The notes below the pieces were generated by a model, which saw nothing but the letters and a program-made list of their open reading frames with translations, searched no databases and had not been told where the DNA came from. DNA of 64,000 bases from Cupriavidus pauculus (GTDB lineage Bacteria > Pseudomonadota > Gammaproteobacteria > Burkholderiales > Burkholderiaceae), in the NCBI RefSeq assembly GCF_002858765.1, contig NZ_PJRP01000001.1, forward strand, positions 126,414 to 190,413, written 5' to 3'. The stretch's first letter is position 1, and each line of letters begins with the position of its first letter. The position numbers were made by a program, and so were the translations under genes. This document shows, piece by piece, positions 1 through 64,000 of this stretch.

Positions 1-329
1 AGCTGGCGCTGCAGGCCGATGCGCACGTTCTCGCGCACGGTCAGGTGCGGGAACACGGCGGAAATCTGGAACGAGCGGATCACGCCGCGCCGCGCAATCT
101 GGGCGGGCTTCTCGCGCGTGATGTCGATGCCGTTGAAAAGGATGGTGCCCGTGGTGGGCTCCAGGAATTTGGTGAGCAGGTTGAAGCAAGTGGTCTTGCC
201 CGCGCCGTTCGGTCCGATCAAGGCATGGATCGAGCCGCGACGTACGCGCAGGTTGACGTCGCTCACTGCCGTGAACCCCTTGAATTCCTTCGTGAGGTTC
301 TTCGTTTCCAGGATGATTTCCTGAGTCAT
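1..329 (-). CDS. livG: Branched-chain amino acid ABC transporter ATPase (LivG-like), N-terminal part
   Basis: The first 109 residues of an ABC ATPase are present and the gene runs off the left edge. The Walker A motif GPNGAGKTT is clear, followed by an N-terminal half typical of LivG: 'FNLLTKFLEPTTG' after Walker A, then the Q-loop region 'RSFQISAVFPHLTVREN'. LivG-type subunits energise uptake of leucine, isoleucine, valine or other amides and aromatic acids at the inner membrane, so the substrate cannot be fixed. The ATG at 329 is preceded by GGAGAC. Signature and Walker B motifs lie outside the window, as would the partner livF. Confidence 0.85.
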   Translation of the reverse strand, partial: MTQEIILETKNLTKEFKGFTAVSDVNLRVRRGSIHALIGPNGAGKTTCFNLLTKFLEPTTGTILFNGIDITREKPAQIARRGVIRSFQISAVFPHLTVRENVRIGLQRQ

Positions 330-638
330 AGTCTCCTGCCCGCCCTCTTGCTGCATGCCAGGTTTTGCCCGGCTACTGACAATGGTCCGAACTCCGGCGC
401 TTTGTCGCCATGTTTGCCGCTTTAGATATAGGTTGGAACGGTGCGGCTACCGTGGATACCGGTGCGCGAAGTGAAGGCTGCGGCACCGTATACCGGCGAC
501 TATTGTGTGCGCCTGCTGCGTCGCAAAACATCGGGGTTTGCACTAGGCGTAATACATTACCGACGCGACAGCATTCCGATGTGCGAAGCCGTACCGACGT
601 CTGCGGGCATCGGCTTCGCCAGGTATCGTGGAAGACCC
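330..638. other. Intergenic region between livG start and GMC oxidoreductase end
   Basis: About 309 bases lie between the livG start and the stop codon of the GMC oxidoreductase; both genes point left. It should hold the livG promoter on the minus strand, but I cannot pick out convincing -35/-10 boxes. One isolated GTATAC palindrome lies at 488-493. Short open frames here have no recognisable product. Confidence 0.5.
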
Positions 639-2306
639 TTATGCCGAGACCGACGTGACGATTTCGGGTCTGTTTGCTGCACCGCTCGCGCGCGCCTTGC
701 GGTCGGCGCGGATCATGTCGCTGGCCCGCTCCGCAATCATGATCGTCGGCGAGTTGGTATTGCCGGACGTGATCAGCGGCATGACGGACGCATCCACCAC
801 GCGCAGGCCGGCAATGCCGCGCACGCGCAGCCGGTTGTCGACCACCGCGTCGGCGTCGTCGCTGGTGCCCATGCGGCACGTGCCCACCGGGTGGAAGATC
901 GTGGTGCCGATTGCGCCCGCAGCTTCCGCCAGTTGCTCATCGGTCTGGAAGGCCGGGCCCGGCAGCCATTCGCTGGGCTGATACGGTGCCAGTGCCGGCG
1001 ATGCCACGATGCGCCGCGTCAGCCGGATCGAGTCGGCGGCCACCTTGCGGTCAGCCTCGGTCGACAGGTAATTCGGCGCGATCAGCGGGGCGCGGCGGAA
1101 GTCCGCATTGTCGATATGCACGCTGCCACGCGACGTGGGCCGCAGGTTGCAGACGCTGGCTGTGAAGGCGTTGAAGTCGTGCAGCGGATCGCCAAACTTG
1201 TCCAGCGACAGCGGCTGCACGTGATATTCGACGTTCGCGCGCGCCTGGCTGTCATCGCTGCGCGCGAACGCACCCAGCTGCGACGGCGCCATGCTCATCG
1301 GCCCGCTCTGGTTGAACGCGTACTGCAGGCCGATGCCAAGCTTGCCCCACCACTTCGAGGCGCGCGTGTTGAGCGTGCGCACGCCCTGCACCTTGATGAC
1401 CGTACGCAGTTGCAGATGGTCCTGCAGGTTCTCGCCCACGCCGGGCAAGGCATGGCGCACGCAAATGCCCAGCGCCTGCAGCCGCTCCGGCTGGCCGATC
1501 CCCGACAGTTCGAGCAATTGCGGCGAATTGATCGCACCGGCGGCCAGGATCACTTCCTCGGTGGCCCGCGCTTCCAGCTGCTGGCCGCCGCCCAGGTATT
1601 GCACGCCCGTGCAGCGCCGGCCGTCCGGCGAATCGAAGACCAGGCCACTGACCTGGGCACCGGTGACGATGGTCAGGTTGGGCCGGTCCGACGCCTTGCG
1701 CAGAAAAGCCTTGGCCGTGTTCCAGCGAATGCCGCGCCGCTGGTTCACATCGAAATAGCCCACGCCGAAGTTGTCGCCGCGGTTGAAGTCGTCGGTGCGC
1801 GGAATGCCGGCCTGCTCGGCCGCATCGATAAAGCGCTCCAGGATGTCCCAGTGCAGCCGCTGCCCTTCCACGCGCCACTCGCCGCCGGCGCCGTGGAATT
1901 CGTTGGCGCCACGATGATGGTCTTCGCTGCGCTTGAACAGCGGCAGCACGTTGTCCCAGCGCCAGCCATCGTCACCGGCGATGCGCGCCCAGTCGTCGTA
2001 ATCCTCGCGCTGGCCGCGCATGTAGATCATGCCGTTGATCGACGAGCAGCCACCCAGCACGCGGCCACGCGGGTAGCCCAGCGAACGGCCATTGAGGCCC
2101 GCCTCTTCCACAGTGCGGTACAGCCAGTCGGTGCGCGGATTGCCGATGCAGTAGAGGTAGCCCACCGGAATATGGATCCAGTGGTAATCGTCCTTGCCGC
2201 CCGCTTCGAGCAGCAGCACATTGACATCGGCATCCTGCGTCAGGCGGTTGGCCAGCACGCAGCCGGCCGAGCCGGCGCCCACGATGATGTAGTCGTACGT
2301 CTCCAT
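639..2306 (-). CDS. GMC-family FAD oxidoreductase (choline dehydrogenase-like)
   Basis: A 555-residue glucose-methanol-choline oxidoreductase, oxidising a primary alcohol or polyol with FAD. The dinucleotide-binding motif GAGSAG starts at residue 10, the GMC signature region 'GRVLGGCSSINGMIYMRG' follows, and the C-terminal active-site segment HPVGTCRMG with the later NTNSPT asparagine is intact. Length fits the family. The start at 2306 is preceded by AGGAAG; an in-frame ATG 63 bases upstream lacks family similarity. BetA is one possibility, but no betaine genes lie nearby, so the substrate is open. The alpha/beta hydrolase gene lies 87 bp upstream in the same direction and may be co-transcribed. 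Confidence 0.88.
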   Translation of the reverse strand: METYDYIIVGAGSAGCVLANRLTQDADVNVLLLEAGGKDDYHWIHIPVGYLYCIGNPRTDWLYRTVEEAGLNGRSLGYPRGRVLGGCSSINGMIYMRGQREDYDDWARIAGDDGWRWDNVLPLFKRSEDHHRGANEFHGAGGEWRVEGQRLHWDILERFIDAAEQAGIPRTDDFNRGDNFGVGYFDVNQRRGIRWNTAKAFLRKASDRPNLTIVTGAQVSGLVFDSPDGRRCTGVQYLGGGQQLEARATEEVILAAGAINSPQLLELSGIGQPERLQALGICVRHALPGVGENLQDHLQLRTVIKVQGVRTLNTRASKWWGKLGIGLQYAFNQSGPMSMAPSQLGAFARSDDSQARANVEYHVQPLSLDKFGDPLHDFNAFTASVCNLRPTSRGSVHIDNADFRRAPLIAPNYLSTEADRKVAADSIRLTRRIVASPALAPYQPSEWLPGPAFQTDEQLAEAAGAIGTTIFHPVGTCRMGTSDDADAVVDNRLRVRGIAGLRVVDASVMPLITSGNTNSPTIMIAERASDMIRADRKARASGAANRPEIVTSVSA

Positions 2307-2393
2307 ATCCCTTGCTTCCTTTGCTGGCCCTGAGGGCGCTTTTTTTTCTTGTGGAATGCCGGGCATCATCGCACGACTTGGCAGCGGCCGTCG

Positions 2394-3305
2394 TCAGGGC
2401 TTTGCCGGATTCTCCAGGTGCCGGCGAAGCCAGTCGGTCAGTGCCGCGAACACCTCGCCGCGCAGCGGCTCGGCCTCGTTGAAGATCTCGTGGAAGCCGG
2501 TCTCGAACCAGGCCATCTCCCGCAAGTCCTCGGGCGCGTTGTCGAAGAAGGTGCGGCTGCCCTGCGGATCGACGATGCTGTCGGCACCGCCCACCAGCAT
2601 CAGCATCGGCACTTCCAGCCTTGGCGCGTCGGCCTGGGCCTGCGGCATGCCGCGCACGAAAGACTCCAGCACGCTGGCGCTGATCGTCCCCTGCACCAGC
2701 GGATCGGTGCGATAGGCACGCGCCACTTCCGGGTCGTGCGACAGCAGATGGGCGTCGATGGGATTCGGCACACGCATACGCGGTACCAGTGCCAGCAGCA
2801 CGCGATGCAGCGTGAGCATACTGTTGGACAGCTTCAACGCCAGCGCCGGCGACGACAGGATCAAGGCACGAATCGGTCGCACGCGGGCCGTGGCAAAACG
2901 CGCCGCCACCAGCCCGCCCATGCTGTGACCCAGCACGATCGGCAGCGCCTGCCATTGCCGCACTGCGGCATCGTGGATTTCGGCCAGGTCGTCCAGATAG
3001 CTGTCGGGATGCGGCACCACCATGCGCGGGCCGCCGCTCGCGCCGTGGCCCCGGTGATCGTAGGCCCGCACGCGCAGCCCCAACGCGCACAACGCGGCCG
3101 CCACATGCGCATAGCGGCCGCTGTGCTCGGCCAGTCCATGTACAAGCAGGACCGTGCCCAGGGGCTCGGCAAAATGCTGCGGGTCGGGCAGCCAGGTGCG
3201 CAGCAGCAATTCGGTGCCATCGCGCATGCGCTGGTGCGACTCGGTCGGTTCGATGGAAGGCGCCGGCACGGAAGCCAGGGCAAAGGCCGTCACAGGTTCG
3301 TTCAT
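2394..3305 (-). CDS. Alpha/beta hydrolase, monoacylglycerol lipase/lysophospholipase type
   Basis: A 303-residue serine hydrolase of the Hydrolase_4 (monoacylglycerol lipase/PldB) family. The oxyanion-loop HG lies at residues 56-57 (LLVHGLAEHSGRY), the nucleophile elbow is GHSMGG with Ser128, and Asp242 (GGADSIVDP) and His272 (ETGFHEIFNE) complete a full catalytic triad. No signal peptide is visible, so it is probably cytoplasmic. The start at 3305 has a strong ribosome site, CAAGGAGAG. It lies just upstream of the GMC oxidoreductase in the same direction, which would allow hydrolysis of an ester followed by alcohol oxidation; that link is inference. Confidence 0.85.
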   Translation of the reverse strand: MNEPVTAFALASVPAPSIEPTESHQRMRDGTELLLRTWLPDPQHFAEPLGTVLLVHGLAEHSGRYAHVAAALCALGLRVRAYDHRGHGASGGPRMVVPHPDSYLDDLAEIHDAAVRQWQALPIVLGHSMGGLVAARFATARVRPIRALILSSPALALKLSNSMLTLHRVLLALVPRMRVPNPIDAHLLSHDPEVARAYRTDPLVQGTISASVLESFVRGMPQAQADAPRLEVPMLMLVGGADSIVDPQGSRTFFDNAPEDLREMAWFETGFHEIFNEAEPLRGEVFAALTDWLRRHLENPAKP

Positions 3306-3363
3306 CCCAATCTCTCCTTGTTGGGACCTGCTTGTTGTTATGCTGCCGACGGCTTGCCTGCGC

Positions 3364-3780
3364 TCAGGAATGGCATGCCGGGCAGTCCGACGCCTCCGAC
3401 GCCATGTCGGACAGGATCGGGCAATCGGGCCGATCATCGCCGCTGCAGGCCTCGGCCAGCGCGCGCAGCGTGTCGCGCATGGCGGCCAGCTCGGCAATCT
3501 TGACCTCAAGTTCCGCCACGTGCCGCAGCGTCAGCGCCTTCACGTCGGCGCTGGCCCGCCCGCGATCATGCCAGAGCGACAGCAGGTTGCGAATCTCGTC
3601 CAGCGAGAATCCGAGATTACGGGCGCGCCGCACGAAGCGCAAGGTATGCACCGCGCGTTCGTCATAGCGGCGGTAGCCGCCCTCGCTGCGCGGCGGCGCA
3701 TCGACCAGGCCGATCGATTCATAGTGGCGGATCATCTTGGCGGATACGCCCGAGGCTTCCGCTGCGTCTCCGATATTCAT
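3364..3780 (-). CDS. cueR: Cu(I)-responsive MerR-family regulator CueR
   Basis: A 138-residue MerR-type activator. The N-terminal winged helix runs '[20 protein letters not shown]', followed by a dimerisation helix around residues 75-110. The metal loop has Cys112-x7-Cys120 (CSGDDRPDC), the spacing and numbering of E. coli CueR, so Cu(I)/Ag(I)/Au(I) sensing is well supported. A His/Cys tail (CPACHS) follows. Its ATG overlaps the copA stop by four bases, so it is translated from the copA transcript and autoregulated through the CueR-type promoter in front of copA. CueR activates by untwisting promoters with 19-bp spacers, and two such promoters occur nearby. Confidence 0.93.
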
Positions 3781-6275
3781 CGCGACTCCTTCGCAGGCTT
3801 GCCCGCCAGCGGATGCCAGCGGCGCAGCAGCAGCGCGTTGCTCACCACGCTGACGCTCGAGAACGCCATCGCCGCACCCGCCACCACCGGATTGAGCAGC
3901 CCCGCCACGGCCAGCGGAATGCCGATCACGTTATAGATGAAGGCCCAGAACAGGTTCTGACGGATCTTGCGCACGGTACGGTGCGAGACTGCCAGCGCAT
4001 CGGCCACCAGCGCGGGGTCGCCACGCATCAGCGTGATGCCGGCCGCGTGCATCGCCACGTCGGTGCCCGTGGACATCGCGATGCCGACATCGGCTGCCGC
4101 CAGCGCCGGCGCGTCGTTGATGCCATCGCCCACCATCGCCACCACGGCCTTGCCGTCCGCCCGCAGCGCCATCACGCGGGCGGCCTTGTCCTCCGGCAGC
4201 ACCTCGGCCTGCACATCGTCCAGGCCCAGCACGCTGGCCACGCGGGCCGCCGCGCCGGCGCTGTCGCCCGTCAGCATCACGGTGCGGATGCCGGCCTCGC
4301 GCAGCCGTGCGATGGCAGCGACCGCGCCGGGTTTCAACGCATCGCCGAACGCCACCAGCCCCAGCACCGAATGCGTCGTGGCGTCGATCAGCCACGACAC
4401 GGTACGGCCTTCGCCGCGGAGGCGTTCGGCATCGGCCTGCAGCGCACCGGCATCGGCGTTCAGCGACGCCCGCAGCCCCTCGCTGCCCAGCTGCAGCGCC
4501 TGCCCCGCCACCACGCCGGCGATGCCGCGACCCGGCAGCGCGCGCACGTCGGCGGCCAGCGGCGCGGTGATGGCGCGTTCGCCGGCCAGCGTCACCACGG
4601 CACGCGCCAGTGGATGCTCGCTGCCGGCTTGTAGTGCCGCCAGCTTTTCCAGCAGCGCGTTGTCATCGCCATCGGCGGCGTGCAGTGCTACCACCTCGGG
4701 CTTGCCGACGGTCAGCGTACCGGTCTTGTCGAACGCCACGATCGATACGCGATGCGCCACTTCCAGCGCCTCGGCGTCCTTGATCAGGATGCCTGCGCGC
4801 GCGCCGGCGCCGGTGCCCGCCATGATCGCGGTCGGCGTGGCCAGGCCCAGCGCGCAGGGGCACGCGATGACCAGCACCGCCACCGCGTTGAGCAGCGCCT
4901 GGCTCCAGTCGCCGCCCATCACACCCCAGCCCAGCAGCGTGGCCAGCGCGATGCCCAGCACCACGGGCACGAACACCGCGCTGACCTGGTCCACCATGCG
5001 CTGGATCGGCGCCTTGGCCGCTTGCGCGTGCTCGACCATGCGGATGATTCTGGCCAGCACCGTCTCGGCACCGACCGCTACGGTGCGCGCCACCAGCAGC
5101 CCCTCGAAATTGATGGCGCCCCCGGTCAGGCGGTCGCCGGGCTGCTTCGGCACGGGCAGCGATTCGCCGGTCAGCATCGATTCATCGGCATGGCTGTTGC
5201 CGGTCACCACTTCGGCGTCGACCGGTATCCGCTCGCCGGGCCGCACGACGATCTCGTCGCCCACGCGCACGTCAGCCAGCGGCACCGCCTGCTCCACGCC
5301 GTTGCGGACCACACGCGCCGTATCCGGACGCAGCGCGGCCAGCGCGCGGATGGCATCGGCGGTCTGGCGCTTGGCACGCACTTCCAGCCATTTGCCAAGC
5401 CGCACCAGCGTGATGACAACGGCGGCGCTTTCAAAGTAGAGATGTGGCATGGCGCCGGGCTCGGCATCGAACATCTGCCAGATGGACAGCGCGTAGGCCG
5501 CCGACGTGCCCAGCGCCACCAGCAAGTCCATGTTGCCGGCACGGGCGCGCACGGCCTTGTAGCCGGCCTTGTAGAAGCGCCAGCCGAACACGAACTGCAC
5601 CGGCGTGGCCAGCAGCCATTGCAGCCAGCCCGGCAGCATCGCGTGGATGCCGAACCATTCCAGCACCATCGGCGCCACCAGCGGCAGCGACAGCGCGGCG
5701 GAGATCGCCACGGGCCACGGGCCGGACCAGAAATCGGCCTGCCGCGCTGCCGTACCCGATGCAGCGGCGGCCGCATCCACCACCGGCTTCGCGCCGTACC
5801 CGGCGCGCGTCACGGCTGCGGCAAGCACCGTGGCATCGGCCGTGCCGCGCAGCACCGTCACCGTGGCGCGCTCGGTGGCCAGGTTGACCTGGGCGTCCTG
5901 CACGCCCGGTATGGCACGCAGCGCGCGCTCCACCCGGCCCACGCACGACGCGCAGGTCATGTCCGCGATATCGAGTTCGATCTCGTCGCGCGGCACGTCG
6001 TAGCCGGCATCGGTCACGGCCTGGGCGGCGGCGGCCAGTGCGGCGCCACTTTCGGCATGAAGCGTGGCCTGCTCGGTGGCCAGGTTGACGGCCACGTCGT
6101 GCACGCCGGGCACCTTCGCCAGCGCACGCTCCACGCGGCCCACGCACGATGCGCAGGTCATGCCATCGACAGGCAGGCGCCATTCGGCCGCGCCGGGCAC
6201 ATTCCGGGCGGCATTTGGTGCGGGGTCAGGTGCGGGGTTCGGGACGGGACTCAGCGAGGACGCAGGGGTGGACAT
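3777..6275 (-). CDS. copA: Cu(I)-exporting P1B-type ATPase CopA
   Basis: An 832-residue inner-membrane copper pump. Two N-terminal heavy-metal domains carry MTCASC (Cys41/44 and Cys108/111). Further landmarks are the actuator TGES at 369-372, the membrane metal site CPC at 472-474, the phosphorylated Asp516 in DKTGTLT, a SEHPLA histidine motif and the hinge GDGINDAP. All catalytic residues are present. A proline/alanine-rich leader of about 30 residues precedes the first metal domain. The ribosome site before the ATG is weak, but the promoter's likely start lies about 30 bases upstream, leaving little room for another start. cueR follows with a 4-base overlap, and copZ is divergent. Confidence 0.95.
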
Positions 6276-6314
6276 GGGCGAAATCCGGCAAGGCGCACGT
6301 GGCGCGACAACTGT

Positions 6315-6345
6315 ACTGTGGACCTTACCATCATTGGAAGGTCAA
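6315..6345 (-). promoter_or_regulatory. CueR-type promoter for copA-cueR
   Basis: Read leftward, the -35 box is TTGACC (6345-6340), followed by a 19-bp spacer containing the imperfect dyad CTTCC...GGTAAGG, and a -10-like CACAGT (6320-6315). TTGACC plus CTTCC-n-GGAAGG within a 19-bp spacer is the classic CueR architecture, as at E. coli copA. The copA ATG lies about 40 bases downstream. Confidence 0.85.
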
Positions 6346-6381
6346 GGCCGCCCGCGTTATTGCCGCGTCACCATCGCGGGC

Positions 6382-6412
6382 TTGCGCTTCCCACGGTGGG
6401 AAGGTTCATACT
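6382..6412 (+). promoter_or_regulatory. CueR-type promoter for copZ
   Basis: The -35-like TTGCGC (6382-6387) is followed by a 19-bp spacer holding the perfect dyad CTTCCCACGGTGGGAAG and then the -10 box CATACT (6407-6412). The 19-bp spacer and dyad match CueR operators and mirror the copA promoter on the other strand. The copZ ATG is 50 bases further on. Confidence 0.82.
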
Positions 6413-6461
6413 CCATTCCGAAGTCATTTCCGGTCTCAAATCGTTCAGAAGGAGTCACACC

Positions 6462-6662
6462 ATGATCCAGTTCCAGGTCGAAGGCATGTCCTGCAACCAC
6501 TGCGTCGGCGCGATCACCCGCGCGGTGCAGGCCGTCGATCCGGCCGCCCAGGTGGCCGCCGATGTGCCGGCCCAGTCGGTCAAGGTCGAGTCGGGCGCGG
6601 ATCGCCAGGCGCTGCAGCAGGCCATCGAGGATGCCGGCTATCCCGTGAAGTCGGTGGCCTGA
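6462..6662 (+). CDS. copZ: Copper chaperone CopZ-like heavy-metal-binding protein
   Basis: A 66-residue single heavy-metal-associated domain. The Cu(I)-binding motif GMSCNHC is at residues 8-14, and the ferredoxin-like pattern ends in the conserved 'AIEDAGYPV'. It should carry Cu(I) in the cytoplasm and hand it to CopA or CueR. It has a strong ribosome site (AGAAGGAG) and its own CueR-type promoter divergent from copA, so copper should induce both arms together. A hairpin terminator follows 17 bases after the stop. Confidence 0.92.
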   Translation: MIQFQVEGMSCNHCVGAITRAVQAVDPAAQVAADVPAQSVKVESGADRQALQQAIEDAGYPVKSVA

Positions 6663-6678
6663 TCCCGCCGCAGCAATG

Positions 6679-6705
6679 AAAAAGGGCACCCGAAGGTGCC
6701 CTTTT
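6679..6705. terminator. Bidirectional intrinsic terminator between copZ and ompW-like gene
   Basis: The stem GGGCACC/GGTGCCC with a CGAA loop is flanked by A-run and T-run on either side, so it can end both copZ (rightward) and the OmpW-like gene (leftward). Confidence 0.85.
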
Positions 6706-6733
6706 CGCCATCTGGCGTCTGGTCCGTGAAGGA

Positions 6734-7459
6734 TCAGAACTTGTAGCCGACGTTCAGGTAGGTCACCACCGGATCGATCTTGATCTTGGTGTGCGACTCG
6801 ACCTTGGCGCCGTTGGCCAGCGTGGTCGTGAAGTTGGCCGTGGCCGAAATCGGCACGTACGACACCGAGAAGCCGACAAACCACTTCTCGTTGATGGCGT
6901 AGTTCGCGCCGACGTTGAACACCGGGTTCCACGACGAGCTGGCGGTGGCCGACATGGTCGAGCCCGGGCCGAATTCGCGCTGCACGAACGTCTGGTTCGT
7001 GACGGTCTCGCTGGTGAACCACGTGTAGTTCACGCCAACGCCGACGTACGGGCGGAACTTGGTCTTGGCGTCGAAGAAATGCCACTTGGCGACGATGGCC
7101 GGGCTCCACTGACGCACTTCGCCCAGCTTGCCGTACTGCGCATAGCCACGGTCGCCGCTGACATCGTGCTTGGGCGGAATGCCCACCACGAACTCGGCCG
7201 AAATGTTGTCGGTGAAGAAGTGCCCGAACGTCAGGCCGGCGGTATCCGCCCCGTCGATCTTGGCGCCGGTGTTCGGGCGCTGCACGCCAGCCGGACGGCC
7301 AGCGATGGAATCGATCGTCAGCAGTTGCGAGTCGCCCGTGGGCATCACGCGCATCCAGCCAAGGCTCACAACATTACTGCCCGCGGACTGGGCCTGTGCG
7401 GCGCCAGCCAGTGCCATGGCGGCGCCCGCCATCAGCATCTTCTTATAGATCTTTTTCAT
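6734..7459 (-). CDS. OmpW/AlkL-family outer-membrane protein
   Basis: A 241-residue small beta-barrel. The Sec signal peptide 'MKKIYKKMLMAGAAMALAGA' ends at AQAQ. The mature part begins 'SLGWMRVMPTGDSQ' and includes the OmpW-type segment 'GLTFGHFFTDNISAEF'. The chain ends in the outer-membrane assembly signature 'YLNVGYKF' with C-terminal Phe. OmpW/AlkL barrels form a hydrophobic channel for small nonpolar molecules. The ATG at 7459 has AGAGGAA in front. It stands alone, with a bidirectional terminator downstream, so no substrate can be inferred from neighbours. Confidence 0.87.
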   Translation of the reverse strand: MKKIYKKMLMAGAAMALAGAAQAQSAGSNVVSLGWMRVMPTGDSQLLTIDSIAGRPAGVQRPNTGAKIDGADTAGLTFGHFFTDNISAEFVVGIPPKHDVSGDRGYAQYGKLGEVRQWSPAIVAKWHFFDAKTKFRPYVGVGVNYTWFTSETVTNQTFVQREFGPGSTMSATASSSWNPVFNVGANYAINEKWFVGFSVSYVPISATANFTTTLANGAKVESHTKIKIDPVVTYLNVGYKF

Positions 7460-7665
7460 TGTTCCTCTTACTCCTTCCTCTTTCTTCTGAATACAGCCAC
7501 TGCTGGCGGCAATTATCCTGCGTGGCCTTCGCAGACTGTTTCAAACACGGGACGGGATGATAGAAGAAATGCCCTAAAGACAGGGTTAACCCAAAAGATG
7601 AACACCGATTTCGACGTTTTTGCATCCAAAACGACGCGCCAGCACAACGGTTCGGTTTCATAAAT

Positions 7666-7693
7666 GAAAAACCACTCGCTTTGAGTGGTTTTG
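7666..7693. terminator. Intrinsic terminator after the ornithine cyclodeaminase-family gene
   Basis: The perfect 7-bp stem ACCACTC/GAGTGGT has a 5-base loop and A/T runs on both sides. The leftward gene ending at 7754 is the natural client; the hairpin could work in both directions. Confidence 0.8.
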
Positions 7694-7753
7694 TTACTGC
7701 ATAGCCGAATTCTCAAACAGCCGTTCGGGAAGCTTCCGGGTGCCGGGTCCGCG

Positions 7754-8725
7754 TCACTTCTGGCTGGCCAGGATGCAGGCAGCCAGATCCCACAACGCGT
7801 ACCCGACGCTCTTGAACACCAACGGACTGCCGGTCCGGGTACGCAGCGCATCGGCTTCGAGAATGGCCGTCTCGAACGGTTGCACCGTATTCCAGTCGAT
7901 GCCCGCCTGCAGCAGGTCGCCGGCTTCGTCTTCGATCCCGAACAGCGTGTCGGCCAGCAGGCGGCACCGCGCCGACGCCGTCTGGCACAGTTGTGGAGGC
8001 AGCTCGCACATGTCGGGCCGGAACGCGCCCACCGCCGCCACGAAGTGCCGATCCGTCCACAGGCCGCTATCCAGATCGGGCAGCACCGGCGTGCGGCTCG
8101 ACGTGACGGTGACCACCATCGACACCCGGGGCAGCACCGCCGCGACATCGTCGATCACCTCGGCCTCCACGCCCAGGCCACGCGCCTGCGCGGCCAGCCC
8201 CTCGGCCTTGTCGCGCGTGCGCGACTGGAGCCAGACCTTGCGCACGGGCAAGCCCGCCACAAACGCTTCCAGATGGGTTTGCGCCTGCACGCCCGCGCCG
8301 ACGATCAGCAGTTCCCCGTCAATCATCGGTGCGAATGATTGCGCCGCCAGCAACGATACGGCGGCGGTGCGGCGCCCGGTGACGGTCGGGCCGTCGAGCA
8401 TGGCGATCCGCTCGCCGGTATGCGCGTTGGCCACCACCACCTCGCCCAGGATATTGGGCAGGCCCCGCTGCGGATTGTCCGGATGCACGGTGATGTTCTT
8501 GGTCATCACGATGTCGCGATTGCAGGCTGGCATCACCAGCAGCGTGCCCTGCCCGCGCGCGGCGTCGCCCACGGGCAGCGCAATACGCGGCGGCGCCATC
8601 GCGGTGCCGTCGCGCAGTTCGCGGAGCATCGATGCAATGGCCTTGGCAAGTGCGGGGTACGGCAGGCGCGCCGCCGTGGCGGCGGCATCCAGGGCGGTCA
8701 GGGAGACGAACGGCTCAGCAGTCAT
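7754..8725 (-). CDS. Ornithine cyclodeaminase / mu-crystallin family enzyme
   Basis: A 323-residue NAD(P)-dependent enzyme. The substrate region 'TKNITVHPDNPQRGLPNILG' and catalytic-lobe segment 'AMLDGPTVTGRRTAAVS' precede the Rossmann motif GAGVQAQTHLEAF (around residue 130), all hallmarks of the family. Members include ornithine cyclodeaminase, delta1-pyrroline-2-carboxylate reductase (hydroxyproline and D-proline pathways) and ketimine reductases. The MTKN rather than KxxN segment makes the reductase branch plausible, but I cannot decide by eye. No strong ribosome site precedes the ATG at 8725. Confidence 0.83.
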   Translation of the reverse strand: MTAEPFVSLTALDAAATAARLPYPALAKAIASMLRELRDGTAMAPPRIALPVGDAARGQGTLLVMPACNRDIVMTKNITVHPDNPQRGLPNILGEVVVANAHTGERIAMLDGPTVTGRRTAAVSLLAAQSFAPMIDGELLIVGAGVQAQTHLEAFVAGLPVRKVWLQSRTRDKAEGLAAQARGLGVEAEVIDDVAAVLPRVSMVVTVTSSRTPVLPDLDSGLWTDRHFVAAVGAFRPDMCELPPQLCQTASARCRLLADTLFGIEDEAGDLLQAGIDWNTVQPFETAILEADALRTRTGSPLVFKSVGYALWDLAACILASQK

Positions 8726-8822
8726 CGGTGTCGGGCCAGTACAGGCAAAAACGAACGAAGGCCGACATTGTCACCCAGCCGGCCCCGCCCTCGGCGTCCC
8801 TCGGCGCCCTCACCTCATTCGA

Positions 8823-9818
<996 letters not shown>

Positions 9819-9940
9819 CGAGAGACTCCTTGTGGTTGCAAGTCGCGGTGGGCGCCAGAACATTCAGCGCGTCCCAACCGGATGAGCGCCAGTATCGCGA
9901 TCCCGCGCATCGGGAAACAGCGTGCTACGCTGCACGCATC

Positions 9941-10873
9941 ATGAAGCCAGACTTCACAATCGATCCCGATTCCCTGCCCGCCCTGGCGGCCTTCACGCGC
10001 GTGGCGCAACTTGGCGGCTTCACGGCTGCCGCCGCGGCGCTGGGTGTCAGCCCGTCTGCGATCTCGCAGACCGTGCGCCATCTGGAAGACCGGCTCGGCG
10101 TGCGCCTGCTGCAACGCACGACGCGCCGGGTGGGCCTGACCGAAGCCGGCGCGGCCCTGCTGGCGCGCGTGGCACCGGCGCTGGCGGAAATCCATGCCGC
10201 CACCGACGACGTGCGCCAGCAACGCGACGTACCCGTGGGCACGCTGCGGCTGACCAGTTCGCATTCGGCCGTGGTGATCGCGCTGCGCCCGATCCTGACT
10301 GATTTCATGCGCGCCTACCCGTCGATCTGTGTCGACCTGGTGACCGACGACCGATTCATCGACCTGATTGCCGAAGGCTTCGATGCCGGCCTGCGCCTGG
10401 GCGAAGCGCTGCAGCAGGATATGGTGGCGATTCCGGTCACTGGCCCGCTGCGCATGGTAGTAGCCGCCTCGCCCGACTACCTGGCCACGCACGGCACGCC
10501 CGAAACGCCTCAGGACCTGCATCGGCACGCGTGCCTGCAATATCGCTTCGGGCCGATGGGGTCGATGTACCGCTGGGAGTTTTCGCGGGCGGGCGGCCGG
10601 CCGTTCATGGTCGATACGCGCCCGGCCCTGATCGCCAACGACAAGACCATGCTCCATCAGGCCGCACTGGCCGGCCTGGGCCTGGTGTACGAGTTTCCGC
10701 ACCATATCGCCGGGGCGCTGGCGTCGGGGGCGCTGGTCACCGTGCTCGATGCCTGGACGCCGCCGTTCTCGGGCTTCTATCTCTACTACCCCAGCCGCGC
10801 GCTGATGCCGCCCAAGCTGCGCGTGTTCGTCGATTTCATCAAGGCGCGCGAACTGCCGCAATCACCGCTGTAG
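9941..10873 (+). CDS. LysR-family transcriptional regulator
   Basis: A 310-residue LysR regulator. The N-terminal helix-turn-helix reads 'FTRVAQLGGFTAAAAALGVS' followed by 'PSAISQTVRHLEDRLGVRLL', and the C-terminal effector domain has the usual 'PVGTLRLTSS' entry. It is divergent from the aldo/keto reductase across a 122-bp gap, so that gene is the likely target. The effector is unknown. A 14-bp palindrome (GCCGCTATAGCGGC) begins at the stop codon, between this gene and the convergent pbpC. Confidence 0.9.
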   Translation: MKPDFTIDPDSLPALAAFTRVAQLGGFTAAAAALGVSPSAISQTVRHLEDRLGVRLLQRTTRRVGLTEAGAALLARVAPALAEIHAATDDVRQQRDVPVGTLRLTSSHSAVVIALRPILTDFMRAYPSICVDLVTDDRFIDLIAEGFDAGLRLGEALQQDMVAIPVTGPLRMVVAASPDYLATHGTPETPQDLHRHACLQYRFGPMGSMYRWEFSRAGGRPFMVDTRPALIANDKTMLHQAALAGLGLVYEFPHHIAGALASGALVTVLDAWTPPFSGFYLYYPSRALMPPKLRVFVDFIKARELPQSPL

Positions 10874-10903
10874 CCGCTATAGCGGCCGGTTGCCCGCACG
10901 GCA

Positions 10904-13120
10904 TCAGCGCGGCAGCGACACCTTCTGCGCCTTGGTCTCGCGCACGCTGGCGCCACGCACTTCGATGCCGATCTCGTGCACGACCTTGCCACCGGCATCC
11001 ACCAGCTGCACGCGATGGCGGCCCGGCCATGGCAGCCAGCCCACCTGCCCCCCCTTGCCCAGAGGCTTTCCGTCCATGCGCCACGTCACGGCGTTGGCGG
11101 TCTGCCCGGTCAGGCCATCGGCATGAAACCAGACGCGCTGCGCGGCCGGCGGGATATCCGGATCGAGCGCGAAGATCGTGCCGTCGGCAGGGCTGGCAAT
11201 GGCGGGCGTATCCTGCGCCTTGCCGGGTTTGCCGATACGGATGCGCTGCACGGCCGTACCCGCCAGGAACACCTCGTCACGCGCGGGCTCCAGGTCGTCC
11301 TCGAAGTGCAGCGCCACGCGTTCCACGCCGGCCGGCATCGTTGGCGCCCGGCTCGGCGTGCCACGGTGCAGGGCCTCCATGACTTCGTGCCACACTGGCG
11401 CTGCACCCGATACACCGGACACGTCGTGCATGCTCGCCCCACTCGCATTGCCGACCCACACGCCAACCGTGTAGCGCTGCGACCAGCCCACACACCAGTT
11501 ATCGCGCATGTCCTTGCTGGTGCCGGTCTTCACCGCCGTCCAGAAGCGCGTGGTGAGCGGACTGTCGAGCCCGAACGTGCGCGCCCGGGCATGGCGATCC
11601 GATAGCACGTCGCCGACCACGTACGTCGCATCGGACATCATCACCGCGCGCTTCGCCGGCAACGCGGCACCCATCGTCACGCGCGGTGCCGAGTACGCGC
11701 CCGCATTGGCGAAACTACGATACGCATTGGTCAGCGACAGCAGCGACACATCGGCACCGCCCAGTGCCAGGCTGTAGCCGTAATAGTCGCCCGACTGGGT
11801 CAGCGGCAAGCCCAGCGACACCAGCCGACGATGAAAGCGATGCGGGGTCACCATCACCAGCGTGCGCACCGCCGGCACATTGAGCGACGAGCCCAGCGCG
11901 GCGCGCAGGCTGACCCAGCCCGCATAGCGATGGTCGTAGTTCTGCGGAATGTAGAGGCCGCCGCCGGTCGGCAGATTGACGGGCCGATCGTCGAGCAGCG
12001 ATGCGGCGGTAAGCCGGCGCTCCTCGATCGCCTGCGCATAGAGAAACGGCTTCAGCGTGGACCCGGCCTGCCGCAGCGCGGCTGCGTGATCGACCTGCGC
12101 CGCCGCCGACAGCACCCCCGACGACCCCACATAGGCCAGCACGTCGCCGCTGGCATTGTCGATCACCACCACGGCACCGTCCTCGGCATTGCGGCCCGCC
12201 AGCTCGCGCAGGTGACGATCCAGGCTGTCGGACGCCACGCGCTGCAGTTCGGCATCGAGCGTCGATACGATGCGCGGCGGCAGCGGCTTGCCTGCCGGCG
12301 TGGCGCCACGTGCCTGTGCCACCAGTTGCCGCGCCAGGTGCGGCGCGAGGTTGACGTCACGGCGCGCATTCATGGCGTCGCCAGCGGTGCCGGACGATTT
12401 CGCCAGCACCAGCGCGGTAAAGCCGTCGAGCCCATCGCATTCGCGTGGCAGCTTCATGTCGCGCAGGATGCCGCACGCACGTTTCGACACCTGCGCGCCC
12501 GACGCATTCGGGCTGCGTACCAGCGCCACGGCCACCGCCGATTCGCGTGCATCGAGCCCGCTCGGCACCTTGCCAAACAGTGTCTGCGACATCGCCGACA
12601 GCCCGACCAGCTCGCCCCGGAACGGCACCAGGTTCAGGTATGCCTCCAGGATCTGGTCCTTGCTCCAGCCCCGCTCCAGCGATGACGCACTGACCACCTG
12701 CCCCATCTTCTGCCCGAAGCTGCGGCCATGGCCCGCGCGCAGATCGGCGTCGAGCAGCCCGGCCAGTTGCATCGTCAACGTCGATGCGCCGCGCGTGCGC
12801 GTGTTCCACAGGTTGGCCCACGCCGCCGCCGCCACGCCCTGCCAGTCCACCCCGCTATGCGCGTAGAAGCGCTTGTCTTCGGACAGCACGATGGCCGTGC
12901 GCAAGGCCGGCGACGTATCGGCCAGCGTCACCCAGTCGCCGCGCCGCGCCTGGAAGTCGTCACGCACGCGTGCCACGGTCTGCCCATGCCGATCCGTGAC
13001 GACGATATCGGCACTGCGCCAGTTGTCGCGCACCTCCCGGAAACCGGGCACGGCATGGGCCGCGCCTGCCGTCCACAGCAGCAGGCCCGTCACCATCCAC
13101 GCAGTTCGCTTCAATCGCAT
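10904..13120 (-). CDS. pbpC: Penicillin-binding protein 1C (bifunctional peptidoglycan synthase)
   Basis: A 738-residue class A PBP. A membrane/signal segment (residues 7-23) is followed by a family-51 transglycosylase with catalytic Glu81 (SEDKRFYAHSG) and 'GASTLTMQLAGLLD'. The transpeptidase has STLK (near 355), SLN and KTGTSKD motifs. A C-terminal BiPBP_C domain of about 90 residues ends the chain. It is the last gene of a leftward cluster with the alpha-2-macroglobulin gene, and pbpC next to a macroglobulin is the recurring bacterial pairing thought to couple envelope repair to protease trapping. Here a YhhN-family gene is inserted between them. Confidence 0.93.
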   Translation of the reverse strand: MRLKRTAWMVTGLLLWTAGAAHAVPGFREVRDNWRSADIVVTDRHGQTVARVRDDFQARRGDWVTLADTSPALRTAIVLSEDKRFYAHSGVDWQGVAAAAWANLWNTRTRGASTLTMQLAGLLDADLRAGHGRSFGQKMGQVVSASSLERGWSKDQILEAYLNLVPFRGELVGLSAMSQTLFGKVPSGLDARESAVAVALVRSPNASGAQVSKRACGILRDMKLPRECDGLDGFTALVLAKSSGTAGDAMNARRDVNLAPHLARQLVAQARGATPAGKPLPPRIVSTLDAELQRVASDSLDRHLRELAGRNAEDGAVVVIDNASGDVLAYVGSSGVLSAAAQVDHAAALRQAGSTLKPFLYAQAIEERRLTAASLLDDRPVNLPTGGGLYIPQNYDHRYAGWVSLRAALGSSLNVPAVRTLVMVTPHRFHRRLVSLGLPLTQSGDYYGYSLALGGADVSLLSLTNAYRSFANAGAYSAPRVTMGAALPAKRAVMMSDATYVVGDVLSDRHARARTFGLDSPLTTRFWTAVKTGTSKDMRDNWCVGWSQRYTVGVWVGNASGASMHDVSGVSGAAPVWHEVMEALHRGTPSRAPTMPAGVERVALHFEDDLEPARDEVFLAGTAVQRIRIGKPGKAQDTPAIASPADGTIFALDPDIPPAAQRVWFHADGLTGQTANAVTWRMDGKPLGKGGQVGWLPWPGRHRVQLVDAGGKVVHEIGIEVRGASVRETKAQKVSLPR

Positions 13121-13151
13121 GCTTCGTCCTGCCTTGCCTGCACCATCCGCC

Positions 13152-13859
13152 TCAACCGTCTCCGTCGCGTCCGGCCACGACCCCTGCCACCAGCAGCAAC
13201 TGCGCGATGGCGTAGGTCCACCAGATGCCGAGCTGGTACGTGTCGAACGGCGACAGAAATTTTGCGGTGCCGATCAACGCATCGGACGCCACAAAGAACA
13301 GCGCGCCCAGCGCCGTCAGCGGCGTTGGCAACCGCGCCAGCATCGCCGCGCACGCCATGGCGGCCAGCACGCCGATATAGACGGTCACGGGCCACATCAA
13401 CGGTCCGAGATTGGGCCAGAAACGCCCCAGCAACGCACCGGCAGCACCGAGCACCAGTCCGCAGCCCACCAGCCGCTGCGGCCGCATGTCGCCGCCCAGC
13501 GGCACGAACAGCCGCAGGTAGGCCAGGTGCGCCATCAGGAAGGCGCCCAGGCCCCCGATGAACGAGACCCTGAGCCCGGGCAGCGCCAGCAGGAAATCGC
13601 CCAGGGCCGAGAAGACCAGCGCGATCACCAGCCAGCGCCGCTCGGCTGACGGGCGATGAAACCACGCCGCCCGCGCCAGCAGCAGGACCATCGCCGTCTT
13701 CCACACCGGCTGGTACGCGATCTGGCCGGTCAGCGGCGTATTGGCCGGCAGCTCCAGCGACGCCTGGAACAGCAGCACACCGTAGGTGATGCCGGCCAGC
13801 GCGCCGGCCATCCACCATTCGCGCACGCGTGAGGGCATCCGCATGGCAATCCAGCTCAC
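13152..13859 (-). CDS. YhhN-family membrane protein (lysoplasmalogenase-like)
   Basis: A 235-residue polytopic inner-membrane protein with about seven to eight hydrophobic segments. The YhhN/TMEM86 signature area 'ALVFSALGDFLLALPG' and the later 'ALFFVASDALIGTAKF' contain the conserved Asp residues. Eukaryotic TMEM86B is a lysoplasmalogenase; bacterial substrates are largely unproven. Its GTG start overlaps the TGA of the macroglobulin gene (GTGA), indicating translational coupling, and pbpC begins 31 bp after its stop, so it is embedded in the operon. Why a lipid-hydrolase relative sits here is not known. Confidence 0.8.
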   Translation of the reverse strand: MSWIAMRMPSRVREWWMAGALAGITYGVLLFQASLELPANTPLTGQIAYQPVWKTAMVLLLARAAWFHRPSAERRWLVIALVFSALGDFLLALPGLRVSFIGGLGAFLMAHLAYLRLFVPLGGDMRPQRLVGCGLVLGAAGALLGRFWPNLGPLMWPVTVYIGVLAAMACAAMLARLPTPLTALGALFFVASDALIGTAKFLSPFDTYQLGIWWTYAIAQLLLVAGVVAGRDGDG

Positions 13860-16800
13860 CTGGCTGCTCCCACCGTCAGCTTCGCATTAGGCGTTTCACC
13901 GAATACGTCGGGGGCGTACATCGCCTCGACGCGTGTCGGCGGCAGCGCGAACTCGCCAGCATTGTTGAGCCGCACCGTGTACTCCACCGACAGGCCGCCC
14001 TTGGGCACATAGCTGAAGTACTCGCGATAGGCCTCGGGCGTACGCTCGGTGAAGTCGGACCATGCCGATTTCTGGTCGCGCGTGGCGATCACCGAATCGC
14101 GGCCCAGGCCGCTGCCCAGGATCGTCGCGCCGGTAGGCACCGGGTCGCTGACCACCACCCACGTCATGTCGGCCTGCGCGTCGATGTCGAGCTTGACGCG
14201 GTAGGTGTCGCCACGCGACCACTTGCCCGCCACCGCCTGGTCCACCGGCGTGACGCTGCGGCGGATGCGATAGCCCGCCGCCACCGGTTCGCGCAGCGGC
14301 ACGGCGGCCAGCGCACGCACGGTCGCCCAAGGCCGACCGGCACCCTGCTGCTCCACCTGCAGCGCCACCGGCGCACCGGCGGACGCTGCCGGCCACGGCA
14401 GGTCGAGCATGCCGCTGGCCACACCGTCCTGATGCGTCGCCTTCGACCAGTCGAACGTGCGCGACACCTCGCCAAGCGTGGCACGCGCAGTGCCCGCCAC
14501 CGGCGTTTTCTCGTAGACCTGCGCATAGCGGCGAATCGCCATCACGCCCCACGCATTGGAAGTGGTCGTCGACCACGCACCGCGCGTCTGGCGGCCCAGC
14601 AGGCCAGTCACCAGCTGCGGCACGTCTTCCTTCCAGGCCGGCAGTTGCGACGCCAGCGCCAGCAGCTTGGCCGCGTTGACGTCGCCACCCGACATCAGCC
14701 ACCACCAGTTGTCGGTGCGCTCGGTCGAGAACACCAGGCGCGTGCCCTGCACGGTCAGGCGGCTGCGCAGCAGTTGCGTGGCATCGGCGATGCGCTTGTC
14801 GCGCTCGGGGATGTCCTGCACGCGCGACAGGATGCCGAGCCAGTCGATCAGCGCGGACGTCGGCCACTGGTCGGGCAGGATCTGGATCGATCCCAGCATG
14901 CGCCCCTGCGCCTTGCCCGTGCGCGACAACGCCTCGATGGCTGCCAGCTTGCGCACGTCGAGATCCATCGTCGCCGACGACGGGGCCCAGCGTGGCGGCG
15001 CGATGCGCCCTTCGACGAAGGCAATCAGGCCGCGCTCCATCTGCTCGCGCTGTGCATCGGGAATGCGCATCGGCAGCCCCGCGCGCGACGCCTCGTCGGC
15101 AATCGCCAGCAGGTAGGCCGTCAGCACTTCGCTGCCCGACTGGCTGTCGCTGCGCAGCGGGAAGTACGACGCCAGCCCGTTCGTGTCGAGGTACGACGGC
15201 AGCTGCGCCATCAGCACGTCCCACGCGGCGGCATCGCCCAGGCCGAGCGACTTTGACGAGCGCTGCTCCAGGCAACTGAACGGATAGTTGTGGAACCATT
15301 CCCGCACGCCTGGCATGCCACCGGCCAGCGACGACTGGAGCGTCACCTGCATGCCACCGCGCAGCTTGCCGGACGGGTCAGCCAGCGCACCAGCCGGCGC
15401 CTGGACCGGCATCGACATGTTCGGTGTCAGTTGCGCCAGCATCGCCTGCTGCACGGTCACCGGCACGGACGGCACGATCTGCTGCGATATCTTGAGCTTG
15501 TCGCTGGCCCCGCCCGCGCCCTTCTCGGCGGCAGCCACCTCCCACAGGATCGTGCCGCTACGGCTGTACGCCAGCAGCGCGGGCGCGGTGATATCCCAGC
15601 CGATCTCGCGTGCCTCGCCGGCAGGAATCTGCACGGTCTGCGCCGGCAGCGTCTGCGCGTCGACCAGCGTGGCGCGTGCCGTGGCTTCCACGGTCATCGC
15701 GCGCTGCGTGGTATTGCGCAGCGTGAACATGGCCCGGTACTTGTCGTCCTCGCGCACCAGCAGCGGCAGGCCCGAGATCATCTGCAGGTCCTGTGTCGCG
15801 GCGATGCTGGCGCTGCCGCTACCAAAGCGGTTCACGCCTAGGTCGGCCACGGCCACGATGCGGAAGCTGGTCAGCGAATCGTTGAGCGGCACCTCCAGCG
15901 TCGCCTTGCCTTCGCCATCCAGCTGCACGCGCGGATTCCACAGCAGCAGCGTGTCGAACAGTTCGCGCGTGGGGCTCTTGCCCCCACCACCGCCCGCCGG
16001 CACCGCCTTGCGGCCATAGTGGCGGCGCCCGATGATTTCCATCTGGGCCGTCGACGTTTCCACGCCGTAGCTGCGCGGCTGCACCATCGCATCGAGCAGG
16101 TTCCAGCTCGTGTTCGGCATAAGTTCCAGCAGCGCCTGGTCCACGGCGGCCAAGGCCACCTCACCATTGGCCGCGGGCTTGCCATCGGGCAACTTGACCT
16201 GCACCGTCACGCGCGCCTTGCCGCGCACCGGATAGCTGGCCTTGTCCGGCGTCACGCTGACGTCGAGCTTGTACGCATCGTTGCCGACGCGGATCTGCGC
16301 CAGTCCCAGGCGGAACGCCGGCTTCGACAGATCGACCAGCGGCGACGGCGCCACGTACTCGCGCCCTTCGCTTCGGAATGCGTGCCACCAGTCCAGCGGC
16401 TGGCGCCAGCCCCACTGGAAGAACGAGTACCACGGCACCTCGCGCAGGCGGCCACGCAGGCTCAGCACCGACACGTAGACGTTGGGCCCCCATTCCGGCT
16501 TGACCTTGAGCTTGATCGTCGGATCGCTGCCGTTCAGCTCCACCACCTGCGTGTCGAGGATGCCCTCGCGTTCCACGGCCACCAGTGCCGTTGCGCGACG
16601 GAACGGCATGCGCACCTGGAACACGGCGGTGTCGCCAGGGGCATACGCCTTCTTCTCGGGCAGCACGTCCATGCGGTCGTGGTTCTCGCCACCGAACCAG
16701 AGTTCGCCCTGGCGCGTGACCCACACCGTGGCGGCGGCCTGCGCCGTACGGCCGTCGGCATCGCGCGCATTGGCGATCAGTTCCACTTCACCGGCCTGCG

Positions 16801-19800
16801 ACAGTTCCACCTCGCAGCGTGCCCGGCCCTGGGTATCGGTGCGCGCATCGCACACCACGCCAAGGTCCTTGGTCTCGCTGCGGTTGTCGTAGCGATAGAA
16901 GCCACCCACCACGCGCTTGCGCGCCGACGTGGTGATGCGGGCGCGCGCCTTGATCTGCACGGGCGAATCGGCCACCGGCTTGCCCTGCGTATCGAGCACC
17001 ACGGTGTGCACGGCCAGCTTCTGGCTGACCGATACCCAGTTGGCCGCGCGAATGCCCACCACCACGGCAGACGGCCACAACGGCACGGTCTGGCGCAGCG
17101 TCTGGATCTCGCCGTTCGGGTCGGCAAAGCCGGCCTCCAGTACCAGGTCGCGCGGCGCGTCGACCTTCGGCAGATTCTTCACCGTCAGCTTGCCGTTGCC
17201 ATCCTTGTCCAGCGTCAGCGGCAGCTTGTCGGCCACGAGCTTTTCGGATTCATCGCGCGCGCTGTCGCTGTCCTGGTCTTCTTCCTCGTCGCCACTGCTG
17301 CTCTGCCGCTGCGCGCGCGGCGGGTTGAATGCGTAGTCGTCGTAGTCCGGGAAGTTCACCGCCTTGTTGCGCATCAGCGCGGACAGGCGCACCGGCAACC
17401 CGGCGGCACCGCCACCATTGAGATAGTGGATCTCCACACCCACCGGCACCTCGGCAGGCGCCACCAGCGCGTTGCCCTTGGCCTTTGGATCCTTGGTCAC
17501 CGACAACGTGCCGGACAGCACCGGCAGCCTGAAGGCCTCGACACGGAAGCTGCCGCTATCGAGCGTGCGATCGTTGTCGTAGACCAGTGCCACGTCGTAG
17601 ACACCCAGCTTGGCCGACGATGGCACCTGGAACGCGTTCTCGGCACTGCGCCCGCCCGTGGCGGTGTTGCGCCAGGTCAGCGGCATCTCGTACTTCTGGC
17701 CGCTGCCTTCATGCGTGATCAGCAGCTTCGCCGGCATCGCCTGCGGCAACGCAAAGCCCTGCGCGGTCTCGTTGCGGATCAGGTGCTTCATCGACACCGT
17801 TTCGCCGGCACGCAGCAGCGTACGGTCGAACACGGTGTGGGCGCGTACGGTCTGCTTCGGGCTCAGATCGGTGGGCACGTTGAAGCGCCAGGTCTCGATG
17901 CCGCGATTCCAGTCCGACATCACAAAAGCCATGTCGGCCTTGCCGCGCGCCTGGGCATGGTCGGCGCCGATGCGGGCCGACACGAAGTAGCCGTTCATGC
18001 CATTGGCGCAGTCCTTGTAGCGGCGGTCGGCCAGCTTCGCAAAGCGGGCCACGCCGGTGGCATCGGTGGTACCTTGGCCCAGCAGCTCGCCCTCGCAACT
18101 GCGCACGGCCACCTTGGCGTTGGCCACGGGCTCGCCATCGTCGAGCGTGGTCACCCACGCCAGCCCGCTCATGTCGCCGTCACCCTCGCCACGTGCCAGC
18201 TTGAAATGCACGCCAAGGTTGGTGACCAGTGCTGCCGTGCGCACGTACATCGGCGCCTTCTTGCCGAGCAGTGCCTCGCCCAGCATCGGCGAGGCGATCT
18301 CCACCACGTGGAAGCCGGGCTCGGGCAACGGAATGCCGACCACCTCGAACGGGCGCGGCGTAGCGTCGGTGGATTTCGGAATGGCCAGCTTCTTCGCGCC
18401 GGCCACGCCTTCGAGCAACGACACAGAGCGCGTCTCGATGGACGGTGCGTTGCGCGGACTCTGGACGGAATACGGTGCCTGACCGGCGCGGATGGCGGCG
18501 ATCTGCTCCTTCGTCCAGCTGTTCTCGTGCATGCGCTTGACCATGCCGAACCAGCGCAGGATGGCGCCGTCGTCATCCACCTTGATGCGCGCCACGGTGC
18601 CGGCCTCGGCACGCACGGCCAGCGTCGGCAGGTCGGCCTCGACATTGCGCAGCGTCACCGGCAGCAGCGGCGGATAGTCGTTTGCCGATTTTCCGCGCGG
18701 CAGGTCGGCAAAGCGCTCGACCACGCCGAACGGCGCGGCGGCAAACTTGGCCAGCGGCGGCAGCGCCGCGGTGGTCAGCTTGATCGGGAACAGGTCGGCG
18801 TTGCTGAGCGCGCGGCCGCTTTCGTCCTTGAGATCCCTGGGGGCTTCGATCGTCAGATTGGCCTTTTCCGGGAACGGGCCCTTGAACGTGACCGTGGACA
18901 CCGGCGCATCGGGTGCCTCGTCAGGATCGAACGACGGGGTCTTCGGGCCGGAAGGCGTCTTCATCACGATGCCCTCGGCCGCCTTGCGAGAAATCGGCGC
19001 GGTGAACGTGACCGTCATCGGCCGCAGCGGCGTACAGGGGGCTTCGGCACGCTCGCGCTCGCAGGTGAAACCCGCGGCAAAGGGGTCGCGCACCTGGAAG
19101 TCGAAGCGGCGGGCCGCCGTGGTGGCCAGGCCCGACGGCGTGGCGATACCCGCATCCAGCACCAGCTGCATGCGCGCGCCGGCAGGCAGGCGCTGCTGGC
19201 AGGCCAGCAGGTGCACGGCGTCGCCATCGCGCTTGACCACTTCCTTCCAGTGCAGTGCCTCGATGACGCCGTCGCGTTCCTTGCCGGTCAGCAGCCGCAC
19301 GGGGATGCGCTCGCCCAGCCCCTCGGCCTGGCACCAGGCATGGGAGCGGATCGACCCGGCCGTGGCCGCGCCGTTAAAGCGCAGCGCAAAGACCTGGTCT
19401 TCCTCGACCTCGCCGCCGGACGGCCGCGCGGAGATCACGATCGGACCGCCCGTTTCAAACCGGTATTCGGATTTGCCGGCGAAGGCCTTGCCAGCCACGC
19501 TCTTGAGGGCGGGGGTGATCTGTACCGTGCAGCGCACGCCGGGAGGCAGGTCACGCTCGAAGTCGTAGACCCAGTTCGTGGCGTTGACCCAACGCCCGCT
19601 GCCGCCTACGCCGCCCACGCAAGACACCGATGCCGGCGCGGCGGCCTTGAGGTCGCCCATCGGCACCATCGGTTCGTCGAACCGGATGGCCACCTGGCGA
19701 ACCTGCGGGTTCACCCCTTCGGGTGAGAAACGCGTGATCTGCGCGGCCGATGCAGCCGGCGCCCATGTCAACGCACTGAATACAAGACCTGCTGCGGTGG

Positions 19801-19831
19801 CTGCGGCCGCCGAGGCGATCCTCCCGATCAT
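13856..19831 (-). CDS. Bacterial alpha-2-macroglobulin (protease-trapping thioester protein)
   Basis: A 1991-residue secreted protein. The start at 19831 has GGAGAAGG at ideal spacing and gives a clean signal peptide (MIGRIASAAAATAAGLVF, cut near ASAA); the ATG 39 bases upstream lacks this. The thioester motif CLEQ is intact (Cys1520, Gln1523), so covalent trapping of attacking proteases is expected. Repeated macroglobulin beta domains and the bait region precede it; the C-terminal domain ends near 'YAPDVFGETPNAKL'. Unlike E. coli YfhM there is no lipobox cysteine, so it is probably soluble in the periplasm. At nearly 2000 residues it is longer than YfhM (about 1650). It leads a cluster with the YhhN gene and pbpC. 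Confidence 0.92.
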   Translation of the reverse strand: MIGRIASAAAATAAGLVFSALTWAPAASAAQITRFSPEGVNPQVRQVAIRFDEPMVPMGDLKAAAPASVSCVGGVGGSGRWVNATNWVYDFERDLPPGVRCTVQITPALKSVAGKAFAGKSEYRFETGGPIVISARPSGGEVEEDQVFALRFNGAATAGSIRSHAWCQAEGLGERIPVRLLTGKERDGVIEALHWKEVVKRDGDAVHLLACQQRLPAGARMQLVLDAGIATPSGLATTAARRFDFQVRDPFAAGFTCERERAEAPCTPLRPMTVTFTAPISRKAAEGIVMKTPSGPKTPSFDPDEAPDAPVSTVTFKGPFPEKANLTIEAPRDLKDESGRALSNADLFPIKLTTAALPPLAKFAAAPFGVVERFADLPRGKSANDYPPLLPVTLRNVEADLPTLAVRAEAGTVARIKVDDDGAILRWFGMVKRMHENSWTKEQIAAIRAGQAPYSVQSPRNAPSIETRSVSLLEGVAGAKKLAIPKSTDATPRPFEVVGIPLPEPGFHVVEIASPMLGEALLGKKAPMYVRTAALVTNLGVHFKLARGEGDGDMSGLAWVTTLDDGEPVANAKVAVRSCEGELLGQGTTDATGVARFAKLADRRYKDCANGMNGYFVSARIGADHAQARGKADMAFVMSDWNRGIETWRFNVPTDLSPKQTVRAHTVFDRTLLRAGETVSMKHLIRNETAQGFALPQAMPAKLLITHEGSGQKYEMPLTWRNTATGGRSAENAFQVPSSAKLGVYDVALVYDNDRTLDSGSFRVEAFRLPVLSGTLSVTKDPKAKGNALVAPAEVPVGVEIHYLNGGGAAGLPVRLSALMRNKAVNFPDYDDYAFNPPRAQRQSSSGDEEEDQDSDSARDESEKLVADKLPLTLDKDGNGKLTVKNLPKVDAPRDLVLEAGFADPNGEIQTLRQTVPLWPSAVVVGIRAANWVSVSQKLAVHTVVLDTQGKPVADSPVQIKARARITTSARKRVVGGFYRYDNRSETKDLGVVCDARTDTQGRARCEVELSQAGEVELIANARDADGRTAQAAATVWVTRQGELWFGGENHDRMDVLPEKKAYAPGDTAVFQVRMPFRRATALVAVEREGILDTQVVELNGSDPTIKLKVKPEWGPNVYVSVLSLRGRLREVPWYSFFQWGWRQPLDWWHAFRSEGREYVAPSPLVDLSKPAFRLGLAQIRVGNDAYKLDVSVTPDKASYPVRGKARVTVQVKLPDGKPAANGEVALAAVDQALLELMPNTSWNLLDAMVQPRSYGVETSTAQMEIIGRRHYGRKAVPAGGGGGKSPTRELFDTLLLWNPRVQLDGEGKATLEVPLNDSLTSFRIVAVADLGVNRFGSGSASIAATQDLQMISGLPLLVREDDKYRAMFTLRNTTQRAMTVEATARATLVDAQTLPAQTVQIPAGEAREIGWDITAPALLAYSRSGTILWEVAAAEKGAGGASDKLKISQQIVPSVPVTVQQAMLAQLTPNMSMPVQAPAGALADPSGKLRGGMQVTLQSSLAGGMPGVREWFHNYPFSCLEQRSSKSLGLGDAAAWDVLMAQLPSYLDTNGLASYFPLRSDSQSGSEVLTAYLLAIADEASRAGLPMRIPDAQREQMERGLIAFVEGRIAPPRWAPSSATMDLDVRKLAAIEALSRTGKAQGRMLGSIQILPDQWPTSALIDWLGILSRVQDIPERDKRIADATQLLRSRLTVQGTRLVFSTERTDNWWWLMSGGDVNAAKLLALASQLPAWKEDVPQLVTGLLGRQTRGAWSTTTSNAWGVMAIRRYAQVYEKTPVAGTARATLGEVSRTFDWSKATHQDGVASGMLDLPWPAASAGAPVALQVEQQGAGRPWATVRALAAVPLREPVAAGYRIRRSVTPVDQAVAGKWSRGDTYRVKLDIDAQADMTWVVVSDPVPTGATILGSGLGRDSVIATRDQKSAWSDFTERTPEAYREYFSYVPKGGLSVEYTVRLNNAGEFALPPTRVEAMYAPDVFGETPNAKLTVGAAR

Positions 19832-19923
19832 GCTGCCTTCTCCCGAATTGGCTCCGCGCGAGCGTGACATGCGCGGGTTGCAAGCGCAAGCCTCTGCACA
19901 TTTCAGGAGAAATGCCTTGTGGT

Positions 19924-20403
19924 TTAGCGCAAATGTGACAGCGGAAGCGGGCCCTCACGCTTAAGGGCGGTCAGCACGATGTTCGAGCGCACGCTTTCCA
20001 CGCCCGGCACGCGCATCAGGCGCTTCATCGTGAAATCGGCCAGCGTGGGCAGGTCGGCAACCACCACGCGAATCAGGTAATCGGCCTCGCCAGCCACCGA
20101 ATAGCACTCCTGCACCTCTTCCAGCAGCAGGATTTCCTCGGCAAAGCGCTCGACCATGGTGTCGCCATGGTGTGCCAGCTTCACGCTGATGAAGACCATC
20201 ACCCCCAGCCCCAGCGCCTGGGGCGACAGGTTCACCCGGTAGCCGGTGATGACGCCGTCAGCTTCCAGCCGGGCCAGCCGCCGCCCCACCTGGCTGGGCG
20301 ACAGGTGCACGCGCTCAGCCAGTTGCTGATGGGTGGACCGGCCGTCGGTCTGCAGGGCGGCCAGCAAGGCCAGGTCATAGGGGTCCAGATTGGCGTGGTT
20401 CAT
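19924..20403 (-). CDS. Lrp/AsnC-family regulator of phenylalanine catabolism
   Basis: A 159-residue Lrp/AsnC protein. The helix-turn-helix is 'LAERVHLSPSQVGRRLARLE' (around residues 27-46), and the RAM ligand domain includes 'VQECYSVAGEADYLIRVVV'. It is divergent from phhA across a 162-bp gap holding repeated ATTCCGCAT-type boxes, which makes it the likely phenylalanine- or tyrosine-responsive activator of phhAB and an autoregulator. Pseudomonas uses the sigma54 regulator PhhR instead, so this Lrp arrangement is a different solution. The effector is inferred from context. Confidence 0.88.
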   Translation of the reverse strand: MNHANLDPYDLALLAALQTDGRSTHQQLAERVHLSPSQVGRRLARLEADGVITGYRVNLSPQALGLGVMVFISVKLAHHGDTMVERFAEEILLLEEVQECYSVAGEADYLIRVVVADLPTLADFTMKRLMRVPGVESVRSNIVLTALKREGPLPLSHLR

Positions 20404-20411
20404 GGGCGCAG

Positions 20412-20530
20412 ATATTCCGCATCATCGAATGAATACATGCGGATTATATGCACACGACCTGCGGATAACGGCGATTTTGCGGCCATCCTGCGCCCGTCGG
20501 CCGATAGACTGTGCATAAATTCCGCATCCG
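20412..20530. promoter_or_regulatory. Candidate Lrp operator cluster between the regulator gene and phhA
   Basis: The divergent gap carries repeats of one word. ATATTCCGCAT is at 20412-20422, its inverted near-copy ATGCGGATTAT at 20437-20447 (10 of 11 positions when complemented), a partial inverted copy TGCGGATAA at about 20460, and AAATTCCGCAT at 20517-20527, just before the phhA ribosome site. The first pair are 25 bp centre to centre. Multiple phased sites are what octameric Lrp proteins bind. Confidence 0.6.
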
Positions 20531-20565
20531 ATCGGAATACAAATCACAAGTTGGAGACGTAACGC

Positions 20566-21495
20566 ATGACGCCCTCGGCCGCCACCCTCGAGACCGGCAA
20601 CTTTGCCGGCACGATGACCGCCAAGCTCAAGGAACAGTTCGACGCCGGCCTGCTGTCCGGCCAGGAACTGCGCCCGGATTTCACCATTGCCCAGCCGGTG
20701 CATCGCTACACCGATACCGACCACGCGATATGGCGCAAGCTGTACGACCGTCAGGCGTCGATGCTGCAAGGCCGGGTCTGCGACGAATTCCTGCAGGGCC
20801 TGGCCACGCTGGGCATGGAGCGCGACCGCGTACCCGAGTTCGACCAGCTCAACGAGATGCTGATGCGCGCCACCGGCTGGCAGGTGGTGGCCGTGCCGGG
20901 CCTGGTGCCGGACGAGGTGTTCTTCGATCATCTGGCGAATCGGCGATTTCCGGCCAGCTGGTGGATGCGCAAGCCGGAACAGCTCGACTACCTGCAGGAG
21001 CCCGACTGCTTCCACGACGTGTTCGGCCATGTGCCGCTGCTGATCAATCCGGTCTTCGCCGACTACATGGAGGCGTATGGCAAGGGCGGGCTCAAGGCGG
21101 CCCGGCTGGGCGCACTGGACATGCTGGCGCGCCTGTACTGGTACACGGTGGAATTCGGCCTGATCCGCACGCCGCAGGGCCTGCGCATCTTCGGCGCGGG
21201 CATCCTGTCCAGCCAGGGCGAGTCGATCTACAGCCTCGATTCGGCCAGCCCGAACCGCATCGGCTTCGATCTGCACCGGATCATGCGCACCCGGTACCGT
21301 ATCGACACGTTCCAGAAGACGTACTTTGTGATCGACAGCTTCGAGCAGCTGTTCGACGCCACGCGCCCGGATTTCACCGAGATGTACCCGGCGCTGCGCG
21401 CGCTGCCGACGCTGGGCGCCGGCGATATCGTCGAGGGCGACCAGGTCATCAACATCGGCACCCGCGAGGGCTGGGCCAGCAGCGACGATATCTGA
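20566..21495 (+). CDS. phhA: Phenylalanine 4-monooxygenase
   Basis: A 309-residue pterin- and iron-dependent hydroxylase turning phenylalanine into tyrosine. The 2-His-1-Glu iron site is intact: His150 and His155 in FHDVFGHVP, and Glu196 in YWYTVEFGL. It lacks a regulatory ACT domain, as bacterial enzymes do, and is close to the Chromobacterium enzyme in length. The ribosome site is GGAGACG. Downstream phhB recycles the pterin by-product. An Lrp-type regulator is divergent. Confidence 0.95.
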   Translation: MTPSAATLETGNFAGTMTAKLKEQFDAGLLSGQELRPDFTIAQPVHRYTDTDHAIWRKLYDRQASMLQGRVCDEFLQGLATLGMERDRVPEFDQLNEMLMRATGWQVVAVPGLVPDEVFFDHLANRRFPASWWMRKPEQLDYLQEPDCFHDVFGHVPLLINPVFADYMEAYGKGGLKAARLGALDMLARLYWYTVEFGLIRTPQGLRIFGAGILSSQGESIYSLDSASPNRIGFDLHRIMRTRYRIDTFQKTYFVIDSFEQLFDATRPDFTEMYPALRALPTLGAGDIVEGDQVINIGTREGWASSDDI

Positions 21496-21698
21496 CATAT
21501 CGCTGATCGCTGATGGGTCACGCGCAGGCCGCTTGCAGGCGGCCCTGCGCGCTGTCCGCCAGCGTCCCGCCCGTTATCCCGCTTTGTGAAACAATGCCGG
21601 AATGCCCCGACCGCCGGTCATCCGGTGTGCGCCGGGGCGGGCCGGCTTTTGTCGTGTTCCCCGTGCTGCAACAGACAACCCTTCAGATCGAGCCCATC

Positions 21699-21998
21699 AT
21701 GACGCCTCTTTCGCAAGACGCCCGCCAGCCGCTGCTGGCGGCGCTACCTGGCTGGACCCCCGTGCAGGACCGCGATGCCATCCAGAAATCGTTCAAGTTC
21801 GCCGATTTCAACGCCGCCTTCGGCTTCATGACGCGCGTGGCGCTGCAGGCCGACAAGGTGGACCACCATCCCGAGTGGTTCAACGTGTACAACCGCGTGG
21901 ACATCACTTTGTCCACGCACGACGCCAACGGCCTGACCCAGCGCGACATCGACCTGGCCCGCTTCATCGAACAGGCCGCCGCCGGCCTGGCACGCTGA
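21699..21998 (+). CDS. phhB: Pterin-4a-carbinolamine dehydratase
   Basis: A 99-residue enzyme that dehydrates the 4a-hydroxytetrahydropterin made by PhhA, so the cofactor can be reduced again. The active-site segment KVDHHPEW (His56, His57) and a later histidine in LSTHDANGL are conserved. The start at 21699 gives the usual family length; an in-frame ATG about 100 bases upstream would add a non-conserved leader. The 203-bp gap after phhA is larger than typical for a tight operon, so phhB may have extra control. Confidence 0.93.
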
Positions 21999-22031
21999 AA
22001 AAGGTCCGGCGCCGCTGTAGGCCAACTGAAA

Positions 22032-22050
22032 GGCAGGCCCCGGGCCTGCC
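22032..22050. terminator. GC-rich hairpin after phhB
   Basis: The inverted repeat GGCAGGCCC/GGGCCTGCC lies 34 bases after the phhB stop. It lacks a T-run, so it is either a weak terminator or a 3'-end stabiliser. The next gene's likely -10 (TACAAT, about 22053) begins just after it. Confidence 0.5.
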
Positions 22051-22098
22051 CTGTACAATCGGTAACATTGTTCCCGATTCAATGTCACCTGTACCGCC

Positions 22099-22803
22099 AT
22101 GCGTATCCTGCTGATCGAGGACGACCGTCAAATCGCCAGCGGCGTGGAAGCCGGGTTGTCCCGTGCGGGCCACCAGGTACGCGTGGTGCATGACGGCGTC
22201 TACGCCACCGACCACCTGCTGAAGGAACAGCACGACCTGGTCATCCTGGATCTGGGCCTGCCCGGCATCGACGGCATGACGCTGCTGGCGCGCTACCGCG
22301 CCCGCAACCGCACCACCCCCGTACTGATCCTGACCGCACGCGACGAACTCGAAGACAAGCTTTCGGGCCTGAACGCCGGTGCCGACGACTACCTGGTCAA
22401 GCCCTTCGCCCTGCCCGAACTGGAAGCCCGCGTCCGCGTGCTGCTGCGCCGCAGCCAGCACGGCGAGGCCGCGCCGGAGCGCGACGTGCGGCTGGGCCGG
22501 CTGCGCCTGTCGGGCAACGACCGCCGCATGTTCGTGGATGGACGTCCGCTGGAACTGTCGCCGCGCGAATTTGCCGTGCTGGAACTGCTGCTGCAGCGGC
22601 AGGGCCGCGTGGTCAGCAAGGCGCAACTGCAGGACCACCTGGCCACCTTTGCGCACCCGGCCGGCGAAGGCGGCGACACGGTGGGCGACACCGCGATCGA
22701 AGTCTACGTGCATCGCGTCCGCAAGAAGCTCGAGGATGCCGACGTCGAGATCGTGACGGTGCGCGGCTTCGGTTATCTGCTCCAAATCCGCGCCGGCCAC
22801 TGA
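22099..22803 (+). CDS. OmpR-family response regulator (TctD/QseB-like)
   Basis: A 234-residue two-component regulator. The receiver domain has the acidic pocket 'LLIEDD', the phosphoacceptor Asp in 'LVILDLGLPGIDGM' and the conserved Lys in 'YLVKPFALPELEAR'. The C-terminal winged helix is of OmpR type (ELSPREFAVLELLLQR, then 'VYVHRVRKKLEDADVEI'). The kinase gene follows after 59 bp. TctD- and QseB-like proteins cannot be separated by eye; the partner kinase favours TctD. A tctCBA transporter lies 15 kb away, which may or may not be its target. Confidence 0.9.
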   Translation: MRILLIEDDRQIASGVEAGLSRAGHQVRVVHDGVYATDHLLKEQHDLVILDLGLPGIDGMTLLARYRARNRTTPVLILTARDELEDKLSGLNAGADDYLVKPFALPELEARVRVLLRRSQHGEAAPERDVRLGRLRLSGNDRRMFVDGRPLELSPREFAVLELLLQRQGRVVSKAQLQDHLATFAHPAGEGGDTVGDTAIEVYVHRVRKKLEDADVEIVTVRGFGYLLQIRAGH

Positions 22804-22862
22804 GCCTGACCGGCTTGCGCCGCCTGCGTGGCGGCCGCTCTCAACGGAAGTCCTGACCCGCC

Positions 22863-24599
22863 ATGTGGCCGCGTTCGCAATCTTCTTCTGCCCCGCCTGG
22901 CGATGCGAGCGCCACGGGCAAGCGCACACGCGGCGGTCGCAGCCGTGGCGGCGCGGCGGCACGCGGCACATCGAACCCAAGCCTGCGCATCCACCTGCTG
23001 CGCGCGCTGGCCACGCCGCTATTTGCGTTGGTGCTGACCAGCGGATCGCTGTCGTACTGGCTGGCGGCGCACTACACCACGCAGGTCTTTGATCGCGCGC
23101 TCTATGGCGTGGCGAACAACATCGCCCAGCAGATCCGCATTGCCGGCCCGCGGCTGGAGCAGGACATCCCGATCATCGCCCAGACGCTGGTCGAGGCCGA
23201 GGGCACCGACCGCATCTACTGGCGCATCCACGGTCCCGATGGGCTGATCGGCGGCATGGACACCTGGCTGGGCTACGGCACCGGCCAGACCTCGCTGCAC
23301 GACGCCCGGCTGTTCTACGCGTGGTTCAGCGGCCGCCAGGTACGCGCCGTGCGCCTGCCGGTGAGCCTGCCCAGCCCGGCCTCCGACGAACTGGCGACAT
23401 CGCCCACCGAGGCACAGCTGCCGCGCGGACCGATCGTGGTCGAGGTGGCCGAACTGCTCGACCGCCGCGAAACGGCTGCCAACGAGATTCTGCTGTCGGT
23501 ATCGGTGCCGCTGATCCTGCTGCTGCTGGTGGGTAGCCTGATCCTGTCGCACGTGCTCAAGGAAGAGCTGGTGCCGCTGCAGATCCTGACCGACAAGCTG
23601 AACCGCCAGACGGCGCGGTCGCTGGCGGCGCTGGACGAGACCCAGGTGCCGGCCGAGGTGGAGCCGCTGATCCGCGCCCTGAACGCGTTGCTGTCGCGGC
23701 TGCGCGACGCCCTGGATGCCCAGCGCAAGTTCATCGCCGATGCCGCCCACCAGCTACGCACGCCGCTGACGGCCGTGAAGCTGCACGCCGACCGCGCGGT
23801 GGAAGCCGATTCACTCGATGTGGCGCGTCATGCGCTGCGCGAGGTGCAGACCGCCGCCGACCGCGCCGTGCGGCTGTCGAACCAGCTGCTGTCGCTGGCA
23901 CGCGCCGAACCCGGCCTGTCGCTGGAACGGCTGGGCCCGGTCGAACACTTCGACCTGGCGGAACTGGCTTTCGAGATTGGCGCGGAATGGGTGCCCCAGG
24001 CTCTGGCGCGGCGCGTGGACCTGGGTTTCGAGGTCCTGCCCGGCCCCACGTTCACCGGCGGCGCCCCGGCCGTCGTGCGCGGCAACCGGCTGCTGATGCG
24101 CGAAGCGCTGTCCAACCTGATCGATAACGCAGTGAAGTACGTGCCGGCCGGTGGACGCATTACCGTGCGCGCTGGCGGCGAGGCCATGGGCCACCGCGGC
24201 ATGGCCGTGGTGATGGTGGAAGACAACGGACCGGGCATTCCGCCAGCCCGACGCGAGGAAGTCTTCAAGCGCTTCTTCCGCGGCGATCACACGCCCGGCA
24301 CGCCTGCCCTGCAGGCGTCACCGGGCGGGGCCGGCCTGGGGCTGGCCATCGTTCACGAAATCATCACCCTGCACCAGGGCACGATCCGCATCGAGGATGT
24401 GCCGGCGGCGGCGCCTGCACCGGTCGCGGCGGCCATGGCCGGGGGTCCGGACGATGGCGCGGGAATAGCCTTGGCGAATGCCGCTCAGGCCTCGGCATTA
24501 CCGGAATCGCCGGAACTGGCCGATGCGCCGGCTCGCCGCGCGTCGATGCGCTTTGTGATCCGGATCCCGTGCGAGGCACCCGGCACCACGTCGGCCTGA
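22863..24599 (+). CDS. Sensor histidine kinase (TctE-like)
   Basis: A 578-residue membrane kinase, partner of the preceding regulator. An unusual basic, low-complexity cytoplasmic leader of about 40 residues (rich in Arg, Gly, Ser) precedes the first membrane helix (around residues 48-68). A periplasmic 2CSK_N-type sensor domain follows, then a second helix (SVPLILLLLVGSLIL), a HAMP-like linker, the phospho-His in 'FIADAAHQLRTPLTAVKL', and an ATPase domain with 'NLIDNAVKYVPAGG' and 'EDNGPGIP'. Near the C-terminus an Ala/Pro-rich stretch of about 50 residues interrupts the last ATPase strands. TctE relatives sense tricarboxylates; the ligand here is unknown. Confidence 0.9.
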   Translation: MWPRSQSSSAPPGDASATGKRTRGGRSRGGAAARGTSNPSLRIHLLRALATPLFALVLTSGSLSYWLAAHYTTQVFDRALYGVANNIAQQIRIAGPRLEQDIPIIAQTLVEAEGTDRIYWRIHGPDGLIGGMDTWLGYGTGQTSLHDARLFYAWFSGRQVRAVRLPVSLPSPASDELATSPTEAQLPRGPIVVEVAELLDRRETAANEILLSVSVPLILLLLVGSLILSHVLKEELVPLQILTDKLNRQTARSLAALDETQVPAEVEPLIRALNALLSRLRDALDAQRKFIADAAHQLRTPLTAVKLHADRAVEADSLDVARHALREVQTAADRAVRLSNQLLSLARAEPGLSLERLGPVEHFDLAELAFEIGAEWVPQALARRVDLGFEVLPGPTFTGGAPAVVRGNRLLMREALSNLIDNAVKYVPAGGRITVRAGGEAMGHRGMAVVMVEDNGPGIPPARREEVFKRFFRGDHTPGTPALQASPGGAGLGLAIVHEIITLHQGTIRIEDVPAAAPAPVAAAMAGGPDDGAGIALANAAQASALPESPELADAPARRASMRFVIRIPCEAPGTTSA

Positions 24600-24675
24600 T
24601 CCGCCTGAACGCCTGATCCCCTGGACCTGGGTACGCCGGCCAGGTCGATGACTGGGCCGACCTTTATGGCTTGGC

Positions 24676-25179
24676 CTACCTTTCCTTGGGCGCCAGCATC
24701 GTGCCGCGGCACTTCGGGCTGCCGCAACGGCACTCGTATTCCTTCTTCAGCTTCTTCGTATAGCGTGCGTCAATGACCAGGCCGTAGTCATAGAACAGCT
24801 CTTCGCCCTCTGCGATATTGCGCAGCGCATGGATGAAGACGCGGCCCTTCTTCTCGCGCGCCTCGCAGTTGGGCTCGCAGGCGTGGTTGATCCAGCGCGC
24901 ACGGTTGCCGCCGAACTTGGCATCGATGACGTTGCCGTCGTCCAGGCTGAAATAGAACGTATGGTTCGGGTCCGTCGGATCGTGCGGATGGCGCTTCAGC
25001 GCTTCCTTCCAGGAAATGTGCTCGCCCTTGTATTCGACCACCCGCTCGCCCTCGGCAATCGCGCCAACCGCGTAGACGCCCTTGCCATGTACGCCCGACT
25101 GGCGCACCTCGATGCGATCGCTGGCGGTCTTCTTCTTGCCAGCCTTCAGTTCCTTGGCGTCCTTGGCCTTGTCCGACAT
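24676..25179 (-). CDS. Small SET-domain protein-lysine methyltransferase
   Basis: A 167-residue stand-alone SET protein. A Lys-rich N-terminal tail (residues 1-20) is followed by 'VRQSGVHGKGVYAVGAIAEG', the S-adenosylmethionine/active-site motif NHACEPNC (98-105), ELFYDYG with the catalytic tyrosine (Tyr132), and a post-SET zinc cluster CRCGSPKCRG (Cys150, 152, 157 with Cys105). All key residues are present, so it should be active. SET proteins methylate lysines in proteins, histones in eukaryotes. The start at 25179 has AGGAAT. It diverges from hupB across the GTATAC array; HU as substrate is only a hypothesis. Confidence 0.9.
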   Translation of the reverse strand: MSDKAKDAKELKAGKKKTASDRIEVRQSGVHGKGVYAVGAIAEGERVVEYKGEHISWKEALKRHPHDPTDPNHTFYFSLDDGNVIDAKFGGNRARWINHACEPNCEAREKKGRVFIHALRNIAEGEELFYDYGLVIDARYTKKLKKEYECRCGSPKCRGTMLAPKER

Positions 25180-25323
25180 TCTGATATTCCTGCGGTGGTG
25201 GGCCGGTCCAGTCCGGCGCGAACCGGATGATACCCGTGCGGCTGTGTCAGGTATACGCATCATCGGCCGAGCCAACCCGGACACGTTTACCGCGCCCATC
25301 GACGTATACCGGGATGCTGCCGA

Positions 25324-25332
25324 TGTGGATAA
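25324..25332 (-). promoter_or_regulatory. Consensus DnaA box 1
   Basis: TTATCCACA on the minus strand, a perfect match to the high-affinity DnaA box. It lies inside the GTATAC array. Confidence 0.7.
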
Positions 25333-25345
25333 CCCGGGTCATTTT

Positions 25346-25354
25346 TGTGGATAA
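25346..25354 (-). promoter_or_regulatory. Consensus DnaA box 2
   Basis: TTATCCACA on the minus strand, 22 bp (about two helical turns) from box 1 and in the same orientation. Confidence 0.7.
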
Positions 25355-25527
25355 GCGCATGGGTTTGATGTGGGCTGCCTGGGGCTGGCATGGGGAACGT
25401 ATACGAACAACTTGGCAGGTATACGCCGTTCATCCCATCCCGAAGGATGAGTCATCCACGCGGGCCAACATTCCATCCCTGTGCTTTCGGTATACGTAAA
25501 CGCTTGATCCGTTTGACGTATACGGGG

Positions 25528-25536
25528 TTATCCACA
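25528..25536 (+). promoter_or_regulatory. Consensus DnaA box 3
   Basis: TTATCCACA on the plus strand, five bases after the GTATAC at 25518 and facing the opposite way from boxes 1 and 2. Confidence 0.7.
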
Positions 25537-26155
25537 GAAACAGGGGTCGTTTACCTATCACTACTATCTGTATACATGAAAGAAAGATGTAAACCATACG
25601 CAGGAGGACGGTCGCCGGGACGTATACGCCAAAGACGCCGGGGTGGAACCGGCACTGCTGTCCTCCATCGCCATTTGCAGTCGCGATGAAAAAACAGGCA
25701 CCGTCCCGGCGAAGGTGCGAGGCGGGTTCGCGGTATACGTCGGCCCGCCCGCCACCCCATACGCTCCCTGCCGTGCAGAAGCCCGTATACGGCCCTGCCA
25801 AGCCGTATACGCGTCACGACATCCCGGAGGCCGTGCAGACGCCCTGAACGCGTCCTGGGGCGTATACGCGGTTCCTGTGGCGTTTACGGCGGTTGGGTGC
25901 CCAGAAGGCTACCGGTGCGTATACGGGGCCTATGCCGACGCCTCTGCCGGCATTTCTCTTGCTCGCCATTCCTGTAAAAAACCCGCCAACCTTGACCTGG
26001 CGCGGCCTGCGCGCCGAGGGCCGGTAACAAACTGTTCCCGGTGCGGCGTGTCCGACACGGTATGATGTGGCCCGCGGCGTCTTTGCCGGGGCGGCTTCCA
26101 GCCAAGCCTCCCGGCCCGGACGTCAGTGTTTTTTCAACTCGATACGGAGTGAAGC

Positions 26156-26434
26156 ATGACGAAAACTGAACTGATCGACGCGATCGCAGCTGGCGTGGAC
26201 GGTCTGACCAAAGCCAAGGCCGAGCAGGCCCTGAACGTGACCCTGACCGCCATCATGGATGCCGTGGCCAAGGGCGAGACCCTGAGCCTGATCGGCTTTG
26301 GTACCTTCAGCAAGGGCGAACGTGGCGAGCGCATGGCCCGCAACCCGCGCACCGGCGAAGAAATCAAGGTGGAAGCTGCGAAGACCGTGAAGTTCAAGGC
26401 AGGTCAGAAGTTCAAGGACGCCGTCAACCAGTAA
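26156..26434 (+). CDS. hupB: HU-family nucleoid protein
   Basis: A 92-residue HU/IHF-family protein of standard length. The sequence 'MTKTELIDAIAAGVDGLTKA' begins the dimerisation helices, 'GETLSLIGFGTFSKGER' leads into the DNA-embracing arm, and the arm tip carries the intercalating proline in ARNPRTGEEI. It matches HU rather than IHF, and HupB fits the Burkholderiales naming. The ribosome site is CGGAGTGA. It bends and constrains DNA non-specifically and often assists DnaA at origins. The upstream gap with palindromes and DnaA boxes could influence its expression. Confidence 0.95.
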   Translation: MTKTELIDAIAAGVDGLTKAKAEQALNVTLTAIMDAVAKGETLSLIGFGTFSKGERGERMARNPRTGEEIKVEAAKTVKFKAGQKFKDAVNQ

Positions 26435-26527
26435 TGCCGACGGGCAAGCTTTTCGCCCGGTTCGCATGACCCCGCCGTGCTGCCGCCAGAGCCCGAAAGC
26501 GGCGCAGGTGCGCAGCGCGCGGGGACG

Positions 26528-26536
26528 TTATCCACA
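26528..26536 (+). promoter_or_regulatory. Consensus DnaA box 4, downstream of hupB
   Basis: A perfect TTATCCACA in the 239-bp gap between hupB and the DUF2272 gene, exactly 1000 bp from box 3 and in the same orientation. Confidence 0.6.
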
Positions 26537-26673
26537 CCATTTTCCCCCTAGCTCCGCGTGGAGAATCGCACAGCCGGCCGGGCCACTTCACAGGCCTGCG
26601 GCAACCACGCGAAAATGTCATCCACGCTTGGCTGATCAAGGCCTTGCGCGAGATCAGGAATCACGAGCCTGAC

Positions 26674-27660
26674 ATGCCGTTCCGCTTGCCGCAGCGCACA
26701 TCTCCACAGCCTTATTCACAGCGCTTTCCACACAAACGTCCACAGCATTCTCCACAGGCGCGCACGCGTACCTGGCAGGGGCTGATGGCGGTGGTGGCGC
26801 TGGCCGTTCTGTGCGGTTGCAGCACCTCGCCGCCGCGTCCTGCCCGCCCACAGGCGGTGCCCTTGCCCGACTACGAGCGCGTGGCCACGCCGCCTGGTGC
26901 CACGGCGCGTGAACGGGTTGTCGATATTGCCCTGCAGGAATGGCGCAAGTGGGGCAGCCAGGTGGTGCGCATCGGCCGTGACGATTCGGCGTGTGTCACC
27001 CAGAGCCCTCTGCCCGCCCCGACGGCGGCGCTGCCGGGCAATGGCGCTGGCGCCAACGGCGCGACGGTTCAGCCGTCGGCCGACGTCGACATGGAAGAGG
27101 ATGGGGACAGCCAGTGCTTGCGCTTCCCCGACGGCACCGGCATGGAAGCCACGCCCCAGGGGTGCCGGATGGCCCAACGCTACTGGGGCATCGTGGGCGA
27201 GGCGCCGGACTGCCGCCAGGTCACCCAGGGCGCGTGGGCATGGTCGGCAGTGTTCATTTCGTGGGTAATGCGCAAGGCTGGGCTCGATAACGACCAGTTC
27301 CTGACGGGGCAGTCGCATTCGATGTACGTGGTGGACGCCCGCGATGGCATCCTGCCGCGCCCCGCCTTCCACGTGGAGCCTGTGCCCGGTCTGCCGCGCC
27401 CCGGCGACATGATCTGCGCGGGCCGCGGACGCGACAAATACCTGTCCGATCCGTCCGAAATTGGCTTCGGCACGACGCCCATGCACTGCGACATCGTGGT
27501 CGAAGTGGATCGCGCTGCCAACGTGGTCAAGGCGATCGGCGGCAATGTCCAGCAATCGGTGTCGATGGATGTGATCGACCTGAACGACGCTGGCCAGCTC
27601 GACGGCTTCACGAATTCGCACATGCCGTGGCTGCTGATCCTGCGCAACGACCTGCAGTAA
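26674..27660 (+). CDS. DUF2272 lipoprotein
   Basis: A 328-residue predicted lipoprotein of the DUF2272 family. The membrane segment 'LMAVVALAVLCGCSTS' ends in a lipobox LCGC. The DUF2272 part includes 'AWSAVFISWVMRKAGLDNDQ', 'HSMYVVDARDG' and 'PMHCDIVVEVD', with Cys, His and Asp residues suggesting an NlpC/P60- or CHAP-like fold; that link is inference. The N-terminus is odd: residues 9-28 are a low-complexity Pro/Gln/His run encoded by 12-bp repeats. The real start may be later; an ATG at 26785 has AGGGG close in front but gives a very short signal without charge. Confidence 0.75.
   Translation: MPFRLPQRTSPQPYSQRFPHKRPQHSPQARTRTWQGLMAVVALAVLCGCSTSPPRPARPQAVPLPDYERVATPPGATARERVVDIALQEWRKWGSQVVRIGRDDSACVTQSPLPAPTAALPGNGAGANGATVQPSADVDMEEDGDSQCLRFPDGTGMEATPQGCRMAQRYWGIVGEAPDCRQVTQGAWAWSAVFISWVMRKAGLDNDQFLTGQSHSMYVVDARDGILPRPAFHVEPVPGLPRPGDMICAGRGRDKYLSDPSEIGFGTTPMHCDIVVEVDRAANVVKAIGGNVQQSVSMDVIDLNDAGQLDGFTNSHMPWLLILRNDLQ
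26704..26756 (+). repeat. 12-bp array of DnaA-box-like words
   Basis: YCACA cores begin at 26704, 26716, 26728, 26740 and 26752, exactly 12 bp apart. Extended to nonamers, the second is TTATTCACA (fits TTATNCACA) and the fifth is TTCTCCACA (one mismatch); the others are weaker. Read as protein they give a four-residue pattern (SPQP, YSQR, FPHK, RPQH, SPQA), unusual in front of a lipoprotein signal. Confidence 0.65.
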
Positions 27661-27800
27661 ATACGACAGTAAATGCAGCAATAACTGCCGCCGCCGCGCC
27701 GATTCGGTACCGGCGGTAGTTTCTCAACATCGCCCCGTTGCATTGACGGGGATTCCCCCGCCGCGAAACACTGCGCGATCGTATTTCGACGATCTTTCGC

Positions 27801-28571
27801 ATGTCCGCTGTCGCGCCCTCTTCCTCTCCGTCCGTCCCGAATTCCACCCCCGACATCGCGCGCCGCCTGGTGGCCGAAGCACTGGGTACGGCCCTGCTGG
27901 TGGCAATCGTGGTCGGATCCGGCATTCGCGCGGAACGGCTGGCCGCCGGCGATACCGCGCTGGCCCTGCTCTGTAACGCGCTGGCCACCGGAGCCGGCCT
28001 GGTGGCGCTGCTGGTATCGCTGGGCCCGGTGTCCGGGGGGCACTTCAACCCGGTGGTCAGCTTGTCGAACCTGATCCAGGGCCGGCTTTCGCCACGCGAA
28101 GCGGCAGGCTATGTGCTGGTGCAGTTGATAGGTGCCACGCTGGGTGTGATGGCCGCGCATGCCATGTTCGGCCTGCCCGCGCTGTCGCTGTCGACGCAGG
28201 CGCGCACCGGCGTGCCGATGTGGTGGAGCGAATGCCTGGCGTCGTTCGGCCTGATCGGCCTGGGTATCGCCACGGGGCGGTCGCGGCCTGGGCTGCTGCC
28301 GTTTGTCGTGGCCGGCTATATCACCGCCGGCTACTGGTTCACGTCGTCGACATCCTTCGCGAATCCAGCGTTGACGCTGGCCTGTGCGCTGACCGATACG
28401 TTCACAGGTATTCGTATGATGGATGTTCCGGCGTTCGTTTTGGCTCAGATATTTGGTGCCATGAATGCAACGCTGCTATTCCACTGGCTGTGCCCGCCGT
28501 TGTCGACGGGGCCGGCGCCGATGTCCAGGCGGAGCTGGAAAGGCCGTGCCGGGCTTACCAGCGCCGATTGA
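27801..28571 (+). CDS. MIP-family channel (aquaporin/glycerol facilitator-like)
   Basis: A 256-residue six-helix channel protein. The two half-helix motifs are present as NPV (GGHFNPVVS) and NPA (TSFANPALT). Canonical channels have Arg directly after the second NPA (NPAR); here the residue is Leu and no Arg lies in the next several positions, so the selectivity filter should be wider or different. It resembles the MIP subgroup often found with arsenic genes ('YITAGYWFTSSTSFANPA'), but no ars gene is nearby. Its end overlaps the convergent gene's end by 17 bp. Substrate open: water, glycerol, metalloid acids or small amides. Confidence 0.85.
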   Translation: MSAVAPSSSPSVPNSTPDIARRLVAEALGTALLVAIVVGSGIRAERLAAGDTALALLCNALATGAGLVALLVSLGPVSGGHFNPVVSLSNLIQGRLSPREAAGYVLVQLIGATLGVMAAHAMFGLPALSLSTQARTGVPMWWSECLASFGLIGLGIATGRSRPGLLPFVVAGYITAGYWFTSSTSFANPALTLACALTDTFTGIRMMDVPAFVLAQIFGAMNATLLFHWLCPPLSTGPAPMSRRSWKGRAGLTSAD

Positions 28572-30291
28572 GCTGTACGCCGAAGATCGAGCCGCTGGTC
28601 TGCGACGCCCAGGCATCGGCAGGCGCGGCGAAGGTGATGCCGTCCACGTCGTTGGCGCGGCTGTAGGTATAGAACGCCCGCAGGTTGGCATTGCCGGCGG
28701 ATTTGCCCAGCGTCAGCGTGGGCGCGACCGTGACGGCCGTGCGCTGGCCGCCCACGCCAAACCCCGACGAAATCTGGTCGTGCGCCACCTCGAAGGTCAG
28801 CTTGAACTGGTCATTGGCCACGAAGGCCGGACGCACGCGCGTGGCGGCCCATTGCAGCGTGCCGATGCCGGATCGATCAAGCTGCAGGCTCGACTCCACC
28901 GAACCGGCCAGACCCGACCGGCCCTTCCATTCCATCGATTCCGAAACGCGAACCCGCGACAGTTCGCTGCCCATGCCCGAATAGCCGGTCATGGCCATTC
29001 GCGAGCCCTGCCCGTACTGGAACCCCAGGCGATTGGTGCCGAACAGCACGCCCTTTTGCTCATGCATGGCCGAAGCCCACCAGGCGCTGCCGGTATCCTC
29101 GATTTGCGACAGCGGTTCGACCCGCGTGAAGCCCACCCGTACCGAACCCTTGCTATTGGTGTCGATCGGGGCCGACAGCACCGAGTGATAGCTGGGAAGC
29201 TTGGCGCCATTTAGGTCGTTACGCGCCGTGTATTGATAACTCACTCCGAAATCGCCAAGTTTGGCGTTATCGATGCCGAAACGCATCGACGGCGAGTTTG
29301 GCGGCAGCAGCCCGGATGACATCAGGAACGGATTGCTGTCACGGCGCCCCGCCCAGACACTGGCGCCGTCGAGGACGGTCATTCCTGACAGGCCACTGAC
29401 CGACGTATAGAAATTCGGCACCAGCGCGTACGGATCCACGGCAGCGGCATTGCCGTTGACCGACGTGGCATTGGTGCCCTTGGCTTGGGCGACGAGCTGG
29501 ACCTGCGCGCCGCCGCCGATATCCGCCACCGATTCGCGAATCTTGACCTCGCCCGAACTGGTGCAGGCCAGGCCCTGCCCAAACCCCGCCGATGGCGTGC
29601 CGCCGCCCGGACACGCGCGCTGTGTGCCGGAACGGTCTTCCACCGCCGCGCGGCCGCTATAGCCGAGTCGCCAAACCGAATCGCCAGCGGGATTGTCAGC
29701 CGGAAGTTGCGAACGCAGCACTGGCGGCGCGTCGGATGGCGTCTCCGGTGTGATGTCGGCGTTTTCCGGGTTGCGCGCCGCGCTGGGGGTGTCGGGCTGC
29801 GGCAGGGCCGGGAATTCGCCAAGCCGATGCGGAAACAGCACCACCGGCGGCGGCGGTGGGGGTGGCGGCGCCAGCGAATCGGGCGGACCGACGAAATCGG
29901 GATTCTCGTTGAGCGGCGCCTGGGCGACCGTGGCGGCGCCCTCGGCGGTGCTGGCAGCGCCGGCGGCCTCGCTGGTCTCGGCTGCTACGGCCGTGGCGGC
30001 AGGCGCAGCCTTCCGGGCCTCCGCGGTGTCGGCCGCACTGGCCGACTGGATCAGGTCTGCCAGCGGATCGGCGGCCGCAGCCGTGGGTACGCTGGCGGGG
30101 GCTGCGGCGGGCACGGCACCTGCTGCCACGGCGGACGTCACCGGCGGGGTCGTGCTTTCCGCAATGAGCGGCGGGGGTGCTACCGAAGTGCCTGTCTGCG
30201 CGCATGCGCTGACCCCCCAGGCAGCCAGGACGGCAAAAGCCAGGCGGCGACGGGCAAACAGGCGGGAGGGAAGCAGTACGGATTGCAGCAT
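28555..30291 (-). CDS. Large proline-rich envelope protein, unknown function
   Basis: A 578-residue protein I do not recognise. The N-terminus has an Arg-rich start, a hydrophobic segment and a lipobox-like VSAC (Cys30), so it is probably an outer-membrane lipoprotein; signal peptidase I cleavage is the alternative. Residues 35-190 are Ala/Pro-rich low complexity with a run of eight prolines, resembling a periplasmic linker. The remaining 380 residues alternate short polar and aromatic stretches with many Gly, Asn and Ser (for example 'FGVSYQYTARNDLNGAKLPS'), as in an outer-membrane barrel or autotransporter-like C-terminus. No ribosome site is obvious; the ATG at 30291 was chosen over a GTG six bases upstream. 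Confidence 0.65.
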   Translation of the reverse strand: MLQSVLLPSRLFARRRLAFAVLAAWGVSACAQTGTSVAPPPLIAESTTPPVTSAVAAGAVPAAAPASVPTAAAADPLADLIQSASAADTAEARKAAPAATAVAAETSEAAGAASTAEGAATVAQAPLNENPDFVGPPDSLAPPPPPPPPVVLFPHRLGEFPALPQPDTPSAARNPENADITPETPSDAPPVLRSQLPADNPAGDSVWRLGYSGRAAVEDRSGTQRACPGGGTPSAGFGQGLACTSSGEVKIRESVADIGGGAQVQLVAQAKGTNATSVNGNAAAVDPYALVPNFYTSVSGLSGMTVLDGASVWAGRRDSNPFLMSSGLLPPNSPSMRFGIDNAKLGDFGVSYQYTARNDLNGAKLPSYHSVLSAPIDTNSKGSVRVGFTRVEPLSQIEDTGSAWWASAMHEQKGVLFGTNRLGFQYGQGSRMAMTGYSGMGSELSRVRVSESMEWKGRSGLAGSVESSLQLDRSGIGTLQWAATRVRPAFVANDQFKLTFEVAHDQISSGFGVGGQRTAVTVAPTLTLGKSAGNANLRAFYTYSRANDVDGITFAAPADAWASQTSGSIFGVQLNRRW

Positions 30292-30639
30292 GAACACAAC
30301 AAGGGCCGGCGTGGACGAACTCCGGGGGGGAGGGCTCAGTTTTTATCAGGCGAACTTTTTGACCGCAAGCCGGGTTACAAAATCCCGCGACGGCGTCACA
30401 AAGCGTTGGAAATGCGTCTGAATTCCCACATTGCGGAACACGCGCCGCACCGGTTCGGAGCATGCTTGGGCACCGTGGCAAAACCGTTGCAGAAGTGCTG
30501 AATTCCTAGCGAAAACCCCCATCCTGAAGGGCGTCCGTGCTGAAAACGCCACCGCTATAATCGACCGACCTGTCTACCGGGCAACACATATCGGGTGCAA
30601 GGCAGTCACGCATACATATCTATAAAAGAGGAGATGTCC
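30292..30639. other. Divergent intergenic region with TRAP-gene promoter candidate
   Basis: About 348 bases lie between two divergent genes. A consensus -10 TATAAT is at 30556-30561, about 80 bases before the TRAP gene, but no good -35 accompanies it. The rest shows no gene, RNA or repeat that I can support. Confidence 0.5.
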
Positions 30640-31779
30640 ATGGAACGTCGTTCCTTCCTGTTGAAGGCTTCGGCCGTAGCAGCCACGGGTGCGCTTGCCG
30701 CCTGCGGCAAGGAAGACAAGCCCGCGGCCCCGGCCGCATCGGCCAGCGCCCCGGGCGCGCCCGCCGTGGTCGGCAGCAATCCGGCGGTGGAATGGCGCCT
30801 GGCGTCCAGCTTCCCGAAGTCGCTCGACACCATCTATGGCGCGGCCGAACTGCTGAGCCAGCGTGTGAAGGAACTGACCGACGGCAAGTTCAACATCAAG
30901 GTGTTTGCCGCTGGCGAAATCGTGCCGGGCCTGCAGGTGCTGGACGCCGTGCAGAACCAGACCGTGCAGATCGGCCACACGGCCGGCTACTACTACTTCG
31001 GCAAGAACCCGACGCTGTGCTTCGACACGACGATTCCGTTCGGCCTGACCGCTCGCCAGCAGAACGCCTGGATGATGCAGGGCAACGGCATGAAGCTGAT
31101 GCGCGAGTTCTTCAAGGAATACAACGTCGTCAACTTCATGGGCGGCAACACCTGCGCCCAGATGGGCGGCTGGTTCCGCAAGGAAATCAAGACCGTGGCC
31201 GACCTGCAGGGCCTGAAGTACCGCGTGGCCGGATTTGCCGGCGTGGTGCTGTCGCGCCTGGGCGTGGTGCCGCAGCAGATTGCCGGCGGTGACATCTACC
31301 CGGCGCTGGAAAAGGGCACGATCGACGCGGCCGAATGGGTGGGCCCGTACGACGACGAAAAGCTCGGTTTCTACAAGGTGGCGCCGTACTACTACTACCC
31401 GGGCTGGTGGGAAGGCAGCGCGCAGCTGTCGTTCTACGCGTCGCAACCCGAGTACGACAAGCTGCCGGCACTCTACAAGCGTGCGCTGGAAACGGCCACC
31501 ATCGAGGCGCACACCAACATGATGGCCAAGTACGACACCGTGAACCCGCAGGCGCTGGCCCGCCTGCTGGAAAACGGCGTGAAGCTGCGTCCGTTCTCGA
31601 AGGAGATCATGGAAGCCTGCTTCAAGGCCACGCAGGAAGCGTACGCCGACGAAAGCGCCAAGAACCCGTCGTTCAAGAAGATCTTTGACGACTGGCGCGT
31701 GTTCCGCAACAACGAGGCCGCCTGGTTCAGCGTGGCCGAGCAGGCATTCTCGCAATTCAGCTACGCGCGCAAGCTGTAA
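30640..31779 (+). CDS. TRAP transporter solute-binding protein (TakP/DctP-like), Tat lipoprotein
   Basis: A 379-residue periplasmic binding protein of the DctP superfamily. The N-terminus combines a twin-arginine motif (ERRSFLLKA) with a lipobox LAAC (Cys22), suggesting Tat export and lipid anchoring. The mature part has 'GAAELLSQRVKELTDGKFNI', the TRAP signature area 'DLQGLKYRVAGFAGVVLSRL' and 'GTIDAAEWVGPYDD', typical of the 2-oxoacid-binding TakP branch. GAGGAG sits six bases before the ATG at 30640; another ATG six bases earlier abuts it. No dctQ or dctM gene is nearby, so it is an orphan in this window. A terminator follows. Confidence 0.88.
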   Translation: MERRSFLLKASAVAATGALAACGKEDKPAAPAASASAPGAPAVVGSNPAVEWRLASSFPKSLDTIYGAAELLSQRVKELTDGKFNIKVFAAGEIVPGLQVLDAVQNQTVQIGHTAGYYYFGKNPTLCFDTTIPFGLTARQQNAWMMQGNGMKLMREFFKEYNVVNFMGGNTCAQMGGWFRKEIKTVADLQGLKYRVAGFAGVVLSRLGVVPQQIAGGDIYPALEKGTIDAAEWVGPYDDEKLGFYKVAPYYYYPGWWEGSAQLSFYASQPEYDKLPALYKRALETATIEAHTNMMAKYDTVNPQALARLLENGVKLRPFSKEIMEACFKATQEAYADESAKNPSFKKIFDDWRVFRNNEAAWFSVAEQAFSQFSYARKL

Positions 31780-31821
31780 GCGGCAAGCCTTTCTGGCCGT
31801 TCGGCCAGTCCGGCCCTTCGC

Positions 31822-31847
31822 AAAGCCCGGCTCCGGCCGGGCTTTTT
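31822..31847 (+). terminator. Intrinsic terminator after the TRAP binding-protein gene
   Basis: A stem AGCCCGGC/GCCGGGCT with a TCCG loop followed by five Ts, 43 bases after the stop codon. Confidence 0.88.
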
Positions 31848-31920
31848 CATGGCGCCACACGTCTGCCCACACCCGGTAGAATCCGCCCCACAACCGGACT
31901 TCTACCCGGAACACTCCCCC

Positions 31921-32826
31921 ATGCAACTCGGTATTCTCTACGCCCTGCTGGCGTACATCGTCTGGGGCCTGCTGCCCCTCTACATCAAGTCCCTGCACGG
32001 CGTGGCGCCGCTGGAAATCCTGTTGCACCGCATGGTGTGGTCGCTGGTATTCCTGGGGGCAATACTGTTGTGGCGCCGTCATTTCGGCTGGCTGCGCGAA
32101 GTGGCGGCCAATCCGCGCCTGATCCTGAACTTCGCGGCCAGTGCGGGCTTGCTGTGCTGCAACTGGTTCCTCTATATCTGGGCGGTGTCGGCCGATCGCG
32201 TGGTCGATGCCAGCCTGGGCTACTTCATCAATCCGCTGTTCAGCGTGCTGCTGGGCGTGCTGCTGCTGCATGAGCGGCTGCGTCCGGGCCAGTGGCTGTC
32301 GATCGCCATTGCCGCCGCCGGTGTGCTCTGGCTGACGTGGTCGGCCGGACAACTGCCCTGGATCGCGCTGGGGCTGGCAGCGTCGTTTGGCGGCTATGGG
32401 CTGCTGCGCAAGACCGGCGCGCTGGGCGCGCTCGAAGGTCTGTCGCTGGAAACGCTGATCCTGTTTCCGCTGGCGGCCGCGGCCCTGGGCTTCCTGATAG
32501 TGACCGGGCAAGACACCACGCGCGGCGCAGCCACGGGTACGCAGATCCTGCTGCTGCTGGCCGGCCCGGTCACGGCGGTGCCGCTGCTGTTCTTTGCGGC
32601 GGGTGCGCGCCGCATCCCGCTGTCGCTGCTTGGCCTGCTGCAGTACGCGGGGCCGACGATCCAGCTGCTCCTTGGCATCTGGCTGTACCACGAGCCGTTT
32701 CCGGCCCAGAAGCAGATTGGCTATGCGCTGATCTGGATGTCGCTGGCGATCTACGCGGCCGAGGGTTTGCTGGTCAGCCGCCTGAGTACGAAGCGAAATA
32801 TCAACACGAAAAATGAGACGGCGTAA
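31921..32826 (+). CDS. rarD: RarD-type EamA/DMT transporter
   Basis: A 301-residue inner-membrane transporter with ten predicted helices. The RarD signature start 'GILYALLAYIVWGLLPLYIK' and 'APLEILLHRMVWSLVFL' are clear, and the C-terminal half has 'GPVTAVPLLFFAAGARRIPL'. RarD is named for chloramphenicol sensitivity in E. coli, but its natural substrate is not established. The start at 31921 gives the family length; the ribosome site is weak. The DinB gene lies about 117 bp downstream with its own LexA box. Confidence 0.87.
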   Translation: MQLGILYALLAYIVWGLLPLYIKSLHGVAPLEILLHRMVWSLVFLGAILLWRRHFGWLREVAANPRLILNFAASAGLLCCNWFLYIWAVSADRVVDASLGYFINPLFSVLLGVLLLHERLRPGQWLSIAIAAAGVLWLTWSAGQLPWIALGLAASFGGYGLLRKTGALGALEGLSLETLILFPLAAAALGFLIVTGQDTTRGAATGTQILLLLAGPVTAVPLLFFAAGARRIPLSLLGLLQYAGPTIQLLLGIWLYHEPFPAQKQIGYALIWMSLAIYAAEGLLVSRLSTKRNINTKNETA

Positions 32827-32902
32827 AAAATATCAGTAACTATCCGTCATGAGAATATTTGTGGCGGCCCATCCCTATTCCGGATTCCAGGTCGCCACAC
32901 TA

Positions 32903-32922
32903 TACTGTACGTTTATACAGTA
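32903..32922 (+). promoter_or_regulatory. LexA (SOS) box upstream of dinB
   Basis: TACTGTACGTTTATACAGTA contains the invariant CTGT-N8-ACAG (32905-32920) and matches the 20-bp E. coli consensus at 17 positions. It lies 20 bases before the dinB ATG, so DNA damage should induce the polymerase. Confidence 0.92.
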
Positions 32923-32942
32923 TCGATCGCCCCTCTTCGCTC

Positions 32943-34115
32943 ATGCCCCCGAACGCCCCCCGGCGCATTGCCCATCTCGACATGGACGCGTTCTACGCCT
33001 CGGTGGAACTGCTGCGCTATCCGGACCTGCGTGGGCAGGCGGTGGTGATCGGCGGCGGCCGCAATGCGGTGCCGGAGGTGCTGCCCGATGGTTCGCGCCG
33101 CTATGCGCGGCTGCGCGATTACGTAGGGCGTGGCGTCGTCACTACTTCCACCTACGAGGCCAGGGCTCTGGGCGTGTTCTCGGCCATGGGCATGATGAAG
33201 GCCGCCAAGCTGGCCCCCGACGCGATCCTGCTACCGACTGACTTCGACGCCTACCGGCGCTACTCCGGGTTGTTCAAGGCAGCCGTCAGATCATTCACTG
33301 GAAAAATAGAAGATCGCGGTATCGATGAGATATATATCGATCTGGGTGATATTGAAGGCGAGCCGCATGCGGTTGCCGGCCGCATCAAGGCCGCCGTCCA
33401 CGAAGCCACGGGCCTGACATGCTCGATCTGCGTGGCCCCCAACAAGCTGCTGGCCAAAATTGGCTCCGAACTCGACAAGCCGAACGGGCTGACCATCCTG
33501 ACGCCCGCCGATATCCCCACGCGCATCTGGCCGCTGGCGGCCCGCAAGGTCAACGGCATCGGTCCCAAGGCCGCGGAAAAACTGCAGGCCATCGGCATCG
33601 ATACCGTGGGCGATCTGGCCGAGGCCGACCTGGCGCTGCTGCAGGCCCATTTCGGCCGCAATTACGCGGGCTGGCTGGTGGAAGTGGCCCATGGCCGCGA
33701 CGAACGCCAGGTGGTGGTCAGTTCCGAACCGAAGTCGATGAGCCGCGAAACCACGTTCGAGCGCGATCTGCACCCGCGCACCGACCGCCCGGTGCTGTCG
33801 GAACAATTCACCAAGCTCTGCATGCGCGTGGCCGACGACCTGCGGCGCAAGGGGTACGTGGGCCGCACGGTGGGCATCAAGCTGCGCTTTGACGATTTCC
33901 ACACCGTGACCCGCGACCTGACGATGACGGCCCATACCGCCGATGGCGCGATGATCCGGCGCGGTGCCACCGAATGCCTGAAGCGTATCCCGCTGGAACG
34001 GCGCATCCGGCTGCTGGGCGTGCGCGTCAGCGCCCTGCTGCCGGCGGCCGAGCAAGGCGACGATCCCGCGCCGGTGCAGGAGGAATTCCGCTTCGAGGAC
34101 GACGCCGAAGGCTGA
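32943..34115 (+). CDS. dinB: DNA polymerase IV (Y-family, translesion)
   Basis: A 390-residue Y-family polymerase that bypasses damaged bases. The catalytic acids are in HLDMDAFYAS (Asp13) and GIDEIYIDL, and the helix-hairpin-helix 'NGIGPKAAEKLQAIGIDTVG' follows. Between the usual 'AVVIGG' and 'RGVVTT' (residues 39-63) there is an extra stretch of about 20 residues compared with E. coli DinB. I see no clear C-terminal beta-clamp motif, though the tail 'QEEFRFEDD' may serve. A near-perfect LexA box precedes the gene. Confidence 0.92.
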   Translation: MPPNAPRRIAHLDMDAFYASVELLRYPDLRGQAVVIGGGRNAVPEVLPDGSRRYARLRDYVGRGVVTTSTYEARALGVFSAMGMMKAAKLAPDAILLPTDFDAYRRYSGLFKAAVRSFTGKIEDRGIDEIYIDLGDIEGEPHAVAGRIKAAVHEATGLTCSICVAPNKLLAKIGSELDKPNGLTILTPADIPTRIWPLAARKVNGIGPKAAEKLQAIGIDTVGDLAEADLALLQAHFGRNYAGWLVEVAHGRDERQVVVSSEPKSMSRETTFERDLHPRTDRPVLSEQFTKLCMRVADDLRRKGYVGRTVGIKLRFDDFHTVTRDLTMTAHTADGAMIRRGATECLKRIPLERRIRLLGVRVSALLPAAEQGDDPAPVQEEFRFEDDAEG

Positions 34116-34198
34116 GCGGCGCTCATCCGCGCCCCACCTTCCGACAGTGCCGACGGCTTCCGCATCGTCCGGCGCAAACCGGACCCGAAAAAGTGGCG

Positions 34199-34246
34199 AA
34201 AGCGCTATAAAAGCGCGACGAAAGCGCGGGGAGCGCCTCAAAGCGC
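34199..34246. repeat. Helically phased AAAGCGC repeats
   Basis: AAAGCGC begins at 34199, 34210, 34221 and 34240, with a variant GGAGCGC at 34230, giving intervals of 11, 11, 9 and 10 bp. It lies between dinB and the MFS gene. No regulator can be named. Confidence 0.5.
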
Positions 34247-34354
34247 CCAAAAACCCCCGTGTCATACGGTCCTATCTATCTCCCGGTAGAATCGGCGGCT
34301 TCGACGGGCGTCGACGCAGAACGCCCCGCCCCACCCTCCGCCCACGCGCGCCCC

Positions 34355-35551
34355 ATGACCCCATCCGTCGCCACCGCCCAACGTACCGCCGCCCCGGCCG
34401 CCTGGATCACGCCCCTGCTGGCCGTGGCCTGCGGCATGATCGTCGCCAACCTGTATTACGCGCAGCCGCTGGTCGGCCCGATCGCACTTGCGCTGGGGCT
34501 GTCGCCGGAAATCGCCGGCCTGATCGTGACGCTGATCCAGATCGGCTACTGCGTGGGCCTGCTGTTGCTGGTGCCGCTGGGCGATATCGTCGAGAACCGC
34601 AAGCTCGTGCTGACGCTGGTGGGCGGCTGCGCGGTGGCCCTGCTGGCGGCTGCGCTGGCCACGCATGCGAGCGTGTTCCTGGTGGCGGGCTGCGCCATCG
34701 GACTGTGCTCGGTGGCCGTGCAGGTACTGGTGCCGTTCGCGGCGCACCTGGCGCCCGAGCATGCGCGTGGTCGCGCGGTCGGCAATGTCACCAGCGGGCT
34801 GCTGATGGGCATCATGCTTGCGCGGCCGGTGTCGAGCCTGGTGTCCGACCTGTTTGGCTGGCACGCGATCTTCGCGGCGTCGGCCGTGGCGATGGTGCTG
34901 CTCGGCATCGTGCTGGCGCGCAAGCTGCCCCAGCGCCGGCCCGCGCCCGGCGTCAACTACATCCAGATGCTTGGCTCGATGAGCCATCTGCTGCGTACCC
35001 AGCCGGTGCTGCGCCGCCGTGCCGCCTACCAGGCCGCCATGTTCGGCGTCTTCAGCCTGTTCTGGACCACCACGCCGCTGTACCTGGCCGGGCCCGCCTT
35101 CCACATGTCGCAGACCGGCATCGCGATCTTCGCGCTGGTGGGCGTGGCCGGCGCCATTGCCGCGCCCATGGCGGGCCGCTACGCCGACCGTGGGCACAGC
35201 CGGCAGATGACCGCGCTGGCGCTTGTGCTGGGCGCGGCATCGTTCCTGCTGAGCCGGGTGGGTACGGAGGGCTCGCTGCTGTCGTTGCTGTCGCTGACGG
35301 TGGCGGCCGTGCTGCTCGACTTCGCGGTGTCGACCAATCTGGTGATCGGCCAGCGCGCGATCTTCTCGCTGTCCGATGAACACCGCAGTCGCCTCAACGG
35401 CCTGTACATGGCCATCTTCTTCGTGGGCGGCGCCATCGGATCGTCGGTGGGCGCGTGGGCCTATGCGCGCGCCGGCTGGCCGCTGGCCAGCTGGATCGGC
35501 TTCGCCCTGCCTGCCATCGCGCTGCTGTACTTCCGCACGGAACGTCGTTGA
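34355..35551 (+). CDS. MFS transporter (drug/sugar efflux type)
   Basis: A 398-residue 12-helix major facilitator. The N-terminal part '[20 protein letters not shown]' and the loop '[20 protein letters not shown]' (motif A) are typical of the YnfM/arabinose-efflux-like branch of H+-driven exporters. The start at 34355 fits the first helix; frames open 96 bases earlier, but that leader is not conserved in character. The gene converges on the racemase gene, leaving only 19 bp. The substrate is not predictable. Confidence 0.85.
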
Positions 35552-35570
35552 TCGTCCAAATTTAAGGGGA

Positions 35571-36263
35571 CTACCGGGCCACCGCGCGCCGCAATGCCGC
35601 GCGGGCCAGCAGGCGGGTCGAGTCGAGCGTCGGCAACGACGAATTGCCGTCGTCGATGATCAGCGGAATCTCGGTGCAGCCCAGCACCACGGCGTCGCAA
35701 CCGTTGTCCCGCAGGTCATCGATCACGCGCTGGAACGTGGCCACCCCTTGCGGCGTGGCGATGCCGGGGACCAGCTGGTTCATGATCACGTGGTCGATCA
35801 ATACGCGGTCTTCCACCGGCGGTCTCACCGCTTCCAGCCCCCGTGCGGCTAGCGCCGCCGGGTAGACCTCGCCGTCCACCAGCCACCGTGTGCCGGTGAT
35901 GCCCAGCCTGCGGAAACCACGTGCCACTGCGGCATCGGCCACCACCTCTGCAATATGAAGCCATGGCAGCGGCGACGTAGGCCGCACCAGATCCAGCGCC
36001 GCGTGGATCGTGTTGTCGGGGCAGATCACGAAATCGGCGCCAGCCGCTGCCAGCTTGTATGCCGAGCGCAGCATCAGGTTCGCTACGCCCTGCAGGTCGC
36101 CGCGCTCCAGGCACGCCACATAGGCGGCAAGCGATTGCGTATGCATCGTAATTTCCGGATGTCCGTGCGGGCCAAGGTAGCCGGCACCTTCCATGCAGAT
36201 CGTGCGATAGCACAATGCCGCGCCTTCGGCGGAACAGGCCGCGATGCCGATGTGCTGTGGCAT
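35571..36263 (-). CDS. Aspartate/glutamate racemase-family protein
   Basis: A 230-residue member of the Asp/Glu racemase superfamily. The two catalytic cysteines are present: Cys81-like in FVICPDNTIH and the second in VVLGCTEIPL. The N-terminus 'MPQHIGIAACSAEGAALCYR' differs from the usual 'GGMS' start, and the first motif reads CPDNT where many members have CNT. Such proteins interconvert D- and L-amino acids, or act as maleate isomerase/hydantoin racemase relatives. It stands alone between convergent and divergent neighbours. Confidence 0.82.
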   Translation of the reverse strand: MPQHIGIAACSAEGAALCYRTICMEGAGYLGPHGHPEITMHTQSLAAYVACLERGDLQGVANLMLRSAYKLAAAGADFVICPDNTIHAALDLVRPTSPLPWLHIAEVVADAAVARGFRRLGITGTRWLVDGEVYPAALAARGLEAVRPPVEDRVLIDHVIMNQLVPGIATPQGVATFQRVIDDLRDNGCDAVVLGCTEIPLIIDDGNSSLPTLDSTRLLARAALRRAVAR

Positions 36264-36434
36264 GAGAAATCCCCCAGGATGATTGCAAGACTTTCATGAT
36301 GGCATGCGCCGCGCGGCTGCACTACACTGAGCCGGCGCGCCACGCCGTGGCGAGGCCGCCGTCGATTTTGCAGGCGAAAGTCGCCGTTTCACGACCCGTC
36401 CCCCGAGGGCGGGCTTTGCCGGGGGAGACGTTCG

Positions 36435-38255
36435 ATGTCATGGCGCAAACTGCTGCCGCGGCCGCGCTGGCTGCCCCGGGCGGCGCTCATGCACCCGCAC
36501 CGCGTGGTGATCGTCGGCTTTGGCCTGGCGATGCTGCTGATGCTCATCGTGGGCGCGCGCGACCTGTACCTGTTGCGCGAACGTGTCCTGTCCTCGCGTC
36601 AGCACGAACTCACACTGCGCGCGCTTGGCGGCGAGGCGGTCTTTGCCGCCGAACGATCCAAGCTCATCTTCGTGCGCGACTACGCGCAGCAACTGATCAC
36701 CCTCTACGACAGCGGCGCGGCGCAGACCGATCCTGCCGTGGAGCGCGCCTTCGCGCAGCGCAACGATCGCATCTGGCAGATGGACGTGCCGCTTGGCGAT
36801 TCTCCAGTGATCGGCACGGCGCCGGCGCTGCTCGACGAACTGGAAGGCTTCCAGCGGCGCGACGCCGACCTGCGCGCGGACCTGTACGCGGCGCGCCAAC
36901 TGAGCCACGTGCTGGGCCTGAGCCTGCGCCTTCGCGATGGCGAGGATGCCAACGGCACGGTGAGCTATATCTCCAGCAACGGGCTCTACGTCACCTACCC
37001 CCCGCTGGCGCTGGACAAGGCGCCGGCGCTCTTCAAGCGGTTCAGTCATATCTCGTATTACCGCGATATGCTGCCCGAGCGCGACGCCGCTCGCGATATT
37101 CGCTGGACCCGTGTCTACACGCAATTTGAAAGCACGCAGTTGCGTACCACGCTGAGCATTCCGGTCTATGTGGCAGACCGCTTTCGCGGTGTGGTGGCCG
37201 TGGATGTGGAACTGTCGCGCCTGCGCGACCTGATCGGCGTGCCGGAAGACGCCGGCACCACGCGGTTCCTGATGGACTATCGCGGCGGCATCATCGCGTC
37301 GAGCCAGCACAACGTGCGCATCGACATGCGCTGGCCCGACGATGTGGGCCCCGCCTGGCGCGGGGTACCGCCACAGGAACTGTTCCAGTCAGGCGCCGGC
37401 ATACGGCACGTGGATGACCAGTACCTGATCTACCAGCCGGTGGGCCAACGCGGAAACTGGCTGATGGTGGAGACCTTCAGCAATACCGATGTGTGGCGCG
37501 CGGTCCTGCAACGCACCAGCACCCCGCTGCTGTCGATCTGGCTGGCGCTGCCGCTGCTGATGTTCATCACGCTGCGCGTGGTGACGCTGCTGTTCCGCCA
37601 CTACGTGGCAGCCGGCGAGACACTGCAGCGGCTGGCCGAAACCGATCCGCTCACCGCACTGGCCAATCGCCGGCATTTCGGCGAGGCGTTCGCGCGGGAA
37701 TCGGCACGGCGGCAGCGCGAACGCGGGTCCGCGGCGAGGGACGACGGCGCTACCGATGGCGGCCCGGTTGATGCATCCACAGCTTCACCGCTGTCGATGC
37801 TGATGATCGATATCGATTTCTTCAAACGTGTGAACGATCGCTGGGGCCATGCCAGCGGCGACCACGTGCTGGTGGCGCTGGCCGATGTGCTGCGCCGGAA
37901 CCTGCGCGAGGTGGACTTGCCCGCCCGGCTGGGCGGCGAAGAATTTGCGGTGCTGCTGCCGCAGACCACGCTGGCCGATGCCATGGCGACCGCCGAACGG
38001 TTGCGTGCCGCCGTGCAGGGCACGGCCGTGGCACCGGCGCCCGATGCGCCGCCGCCCGGAGAGGGCGACGGACCCATTCACTTCACTGTATCAATTGGCG
38101 TCGCAGAAGCCGAGAGCGACGATTGCCGGACACTCGATGCCATGCTGGCGACGGCCGACCGCCGTCTATATGCCGCCAAGCAAGCGGGCCGTAACCAGGT
38201 GTGCGCGGCTGATGCGCCGGCCGGCAATACTGTGGCGCCAACTGTCCAGGGATAA
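36435..38255 (+). CDS. Membrane-bound diguanylate cyclase (Cache-GGDEF)
   Basis: A 606-residue c-di-GMP synthase. A first membrane helix (residues 22-42) and a second (around 360-380) bracket a periplasmic sensor region of Cache-like character ('GVVAVDVELSRLRDLIGVPE'). The cytoplasmic GGDEF domain has the active motif GGEEF at 500-504 and an intact inhibitory I-site RxxD (Arg491-Asp494), so it should be active and product-inhibited. No EAL domain is present. An Ala/Gly/Asp-rich loop inside the GGDEF domain ('DDGATDGGPVDAST') is unusual. The ribosome site GGGGGAG is strong. The signal sensed is unknown. Confidence 0.9.
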   Translation: MSWRKLLPRPRWLPRAALMHPHRVVIVGFGLAMLLMLIVGARDLYLLRERVLSSRQHELTLRALGGEAVFAAERSKLIFVRDYAQQLITLYDSGAAQTDPAVERAFAQRNDRIWQMDVPLGDSPVIGTAPALLDELEGFQRRDADLRADLYAARQLSHVLGLSLRLRDGEDANGTVSYISSNGLYVTYPPLALDKAPALFKRFSHISYYRDMLPERDAARDIRWTRVYTQFESTQLRTTLSIPVYVADRFRGVVAVDVELSRLRDLIGVPEDAGTTRFLMDYRGGIIASSQHNVRIDMRWPDDVGPAWRGVPPQELFQSGAGIRHVDDQYLIYQPVGQRGNWLMVETFSNTDVWRAVLQRTSTPLLSIWLALPLLMFITLRVVTLLFRHYVAAGETLQRLAETDPLTALANRRHFGEAFARESARRQRERGSAARDDGATDGGPVDASTASPLSMLMIDIDFFKRVNDRWGHASGDHVLVALADVLRRNLREVDLPARLGGEEFAVLLPQTTLADAMATAERLRAAVQGTAVAPAPDAPPPGEGDGPIHFTVSIGVAEAESDDCRTLDAMLATADRRLYAAKQAGRNQVCAADAPAGNTVAPTVQG

Positions 38256-38288
38256 GGCAGTTCATGGACGTCTCCTTCGCGCGATTGC

Positions 38289-38783
38289 CTAGCGCAACAG
38301 GAATGCGATGTCGTCGGCCGTGATGACCGAAACCGGAATGCCCTTGCGGCGCTGGAACAGGATGTGCTGCTGCACGCGGCTGCGCTGCTCGGCAAACGTG
38401 GCGGGGTCGATCGGCGTGCCGGCCCGCGCGTAGTGTTGCACCAGCAACTTGTAGGCGCGATGCCGGATCTGCAGCGTCTCGTTGTCGGCGCGCAGGCGCT
38501 GCCATTCGGCGGGGCTCAGGTCCAGTGTGTGATTGAGCTCGTCGACGGTACGCGCGTGCAAGTCACGATACATGTCGCGCTCGGCTTCCGCGCGATGCAG
38601 CTCGTCACGCAGCGCCATGATCTTGTGTTGCAGCTTGAGCGTCTGCCCCACGGCCGCCTGCATGCCCTTGGCCGCTTCCAGCGCCTGGTTGGCGGCAGCA
38701 ACGGTGCTTTTCCACAGGCCGCGGTCGGCCCCTGCGTCGAGTTCCGGCGGCCAGCCGTCCGACGCCTTGATCGTTGTATCCAT
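38289..38783 (-). CDS. Coiled-coil protein of unknown function
   Basis: A 164-residue soluble protein I cannot assign. Residues 30-100 form a heptad-rich helix ('LKLQHKIMALRDELHRAEAE') and the C-terminus is basic and helical ('QQHILFQRRKGIPVSVITAD'). No signal peptide, membrane helix or cysteine is seen. Composition and codon use match the neighbours, so it is probably a genuine native gene. The ATG at 38783 has AGGGG upstream. It converges on the diguanylate cyclase gene with only 33 bp between. Confidence 0.7.
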   Translation of the reverse strand: MDTTIKASDGWPPELDAGADRGLWKSTVAAANQALEAAKGMQAAVGQTLKLQHKIMALRDELHRAEAERDMYRDLHARTVDELNHTLDLSPAEWQRLRADNETLQIRHRAYKLLVQHYARAGTPIDPATFAEQRSRVQQHILFQRRKGIPVSVITADDIAFLLR

Positions 38784-39251
38784 GATTGACCCCTGAGACT
38801 TCTTTTTTGTCACTTCACCCGAAAACCGAAAAAGACCGGATATCCCGAATCGGCCAGCGCCTCGTTGTGCGATGGTCCATGTCATCTGTTTTTCATTCTC
38901 TGGCTGCCGTGCCGCAACTGCTGCGCGAGGCCGTCGGTGCGGCAGGCAACTGAGTCAAATCGTAGTGAGATGTCTGACCTGAGCCAAGTCAAAGATGTGC
39001 AGATCTGATCTGGCAGATGCAACGATGCCAAAAAACGACAGGCGACCGGTCCGCCGAGGACGGAAGACAGGCAGACAAAGCAGACAACACCACGTAAACC
39101 CCGAGCTTCAAGCAGTCGTTTTGACAGGGTTTTGACAGTTTCACGATTCTAGAATTCGGGCCATGGCTACTGCTGTCTCTTTGTGGATGGTGGTCAATAG
39201 CCAGAAACCTAAAAGCACAACCCAACATTCCAATAAGACAGGAGACACGCG
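38784..39251. other. Intergenic region upstream of tctC
   Basis: A 468-bp gap between divergent genes. Near tctC there is a doubled TTTTGACAG (around 39118-39138) with AT-rich sequence after it, giving a possible sigma70 promoter with TTGACA as -35 and GATTCT as -10 at about 18-bp spacing. The direct repeat could be a regulator site, for example for a TctD-like protein. No gene is evident in the rest. Confidence 0.5.
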
Positions 39252-40220
39252 ATGCCTCGCATGCTTGCCCGCTTTACCCATGTCTTCGCCGCTTCGGCCG
39301 CGCTGGCTGCTGCCGTGATGGCCGCGCCCGCCTATGCCGTCGACAACCTCAAGGTCATGATTGGCGCCAACCCCGGCGGCGGCTACGACCAGACCGGCCG
39401 CTCGATCGGCGCGGCCATGGTGGCGGCTGGTACGGCCAAGACGGCTTCGTATGACAACAAGGGCGGTGCGGGCGGCACCATCGGCCTGACGCAGTTCGTG
39501 AACAGCGACAAGGCCAACCCGAACGCGCTGATCGTGACGGGCGCCGTGATGGTCGGTGCCATTGAGACCAACCACCCGCCGGTGACGCTCAAGAACGCCA
39601 CGCCGATCGCGCGCCTGTTCGCCGACACGATGGTGATCACGGTGCCGGCCAGCTCGCCGATCAAGTCGATGAAAGACCTGACCACGCAGCTCAAGGCCAA
39701 TCCGGGCAGCGTCAGCTGGGGCGGCGGTTCCAAGGGTTCGATCGACCACATCCTGGCCGGCCTGATCGCCAAGGACATCGGCGTGGATCCGAAGAAGATC
39801 AACTACGTGCCGTTCCAGGGCGGTGGAGAGGCCTCGGCGTCGATCCTGGGTGGCCACGTGACCGTGGGCATCGCTGGCGTGTCGGAATTCCTGCCGTTCA
39901 TCAAGACCGGCAAGATGCGCGCCCTGGCCGTGACGTCGAAGGACCGCACCGCCGACATCCCGACTTTGAAGGAACAGGGCATCAATGTCGAAATCTACAA
40001 TTGGCGTGGTGTGTACGGCGCGCCCGGCATCACCGCCGACCAGCGCAAGGCCATGATCGACGCCGTGGTGAAGGGCACCGAGAACCAGGTCTGGAAGGAT
40101 GCGCTGCAGAAGAACGACTGGACGCCGTTCCTGCTGACCGGAGATGAATTCGGCAAGTTCGTGGAAGCCGAGTCCACCCGCCTGGGCGCCACGCTGCGCG
40201 AACTGGGCGTAGCGAAGTAA
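39252..40220 (+). CDS. tctC: Tripartite tricarboxylate transporter binding protein (TctC/Bug family)
   Basis: A 322-residue periplasmic binding protein. A Sec signal peptide (cut after AYA) is followed by the Bug-family start 'LKVMIGANPGGGYDQTGRSI', the 'NKGGAGGTIGL' loop and 'GVYGAPGITADQRKAMIDAV'. It captures a carboxylated solute, citrate-like or other, for the TctAB membrane pair encoded downstream. Many Bug proteins in this family of bacteria are orphans; this one has its partners. The ribosome site is CAGGAGAC. The 337-bp gap to tctB holds hairpins that may raise tctC mRNA levels over tctBA. Confidence 0.93.
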   Translation: MPRMLARFTHVFAASAALAAAVMAAPAYAVDNLKVMIGANPGGGYDQTGRSIGAAMVAAGTAKTASYDNKGGAGGTIGLTQFVNSDKANPNALIVTGAVMVGAIETNHPPVTLKNATPIARLFADTMVITVPASSPIKSMKDLTTQLKANPGSVSWGGGSKGSIDHILAGLIAKDIGVDPKKINYVPFQGGGEASASILGGHVTVGIAGVSEFLPFIKTGKMRALAVTSKDRTADIPTLKEQGINVEIYNWRGVYGAPGITADQRKAMIDAVVKGTENQVWKDALQKNDWTPFLLTGDEFGKFVEAESTRLGATLRELGVAK

Positions 40221-40557
40221 AGCGCCCCCGGAGGACCGGGCATACGCCACGCCGCATCGGCAATACCGCTTCGGTCCCACGTTTCGACAGCCGGTGGCAA
40301 TCGCCACCGCTGCCGTCAGCCAAGTAGTAGAAATACGAAAAAGTAGTACGAGACAGCAGTACGAGAAGTCGTTACCCAAGTCGCGGAAGTTAGCTTCACC
40401 CTGTCGTTCCCGCCCGGCTGCCGATCCGTGATCGGCGTGCACGGAGGACGGCACGGGGCCCCGGTGCCGCCATCACCTGCGCAACACCGAAAACCAGACC
40501 AATAACGTCACCGGGCCCCGTGACCGCGCGGGTGGCAGGACCATCCGAGAGCCCCAC
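40221..40557. other. Intergenic region between tctC and tctB with RNA hairpins
   Basis: A 337-bp spacer without a gene. A perfect 7-bp hairpin CGGTGGC-AATC-GCCACCG is at 40292-40309 and a GC-rich near-palindrome (GGCACGGGGCCCCGGTGCC) at about 40450. A short AGTAG/GTACGAGA-type repeat lies at 40325-40370. None has a T-run, so read-through to tctBA with 3'-protection of tctC mRNA is more likely than full termination. Confidence 0.55.
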
Positions 40558-41031
40558 ATGAAACCATCCCACGTATCCATCGGCGTCGCCATCCTGGCGT
40601 TGTCCGTGTTCTTCCTTGCCGGCATACCGGGCATTTCGGGCGACGAGGGCTATGCCGGCCTGTCGCCGCGCTTCGTGCCCACGCTGGTGACCATCGGCCT
40701 GGCTGTCTGCGGCGCGCTGCTGCTGTGGCAGGGCGTGCGCGGCGGCTTCAAAAACATGCCCGAGGAAGACGCCGAACTGCCTTCGGCGCCGCACAACCTC
40801 AAGGGCTTCCTGTGGGTAGCCGTCGGCCTGGTGGCCAACATGGCGCTGATCGGCACGCTGGGCTTCGTGTTCTCGTCCACGCTGATGATGGTATGCGTGG
40901 CGCGCGGCTACGGCAGCCGCCGCATCGTGCGCGACGCGCTGATCGGCCTGGTGCTGACGCTGCCGATGTGGGCGCTGTTCGATTTCCTGCTCGGCATCAA
41001 CCTGCCGCTGCTGCCCGTCGCGGGCTTCTGA
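40558..41031 (+). CDS. tctB: Tripartite tricarboxylate transporter small membrane subunit TctB
   Basis: A 157-residue membrane protein with four helices. The first helix and '[20 protein letters not shown]' show the TctB pattern of a conserved FP motif after the first helix. It pairs with the large TctA subunit 25 bp downstream. The ATG follows a stretch without a strong ribosome site (CGAGAGCCCC), perhaps tuning its lower expression relative to tctC. Confidence 0.9.
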
Positions 41032-41056
41032 TCCACGCCCTACGGGAGACACTGAC

Positions 41057-42571
41057 ATGGATACCCTGAACCAGCTGATGCACGGCTTTGCCGTGGCCAT
41101 CACGCCAATCAACCTAATGTGGGCCCTGGTGGGCTGCTTCCTGGGCACCGCCATCGGCGTGCTGCCCGGCATTGGTCCGGCCCTGACCGTGGCCATGCTG
41201 TTGCCGCTGACGGCCAAGGTGGAACCCACCGCCGCGCTGATCATGTTCGCCGGCATCTACTACGGCGCAATGTATGGCGGATCGACTACGTCGATCCTGA
41301 TGAACACGCCGGGTGAATCGTCGACGATGGTCACCGCGATGGAAGGCAACCTGATGGCCAAGAACGGCCGTGCCGGCCCCGCGCTGGCCACGGCCGCGAT
41401 CGGGTCGTTCGTGGCCGGCACGATCGCCACGGTGCTGCTGTCGATGTTCGCGCCGGTGGCGGCCGACGTGGCGCTGCAGTTCGGGCCGGGCGAGTACTTC
41501 ATGATCATGCTGCTGGCGTTCACCACGGTGTCGGCCGTGCTGGGTTCGTCGCTGCTGCGCGGCATGACCAGCCTGTTCCTGGGCCTGGGCATCGGCCTGA
41601 TCGGCATGGATTCGCTGTCGGGCCAGACGCGCTATTCGATGAACATCCAGGAGCTGTACGACGGCGTGGACATCGTCGTGGTGGCTGTGGGCCTGTTTGC
41701 CGTGGGCGAGGCGCTGTTCAATGCGTTCTTCCCGCAGCCGGAGGGCACGGTCAACATGCTCAGTTCGGTGCACATGAACAAGTCCGACTGGAAGCGGTCG
41801 GTGCCGGCCTGGATCCGCGGCACGATCATCGGCTTTCCGTTTGGCCTGATCCCGGCCGGCGGCGCCGAGATCCCGACCTTCCTGTCGTACGCCACCGAGA
41901 AGAAGCTGTCGAACCACAAGGCGGAGTTCGGCAAGGTGGGCGCCATCGAAGGCGTGGCCGGCCCGGAGGCCGCCAACAACGCGGCGGTGACGGCCACGCT
42001 GGCCCCGCTGCTGACGCTGGGCATCCCGACCTCGAACACCACGGCCATCCTGCTGGCCGCGTTCCAGAACTACAACCTGCAGCCGGGTCCGATGCTGTTC
42101 CAGACCTCGGGCGACCTGGTGTGGGGGCTGCTCGCGTCGCTGTACATCGGCAACGTGATGCTGCTGGTGCTGAACCTGCCGGCCATCGGCCTGTGGGTGC
42201 GCATGCTGCGCGTGCCGACCCCGCTGCTGTATGGCGGCATCCTGATCTTCGCGGGTCTGGGTGCGTACGGCATCCGCCAGTCGTGGTTCGACCTGTTGCT
42301 GCTGTTCGTGATCGGCCTGCTGGGCATGGCCATGCGCCGCTTCGACTTCCCGACGGCGCCGGTGATCGTCGGTCTGATCCTGGGGCCGATGGCCGAGAAG
42401 CAGCTGCGCAATGCGCTGTCGATTGGCCAGGGCGACTGGAGCCTGTTCATCAAGCAGCCGATCTCGGCCACGATCCTGGCCATGACGGTGGCCGTGGTGG
42501 TGGTGCCGCGCGTGCTGCGCTGGCACGCCAACCGCTCGACGGCACGCGCCGAGGCGGACAACGCGGCGTAA
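41057..42571 (+). CDS. tctA: Tripartite tricarboxylate transporter large membrane subunit TctA
   Basis: A 504-residue integral membrane protein with about eleven to twelve helices. Family signatures are present: '[19 protein letters not shown]', the '[20 protein letters not shown]' loop, and a second copy of the fold with '[20 protein letters not shown]' and '[12 protein letters not shown]'. It forms the permease that moves the TctC-delivered carboxylate using an ion gradient. The ribosome site GGGAGA is good. A UUCG-type hairpin lies about 80 bases past the stop. Confidence 0.95.
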
Positions 42572-42647
42572 GTGGCGGCGTAGGCGGCGGTGCAAGTCCC
42601 GGTGTGAGCGGCTGCGGCCGCCATCTCCGGCACGAGGTAGGATTTCG

Positions 42648-42667
42648 CAGGGGGCTTCGGCCCCCTG
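42648..42667 (+). terminator. Hairpin with TTCG loop after tctA
   Basis: The perfect stem CAGGGGGC/GCCCCCTG has a TTCG tetraloop, a very stable RNA fold. It lacks a long T-run, so it is a partial terminator or 3'-end stabiliser. Confidence 0.65.
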
Positions 42668-42712
42668 TATCATTGGCGCAAACAACATGCCGCGCGCCGA
42701 GGAGACCGGGAC

Positions 42713-43126
42713 GTGCCTGCCACTTTCACCATCACGGATATCGATGCCACGCTCGGACGCGTGCTGGCGCCCTGGGTGCGCCAGCTTGGCCTGCGTGCCG
42801 AGGCCGCGGACGCCACTGGCGTAACCCTGCGCCTGCCCTTCCAGGAAGCGTTTCGGCATGCCGGCGGCGTGGTCTGCGGACAGGTGCTGATGTCGGCGGC
42901 CGATACCGCGATGATCGTCGCCATCTCCGCCGCGCTGGGCGAATTCCGACCGATGACCACGGTCACGCTGACCACCAACTTCATGCGTCCCGTGATCGAT
43001 GGCGACGTGCTGGTGCGCGCCAACGTGCTGCGCCTGGGCAAGACCGTGGTCTTCGGCGAGATCGCACTGACCGGCCAGGACGGCAAGCTCGCGGTGCAGG
43101 CCACCACCACTTACGCGCTGCTTTGA
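42713..43126 (+). CDS. Hotdog-fold thioesterase (PaaI-like)
   Basis: A 137-residue hotdog protein. The segment 'FRHAGGVVCGQVLMSAADTA' carries the PaaI-type active-site area (HxGG...), followed by 'TTVTLTTNFMRPVIDGDVLV'. Such proteins hydrolyse aryl- or acyl-CoA. It starts with GTG at 42713, which has GAGGAG nine bases upstream and gives the expected length. The patatin-like hydrolase gene follows after 14 bp, so the two are likely co-transcribed. Confidence 0.83.
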   Translation: MPATFTITDIDATLGRVLAPWVRQLGLRAEAADATGVTLRLPFQEAFRHAGGVVCGQVLMSAADTAMIVAISAALGEFRPMTTVTLTTNFMRPVIDGDVLVRANVLRLGKTVVFGEIALTGQDGKLAVQATTTYALL

Positions 43127-43140
43127 AATCCGTGACCACG

Positions 43141-44034
43141 ATGTCGGCCCCCACCCCTCAACCCTTTGACCAGATCGTCTTCGCCGGCGGCGGCAACCGC
43201 TGCTGGTGGCAGGCCGGATGGTGGGATACCGTGGCGCCCGAACTGCACCTGCGGCCGCGCATCATCGCCGGCATCTCGGCGGGCGCGGCCACGGCGTGCA
43301 TGGTCTACGCGCACGATTCGCACCAGACCATGGCCTATTACCGCGAGGTGCTGGCCAACAATTCGCGCAACGCCTACTGGGGCAACCTGCTGCGGCGCGA
43401 GCGCGTGTTTCCGCACTACGGCATCTATCGCAACGCCCTGCTCTCGCTGTTTGGCGATAACCGGCTGCGCCGGCTGCAGCAGGCGCCCGAGATCCGCATT
43501 GGCGTGGCGCATATCCCGCGCTGGACCGGCCCGCGCCTGGCGGTGGCCGCCGGTCTGCTGGCGTACAACATCGACAAGCATCTGCTGAAGACGCTGCATC
43601 CGCGGTTGGGCCGCAAGCTGGGTTTCCATCCCGAATTCGTGCTGGCCCAGGATTGTGGGTCGCCCGAGGATCTGGCCGATCTGCTATTGCAATCGGCGTC
43701 GACGCCGCCTTTTACGCCGGTGCTGCGTCGCAATGGCCACGCGGTGCTGGACGGCGGCCTGGTCGACAACGTGCCGGTGGACGCGCTCGATGAAACCCCG
43801 GGCAATGTCCTGGTGCTGGTGACGCGGCTATATCCGCGACCGCGCCGTTTCGTCATCGAAACGGGCGGCCAGCGCCGCCTGTATCTGCAACCATCACAAC
43901 GCGTGCCGATTTCGAGCTGGGACTACACCCGGCCCGAGGCCATGACGCATGCGTATGACCTGGGCCGGCGCGACGCGGAGTCATTTCTGCGCGACTGGCC
44001 CGCCATCCAGCAGGATCTGTTGCCGGCGTCATAG
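43141..44034 (+). CDS. Patatin-like phospholipase
   Basis: A 297-residue patatin-family acyl hydrolase. The oxyanion motif is GGGNR (16-20), the nucleophile elbow GISAG holds Ser46, and the catalytic aspartate is in VLDGGLVDN near residue 203, so the Ser-Asp dyad is complete. It lacks a signal peptide, so it is cytoplasmic or exported by another route. The gene follows the thioesterase gene closely; a lipid hydrolase next to an acyl-CoA thioesterase suggests acyl-chain turnover, which is inference. Confidence 0.87.
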   Translation: MSAPTPQPFDQIVFAGGGNRCWWQAGWWDTVAPELHLRPRIIAGISAGAATACMVYAHDSHQTMAYYREVLANNSRNAYWGNLLRRERVFPHYGIYRNALLSLFGDNRLRRLQQAPEIRIGVAHIPRWTGPRLAVAAGLLAYNIDKHLLKTLHPRLGRKLGFHPEFVLAQDCGSPEDLADLLLQSASTPPFTPVLRRNGHAVLDGGLVDNVPVDALDETPGNVLVLVTRLYPRPRRFVIETGGQRRLYLQPSQRVPISSWDYTRPEAMTHAYDLGRRDAESFLRDWPAIQQDLLPAS

Positions 44035-44105
44035 CAAAAGCGCCACGTGGCGCCGGTCGATTGTTTGGCATGCGGCGATGTTGCCGCGCAGGCAAGGAGG
44101 ATTGA

Positions 44106-45587
44106 ATGACAAAGCGTCAGGCATCAACCGAAACCGCAACCCAGGCAAGGACCGTGAAGGCGCGGCGGCGCGCCAGCGAGGCCAGCGCCGAACCCGTTGT
44201 CGAACGTGTGCCGCGCAAGCGCGATGCGCGTTCCAAGGCACGCGAAGCAGACTTCGTGGTGATCGGCGCGGGATCGGGCGGCGTGGCCGCCGCGCGCCGT
44301 GCCGCGTCGCACGGGGCCCGCGTGATCCTGGTGGAGCGCGATGCCATCGGCGGCACCTGTGTCAATCGCGGTTGCGTACCCAAGAAAATGCTGTCGTATG
44401 GCGCGGGCTGGGCATCGATTCTGTCCACCTGCCTGTCGCACACGGGCGGCAAGGAAGACTGGCGCGATGCCATCGTGCGCGTGAACGCCGAGGTGGCACG
44501 GCTCAATGCGTCGTACAAGCAGCGGCTCAACGAGTCCGGCGTGGAGATCTGGCACGGCGAGGCGAGTTTCAACGAGCGCGGCCATATCGTCGTCGGCAAC
44601 GAAGTCATCCGTGCCGGCAAGACGCTGATTGCAACGGGCGCCAGTCCCATCGACCTGCCGGTACCGGGCGGCGAATTGGTCAGTTCGTCGGACGACCTGT
44701 TCACATGGCAGACCGTGCCGGGCTCGATTGTCGTGATCGGCGGCGGCTATATTGCCGTGGAGATGGCATCGATCCTGTCGCGCTATGGGGTGAAGGTGGA
44801 TCTGCTGGTGCGCGAAGACCGGCTGCTGCCGAAGTTCGATCACGAAATTGCCGCGGCACTCGCGGAAGCGCTGATCGCCAAGGGCATACGCATACATTTC
44901 CGCACAGAGGTCACAATGGTGTCGCAGTCGAACGGTGCATTCGACGTCTGCTATTCACAGGAAGACAATCGGGGGCGCACGCAGACCGTCCGCACCCAGG
45001 CGGTGCTGGCCGCGATTGGCCGCAAGCCGAATGTCGATGGACTAGGTCTCGATGACGTTGGCGTGAAGCGCGACAGCAAGGGTGGCATCGAGGTGGACCG
45101 GCAGTTCCGCAGCAGCGTGCGGTCGATCCACGCCATCGGCGATTGCATGGCCGACAACGTACACCTGACGCCGGTCGCCATTGCGCAAGGCCGCTGGCTG
45201 GCCGATCGGCTATTCGGCCGCCGCGGTGACATGACCGACTTCGAGTTCCTGCCCACAGCCGTTTTCTGCGAGCCCGCGATTGGCGCTGTGGGGCTGACCG
45301 AGGCCCAGGCCATCGAGGAAGCCGGTGGCAAGGCCGACCGCATCCGCACCGAGGTCAAACGTTTTGTCTCGCTGGAAAGCCGCTTCGGCGGCGTGCCGCA
45401 GCAATCGGTCTTCAAGCTCGTGTTCAACGCACGCAGTGGCCGCGTGCTGGGCGTTCATCTGATGGATGGCGCGGCGCCGGAAATCGTCCAGACGATGGCG
45501 CTGGCGCTACGGCTGGGTGCAAAGGCATCGCACCTGAAGACGACCATGCCGCTGCATCCGACCGTGGCCGAGGAACTGTTCGGCTAG
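44106..45587 (+). CDS. gor: Glutathione-disulfide reductase
   Basis: A 493-residue flavoprotein disulfide reductase. The FAD motif is GAGSGG (54-59), the redox pair Cys85-x4-Cys90 is in GGTCVNRGCVPKK, the NADPH motif is GGGYIAVE with Arg residues after it (VREDRLLPKFD), and the C-terminal HPTVAEE supplies the catalytic histidine. Residue pattern supports glutathione reductase over mercuric or lipoamide enzymes. An extra 48-residue N-terminus rich in Arg, Lys, Ala and Glu is unusual; the ATG at 44106 has AAGGAGG upstream, so it appears real rather than a mis-set start. Confidence 0.9.
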   Translation: MTKRQASTETATQARTVKARRRASEASAEPVVERVPRKRDARSKAREADFVVIGAGSGGVAAARRAASHGARVILVERDAIGGTCVNRGCVPKKMLSYGAGWASILSTCLSHTGGKEDWRDAIVRVNAEVARLNASYKQRLNESGVEIWHGEASFNERGHIVVGNEVIRAGKTLIATGASPIDLPVPGGELVSSSDDLFTWQTVPGSIVVIGGGYIAVEMASILSRYGVKVDLLVREDRLLPKFDHEIAAALAEALIAKGIRIHFRTEVTMVSQSNGAFDVCYSQEDNRGRTQTVRTQAVLAAIGRKPNVDGLGLDDVGVKRDSKGGIEVDRQFRSSVRSIHAIGDCMADNVHLTPVAIAQGRWLADRLFGRRGDMTDFEFLPTAVFCEPAIGAVGLTEAQAIEEAGGKADRIRTEVKRFVSLESRFGGVPQQSVFKLVFNARSGRVLGVHLMDGAAPEIVQTMALALRLGAKASHLKTTMPLHPTVAEELFG

Positions 45588-45605
45588 CTGGTGGGCCTGG
45601 TGGAC

Positions 45606-46016
45606 CTAGTGGGCGAGCCAGCGCCAGATGCCATAGGCCGCCACCGCCCACACGCCCACCACCAGAACAATGCCCCAGCGACTGCGCGGCTTCGCGCCGC
45701 TGGCGGCCATCCATGCGCTCGCCTGTTCACGCGACGAAGCCAGCACGGCCGCAGACATCAGCCTGACGGCCAGCCAGATCAGCGCAGGCAACAGCAGCAC
45801 GTCATCGACATAGCCGAGCACGGGAATGAAGTCCGGCACAAGATCGATCGGACTCAACGCGTAGGCCACGACGAACGCGCCCAGCGCCTTCACATACCAG
45901 GGTGTATCGGGGTGCCGGCACGCGAACCAGAGCGCAACACCATCACGCTTGATGGCGCGCGCCCAGATGCGCAGGCGTTGGGTCAAGGGGAGTGGCGATT
46001 CGTTTCGGGGGTGCAC
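45606..46016 (-). CDS. YkvA-family (DUF1232) small membrane protein
   Basis: A 136-residue protein. The DUF1232 core 'AYALSPIDLVPDFIPVLGYV' with following DD is clear, and a C-terminal membrane helix (WGIVLVVGVWAVAAYGIW) ends the chain. No ATG lies in the expected range; a GTG at 46016 has GGAG seven bases in front and keeps the gene clear of the tRNA terminator. Function of the family is unknown. Confidence 0.78.
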   Translation of the reverse strand: MHPRNESPLPLTQRLRIWARAIKRDGVALWFACRHPDTPWYVKALGAFVVAYALSPIDLVPDFIPVLGYVDDVLLLPALIWLAVRLMSAAVLASSREQASAWMAASGAKPRSRWGIVLVVGVWAVAAYGIWRWLAH

Positions 46017-46103
46017 TGCGCGGCTCCGGATCGGCTCGATATTGTGACCCGAAGCGGAGTCGAATTCGTCAGGCGCGGCCTGATGAACCGAAACCACAAA
46101 ACA

Positions 46104-46129
46104 AAAACGGACGCCAAAGCGTCCGTTTT
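46104..46129 (-). terminator. Terminator of tRNA-Phe
   Basis: The perfect 11-bp stem AAAACGGACGC/GCGTCCGTTTT has a 4-base loop. On the minus strand, directly after the tRNA, it is followed by a T-rich run. Confidence 0.88.
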
Positions 46130-46137
46130 CTTGAATC

Positions 46138-46213
46138 TGGTGGCCTGGGACGGAATCGAACCGCCGACACAAGGATTTTCAATCCTCTGCTCTACCGACT
46201 GAGCTACCGGGCC
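46138..46213 (-). tRNA. tRNA-Phe (anticodon GAA)
   Basis: A 76-base tRNA read leftward. It has the acceptor GGCCCGG/CCAGGCC with one C-A mismatch, a D-arm 'GCTCAGTCGGTAGAGC', the anticodon loop TTGAAAA with GAA, a T-arm 'TTCGATT' loop and an encoded CCA end. The GAA anticodon identifies phenylalanine. The A (rather than G) in the acceptor's 3' side leaves a mismatch at pair 5; such a variant is unusual but does not prevent folding. The ntrX gene ends about 60 bp upstream. Confidence 0.95.
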
Positions 46214-46272
46214 AAAGAAGCGAAACTATAACCGCGGCCTTGGCCCTCGTCAAGCCTTTTCTGTGCTACTTG

Positions 46273-46989
46273 TTACTGCTCGGTCGGTTCCGGCTTGTTG
46301 CGGCCGAGCTCCACGCCCAACTGCTTGAGCTTGCGATACAGGTGGGTGCGCTCCAGACCCGTCTTTTCAGCCACGCGCGTCATGCTGCCGTGTTCGCGCA
46401 CCAGGTGGTACTCGAAATACGCGCGCTCGAACAGGTCGCGCGCCTCGCGCAGCGGCATGTCGAACGAGAACTGCATCTCCCCCTCGGGGACACCGCGCGA
46501 CGGGTTGCCGTTGGGGGCAGCCTCGGCAGGTGCCTCGGTCGGTGCGACTGAGGAAGCGGTCATTTCCGGCGTGCCGGCGGCCGCCAGCGGCACGGCCGCG
46601 GCCGGCGCGGTGCGGGGACGCTCGATGCCACGGGCCAGGCCCGCTTCCACGGCGGAAAGCAGCTTCTGCAGCGCGATGGGCTTCTCAAGAAAATTCAGCG
46701 CGCCGATCTTCGTGGCTTCCACGGCCGTATCAATCGTGGCGTGCCCCGACATCATGATGACCGGCATCGTCAGATAGCCCTGCGCGGACCACTCCTTGAG
46801 CAGCGTCACGCCATCGGTATCCGGCATCCAGATATCGAGCAGCACCAGGTCAGGCGTGGCATTCGCACGGAAATCACGCGCCTTCTGGGCGTTTTCCGCA
46901 AGCTCGACCACATGTCCTTCGTCACTGAGAATTTCCGAGAGCAGTTCCCGGATTCCCATTTCGTCATCGACTACGAGGATCGTTGCCAT
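46273..46989 (-). CDS. ntrX: Short NtrX-like response regulator (no AAA+ domain)
   Basis: A 238-residue regulator. The receiver domain (residues 1-120) has 'ILVVDDEMGIRELLSEILSD', phosphoacceptor Asp in 'LVLLDIWMPDTDGV' and Lys in 'NFLEKPIALQKLL', closely NtrX-like. A Pro/Ala-rich linker (125-165) replaces the usual sigma54-interacting AAA+ ATPase. The C-terminal FIS-type helix-turn-helix 'MTRVAEKTGLERTHLYRKLK' remains. It therefore cannot activate sigma54 promoters in the usual way and probably acts as a direct repressor or activator. It is transcribed after ntrY. Confidence 0.85.
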   Translation of the reverse strand: MATILVVDDEMGIRELLSEILSDEGHVVELAENAQKARDFRANATPDLVLLDIWMPDTDGVTLLKEWSAQGYLTMPVIMMSGHATIDTAVEATKIGALNFLEKPIALQKLLSAVEAGLARGIERPRTAPAAAVPLAAAGTPEMTASSVAPTEAPAEAAPNGNPSRGVPEGEMQFSFDMPLREARDLFERAYFEYHLVREHGSMTRVAEKTGLERTHLYRKLKQLGVELGRNKPEPTEQ

Positions 46990-47043
46990 ACTTCCCCTCT
47001 TAACCCCACCGCAGCGCTAACCGGAGGCGCCGGCGCGCAAGAT

Positions 47044-49527
47044 TTAAGCCAGTTTAACGAACAGGATCGAGATCTGCGCTCCGGCGATCTCGGTACCGTT
47101 CATGCGATTGCGCAATTCAATGCGCGCGCCATGTTCGTCAATGATCTTCTTCACCATCGCAAGCCCGAGACCCGTACCCTTGGCTTTCGTGGTCACATAC
47201 GGCTCGAACGCACGACTCAGGATGCGTGGTGCGAATCCAGGACCATTGTCCGTAATGGACAACTTGACGGCTTGCCGGTCTTCGCCGGCGGAATCTTTGT
47301 ATTCTACAGTCTCGGTGTGCAGAGTGATATGGGGCGCCGCCCTACCGGCCGCCACGTTGTCCGCCGCCGCATCCTGCGCATTCTGCAGGAGGTTGTGAAT
47401 CACCTGTCGCAACTGCGTCGGATCTCCCTTGATTTCCGGCAGATCCAGGCCCAGCGCCGCATGAATCACCGGGTGCTCGTGCTCGGCGGGATCGTCGATG
47501 CCGTACAGATGCAGGACTTCCGCCGCCAGGCTGTTCAGCGCCAGCGACTGCATCACCGCCGGCGGCGTACGCGCATAGTCGCGGAAGTCGTCCACCATGC
47601 GTTTCATTGCCGCTACCTGGTTAACGATCGTAGTGGCCCCGCGCTTTAGCACTTCGGCATCGGCATGCTCCAGCTTGGGCGACAGCTTCATCTGCAGCCG
47701 CTCGGCCGAAAGCTGGATCGGTGTCAGCGGATTCTTGATTTCGTGGGCCAGCCGGCGCGCCACCTCGCCCCACGCCACCGAGCGCTGGGCCGAGATCACG
47801 TCGGAGATATCGTCGAACACCACCACGTAGCCGGGCTCGTCGCGGCTGCCGCCCGGCAGGTGGGCGCCACGCACCAGCAGCGTGAGTGGCTGTTCCTCGT
47901 CGCCCGGCGGCAGTTCGATCTGCTTCTGCCAGTGTTGCGAGCCGCCCAGCACCTCGCGCGTGGTCTGCTCGGAGAATGCCTGGCGCACGATGTCGGCAAA
48001 GTCGCCCATGCCCGGAATCTGCTCGACGGGCTGGCCCAGCACGCCCGCGAACGGCTGGCGGAAGATGCGCTCGGCACCGGGGTTGGCCGTAATCAGCGTG
48101 AAGCGGCGGTCGAAGACCAGCACGCCGGCGGTCAGATTCTGCAGCACGCTTTCCAGGTACGCCTTCGATTGTTCCAGCGCCACGCGATTGTCTTCCACCG
48201 CGATGCGCGCTTCGGACAGCTGGCGCGTCATCTGGTTGAACTGCTGCGTCAGTTGGCCCAGTTCGTCGCGGCTCTTCAGCTCGCGCTTGGGTGAGAGGTC
48301 GCCCTCGGCCACTTCCTTCGTGCCCTGCAGCAGCATCAGCAGCGGCCGGGCCAGCTGGCCGCCCAGCAGCAGGGCCAGCATCACGGCGATGAAGACGGCC
48401 AGGAACAGCGTCAGCGTCAGCGTGCCGATGTACATCTTGCGCAGGCCAGTGCGACCGAGCGCCTTTTCCTGGTACTCCTGGTAGGCACGCTGCACTTCGT
48501 CCGCGTTGCGCGCCAGCACCGCCGGCACCGGATGCAGCACCTGCAGGTAGCGTTCCTCGCGCACCGTGTCACCGACCAGTCCGAAGCCCGTGGCCGGGGC
48601 ATCCTCGGGGCGGCGTTCGATGGAAAGCCCTGAGCCGGCCCAGCGGCTGCCCGGCGGCGCCAGCCGCGTGCGTGCGCGTGCCGCCGCAGCGGCAGCCGCG
48701 GCACTGGCGCTGACGCTGGCCGAAGCCTGCGCGGCTTCATCGGGTGTAGTCGGGGCTGGCGCGGGGCCTAGCGGAATGATGACGCGGATCCGGTACAGGT
48801 GGCTGCTGTCGAGGTTGGCCGGCGCCTTGTCGCTGCCGGTGGGGTCGGTGCCGCCCTCCACGGCCGCGTAGCCGCCCGCCATGCGTGCCTGCTCGGCCAG
48901 CACGCCCGATGGAATGTCAGGCACCAGCGTGGCGTAGCTGCTCGACGCCGTGGCCAGCACGCGGCCGCTCCCGGTGAAGATCGCGGCTTCCTGGATGCCG
49001 TACTGCTCGCGCAGACGGTTCAGCTGCAGCGACGAGGCCATGCCCGATGCGCCCGTGAGCTGGTCCGCCATCAGGCGTGCCTTGCCTTGCAGATCGGCCA
49101 GCTGGCTGTCGATGGTGGAGCGTCCCAGGTTCAGCCCCGCCTCCAGGGCGTTCTCCACGCGCACGTCAAACCAGGATTCGATGCTGCGCGATACGAACTG
49201 CAGGGACACCAGGTAGATCAGCACGCCGGGCAGCACGCCCACCACGCCGAAGAACACGGCCAGCTTGCTCATCAGCCGCGTACCAAACTTGCCCCGCCGG
49301 TAGCGCACCCACAACGTGAACGCGAGCGCGCCAACCGTCAGGACCAGCAACACCCCGACCACGAGGTTGATCTTGAACAGCAGTGTGAAATAGCGATCGA
49401 AGAATTCGGTGTTTGCCGATGCGCCCGCCAGCAGGCCCACCAGCACCAGCGCCAGAAAGACGATGATGCCGACCACCACGCGATAGAGCACGCGGCGGAA
49501 CCGGCTATCCCACGGGTTGCCGTTCAT
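47044..49527 (-). CDS. ntrY: NtrY-like sensor histidine kinase
   Basis: An 827-residue membrane kinase. Three or four N-terminal helices and a periplasmic domain are followed by HAMP ('ARPLLMLLQGTKEVAEGDLS'), a PAS domain, the phospho-His in 'RRLAHEIKNPLTPIQL' and an ATPase domain with 'GPGFAPRILSRAFEPYVTTK'. The periplasmic domain contains an Ala/Ser-rich low-complexity stretch near residue 260. Its ATG overlaps the stop of the DUF4390 gene by four bases. NtrY relatives sense redox or nitrogen state; the partner ntrX follows after 54 bp. Confidence 0.9.
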   Translation of the reverse strand: MNGNPWDSRFRRVLYRVVVGIIVFLALVLVGLLAGASANTEFFDRYFTLLFKINLVVGVLLVLTVGALAFTLWVRYRRGKFGTRLMSKLAVFFGVVGVLPGVLIYLVSLQFVSRSIESWFDVRVENALEAGLNLGRSTIDSQLADLQGKARLMADQLTGASGMASSLQLNRLREQYGIQEAAIFTGSGRVLATASSSYATLVPDIPSGVLAEQARMAGGYAAVEGGTDPTGSDKAPANLDSSHLYRIRVIIPLGPAPAPTTPDEAAQASASVSASAAAAAAAARARTRLAPPGSRWAGSGLSIERRPEDAPATGFGLVGDTVREERYLQVLHPVPAVLARNADEVQRAYQEYQEKALGRTGLRKMYIGTLTLTLFLAVFIAVMLALLLGGQLARPLLMLLQGTKEVAEGDLSPKRELKSRDELGQLTQQFNQMTRQLSEARIAVEDNRVALEQSKAYLESVLQNLTAGVLVFDRRFTLITANPGAERIFRQPFAGVLGQPVEQIPGMGDFADIVRQAFSEQTTREVLGGSQHWQKQIELPPGDEEQPLTLLVRGAHLPGGSRDEPGYVVVFDDISDVISAQRSVAWGEVARRLAHEIKNPLTPIQLSAERLQMKLSPKLEHADAEVLKRGATTIVNQVAAMKRMVDDFRDYARTPPAVMQSLALNSLAAEVLHLYGIDDPAEHEHPVIHAALGLDLPEIKGDPTQLRQVIHNLLQNAQDAAADNVAAGRAAPHITLHTETVEYKDSAGEDRQAVKLSITDNGPGFAPRILSRAFEPYVTTKAKGTGLGLAMVKKIIDEHGARIELRNRMNGTEIAGAQISILFVKLA

Positions 49528-50348
49528 GGCTGACTGGCCGGCTGGACCAGTTGGATGGGCGACAGCACATTCGACACCGTTTGCGCGAACGGTGCGCGCA
49601 ACTCGGCGGAGACTCCCGACGCGGCGGTCGGCGCAGACCCCGGCATGGCCGGCGGCGCGGGCGGTGCTACTGGTGGCGGGGGTGGTGGCGGCGGCGGGGC
49701 GTCCAGGTTGGTGGGCACCGTGTAGTTGAAGCGTTTCCACTCCGACGACAGGTTCCATTCGCGCGTGTTCACCGCATTGATCTGGAACGGCTTGGGCAAT
49801 TGCGACAGATCCAGCCGCATGCGCGTCTCGGCGTGATACGTCTCGCCGGTCTTTACGTCCTTGCGCTCGAACACGCGCCAGCCGCGCACCTGCTGGATAA
49901 ACTGCAGCGCGCCCTTCAGGCGATTGAACGGCAATTGCAGGCCACCGGTCGACACGCGATATTGCCGCGTCAGCGGCTGGTAAGACAGACGCACCGAACG
50001 CGAGGCGTTGACGGGCTTTTCATCGAACCAGTACCAGCGCGACCGCGACAGCTGGAAGTCGACCACGAAATAGAGCGAGATGCCCTTGTGCAGGGCGTCT
50101 TCGAGCGCGGGCGGTAGATCGAAGTCGAACGACGCGCCAAGCTCGAAGCCGCCGTCCTGAAAGTCGATGCGCGCCTCGGTGGTTTCAATCAGCTGCGCCC
50201 CGGCATGGGGCACGTACACGACCAGTGCCAGCAGCAGCAATGCGGTTGCGTACCACGTGCGCAGGATGCCGGCCAGCGGTGCTGCCGGCCATTCGCGCGC
50301 CGCGCGGCCGGGGGCACGTAGGACGAACAGGCGCTGCAGGTTCGGCAT
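49524..50348 (-). CDS. DUF4390 exported protein
   Basis: A 274-residue protein with an N-terminal membrane segment (TALLLLALVVYVPHAGAQ) that may act as signal peptide. The DUF4390 core includes 'FELGASFDFDLPPALEDALH' and 'VNTREWNLSSEWKRFNY'. A run of nine prolines and a Pro/Ala tail end the chain. Its function is unknown, but the gene repeatedly sits between rsmB and ntrYX in this group, here with a 4-base overlap into ntrY, so it may be a sensor accessory. That role is inference. Confidence 0.82.
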   Translation of the reverse strand: MPNLQRLFVLRAPGRAAREWPAAPLAGILRTWYATALLLLALVVYVPHAGAQLIETTEARIDFQDGGFELGASFDFDLPPALEDALHKGISLYFVVDFQLSRSRWYWFDEKPVNASRSVRLSYQPLTRQYRVSTGGLQLPFNRLKGALQFIQQVRGWRVFERKDVKTGETYHAETRMRLDLSQLPKPFQINAVNTREWNLSSEWKRFNYTVPTNLDAPPPPPPPPPVAPPAPPAMPGSAPTAASGVSAELRAPFAQTVSNVLSPIQLVQPASQP

Positions 50349-50359
50349 TGGTGGAAATA

Positions 50360-51733
50360 TCAGGCGCGTTTCTGGAAGCGGGCGTAGTAGAAGCCATCGT
50401 GATCCGATGGCAGGCTGGCCTCGCCGGCGGTCCCGCTGCCGGTCGTCTCAGGCGCCTTGATGCCGGGCAGCAGTTGCCCCGGCGCCTGCAATCGTATCGC
50501 ATCTGGAAGCTGCGCACCAAACCAGAGCGCCTGCTCCTCGCCTTCCGTTGGGAAAATAGAACAGGTCACGTAGACCAGGATGCCGCCCCGTTTCAGCAGC
50601 GGCCACAGCTGCGAAACGATGCGGCGCTGCTCGGTCATCAGCTTGGCCACGTCGGACTCGCGCCGCAGCCAGCGGATATCGGGGTGCCGCCGCACGATGC
50701 CCGACGCCGAGCATGGCACATCGGCCAGGATGCGATCGAATGGTTGGCCATCCCACCAGTCCTTGGGGCGGCTTGCGTCGCCCACGATCACTTCGGCGCG
50801 TTGTCCCAGGCGAGCCAGGTTGTCGTGGATGCGAGCGGCGCGTTGCGCGTCGCTTTCCACCGCCGTCACGTGGATGTCGGCAAGCTCCAGCAGATGGCCG
50901 GTCTTGCCGCCGGGCGCCGCGCAGGCGTCCAGCACGCGCATGCCGTCGGAAACTTCGCACAGCGGCGCGGCCAGTTGCGCACCGGCGTCCTGCACCGATA
51001 CGTCGCCTTCGGCAAAACCGGGAATCTGCGATACCGGAAAGGCCCGCGCCAGACGCACGGCCTGCTCACCCACGGCGGTGCCGGCCAGCCCGGCATTGGC
51101 CAGTTCCTGAAGATACGCCTGCACCGAAATGCGCTTCGGATTGACCCGCAACGTCATCGGCGGTCGTTCGTTGACGCTCTCGGCCAGGGCCATCCACTGG
51201 TCGGGGTAGGCGCGGCGCAGTTGCGCGAGCCACCACGACGGCAGGTTCCAGCGTGCTTCCTCGTCCTGCATGATCTTCGGCATCAGCGCCTTGCGCTCGC
51301 GCAGGAAGCGGCGCAGGACGGCATTCACCAGGCCGCGCGCATGCGCGGTCTTGGGTTCCGAGGCCGCCGCGCTGACGGCCTGGTCCACGACGGTGAAATC
51401 GGAATAGCCACCTCGCCCCACCTTGCCGCCATGGCCTTCCTCGCCCTCGATCAGCAGGGCCAGCGCCACGGCCAGCAGGGAATCGACAAGAGCACCGGGC
51501 GGACGCGTCACCAGTTGCGTCACCAGCGCGCGCGTGGTGCCGAACAGGCGGACGGAGCGATATGCCAGGTCCTGGATGGCGCCGCGCGTGGCGGCGTCGC
51601 GTACGCGGTCCAGCCGCAGATGGGTGGCGACATCTTCGATGGCCTGCGGCAGGGCCGCGCCTTCGTGCACGCCGCGAACAGCCGCGGCAGCACCGAGCAT
51701 CTGGAAGGCAAGGGATTCGTGAGGCAGGCGCAT
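50360..51733 (-). CDS. rsmB: 16S rRNA m5C967 methyltransferase RsmB
   Basis: A 457-residue rRNA methyltransferase. The N-terminal NusB-like RNA-binding domain is followed by the SAM motif 'VLDACAAPGGKTGHLLEL'. The two active-site cysteines lie in DVPCSASG and VTCSIFPTEGE. The ATG at 51733 starts the conserved part ('MRLPHESLAFQM'); an upstream TTG is possible and no clear ribosome site supports either. The DUF4390 gene starts 11 bp after its stop, so this is the head of an rsmB-DUF4390-ntrY-ntrX unit. Confidence 0.9.
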   Translation of the reverse strand: MRLPHESLAFQMLGAAAAVRGVHEGAALPQAIEDVATHLRLDRVRDAATRGAIQDLAYRSVRLFGTTRALVTQLVTRPPGALVDSLLAVALALLIEGEEGHGGKVGRGGYSDFTVVDQAVSAAASEPKTAHARGLVNAVLRRFLRERKALMPKIMQDEEARWNLPSWWLAQLRRAYPDQWMALAESVNERPPMTLRVNPKRISVQAYLQELANAGLAGTAVGEQAVRLARAFPVSQIPGFAEGDVSVQDAGAQLAAPLCEVSDGMRVLDACAAPGGKTGHLLELADIHVTAVESDAQRAARIHDNLARLGQRAEVIVGDASRPKDWWDGQPFDRILADVPCSASGIVRRHPDIRWLRRESDVAKLMTEQRRIVSQLWPLLKRGGILVYVTCSIFPTEGEEQALWFGAQLPDAIRLQAPGQLLPGIKAPETTGSGTAGEASLPSDHDGFYYARFQKRA

Positions 51734-51897
51734 ACGGAAAATCAGACTGGCAACGTAGGAAAAGGAGTGACGCAACAGGCGTCGGGTCGGGCGGATACAA
51801 GAATGCCCGCCGGTTCCCGGGGGAACACAGCGGGCAGTTTACCCGTTGTCGCGGGCTGGCCGGTCAAACTGGCCAAATCCCGGTGCCGGTGCTGGCA

Positions 51898-52758
51898 TCA
51901 GGCGGGATAGCTGCCCGTCTGCGCCATGTGCATCAGGCGAGAGATGCGCTCCTCGGTGGCCGGGTGCGTCGAGAACAGGTTGGCGATGCCGCCGCCGGAC
52001 AGCGGGTTCATGATCATCATCTGCGCCGTGGCCGGGTGCGCTTCGGCCGCCTGGAACGGGATGCCCTGCGCGAAGCGATGGATCTTGTCCAGCGCGCTGG
52101 CCAGTGCCTGCGGGTCGCCGCTGATCTCGGCGCCGCCTCGGTCAGCCTCGAATTCGCGTGCCCGCGATATCGCCATCTGGATCAGCGATGCGGCCAGCGG
52201 GGCCAGGATGGCCACGGCAATCGAGGCGATCGGGTTGGTACGGTTGCCGTTCTCGTCGCGGCCGCCAAAGAACATCGCCATGTTGGCCAGCGCCGAGATG
52301 GCACCGGCCATGGTGGCGGCGATGGTCGACGTCAGGATGTCGCGGTGCTTCACGTGCGCCAGCTCGTGCGCCATCACGCCGCGCAGTTCGCGGTCGGACA
52401 GCACGCGCAGGATGCCGGTGGTGGCGGCCACGGCCGCATGCTCGGGATTGCGGCCCGTGGCAAAGGCGTTGGGGGCGTCCTCGTTGATCAGGTACACGCG
52501 CGGCATGGGCAGGCCGGCACGCTGGGCCAGTTCCTGCACCATGTTGTAGAACTGCGGCGCGGTGCTGGCATCCACTTCCTGCGCGTTGTACATGCGCAGG
52601 ACCATCTTGTCCGAGAACCAGTAGGAGAAGAAGTTCATGCCCAGCGCGATCAGCAGGGCGAACATCATGCCGCTACGGCCGCCGATCATGCCGCCGATGA
52701 CGATGAACAGCGCCGTGATGGCGGCCATCAGCATGAAGGTCTTGACCCAGTTGAACAT
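51898..52758 (-). CDS. htpX: Membrane zinc protease HtpX
   Basis: A 286-residue inner-membrane metalloprotease. Two N-terminal helices (5-21, 31-48) precede the zinc motif HELAH (131-135) and the third ligand Glu204 in REFEADRGG. Further helices lie between. It degrades misfolded membrane proteins with FtsH. The family's usual length is matched. It lies downstream of fmt in the same direction with a 135-bp gap, so it probably has its own heat- or stress-inducible promoter, which I could not pinpoint. Confidence 0.95.
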
Positions 52759-52893
52759 GGTTTGGTCTCCAGAGAGATCGATCAGGGCGCGTACCCGCCC
52801 CTGCGGGACGCGATGTTCGTTAGATAGGGCCAGGACCGCAGGAATTCAATGCTGATGACAGGGTTTTACGATGCAGAGGGACGCAAACGCCAC

Positions 52894-53895
52894 TCAGGCT
52901 GCGCCGCCGACCAGGCATCGCGTGCCGGGTGGCAGCGGCATGGCCTGCAGGAACTGCTGGGCCGGCTGGCGGCGGCCTCCGGCCTTCTGCAGTTCGGTCA
53001 CCTGCAGTGCGCTGCCGTCGCCACACGCGATGATCACGCCGGCGGCATCCGATGCCAGTACGGTGCCAGGCGGATGGGGCAGGCTGGTACCGGCCGCCAG
53101 CGGCAGCGCCTGCCAGCACTTGATGACGGTATCGCCCACCTGGATCGTGGCACCCGGAAACGGATTGAAGGCGCGCACCTGGCTGGCCAGCGCCGCGGCC
53201 GGGCGGGTCAGGTCCAGCGGGGCTTCATCCTTGGCGATTTTCTCGGCGTAGGTGATGCCGGCTTCGGGCTGGGGCGTGGCCTGCAACGGCTGGCCGGCGC
53301 CCAGCTGGCGCAGGGCGTCGACGATCATGCGGCCGCCCAGCGCGGCCAGCGTGTCGTGCAGGCTGCCGGTGCTGTCCTGCGGACCAATCGCCACCGCCTC
53401 GCGCGATAGCATCGCGCCGGTATCGAGCCCTTCGTCCATCTGCATCAGCGTGATGCCGGTCTCGACGTCGCCGGCCTCGATGGCGCGATGGATAGGCGCC
53501 GCGCCGCGCCAACGCGGCAGCAGCGACGCATGGATGTTCAGACACCCATGGCGCGGCAGATCGAGTACCTCGGCCGGCAGGATCAGGCCGTAGGCGGCCA
53601 CCACCATGACATCGGGGGCGATTTGCGCCAGGGTGTCCACGGCGGCCCCGGCTTCCTCGGGATACTTGCCGTTCCGGCGCAGCGAGCGCGGCTGGAGCAC
53701 GGGGCCCAGCCCGGCTTCCAGTGCGAACTGCTTGACCGGGCTGGCCTGCAGCTGCATGCCCCGGCCCGCAGGCCGGTCGGGCTGGGTCAGCACGGCAACC
53801 ACCGGAAAACCGGCAGCGTGAATGGCCTCAAGGGCAACGCGCGCAAACTCGGGAGTGCCGGCAAACGCGACGCGCAGTGGCTGGGCTTGAGTCAT
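52894..53895 (-). CDS. fmt: Methionyl-tRNA formyltransferase
   Basis: A 333-residue enzyme that formylates initiator Met-tRNA. The start '[20 protein letters not shown]' is typical. The catalytic loop '[20 protein letters not shown]' with SLLP and the conserved Asp in '[12 protein letters not shown]' are present, followed by the C-terminal OB-type domain. Gene order def-fmt is standard and joins formylation to deformylation. A strong hairpin lies between them. Confidence 0.95.
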
Positions 53896-53918
53896 GACAG
53901 GAATCCGCGGGTAGAAAC

Positions 53919-53945
53919 GACACCGGCCGCATAGCGGCCGGTGTC
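53919..53945. terminator. Perfect 12-bp hairpin between def and fmt
   Basis: GACACCGGCCGC-ATA-GCGGCCGGTGTC, with no T-run on either side. Both genes are read leftward, so this may act as a processing or stabilising element rather than a full terminator. Confidence 0.6.
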
Positions 53946-54010
53946 GTGAAGTGTCTCAGGAGATGTAACGATAGCAGACGCCACCTGCGTGGCACGCCTC
54001 TGTTACATCC

Positions 54011-54517
54011 TTACATGCGCGAGCGGACGCGCTTCTGGAGCTTGCTCTTGATGCGGTTCAGCTTGAGCGGTGACAGATATTCGACGAATACCTTGCCGTT
54101 CAGGTGGTCGATCTCGTGCTGTATACATACAGCCAGCAGATCGTCGGCATCAAGCTCGAACGTTTCGCCCTTTTCATTGAGGGCGCGCACCTTGACGCGG
54201 TCGGGCCGCTCCACGCGGTCGTAGACCTCCGGCACCGACAGGCAGCCCTCTTCCCAGACCTTGCGGTTGTCGCTGGCCCAGATGATTTCCGGGTTGATGA
54301 ACACCATCAGTTCGTCGCGCGTCTCGGAGATGTCGATCGTGATCACGCGCTCATGCACGTCCACCTGCGTGGCGGCCAGGCCGATGCCGGGCGCGTCGTA
54401 CATGGTTTCCGCCATGTCGTGGGCGAGCTGGCGGATACGGTCGTCCACCACCGCCACGGGCTTGGCCACGGTATGGAGGCGAGGATCGGGGTAGGTGAGG
54501 ATGTCGAGTTTGGCCAT
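54011..54517 (-). CDS. def: Peptide deformylase
   Basis: A 168-residue metalloenzyme removing the formyl group from new proteins. All three motifs are present: GIGLAATQ (44-51), EGCLS with metal ligand Cys92, and HEIDH with His134 and His138. The start at 54517 gives the canonical [11 protein letters not shown] beginning. It is divergent from the LysM-protein gene and upstream of fmt. Confidence 0.95.
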
Positions 54518-54681
54518 GATGCTCGGGCGCAACGCCGGGTGCTGTCCACTGCCCGACCGCCGTTGCGGCGTGCGGGGTTTCCATGCAGAATCGGGGCGCT
54601 AGTACAAAAATTCAAGGCGCGCCGCAGCAGGCACGCTCTACCTAGGGTCAATCCGGTCGTTCTCCCGACCGGCTCAGGAAA

Positions 54682-55857
54682 ATGCGCGATCTTACCAAAG
54701 AACAGGCGGCGTCGGGCCGCAAGCTGCACGCGTTCACCTTCGCCATGCTATGTGTCGCCGGCGTCACAGCCGGAGCCGGCATGGCCGTCCAGGCGGCCGA
54801 TCTGAACGTCTCGGCGGCACAGCTCGCCCAGGCCGATGCGACCGCCCAGCAGGGTATCCCCGTTTCCGAACTGGCGCCGAGCGCGCCAAGCCAGTACACC
54901 GTGCGGTCGGGCGACACGCTGTGGGGCATTTCGGGCCAGTATCTGCGCCAGCCGTGGCGCTGGCCGGCGCTGTGGGGCATGAACCGTCAGCAGGTTCGCA
55001 ATCCGCATTTGATCTTCCCGGGCCAGATCCTTTACCTGGTACAGCGCGATGGCCGCGCGTACCTGTCGACCACCGCGCCGGGGGGCGCCCGTGGCGATAC
55101 CCGCCTGTCGCCGCGCGTGCGTGGTGACGGCCCCGATGGCGAAGCGATCCTGAGCATTCCGGCGTCAGATATCGAGCCGTTCCTGACGCGTCCGCTGGTC
55201 GTGGAGCAGGGCACGGTCGATACGTCGGCCCGGATCGTGGCGTTGCCGGATGCCCGTGTCTACATGGGACGTGGCGATACCGGCTTCGTGCGCGGCATCG
55301 CGCCGCCCGACGCGGCGGTCGGCAGCGACTGGCAGGCATTTACCCCTGCCCTGCCGGTGCGTGATCCGGTCAGCAACGACGTGATCGGCTTTGAAGCCCA
55401 GTACCAGGGCAGCGTGCGCGTGACGCGCGGCCCGGAAGGTCCGGATGCCGTCACGACGGTGCAGGCCACCCAGTCGCCGCAGGAAATGGGCGCGGGCTCG
55501 CTGCTGCTGCCCCAGCCGACGCGTGAACTGGTGCGCTATGTGCCCCATGCGCCTGACAACAATGTCGAGGCGCGCATCGCGGCCGTGTATGGCGGCGTGC
55601 AGTACGGCGGCGCCAAGCAGGTGGTGGTGCTGAACCTCGGCTCGAACGCTGGCCTGGAGCCGGGTCACGTGCTGGCGCTGTCGCGCGTGGGCGGCGTGGC
55701 CAAGGATCCGACCGACGGCAACCGCAGCATCACGCTGCCGGATGACCGCTATGGCCTGGCCTACGTTTATCGCGTCTTCCCGGGCATCGCCTACGCGCTG
55801 GTGACCGATGCCAGCAACGTGATGAAGGTCGGCGACCTCGCCACCACCCCGCAATAA
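54682..55857 (+). CDS. LysM-domain peptidoglycan-binding protein
   Basis: A 391-residue exported protein. A membrane/signal segment (about residues 18-38) is followed by one LysM domain, 'QYTVRSGDTLWGISGQYL...LIFPGQILYLV' (residues 72-120), which binds peptidoglycan. The remaining 270 residues form a domain of unknown function, seen next to dprA in many beta-proteobacteria. It starts divergently from def, and dprA follows after 41 bp, so the two are likely one transcript. Confidence 0.87.
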   Translation: MRDLTKEQAASGRKLHAFTFAMLCVAGVTAGAGMAVQAADLNVSAAQLAQADATAQQGIPVSELAPSAPSQYTVRSGDTLWGISGQYLRQPWRWPALWGMNRQQVRNPHLIFPGQILYLVQRDGRAYLSTTAPGGARGDTRLSPRVRGDGPDGEAILSIPASDIEPFLTRPLVVEQGTVDTSARIVALPDARVYMGRGDTGFVRGIAPPDAAVGSDWQAFTPALPVRDPVSNDVIGFEAQYQGSVRVTRGPEGPDAVTTVQATQSPQEMGAGSLLLPQPTRELVRYVPHAPDNNVEARIAAVYGGVQYGGAKQVVVLNLGSNAGLEPGHVLALSRVGGVAKDPTDGNRSITLPDDRYGLAYVYRVFPGIAYALVTDASNVMKVGDLATTPQ

Positions 55858-55898
55858 CCGGCGGGCGCGTGCGCAAGCACGCGCTGCCGCGTTGTTCG

Positions 55899-57026
55899 AT
55901 GACCGATTCGACTCGCGACCCAGCCGAAGTGGCTGCCTGGGTGCGGCTGACGGCAACACCCGGTGTTTCCGCGCAGGCCGGACGCCGTCTGCTGGCGGCT
56001 TTCGGGCTGCCACAGGCCGTGCTGGCCCAGAACCTTGCAAGGCTGCGTGATGCCGCGGAGCCCGCGGTAGCGCGCGCCCTCGCCGCGCCGCCCGATGCCG
56101 ACGTATCCGCCCGCATCGATCGCACCCTGCAGTGGCTCGACACGCCTGGCCATCATCTGGTCACCATGGCGGACGCCGCCTATCCGGCGCGCCTGCTCGA
56201 CCTTGCCGATCCGCCGATGGTGCTCTACGTCAATGGCCAGGCCGGACGCCTGCAGGCGCCCTCGCTGGGCATCGTCGGCGCGCGCCATGCCACGGCGCAG
56301 GGCGTGCGCAATGCGCAGACGTTCGCTTCAGCGTTTTCCGATGCCGGGCTGGCCGTGGTGTCGGGGCTGGCGCTCGGCATCGACGCCGCGGCGCATGCGG
56401 CCGCGCTGGATGGGCCGGGCGGCACGGTGGCCGTGGTAGGAACCGGCGTCGATATCGTCTATCCGGCCCGGCACCACAAGCTGGCACACCAGATTGTCGA
56501 TATGGGCGGAGCCATCGTCAGCGAATTCCCATTGGGTACGCCGGGGCTGCCGAACCATTTTCCGCGCCGCAACCGCATCATCGCGGCGCTGGCGCGCGGT
56601 GTGCTGGTGGTGGAGGCCGCCGAGCGGTCGGGGTCGCTGATCACGGCCCGGCTGGCGTCGGAAATCGGGCGCGAGGTCTTTGCGATTCCGGGATCGATCC
56701 ACGCCGACCTTTCGCGCGGCTGCCACAAGCTGATTCGTCAGGGCGCCAAGCTGGTGGAGTCGGCGGCCGACGTTTTCGAGGAATTCGGGGATCTGGCACT
56801 CGCCGCAACGGCTGCGGACACGAAGGCTGGCCGAACCCCCGCCAGTCCCGCGCCGCCCGCGGCCGACGCACTCGGGACGGCGCTCGCCTATGATCCTGTC
56901 ACGCTCGATGCGTTGTGCGAGGGCACCGGCATGACGGCAGAGGCGGTATCCGGCGCGCTGCTGCAACTGGAGCTGGCGGGCGCGGCAGAGCGCCTGCCAG
57001 GCAACCGATTCCGGCGTCTGGCATGA
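55899..57026 (+). CDS. dprA: DNA processing protein DprA
   Basis: A 375-residue protein that loads RecA on incoming single-stranded DNA during natural transformation. The Rossmann-like core has 'LGIVGARHATAQG', 'VVSGLALGIDAAAHAAAL' and 'SEFPLGTPGLPNHFPRRNRI', and a C-terminal winged helix (residues 310-370) is present. The ATG at 55899 follows a poor ribosome site; translation may rely on the upstream gene. The thioredoxin gene starts 37 bp after its stop. Confidence 0.93.
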   Translation: MTDSTRDPAEVAAWVRLTATPGVSAQAGRRLLAAFGLPQAVLAQNLARLRDAAEPAVARALAAPPDADVSARIDRTLQWLDTPGHHLVTMADAAYPARLLDLADPPMVLYVNGQAGRLQAPSLGIVGARHATAQGVRNAQTFASAFSDAGLAVVSGLALGIDAAAHAAALDGPGGTVAVVGTGVDIVYPARHHKLAHQIVDMGGAIVSEFPLGTPGLPNHFPRRNRIIAALARGVLVVEAAERSGSLITARLASEIGREVFAIPGSIHADLSRGCHKLIRQGAKLVESAADVFEEFGDLALAATAADTKAGRTPASPAPPAADALGTALAYDPVTLDALCEGTGMTAEAVSGALLQLELAGAAERLPGNRFRRLA

Positions 57027-57062
57027 TCCGCGGTATCGCGTTTGCCTCACTTTTCGACTCCA

Positions 57063-57470
57063 ATGGCCGTTTACTTCCCCGAGCAGGACACTACTGCCCT
57101 GCGCCAGGCGCTCCTTGCGCGTCCGCAGGGACGGCTGGTGGCCTGTCTTTGCGCGGCATGGTGCGGTACCTGCAAGGAATATCTGCCCGGTTTTGCGGCG
57201 TTGGCGGCACGTTATCCGGACGATTGTTTCGTCTGGATCGATGTCGAAACCCACGCTGACTATCTGGGCGAGGACATCGACATCGAAAATTTTCCTACTG
57301 TATTGATTCAGCCCATTGCCGGAGGCGCGCCACAGTTTTACGGAACCGTGCTGCCCCACCTGAATGTGCTGGATCGGATGCTGGGACGCGCGGGTACCAT
57401 GGCCGGCGCGGCGCCAGACATCCCGGAAGTGCTGCCCTGGCTGCTTGGCAGAGGTGCCGATAACGGTTGA
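57063..57470 (+). CDS. Thioredoxin-fold protein
   Basis: A 135-residue thioredoxin-like protein without a signal peptide. The active site is Cys34-Gly-Thr-Cys37 in AAWCGTCKEY, unlike the CGPC of ordinary thioredoxin, and the cis-proline is in 'IENFPTVLI'. It probably reduces or relays a cytoplasmic disulfide. It follows dprA by 37 bp in the same direction. An upstream in-frame ATG (57042) adds seven residues and lacks support. Confidence 0.82.
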   Translation: MAVYFPEQDTTALRQALLARPQGRLVACLCAAWCGTCKEYLPGFAALAARYPDDCFVWIDVETHADYLGEDIDIENFPTVLIQPIAGGAPQFYGTVLPHLNVLDRMLGRAGTMAGAAPDIPEVLPWLLGRGADNG

Positions 57471-57629
57471 GCATGGTCAGGGTGGGCGGCGGCGTTTGCT
57501 TGCACGCCCATCGGAACCGCGCTTATTATTGGCGCCTCAAAGCCCAGGCGTGCTGTTTACATAGTTTGCTGTGAATTTCAAGAGGCGCAAACTGCCCTTC
57601 AAGGCAGTGGCGCCGCAAGGACCCGTTGA

Positions 57630-60335
57630 ATGTCTAAAGCCCTCATCATCGCGGAAAAGCCATCGGTTGCCGCCGATATTGCGCGCGCCCTCGGGGGCTT
57701 TGCCAAGCACGACGAATATTTCGAGAGCGACGACTACGTGCTGTCCTCGGCCGTGGGCCACCTGGTGGAAATCGCCGCGCCGGACGACTACGAGGTCAAG
57801 CGGGGCAAGTGGAGCTTCACCAATCTGCCGGTGATCCCCCCGCATTTCGACCTGCGCCCGATCGCCAAGACCGAATCGCGTCTGAAAGTGCTCAATCGCC
57901 TCATCAAGCGCAAGGATGTGACCGCGCTGATCAACGCCTGCGACGCGGGGCGCGAAGGGGAGCTGATTTTCCGGCTGATCGCCCAGCAGGCCAAGGCCAA
58001 GCAGCCGGTGCGCCGCCTGTGGCTGCAGTCGATGACGCCGCAGGCGATCCGCGACGGGTTTGCCGCGCTGCGCGAAGACGAGGAAATGATGCCGCTGGCC
58101 GATGCGGCCCGCTGCCGTTCCGAGGCCGACTGGCTGGTCGGCATCAACGGCACGCGTGCGATGACGGCCTTCAACAGCAAGGGCGGCGGCTTCTTCCTGA
58201 CCACCGTGGGCCGGGTGCAGACCCCGACGCTGTCGATCGTTGTGGAGCGCGAAGAGAAGATCAAGCACTTCGTGCCGCGCGACTACTGGGAAGTGCGCGC
58301 CGAGTTCATCGCCGCCGCCGGCCTGTACGAGGGCCGCTGGTTCGATCCGAAGTTCAAGAAGAACGAATTCGACCCCGAGGCACGCGAGTCGCGCCTGTGG
58401 AGCGAAGCCGAGGCCAAGAGCATCGTGGCGGCCTGCCGCGACAAGGCGGGTACGGTTTCCGAGGAATCGAAGCCGTCCACGCAGCAGTCGCCGACCCTGT
58501 TCGACCTGACCACGCTGCAGCGCGAAGCCAACTCGCGTTTTGGCTTTTCGGCCAAGAACACGCTGGGCCTGGCGCAGGCGCTGTATGAAAAGCACAAGGT
58601 GCTGACGTACCCGCGTACCGACGCCCGCGCGCTGCCCGAGGACTACATGGACACGGTCAAGCAGACCATGGACATGCTGGCCGACAGCTCGCCGAACTAC
58701 CTGCCGCACGCCAAGAAGATCCTGTCGCAAGGCTGGGTGAAGCCGAACAAGAAGATCTTCGACAACAGCAAGATCAGCGATCACTTCGCCATCATCCCGA
58801 CCCTGCAGGCGCCCAAGAACCTGTCCGAGCCGGAGCAGAAGCTGTACGACCTGGTCGTGCGCCGCTTCCTGGCCGTGTTCTTCCCGCCCGCCGAATTCCA
58901 GGTGACCACGCGGATTACCGAAGTGGCGGGCCATCACTTCAAGACCGAAGGCAAGGTGCTGGTCAATCCGGGCTGGCTCGTGATCTACGGCCGCGAAGCG
59001 CAGGGCAAGGACGACAAGGACGCGAACCTGGTGCCGGTGCAGAAGGACGAGAAGGTCAAGACCGACAAGGTCGATGCCGTCGGCCTGAGCACGCGCCCGC
59101 CCGCCCGCTACAACGAAGCCACGCTGCTGTCGGCGATGGAAGGTGCCGGCAAGCTCGTGGACGACGACGCGCTGCGCGAGGCCATGGCCGGCAAGGGCCT
59201 GGGCACGCCGGCCACGCGAGCGGCCATCATCGAAGGGCTGCTGACCGAAAAATACCTGGTGCGCGAGGGCCGCGAGCTGATCCCGACCGCCAAGGCTTTC
59301 CAGCTGATGACGCTGCTGCGCGGGCTGGGCGTGCTGGAACTGACGCAGGCCGAACTGACCGGCGAGTGGGAACACAAGCTGTCGCAGATCGAGCGCGGCC
59401 GGCTGAAGCGCGACGAATTCATGCGCGAGATCGCGCAGATGACGCAGCAGATCGTCAAGCGCGCCAAGGAATACGACAGCGACACGATCCCCGGCGATTA
59501 CGCCACGCTGGACACGCCGTGCCCGCAGTGCGGCGGCCAGGTCAAGGAAAACTACCGCCGCTTTGCCTGTACGGCGTGCGAGTTCTCGATCAGCAAGATC
59601 CCGGGCGGACGCCAGTTCGAGATCGACGAAGTCGAGGAACTGCTGCTGAAGAAGGAAATTGGTCCGCTGCAGGGATTCCGCAGCAAGATGGGCCGTCCGT
59701 TCGCAGCCATCCTGAAGCTGGCCAAGGATGACGAGGGCCACTGGAAGATGGAGTTCGACTTCGGGCAGAACGACGAGGAAGACGACGAACCGGTGGACTT
59801 CAGCGAGCAGACGCCGGTGGGCCACTGCCCGAAGTGCAATGGCTCGGTCTACGAGCACGGCATGAAGTACGTGTGCGAGAACGCGGTCGGCAGCGAGAAG
59901 ACCTGCGATTTCACGACGGGCAAGATCATCCTGCAGCAGGAAATCTCGCGCGAGCAGATCGGCAAGCTGCTGACCGCCGGCAAGACGGACCTGCTGACCG
60001 GCTTCAAGTCGTCGCGCACGGGCCGCAACTTCAAGGCGTTCCTGGTCAAGCAGCCGGACGGCAAGATCGGCTTCGAGTTCGAGGTGCGCGAGCCCAAGGC
60101 GGGCGCCAAGCCTGCCGCGAAGTCTGCGGCGGCGAAGTCGGCCGCCAAGGGCGAGGAAGCGGAAGCCGCGCCGGCCAAGGCCGCCGCGAAGACCGCTGCC
60201 AAGAAGGCGCCGGCCAAGAAGGCTGCGGCTAAAACCGCGCCGGCCAAGAAGGTGGCCACGAAGACGGCTGCAAAGACTGCCACCAAGACCGCCGCGGCCA
60301 AGAAGGCGAAGCAGACTGCGGAAGCCGAAGAGTAA
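57630..60335 (+). CDS. topB: DNA topoisomerase III
   Basis: A 901-residue type IA topoisomerase. The Toprim acidic motifs are 'LIIAEKPSVAADIARAL' and 'NACDAGREGELIFRLI', and the active-site tyrosine is in VLTYPRTD. Two C-terminal zinc-finger modules follow (CPQCGG...CTAC near residue 635, CPKCNG...C near 735). A tail of about 75 residues (from near 825) is Lys/Ala-rich with AAKTA- and KKAPAKKA-type repeats, as in histone H1. It is longer than E. coli TopB (653) because of the fingers and tail. It relaxes and decatenates DNA. Confidence 0.92.
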   Translation: MSKALIIAEKPSVAADIARALGGFAKHDEYFESDDYVLSSAVGHLVEIAAPDDYEVKRGKWSFTNLPVIPPHFDLRPIAKTESRLKVLNRLIKRKDVTALINACDAGREGELIFRLIAQQAKAKQPVRRLWLQSMTPQAIRDGFAALREDEEMMPLADAARCRSEADWLVGINGTRAMTAFNSKGGGFFLTTVGRVQTPTLSIVVEREEKIKHFVPRDYWEVRAEFIAAAGLYEGRWFDPKFKKNEFDPEARESRLWSEAEAKSIVAACRDKAGTVSEESKPSTQQSPTLFDLTTLQREANSRFGFSAKNTLGLAQALYEKHKVLTYPRTDARALPEDYMDTVKQTMDMLADSSPNYLPHAKKILSQGWVKPNKKIFDNSKISDHFAIIPTLQAPKNLSEPEQKLYDLVVRRFLAVFFPPAEFQVTTRITEVAGHHFKTEGKVLVNPGWLVIYGREAQGKDDKDANLVPVQKDEKVKTDKVDAVGLSTRPPARYNEATLLSAMEGAGKLVDDDALREAMAGKGLGTPATRAAIIEGLLTEKYLVREGRELIPTAKAFQLMTLLRGLGVLELTQAELTGEWEHKLSQIERGRLKRDEFMREIAQMTQQIVKRAKEYDSDTIPGDYATLDTPCPQCGGQVKENYRRFACTACEFSISKIPGGRQFEIDEVEELLLKKEIGPLQGFRSKMGRPFAAILKLAKDDEGHWKMEFDFGQNDEEDDEPVDFSEQTPVGHCPKCNGSVYEHGMKYVCENAVGSEKTCDFTTGKIILQQEISREQIGKLLTAGKTDLLTGFKSSRTGRNFKAFLVKQPDGKIGFEFEVREPKAGAKPAAKSAAAKSAAKGEEAEAAPAKAAAKTAAKKAPAKKAAAKTAPAKKVATKTAAKTATKTAAAKKAKQTAEAEE

Positions 60336-60364
60336 GCGCTCGCAAGGCGCGCTTGCGGCAAACG

Positions 60365-60394
60365 AAATGGCGAGGCAGATGCCTCGCCATTTTT
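60365..60394. terminator. Bidirectional terminator between topB and the LysR gene
   Basis: The stem AAATGGCGAGGC/GCCTCGCCATTT has an AGAT loop and a T-run; it overlaps the last codon region of the convergent LysR gene by two bases. Confidence 0.85.
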
Positions 60395-61316
60395 ATTGAC
60401 TGGCCAGCTTGACGAGGTTCTCGCCAGCCCGCTGCTTGCCTTCGTCGAGCAGGAAGTCGATGAAGGCGCGCACCTTGGTGGGCAGGAATTTGCGGCTTGG
60501 GTAGACCACGCTGACATCGCGGCGCGGCAACTGGTACTGCGGCAGGATATGCATCAGCCGGCCGGCCTCGATATTGGGCCGGGCCAGGTACGACGACAGC
60601 ATCGCGATGCCCATGTCGGCCAGCGCGGCCTGGTGCGCCAGCTCGGCATTGCTGCACAGCAGCCCCGGGCGAATCGGCACCGTGACCTCCCCTTCCGGGC
60701 CGGACAGGGTCCATTCGTGCTCGGCCGTGGGCAGTCGCATGGCGATGGCGCGGTGGTTGGACAGGTCGTGGGCCGTGCGTAGCGGCGGATGTTCGCGCAG
60801 ATAGCCCGGAGAGGCGCACAGGACGATTTCGGCGGAGATCAGCGGCCGGGCGACCAGGTGCGAACCCAACCCGAGGTCGGACAGCATCACGCCGACGTCG
60901 CGCCCTTCCTCGACGATGTCGATCACGCGGTCCGACAACTGCACGTCGAAGACCACATCCGGATAGAGCTGGTGAAACCGTTCCAGGGTCTTCGGCAGCA
61001 GGTGCAGGCCGAACATGACCGGCGCCACGAGCCGTAGCGTCCCGGACAGCGACTGGCTACGGGCGGTGACGATCGATTCCGCCTCTTCGACGTCTTCCAG
61101 GATCTGCGCGCAACGCTGCAGGTAGGTTTCGCCGGCGTCCGTCAGCGACAGGCTGCGCGTGGTGCGGTTCAGCAGCCGGGTGCCGAGGTGGCTTTCCAGA
61201 TCGGCCACATACCGCGTGACCACGGCGTTGGACATTTCCAGTTGCTGCGCCGCACGGGCGAAGCTGCCAAGTTCGACCACCTTGGCGAAGACGCGCATCG
61301 ATTGCAGCCGATCCAT
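60393..61316 (-). CDS. LysR-family transcriptional regulator
   Basis: A 307-residue LysR regulator. The helix-turn-helix starts 'MRVFAKVVELGSFARAAQQL' and 'SNAVVTRYVADLESHLGTRL', placing it in the DsdC/AaeR-like 'CrgA' group that often controls quinone or efflux genes. The ATG at 61316 has GGGAG in front. The nearest divergent gene is the secreted repeat protein 189 bp away, a possible target. No effector is evident. Confidence 0.9.
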   Translation of the reverse strand: MDRLQSMRVFAKVVELGSFARAAQQLEMSNAVVTRYVADLESHLGTRLLNRTTRSLSLTDAGETYLQRCAQILEDVEEAESIVTARSQSLSGTLRLVAPVMFGLHLLPKTLERFHQLYPDVVFDVQLSDRVIDIVEEGRDVGVMLSDLGLGSHLVARPLISAEIVLCASPGYLREHPPLRTAHDLSNHRAIAMRLPTAEHEWTLSGPEGEVTVPIRPGLLCSNAELAHQAALADMGIAMLSSYLARPNIEAGRLMHILPQYQLPRRDVSVVYPSRKFLPTKVRAFIDFLLDEGKQRAGENLVKLASQ

Positions 61317-61505
61317 GACATAGTCTCCCGCTTCCGCCGTGAATTTTTACACGGTACGGGTAGTTTATTGTTGAAACCACAATCAATCATTGTGGACGCG
61401 GATATTTATTCATATCAGGGGAATGCCTAATATCACGCTAACTGATGCCGCGACGCAGCAATATCCCAAACGACGGCATCCTCGAATAAAAGTGAAGGAT
61501 TCGCC

Positions 61506-61754
61506 ATGAAGCGCCAAATCGCCCTGATCGCTGCAGCCGTTGTTGCCCTGTCCGCCGCCCCCGCCTTTGCCAAGGCCGGCAAGTTCGACCCGTACACCGA
61601 CGGCGCGAAGGCCGGCAAGTTCGACACCTTCACGGATGGCGCGAAGGCCGGCAAGTTCGACACCTTCACGGATGGCGCCAAGGCTGGCAAGTTCGATACG
61701 TTTACCGACGGCGCCAAGTCGTTCGACGTCTACTCGGACGGCGCCAAGATCTGA
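61506..61754 (+). CDS. Small secreted protein of 12-residue tandem repeats
   Basis: An 82-residue exported protein I do not recognise. A Sec signal peptide (residues 1-22, ending AFA) is followed by four copies of a 12-residue unit, consensus KAGKFDTFTDGA (23-70), and a degenerate fifth (KSFDVYSDGA, 71-80). The mature part is about 60 residues with a net mix of Lys and Asp and regularly spaced Phe and Thr. It has no cysteine or histidine. The regular F-D-x-F/Y-T/S-D-G pattern resembles calcium-binding or amyloid-like repeats, but I can only describe it. A strong terminator follows. Confidence 0.85.
   Translation: MKRQIALIAAAVVALSAAPAFAKAGKFDPYTDGAKAGKFDTFTDGAKAGKFDTFTDGAKAGKFDTFTDGAKSFDVYSDGAKI
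61572..61715 (+). repeat. Four 36-bp tandem repeats inside the secreted-protein gene
   Basis: Units begin at 61572, 61608, 61644 and 61680, each 36 bp, followed by a shorter diverged unit. The second and third are almost identical, showing recent expansion or gene conversion; such a locus can change copy number. Confidence 0.92.
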
Positions 61755-61771
61755 TCCGCCAGATATTCCGC

Positions 61772-61804
61772 AAAAAGCCCGTACCAATCGGTACGGGCTT
61801 TTTT
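61772..61804 (+). terminator. Terminator of the secreted repeat-protein gene
   Basis: The perfect stem AAAAGCCCGTACC/GGTACGGGCTTTT has an AATC loop and a long T-run. Confidence 0.92.
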
Positions 61805-61846
61805 CATGGGCGTCCGGCGAGATTATCGAGTTGGGTCGCCAAAAGA

Positions 61847-61869
61847 AAACGGGCCAGATGGCCCGTTTT
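61847..61869 (-). terminator. Terminator of the glycine-zipper gene
   Basis: The stem AAAACGGGCC/GGCCCGTTTT with an AGAT loop lies 18 bases after the leftward stop codon, followed by Ts in that direction. Confidence 0.85.
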
Positions 61870-61886
61870 GCATTTTCCGCCTCGAC

Positions 61887-62321
61887 TTAGTCGTGGTGGT
61901 GATGACGATGCTTGCTGCGCTTGTAGTTGCGGCGGTCGTCGTCATAAGAGTTGCTGCGCGACACGTTGCCGCCCAGTGCGGCACCGGCTGCACCGCCCAG
62001 GCCGGCGCCCACCAGGCCGCCCGTACGGCCGCCCATGGCGTTGCCGGCTGCGGTACCGGCGCCGCCGCCCAGGGCGCCGCCAATGATGGCGCCCGTGCGC
62101 TCGCGGCGATTCGAGGTCAGCGCACCGCCGGCGCCACCGCCGACTGCGCCGCCGATGATCGACCCGGTGCTACCGCCCAGTGCACCACCAACAGCGGCAC
62201 CTGCCACGCCACCCAGGCCACCGCCGAGCGCGTTGTTCAGATCACCTCCTGCAAACGCCGGCAGCGTAGCCGCCGAGAGGGCAAGAGCCAGAGTCAGGTT
62301 GCGGAGAGGATGGCGAGACAT
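61887..62321 (-). CDS. Glycine-zipper envelope protein with His-rich tail
   Basis: A 144-residue exported protein. A Sec signal peptide (1-24, ending AFA) is followed by about 90 residues of glycine-zipper repeats (GxxxG patterns such as 'AAVGGALGGSTGSIIGGAVG'), able to form tightly packed membrane helices. A polar tail ends in KHRHHHHD, a possible metal-binding cluster. Similar proteins are outer-membrane-associated, but their role is unknown. The ATG at 62321 has AAGGAAA in front. Confidence 0.85.
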   Translation of the reverse strand: MSRHPLRNLTLALALSAATLPAFAGGDLNNALGGGLGGVAGAAVGGALGGSTGSIIGGAVGGGAGGALTSNRRERTGAIIGGALGGGAGTAAGNAMGGRTGGLVGAGLGGAAGAALGGNVSRSNSYDDDRRNYKRSKHRHHHHD

Positions 62322-62503
62322 CGTATTTTCCTTATGTGGTGTGTATCTGGAACCGGAGTGTAGAGAAGCAGCCCTACCCTTGCTGTAACCAGTTGTGAGG
62401 TGCTGTAACCCGCTGCAGAAACGGTATCGAACCGTTAAAAAGCGATGCTCCGGCGCAACAGCGCGCAATGATACGTCACAAAGTCACGGCGGGGACCGGG
62501 CAT

Positions 62504-62531
62504 GAAAAAGCGGCCTCGCAGGGCCGCTTTC
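62504..62531 (-). terminator. Terminator of the cstA-ybdD unit
   Basis: A stem AAAGCGGCC/GGGCCGCTTT with a T-run in the leftward direction, 33 bases past the ybdD stop. Confidence 0.85.
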
Positions 62532-62563
62532 CGTTGATACCGGCTGACCGGCCAGCGCCGCCG

Positions 62564-62758
62564 TCAGCAGCACTTGCCCTGCCCGCCCCCGTACCGGGCC
62601 TCCTGGCGTTCGCGGAAGAATTCCTCGTACGTCATGGGCGCGCGGTCCGGATGGGTACTTTCCATATGGGCCACGTAGGTCTGGTAGTCGGGCAGGCCCA
62701 CCATCAGCCGCAGCGACTGGCCCAGGTAACGTCCCATGGTTCCGATCTGATCCAGCAT
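62564..62758 (-). CDS. YbdD/YjiX-family small protein
   Basis: A 64-residue protein. The YbdD pattern 'RLMVGLPDYQTYVAHMEST' and 'HPDRAPMTYEEFFRERQEAR' is complete and the chain ends in a Cys pair (GKCC). It lies 16 bp after the cstA-type gene, as in E. coli cstA-ybdD and yjiY-yjiX, and is thought to be an accessory of that peptide/pyruvate transporter. Confidence 0.93.
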   Translation of the reverse strand: MLDQIGTMGRYLGQSLRLMVGLPDYQTYVAHMESTHPDRAPMTYEEFFRERQEARYGGGQGKCC

Positions 62759-62774
62759 GGGTGGCTCCTTCCGG

Positions 62775-64000
62775 TCAGTGCGAGGCGGCCGATGCCTGGG
62801 CAGGCAGCGGCTCGAACGGCGTTTCGCTGTCGGTGCGCTTGCCCTGGTTGCGGGCCGCCATGGCGGTCTTGAAGCCGTAGAAGACAATCGACAGCACCAC
62901 GAACATGAACAGCGCGCACAGGCCGGCGTCCAGGTAGTCGTTGAAGACGATGCGGTGCATCTGTTCCATCGTCTTGGCCGGCGCCAGCACCTTGCCTTCG
63001 GCAATCGCGGCGCTGAACTTCGACGCATGCGTCAGGAAGCTCACCTTCGGGTCGGCGTCGAACAGCTTCTGCCAGCCGGCGGTCAGCGTGCAGATCAGCA
63101 GCCAGCAGGTGGGCAGCAGCGTCACCCAGGCGTACTGGCCGCGCTTCATCTTCACCAGCACGCAGGTGCCCAGCACCAGCGCCACGGCAGCCAGCATCTG
63201 GTTCGAGATACCGAACAGCGGCCACAGCGTGTTGATGCCACCCAGCGGATCGACCACGCCCTGGTACAGGAAGTAGCCCCAGGCCGCCACGGTCAGCGCG
63301 GTGGCGATCAGGTTGGCCGGCAGCGATTCGGTACGCTTCAGCGACGGCACGAAGCTGCCCAGCAGGTCTTGCAGCATGAAGCGGCCGGCACGGGTACCGG
63401 CGTCAACCGCGGTCAGGATGAACAGTGCCTCGAACAGGATCGCGAAGTGGTACCAGAACGCCATCATGGCCTGACCACCCACCACCTGGTGCAGGATGTG
63501 CGCGATACCCACGGCCAGCGTCGGCGCGCCACCGGCACGCGAGATGATCGTATTTTCGCCAACATCCTTGGCGGTCTGGATCAGCACGTCCGGCGTGATC
63601 ACGAAGCCCCAGGACGACACAGCCTGGGCCACGGCTTCCGGCGTGGTGCCGATCACGGCCGCCGGGCTGTTCATCGCGAAGTACACACCAGGCTCGATCA
63701 CCGACGCGGCCACCAGGGCCATGATGGCGACGAACGACTCGGCCAGCATGGCGCCATAGCCGATGAAGCGCGCGTGCGATTCATTTTCCAGCAGCTTCGG
63801 CGTGGTGCCCGACGAGATCAGCGCGTGGAAACCCGACACCGCGCCGCAGGCGATGGTGATGAAGAGGAACGGGAACAGGTTGCCCGACCACACCGGGCCA
63901 CCGCCCTGCGCGAACTGCGTGAAGGCCGGCATCTTCAACTCCGGCGCCACGATCAGGATGCCGATGGCCAGCGCGATGATGGTGCCGATCTTCAGGAACG
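62775..64000 (-). CDS. cstA: CstA-family peptide/pyruvate transporter, C-terminal part
   Basis: About 408 residues of the C-terminal part of a CstA/BtsT (YjiY) transporter; the gene continues past the right edge. Recognisable pieces are 'FLFITIACGAVSGFHALISS', 'SRAGGAPTLAVGIAHIL', 'MAFWYHFAILFEALFILTAV' and 'GTRAGRFMLQD'. These proteins take up peptides on carbon starvation (CstA) or pyruvate (BtsT); the two cannot be separated from the C-terminus alone. ybdD follows after 16 bp, and together they form one transcript ending at the hairpin near 62504. Confidence 0.92.
   Translation of the reverse strand, partial: FLKIGTIIALAIGILIVAPELKMPAFTQFAQGGGPVWSGNLFPFLFITIACGAVSGFHALISSGTTPKLLENESHARFIGYGAMLAESFVAIMALVAASVIEPGVYFAMNSPAAVIGTTPEAVAQAVSSWGFVITPDVLIQTAKDVGENTIISRAGGAPTLAVGIAHILHQVVGGQAMMAFWYHFAILFEALFILTAVDAGTRAGRFMLQDLLGSFVPSLKRTESLPANLIATALTVAAWGYFLYQGVVDPLGGINTLWPLFGISNQMLAAVALVLGTCVLVKMKRGQYAWVTLLPTCWLLICTLTAGWQKLFDADPKVSFLTHASKFSAAIAEGKVLAPAKTMEQMHRIVFNDYLDAGLCALFMFVVLSIVFYGFKTAMAARNQGKRTDSETPFEPLPAQASAASH

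Follow-up and report, generated by a model that had tools for sequence, protein, structure and literature searches.

The question raised by this locus is why the intergenic region between a gene for a SET-domain protein (24676..25179, minus strand, PF00856), its left border, and hupB for an HU-type DNA-binding protein (26156..26434, plus strand, PF00216), the right border of its main part, is crowded with one short palindrome in Cupriavidus pauculus. In the window, as we call the whole 64,000-nucleotide stretch that was analysed, we counted 13 GTATAC palindromes within the 674 bp of positions 25251..25924 and only two further copies (at 488 and 54121), seven of those in the array being of the octamer form CGTATACG, all in agreement with an earlier note on this DNA. 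Shuffles of the whole window contained GTATAC with a mean of 2.22 and a maximum of 7. The genome holds 163 copies in 7.40 Mb, hence the array accounts for 8% of them in 0.009% of the genome. The gaps along the array were, in order, 53, 95, 20, 71, 28, 52, 52, 111, 52, 20, 57 and 57 bp; the spacing of about 52 bp proposed earlier is thus found in four of the 12 gaps (51-53 bp) and not in the others. The gaps were more even than random ones (CV 0.47 versus a random mean of 0.87, equally even in 0.8% of 5000 trials) and four of them shared one 3-bp bin (1.9% of random trials), both tests having been picked post hoc with the gaps already known. Helical phasing of the array sites at 10.5 bp was not significant (6.7% of 2000 trials).

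The GTATAC cluster is real but incomplete as a description, since these 674 bp (25251..25924, no strand) hold 18 copies of the wider word GTWWAC (13 GTATAC, 3 GTTTAC and 2 GTAAAC), and the remainder of the 64-kb window nine. Shuffling the SET-hupB intergenic region 200 times yielded a mean of 1.06 and a maximum of 4 such sites. The sister AT palindromes GAWWTC, CTWWAG, CAWWTG and ACWWGT occur there 0-1 times each and are not enriched, thus plain AT-richness does not explain the array and was rejected as its cause. A narrow-pattern search of the genome revealed similar clusters at five other places, two of them at rep/par loci of other contigs.

The earlier note knew of no system that uses this word, yet GTATAC is one form of GTWWAC, a known methyltransferase target in Ralstonia, Burkholderia and C. 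necator. In B. cenocepacia the orphan methyltransferase BCAM0992 forms m6A in GTWWAC (PMC7364216), the enzyme for this motif in R. solanacearum GMI1000 is RSc1982 (PMC11460718), and in C. necator H16 it is targeted by the orphan enzyme E6A55_RS13360 (PMC12645576); in H16, methylation was detected at 95.3% of the motifs (PMC6742796). The GTWWAC enzyme has been stated to be conserved throughout the Burkholderiaceae (PMC5390034). Deletion mutants were made in B. cenocepacia (PMC7364216) and in R. solanacearum (PMC11460718), so the methyltransferase is not essential in these species. A larger relative nucleoid size was reported for the B. cenocepacia mutant (PMC7364216), which would fit an effect on replication without proving it.

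The genome of the window encodes two proteins above the cut-off of the Pfam family N6_N4_Mtase, the candidate P0002 and a second one of 493 aa that is 35% identical to it. P0002 resembles the NCBIfam models PRK11524 and CcrM, scoring below both cut-offs, and is flanked by genes that, read by eye, we take to be trpB and trpA. A relative with at least 60% identity was found in 85 of 120 family genomes, a count that omits two of the 87 genomes matched (G029, 33% identical, and G070, decayed) and in which 14 of the remaining alignments run through one stop codon, probably beyond the gene end. We infer that P0002 is the GTWWAC enzyme of this genome and that the array is methylated in this strain. 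The comparisons support the array sites as predicted m6A targets of the family's orphan methyltransferase. The enzyme gene is retained in G028 and G060, two reduced genomes (about 1.2 Mb), and the decayed copy of G070, from the same genus group, has internal stops.

The earlier note listed no DnaA boxes, of which we found four perfect copies of TTATCCACA at this locus. Two lie on the minus strand (25324..25332 and 25346..25354), with a spacing that is kept in Ralstonia, and the third on the plus strand (25528..25536), where by the alignment it adjoins a putative unwinding stretch. The three span 213 nt in the order -,-,+, the fourth follows 1 kb further at 26528, and 4 of the 13 perfect boxes of C1:1-400000 are found within 1.2 kb at the array. 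The third box and the DnaA-trio-like CTA repeats behind it, which end in ACTACTAT, form a segment (25528..25567, plus strand) with a GC content of 40%, versus about 66% in the window. Directly past the repeats stands a GTATAC (25570..25575, no strand) that is present in 20 of 20 aligned genomes, and further downstream a GTAAAC (25589..25594, no strand) present in 17 of the 20. The repeats depart from the described DnaA-trio, for which at least three contiguous trios (NAN) are demanded while the window's CTA-TCA-CTA-CTA has two, and the spacer between box and trio is 18 bp, beyond the 16 bp allowed in the published search (PMC8287927). The same interrupted run with two contiguous trios occurs in three other Cupriavidus genomes, and an uninterrupted fourfold CTA in 5 of 10 Cupriavidus genomes and in the Ralstonia copies. 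A second box cluster lies beyond hupB (26528..26756, plus strand), consisting of TTATCCACA at 26528, TTATTCACA at 26712 and TTCTCCACA at 26748. Such a combination of a perfect box with one-mismatch boxes was found in all 10 genomes of the genus, hence the Cupriavidus origin may be bipartite around hupB with 26528..26756 as its second half; the cluster is absent in both genomes checked outside the genus, one Ralstonia and one g4 genome.

The position of the locus on the chromosome was assessed by GC skew, computed over local stretches of 279-400 kb. Along C1:1-400000, the cumulative skew is close to its lowest value over 148-180 kb, a band that includes the array (151.7-152.3 kb); dnaA is at about 252 kb, 100 kb away, and parS and gidA are 40 kb away. 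For the Cupriavidus genome G026, the skew minimum was 8 kb from the array, and the near-minimum band begins about 3 kb beyond the array and extends to dnaA. An origin at the SET-hupB locus of Ralstonia was not supported by skew in the one genome analysed (G024), whose local minimum is 96 kb off. For C. metallidurans CH34, three perfect DnaA boxes within 213 nt were reported at the GC-skew switch, about 90 kb from dnaA (PMC2864759), and the three-box span in the window has the same length. Since the window joins a DnaA-box cluster, a GC-skew minimum and an AT-rich putative unwinding stretch beside a box, the GTWWAC array region is very probably oriC of chromosome 1 in this Cupriavidus. Among the functions suggested in the earlier note, two receive support in combination, those of replication control and of a modification target. 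A partition-like site was rejected, because the array holds no parS consensus and the four TGTTNCACGTGNAACA matches of the genome lie 40 kb off, at C1:109898-111550, beside gidA.

In the comparison that the earlier note proposed, the array is retained at hupB while its spacers diverge in 10 of 10 genomes of the genus. These genomes, our own included, carry 10-19 GTWWAC sites at the locus (shuffle means 0.5-1.3). A second collection, in which 23 of 80 loci had hupB divergent from SET and were counted (57 other loci being left out), gave 12-18 sites in 14 of 14 Cupriavidus-type contigs, one of them titled Ralstonia sp. 25mfcol4.1, and 2-3 sites in 9 of 9 Ralstonia-type or related contigs; it overlaps with the first genome set, regions being identical for 2 of the 14 and 7 of the 9. 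The box geometry -,-,+ with spacings of 22 and 182 bp was found in 9 of 9 Ralstonia-type genomes; among the 10 Cupriavidus genomes, 6 have a single mismatch in one or more of the three boxes. We then aligned 20 regions, 10 from the genus of the window, 9 Ralstonia-type and 1 other. They share a conserved block consisting of a DnaA box (mismatched in 6 of the 20), about 18 bp, CTA repeats, GTATAC and GTAAAC. Relatives preserve the degenerate GTWWAC and not GTATAC as such, carrying GTTTAC or GTAAAC at equivalent places. Conservation in the aligned core was nearly equal for columns of shared sites (0.80) and for the other columns (0.78), so that stronger column conservation of array sites was not found and fixed sites are few in the core, and the sites outside the core stand mostly at differing positions among genomes. 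Thus the number of array sites, rather than their position, seems to be kept.

Furthermore, we searched the family with R1, a sequence model of 40 bases which stops at the CTA repeats and thus leaves out the GTATAC behind them. The segment at 25528..25567 is its only match in the window (E 2.5e-10) and is itself among the 18 sequences that built the model. At a threshold of E 0.05, R1 matched 90 of the 120 family genomes, and some of the weakest matches may be due to chance. Matches often occur as two opposed copies about 3 kb apart; among the matches listed, they often lie 2-9 kb from the SET gene, and some of those in g20 genomes lie 50-250 kb from it or on another contig. From the 90 genomes, 56 matches in methyltransferase carriers (44 genomes, Cupriavidus matches not among them) and 6 in genomes with no intact methyltransferase (5 genomes) were chosen for spread over genera. 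In the carriers, a GTWWAC begins within 34 nt downstream of 54 of the 56 matches, versus 2.5 expected from shuffles, in a set whose matches are not independent, since second matches of 12 genomes are included, and whose loci were chosen when GTWWAC counts in the 1.5 kb upstream of SET were already known for many genomes. Only downstream sites were counted, because some of the R1-building sequences hold GTTAAC before the repeats. The site starts 0-7 nt past the end of R1 in 44 of the 56. After removal of the four R1-building matches (two of G015, one of G075 and one of G024), whose downstream sites were known beforehand, the count was 50 of 52. For G095, G104, G065 and G020 (g20) the match examined is not the nearest to SET and may be an extra copy.

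In genomes with no intact methyltransferase, a downstream GTWWAC was found at 1 of the 6 matches, two of which are partial and perhaps no origins. G010, for which no enzyme match was obtained, lacks GTWWAC at both R1 copies although the stretch is very AT-rich, and shares its genus group with carriers having three sites. The density of GTWWAC was 4.53 per kb within 600 bp of the matches examined in carriers versus 0.77 per kb elsewhere in the loci retrieved. The site beside these matches is variously GTATAC, GTTTAC, GTAAAC or GTTAAC, thus the target of the methyltransferase is kept and not one word. These data support a place of GTWWAC beside the putative unwinding stretch that is kept across the family, and R1 matches are likely origins across the Burkholderiaceae. 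GC-skew minima coincided with the predicted origins in G101 and G083, which were selected for this analysis because each is in two contigs.

The arrangement of R1 matches varied. Nine Ralstonia-type genomes (L142, L155-L161 and G024) have three matches each among those listed; in G024 they lie at C1:3038719, 3180366 and 3203689, over about 165 kb, the third without GTWWAC. At L195, L196, L197, L199, L200, L204, L208 and L223 the likely origin consists of two opposed unwinding modules about 3 kb apart, and all copies have a GTWWAC downstream of the repeats except one in L204, which has it only before them.

The same genome carries GTWWAC clusters at other replication loci. Upstream of dnaA, whose start was judged by eye, four sites and one perfect DnaA box lie within about 0.8 kb (L012:8026-8628, G000:C1:251025-251627). 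Ten sites were found in 1.04 kb at the RepA_C/ParA/ParB origin region of a second replicon (L008:6505-7545, G000:C4), which also has 22 matches, 13 of them exact, to the iteron consensus of CH34 chromosome 2. Four more lie within the 45 bp of L009:8062-8106 (G000:C6), with a Rep3-type initiator gene on one side and a parA on the other. A further cluster of nine sites and one DnaA box (L006:6709-7278, G000:C1) lies between CAAX-protease-type and LysE-type genes, partly within the long 5' part of the LysE open frame, with no adjoining replication gene and no R1 match.

Our preferred reading, to which we assign a probability of roughly two in three, is that the array is the main part of oriC and that its methylation state controls initiation. 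DnaA would bind the boxes and open the duplex at the trio-like stretch, at about 25555-25594, and the family's conserved orphan N6-adenine methyltransferase, candidate P0002, would methylate the 18 GTWWAC sites on both strands. Passage of the fork would render all array sites hemimethylated together, and this state would mark a freshly fired origin and lower re-initiation. The effect of methylation on initiation is proposed by analogy and could follow two routes. A reader protein that binds hemimethylated GTWWAC may delay re-firing; a search for SeqA gave no match in 60 family genomes, our own included, and was positive for the E. coli control, hence any reader would be a different protein. 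Alternatively, m6A may act directly on melting and DnaA contact, and as the best conserved sites adjoin the unwinding stretch, such a direct effect on opening is also possible. More tentatively, and with somewhat less than even confidence, we propose that the Burkholderiaceae have evolved a methylation clock for replication independently of Dam/SeqA and of CcrM, in which a single orphan methyltransferase would mark GTWWAC at the oriC unwinding element, upstream of dnaA and at chromid origins, a further protein would read the hemimethylated state, and the sites would have been amplified to 10-19 in Cupriavidus to strengthen the mark.

The region could instead serve the two genes it separates, the sites acting as epigenetic switches of the divergent SET and hupB promoters and any origin function being separate or absent. 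Three conserved methylated GTWWAC sites do overlap predicted -35 elements in R. solanacearum, in a report whose available text mentions no DnaA boxes at the locus (PMC5390034). Nevertheless, 18 sites over 674 bp are more than two promoters need, the unwinding module of other genera carries the sites with no hupB beside SET in the loci searched, and the GC skew, like the DnaA boxes and the trio-like repeats, is in keeping with an origin, so we regard this explanation as improbable. Slightly less probable still is a locus near oriC that titrates or resets DnaA, comparable to datA and DARS of E. coli, which are DnaA-titration and reset loci, with the true origin upstream of dnaA. Such an arrangement would agree with the distance of 100 kb to dnaA and with the perfect box and four GTWWAC sites which that gene has upstream of its own, and a putative origin with dnaA and three DnaA boxes of at most one mismatch was described in C. 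necator NH9 (PMC6379261). It is opposed by the GC-skew minimum, which lies at the array and not at dnaA both here and in CH34 (PMC2864759), and by R1, which matches the array and has no match at the locus upstream of dnaA (L012).

The idea put forward in the earlier note, a nucleoid-organising or partition protein that loads serially on GTATAC palindromes, draws on the more than random evenness of the spacing and the seven CGTATACG octamers, and a site number kept while positions drift is what a multivalent reader would produce. We consider it very unlikely in its general form, because the consensus parS sites are elsewhere and it is the degenerate GTWWAC that relatives preserve, not GTATAC itself; one special case of such loading, by a protein that reads hemimethylated sites as SeqA does, would agree with the control of initiation by methylation that we prefer. 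Neutral accumulation, whereby GTWWAC is avoided in genes and survives mainly in long intergenic regions, appears the least credible of all. GTATAC is scarce in the genome (163 in 7.4 Mb) and GTWWAC marks of R. solanacearum favour upstream regions (PMC5390034), but the dinucleotides of the region itself predict 1.06 sites where 18 are present, similar AT palindromes show no excess, and GTWWAC keeps a fixed position next to the unwinding stretch in 54 of 56 matches.

Parts of this picture are already published, namely the putative CH34 origin (PMC2864759), the three Ralstonia GTWWAC sites read as promoters (PMC5390034) and GTWWAC near the B. cenocepacia origins (PMC7364216). A marker-frequency analysis that includes Cupriavidus has been reported as well (PMC13342612). 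What appears to be new is the amplified array of Cupriavidus and the constant position of GTWWAC next to the unwinding stretch; our literature search, outside which lay preprints and most subscription journals, found in the texts accessible to it no paper joining these pieces or describing the Cupriavidus array, and none placing GTWWAC at the unwinding stretch. Why many orphan methyltransferases are kept lacks an explanation, and a fixed GTWWAC at the unwinding stretch of the origin across the family, together with its lack at most of the few non-carrier matches examined, gives a testable reason for one of them. Moreover, a precise origin is indicated in a family in which the main origin of B. 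cenocepacia has been called unclear (PMC4948915), and the array offers a starting point for identifying a protein with the role of SeqA in bacteria that lack SeqA and have several replicons to coordinate.

Compared with the DnaA-trio system, the locus has in common a DnaA box, a spacer and CTA (3'-GAT-5') repeats, and differs in its spacer (18 bp against the 16-bp limit), in the interruption of the trio run and in the additional GTWWAC (PMC8287927). The putative origin of CH34 chromosome 1 has the same three boxes, 213 nt and skew switch, with GTATAC and methylation not mentioned in the portions available of that report (PMC2864759). The RS_RS16825/RS_RS16830 intergenic region of R. solanacearum shows the same SET-HU arrangement with three methylated GTWWAC sites in two strains, versus 18 sites here, and was interpreted as divergent promoter control (PMC5390034). 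The B. cenocepacia origins, with CACAG and GTWWAC methylation, share the target word near origins, with at least two GTWWAC sites between methylated DnaA boxes at positions unique to each replicon; neither a fixed place at trio-like repeats nor an array of 10-19 sites is described in the accessible part of that study (PMC7364216).

With the Dam/SeqA system of E. coli, the locus shares dense sites of an orphan adenine methyltransferase at a putative oriC, touching the predicted unwinding element, and the genome shares a further cluster of target sites upstream of dnaA. The oriC of E. coli carries dense GATC sites of Dam, and SeqA is the reader of their hemimethylated state. The target is GATC there and GTWWAC here, GATC occurring 1-5 times per Cupriavidus-type SET-hupB intergenic region and not being the enriched word. 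The candidate enzyme here belongs to Pfam N6_N4_Mtase, and SeqA was not found in the 60 family genomes. The comparison suggests that these bacteria may time the copying of their chromosome by methylation as E. coli does, with different parts.
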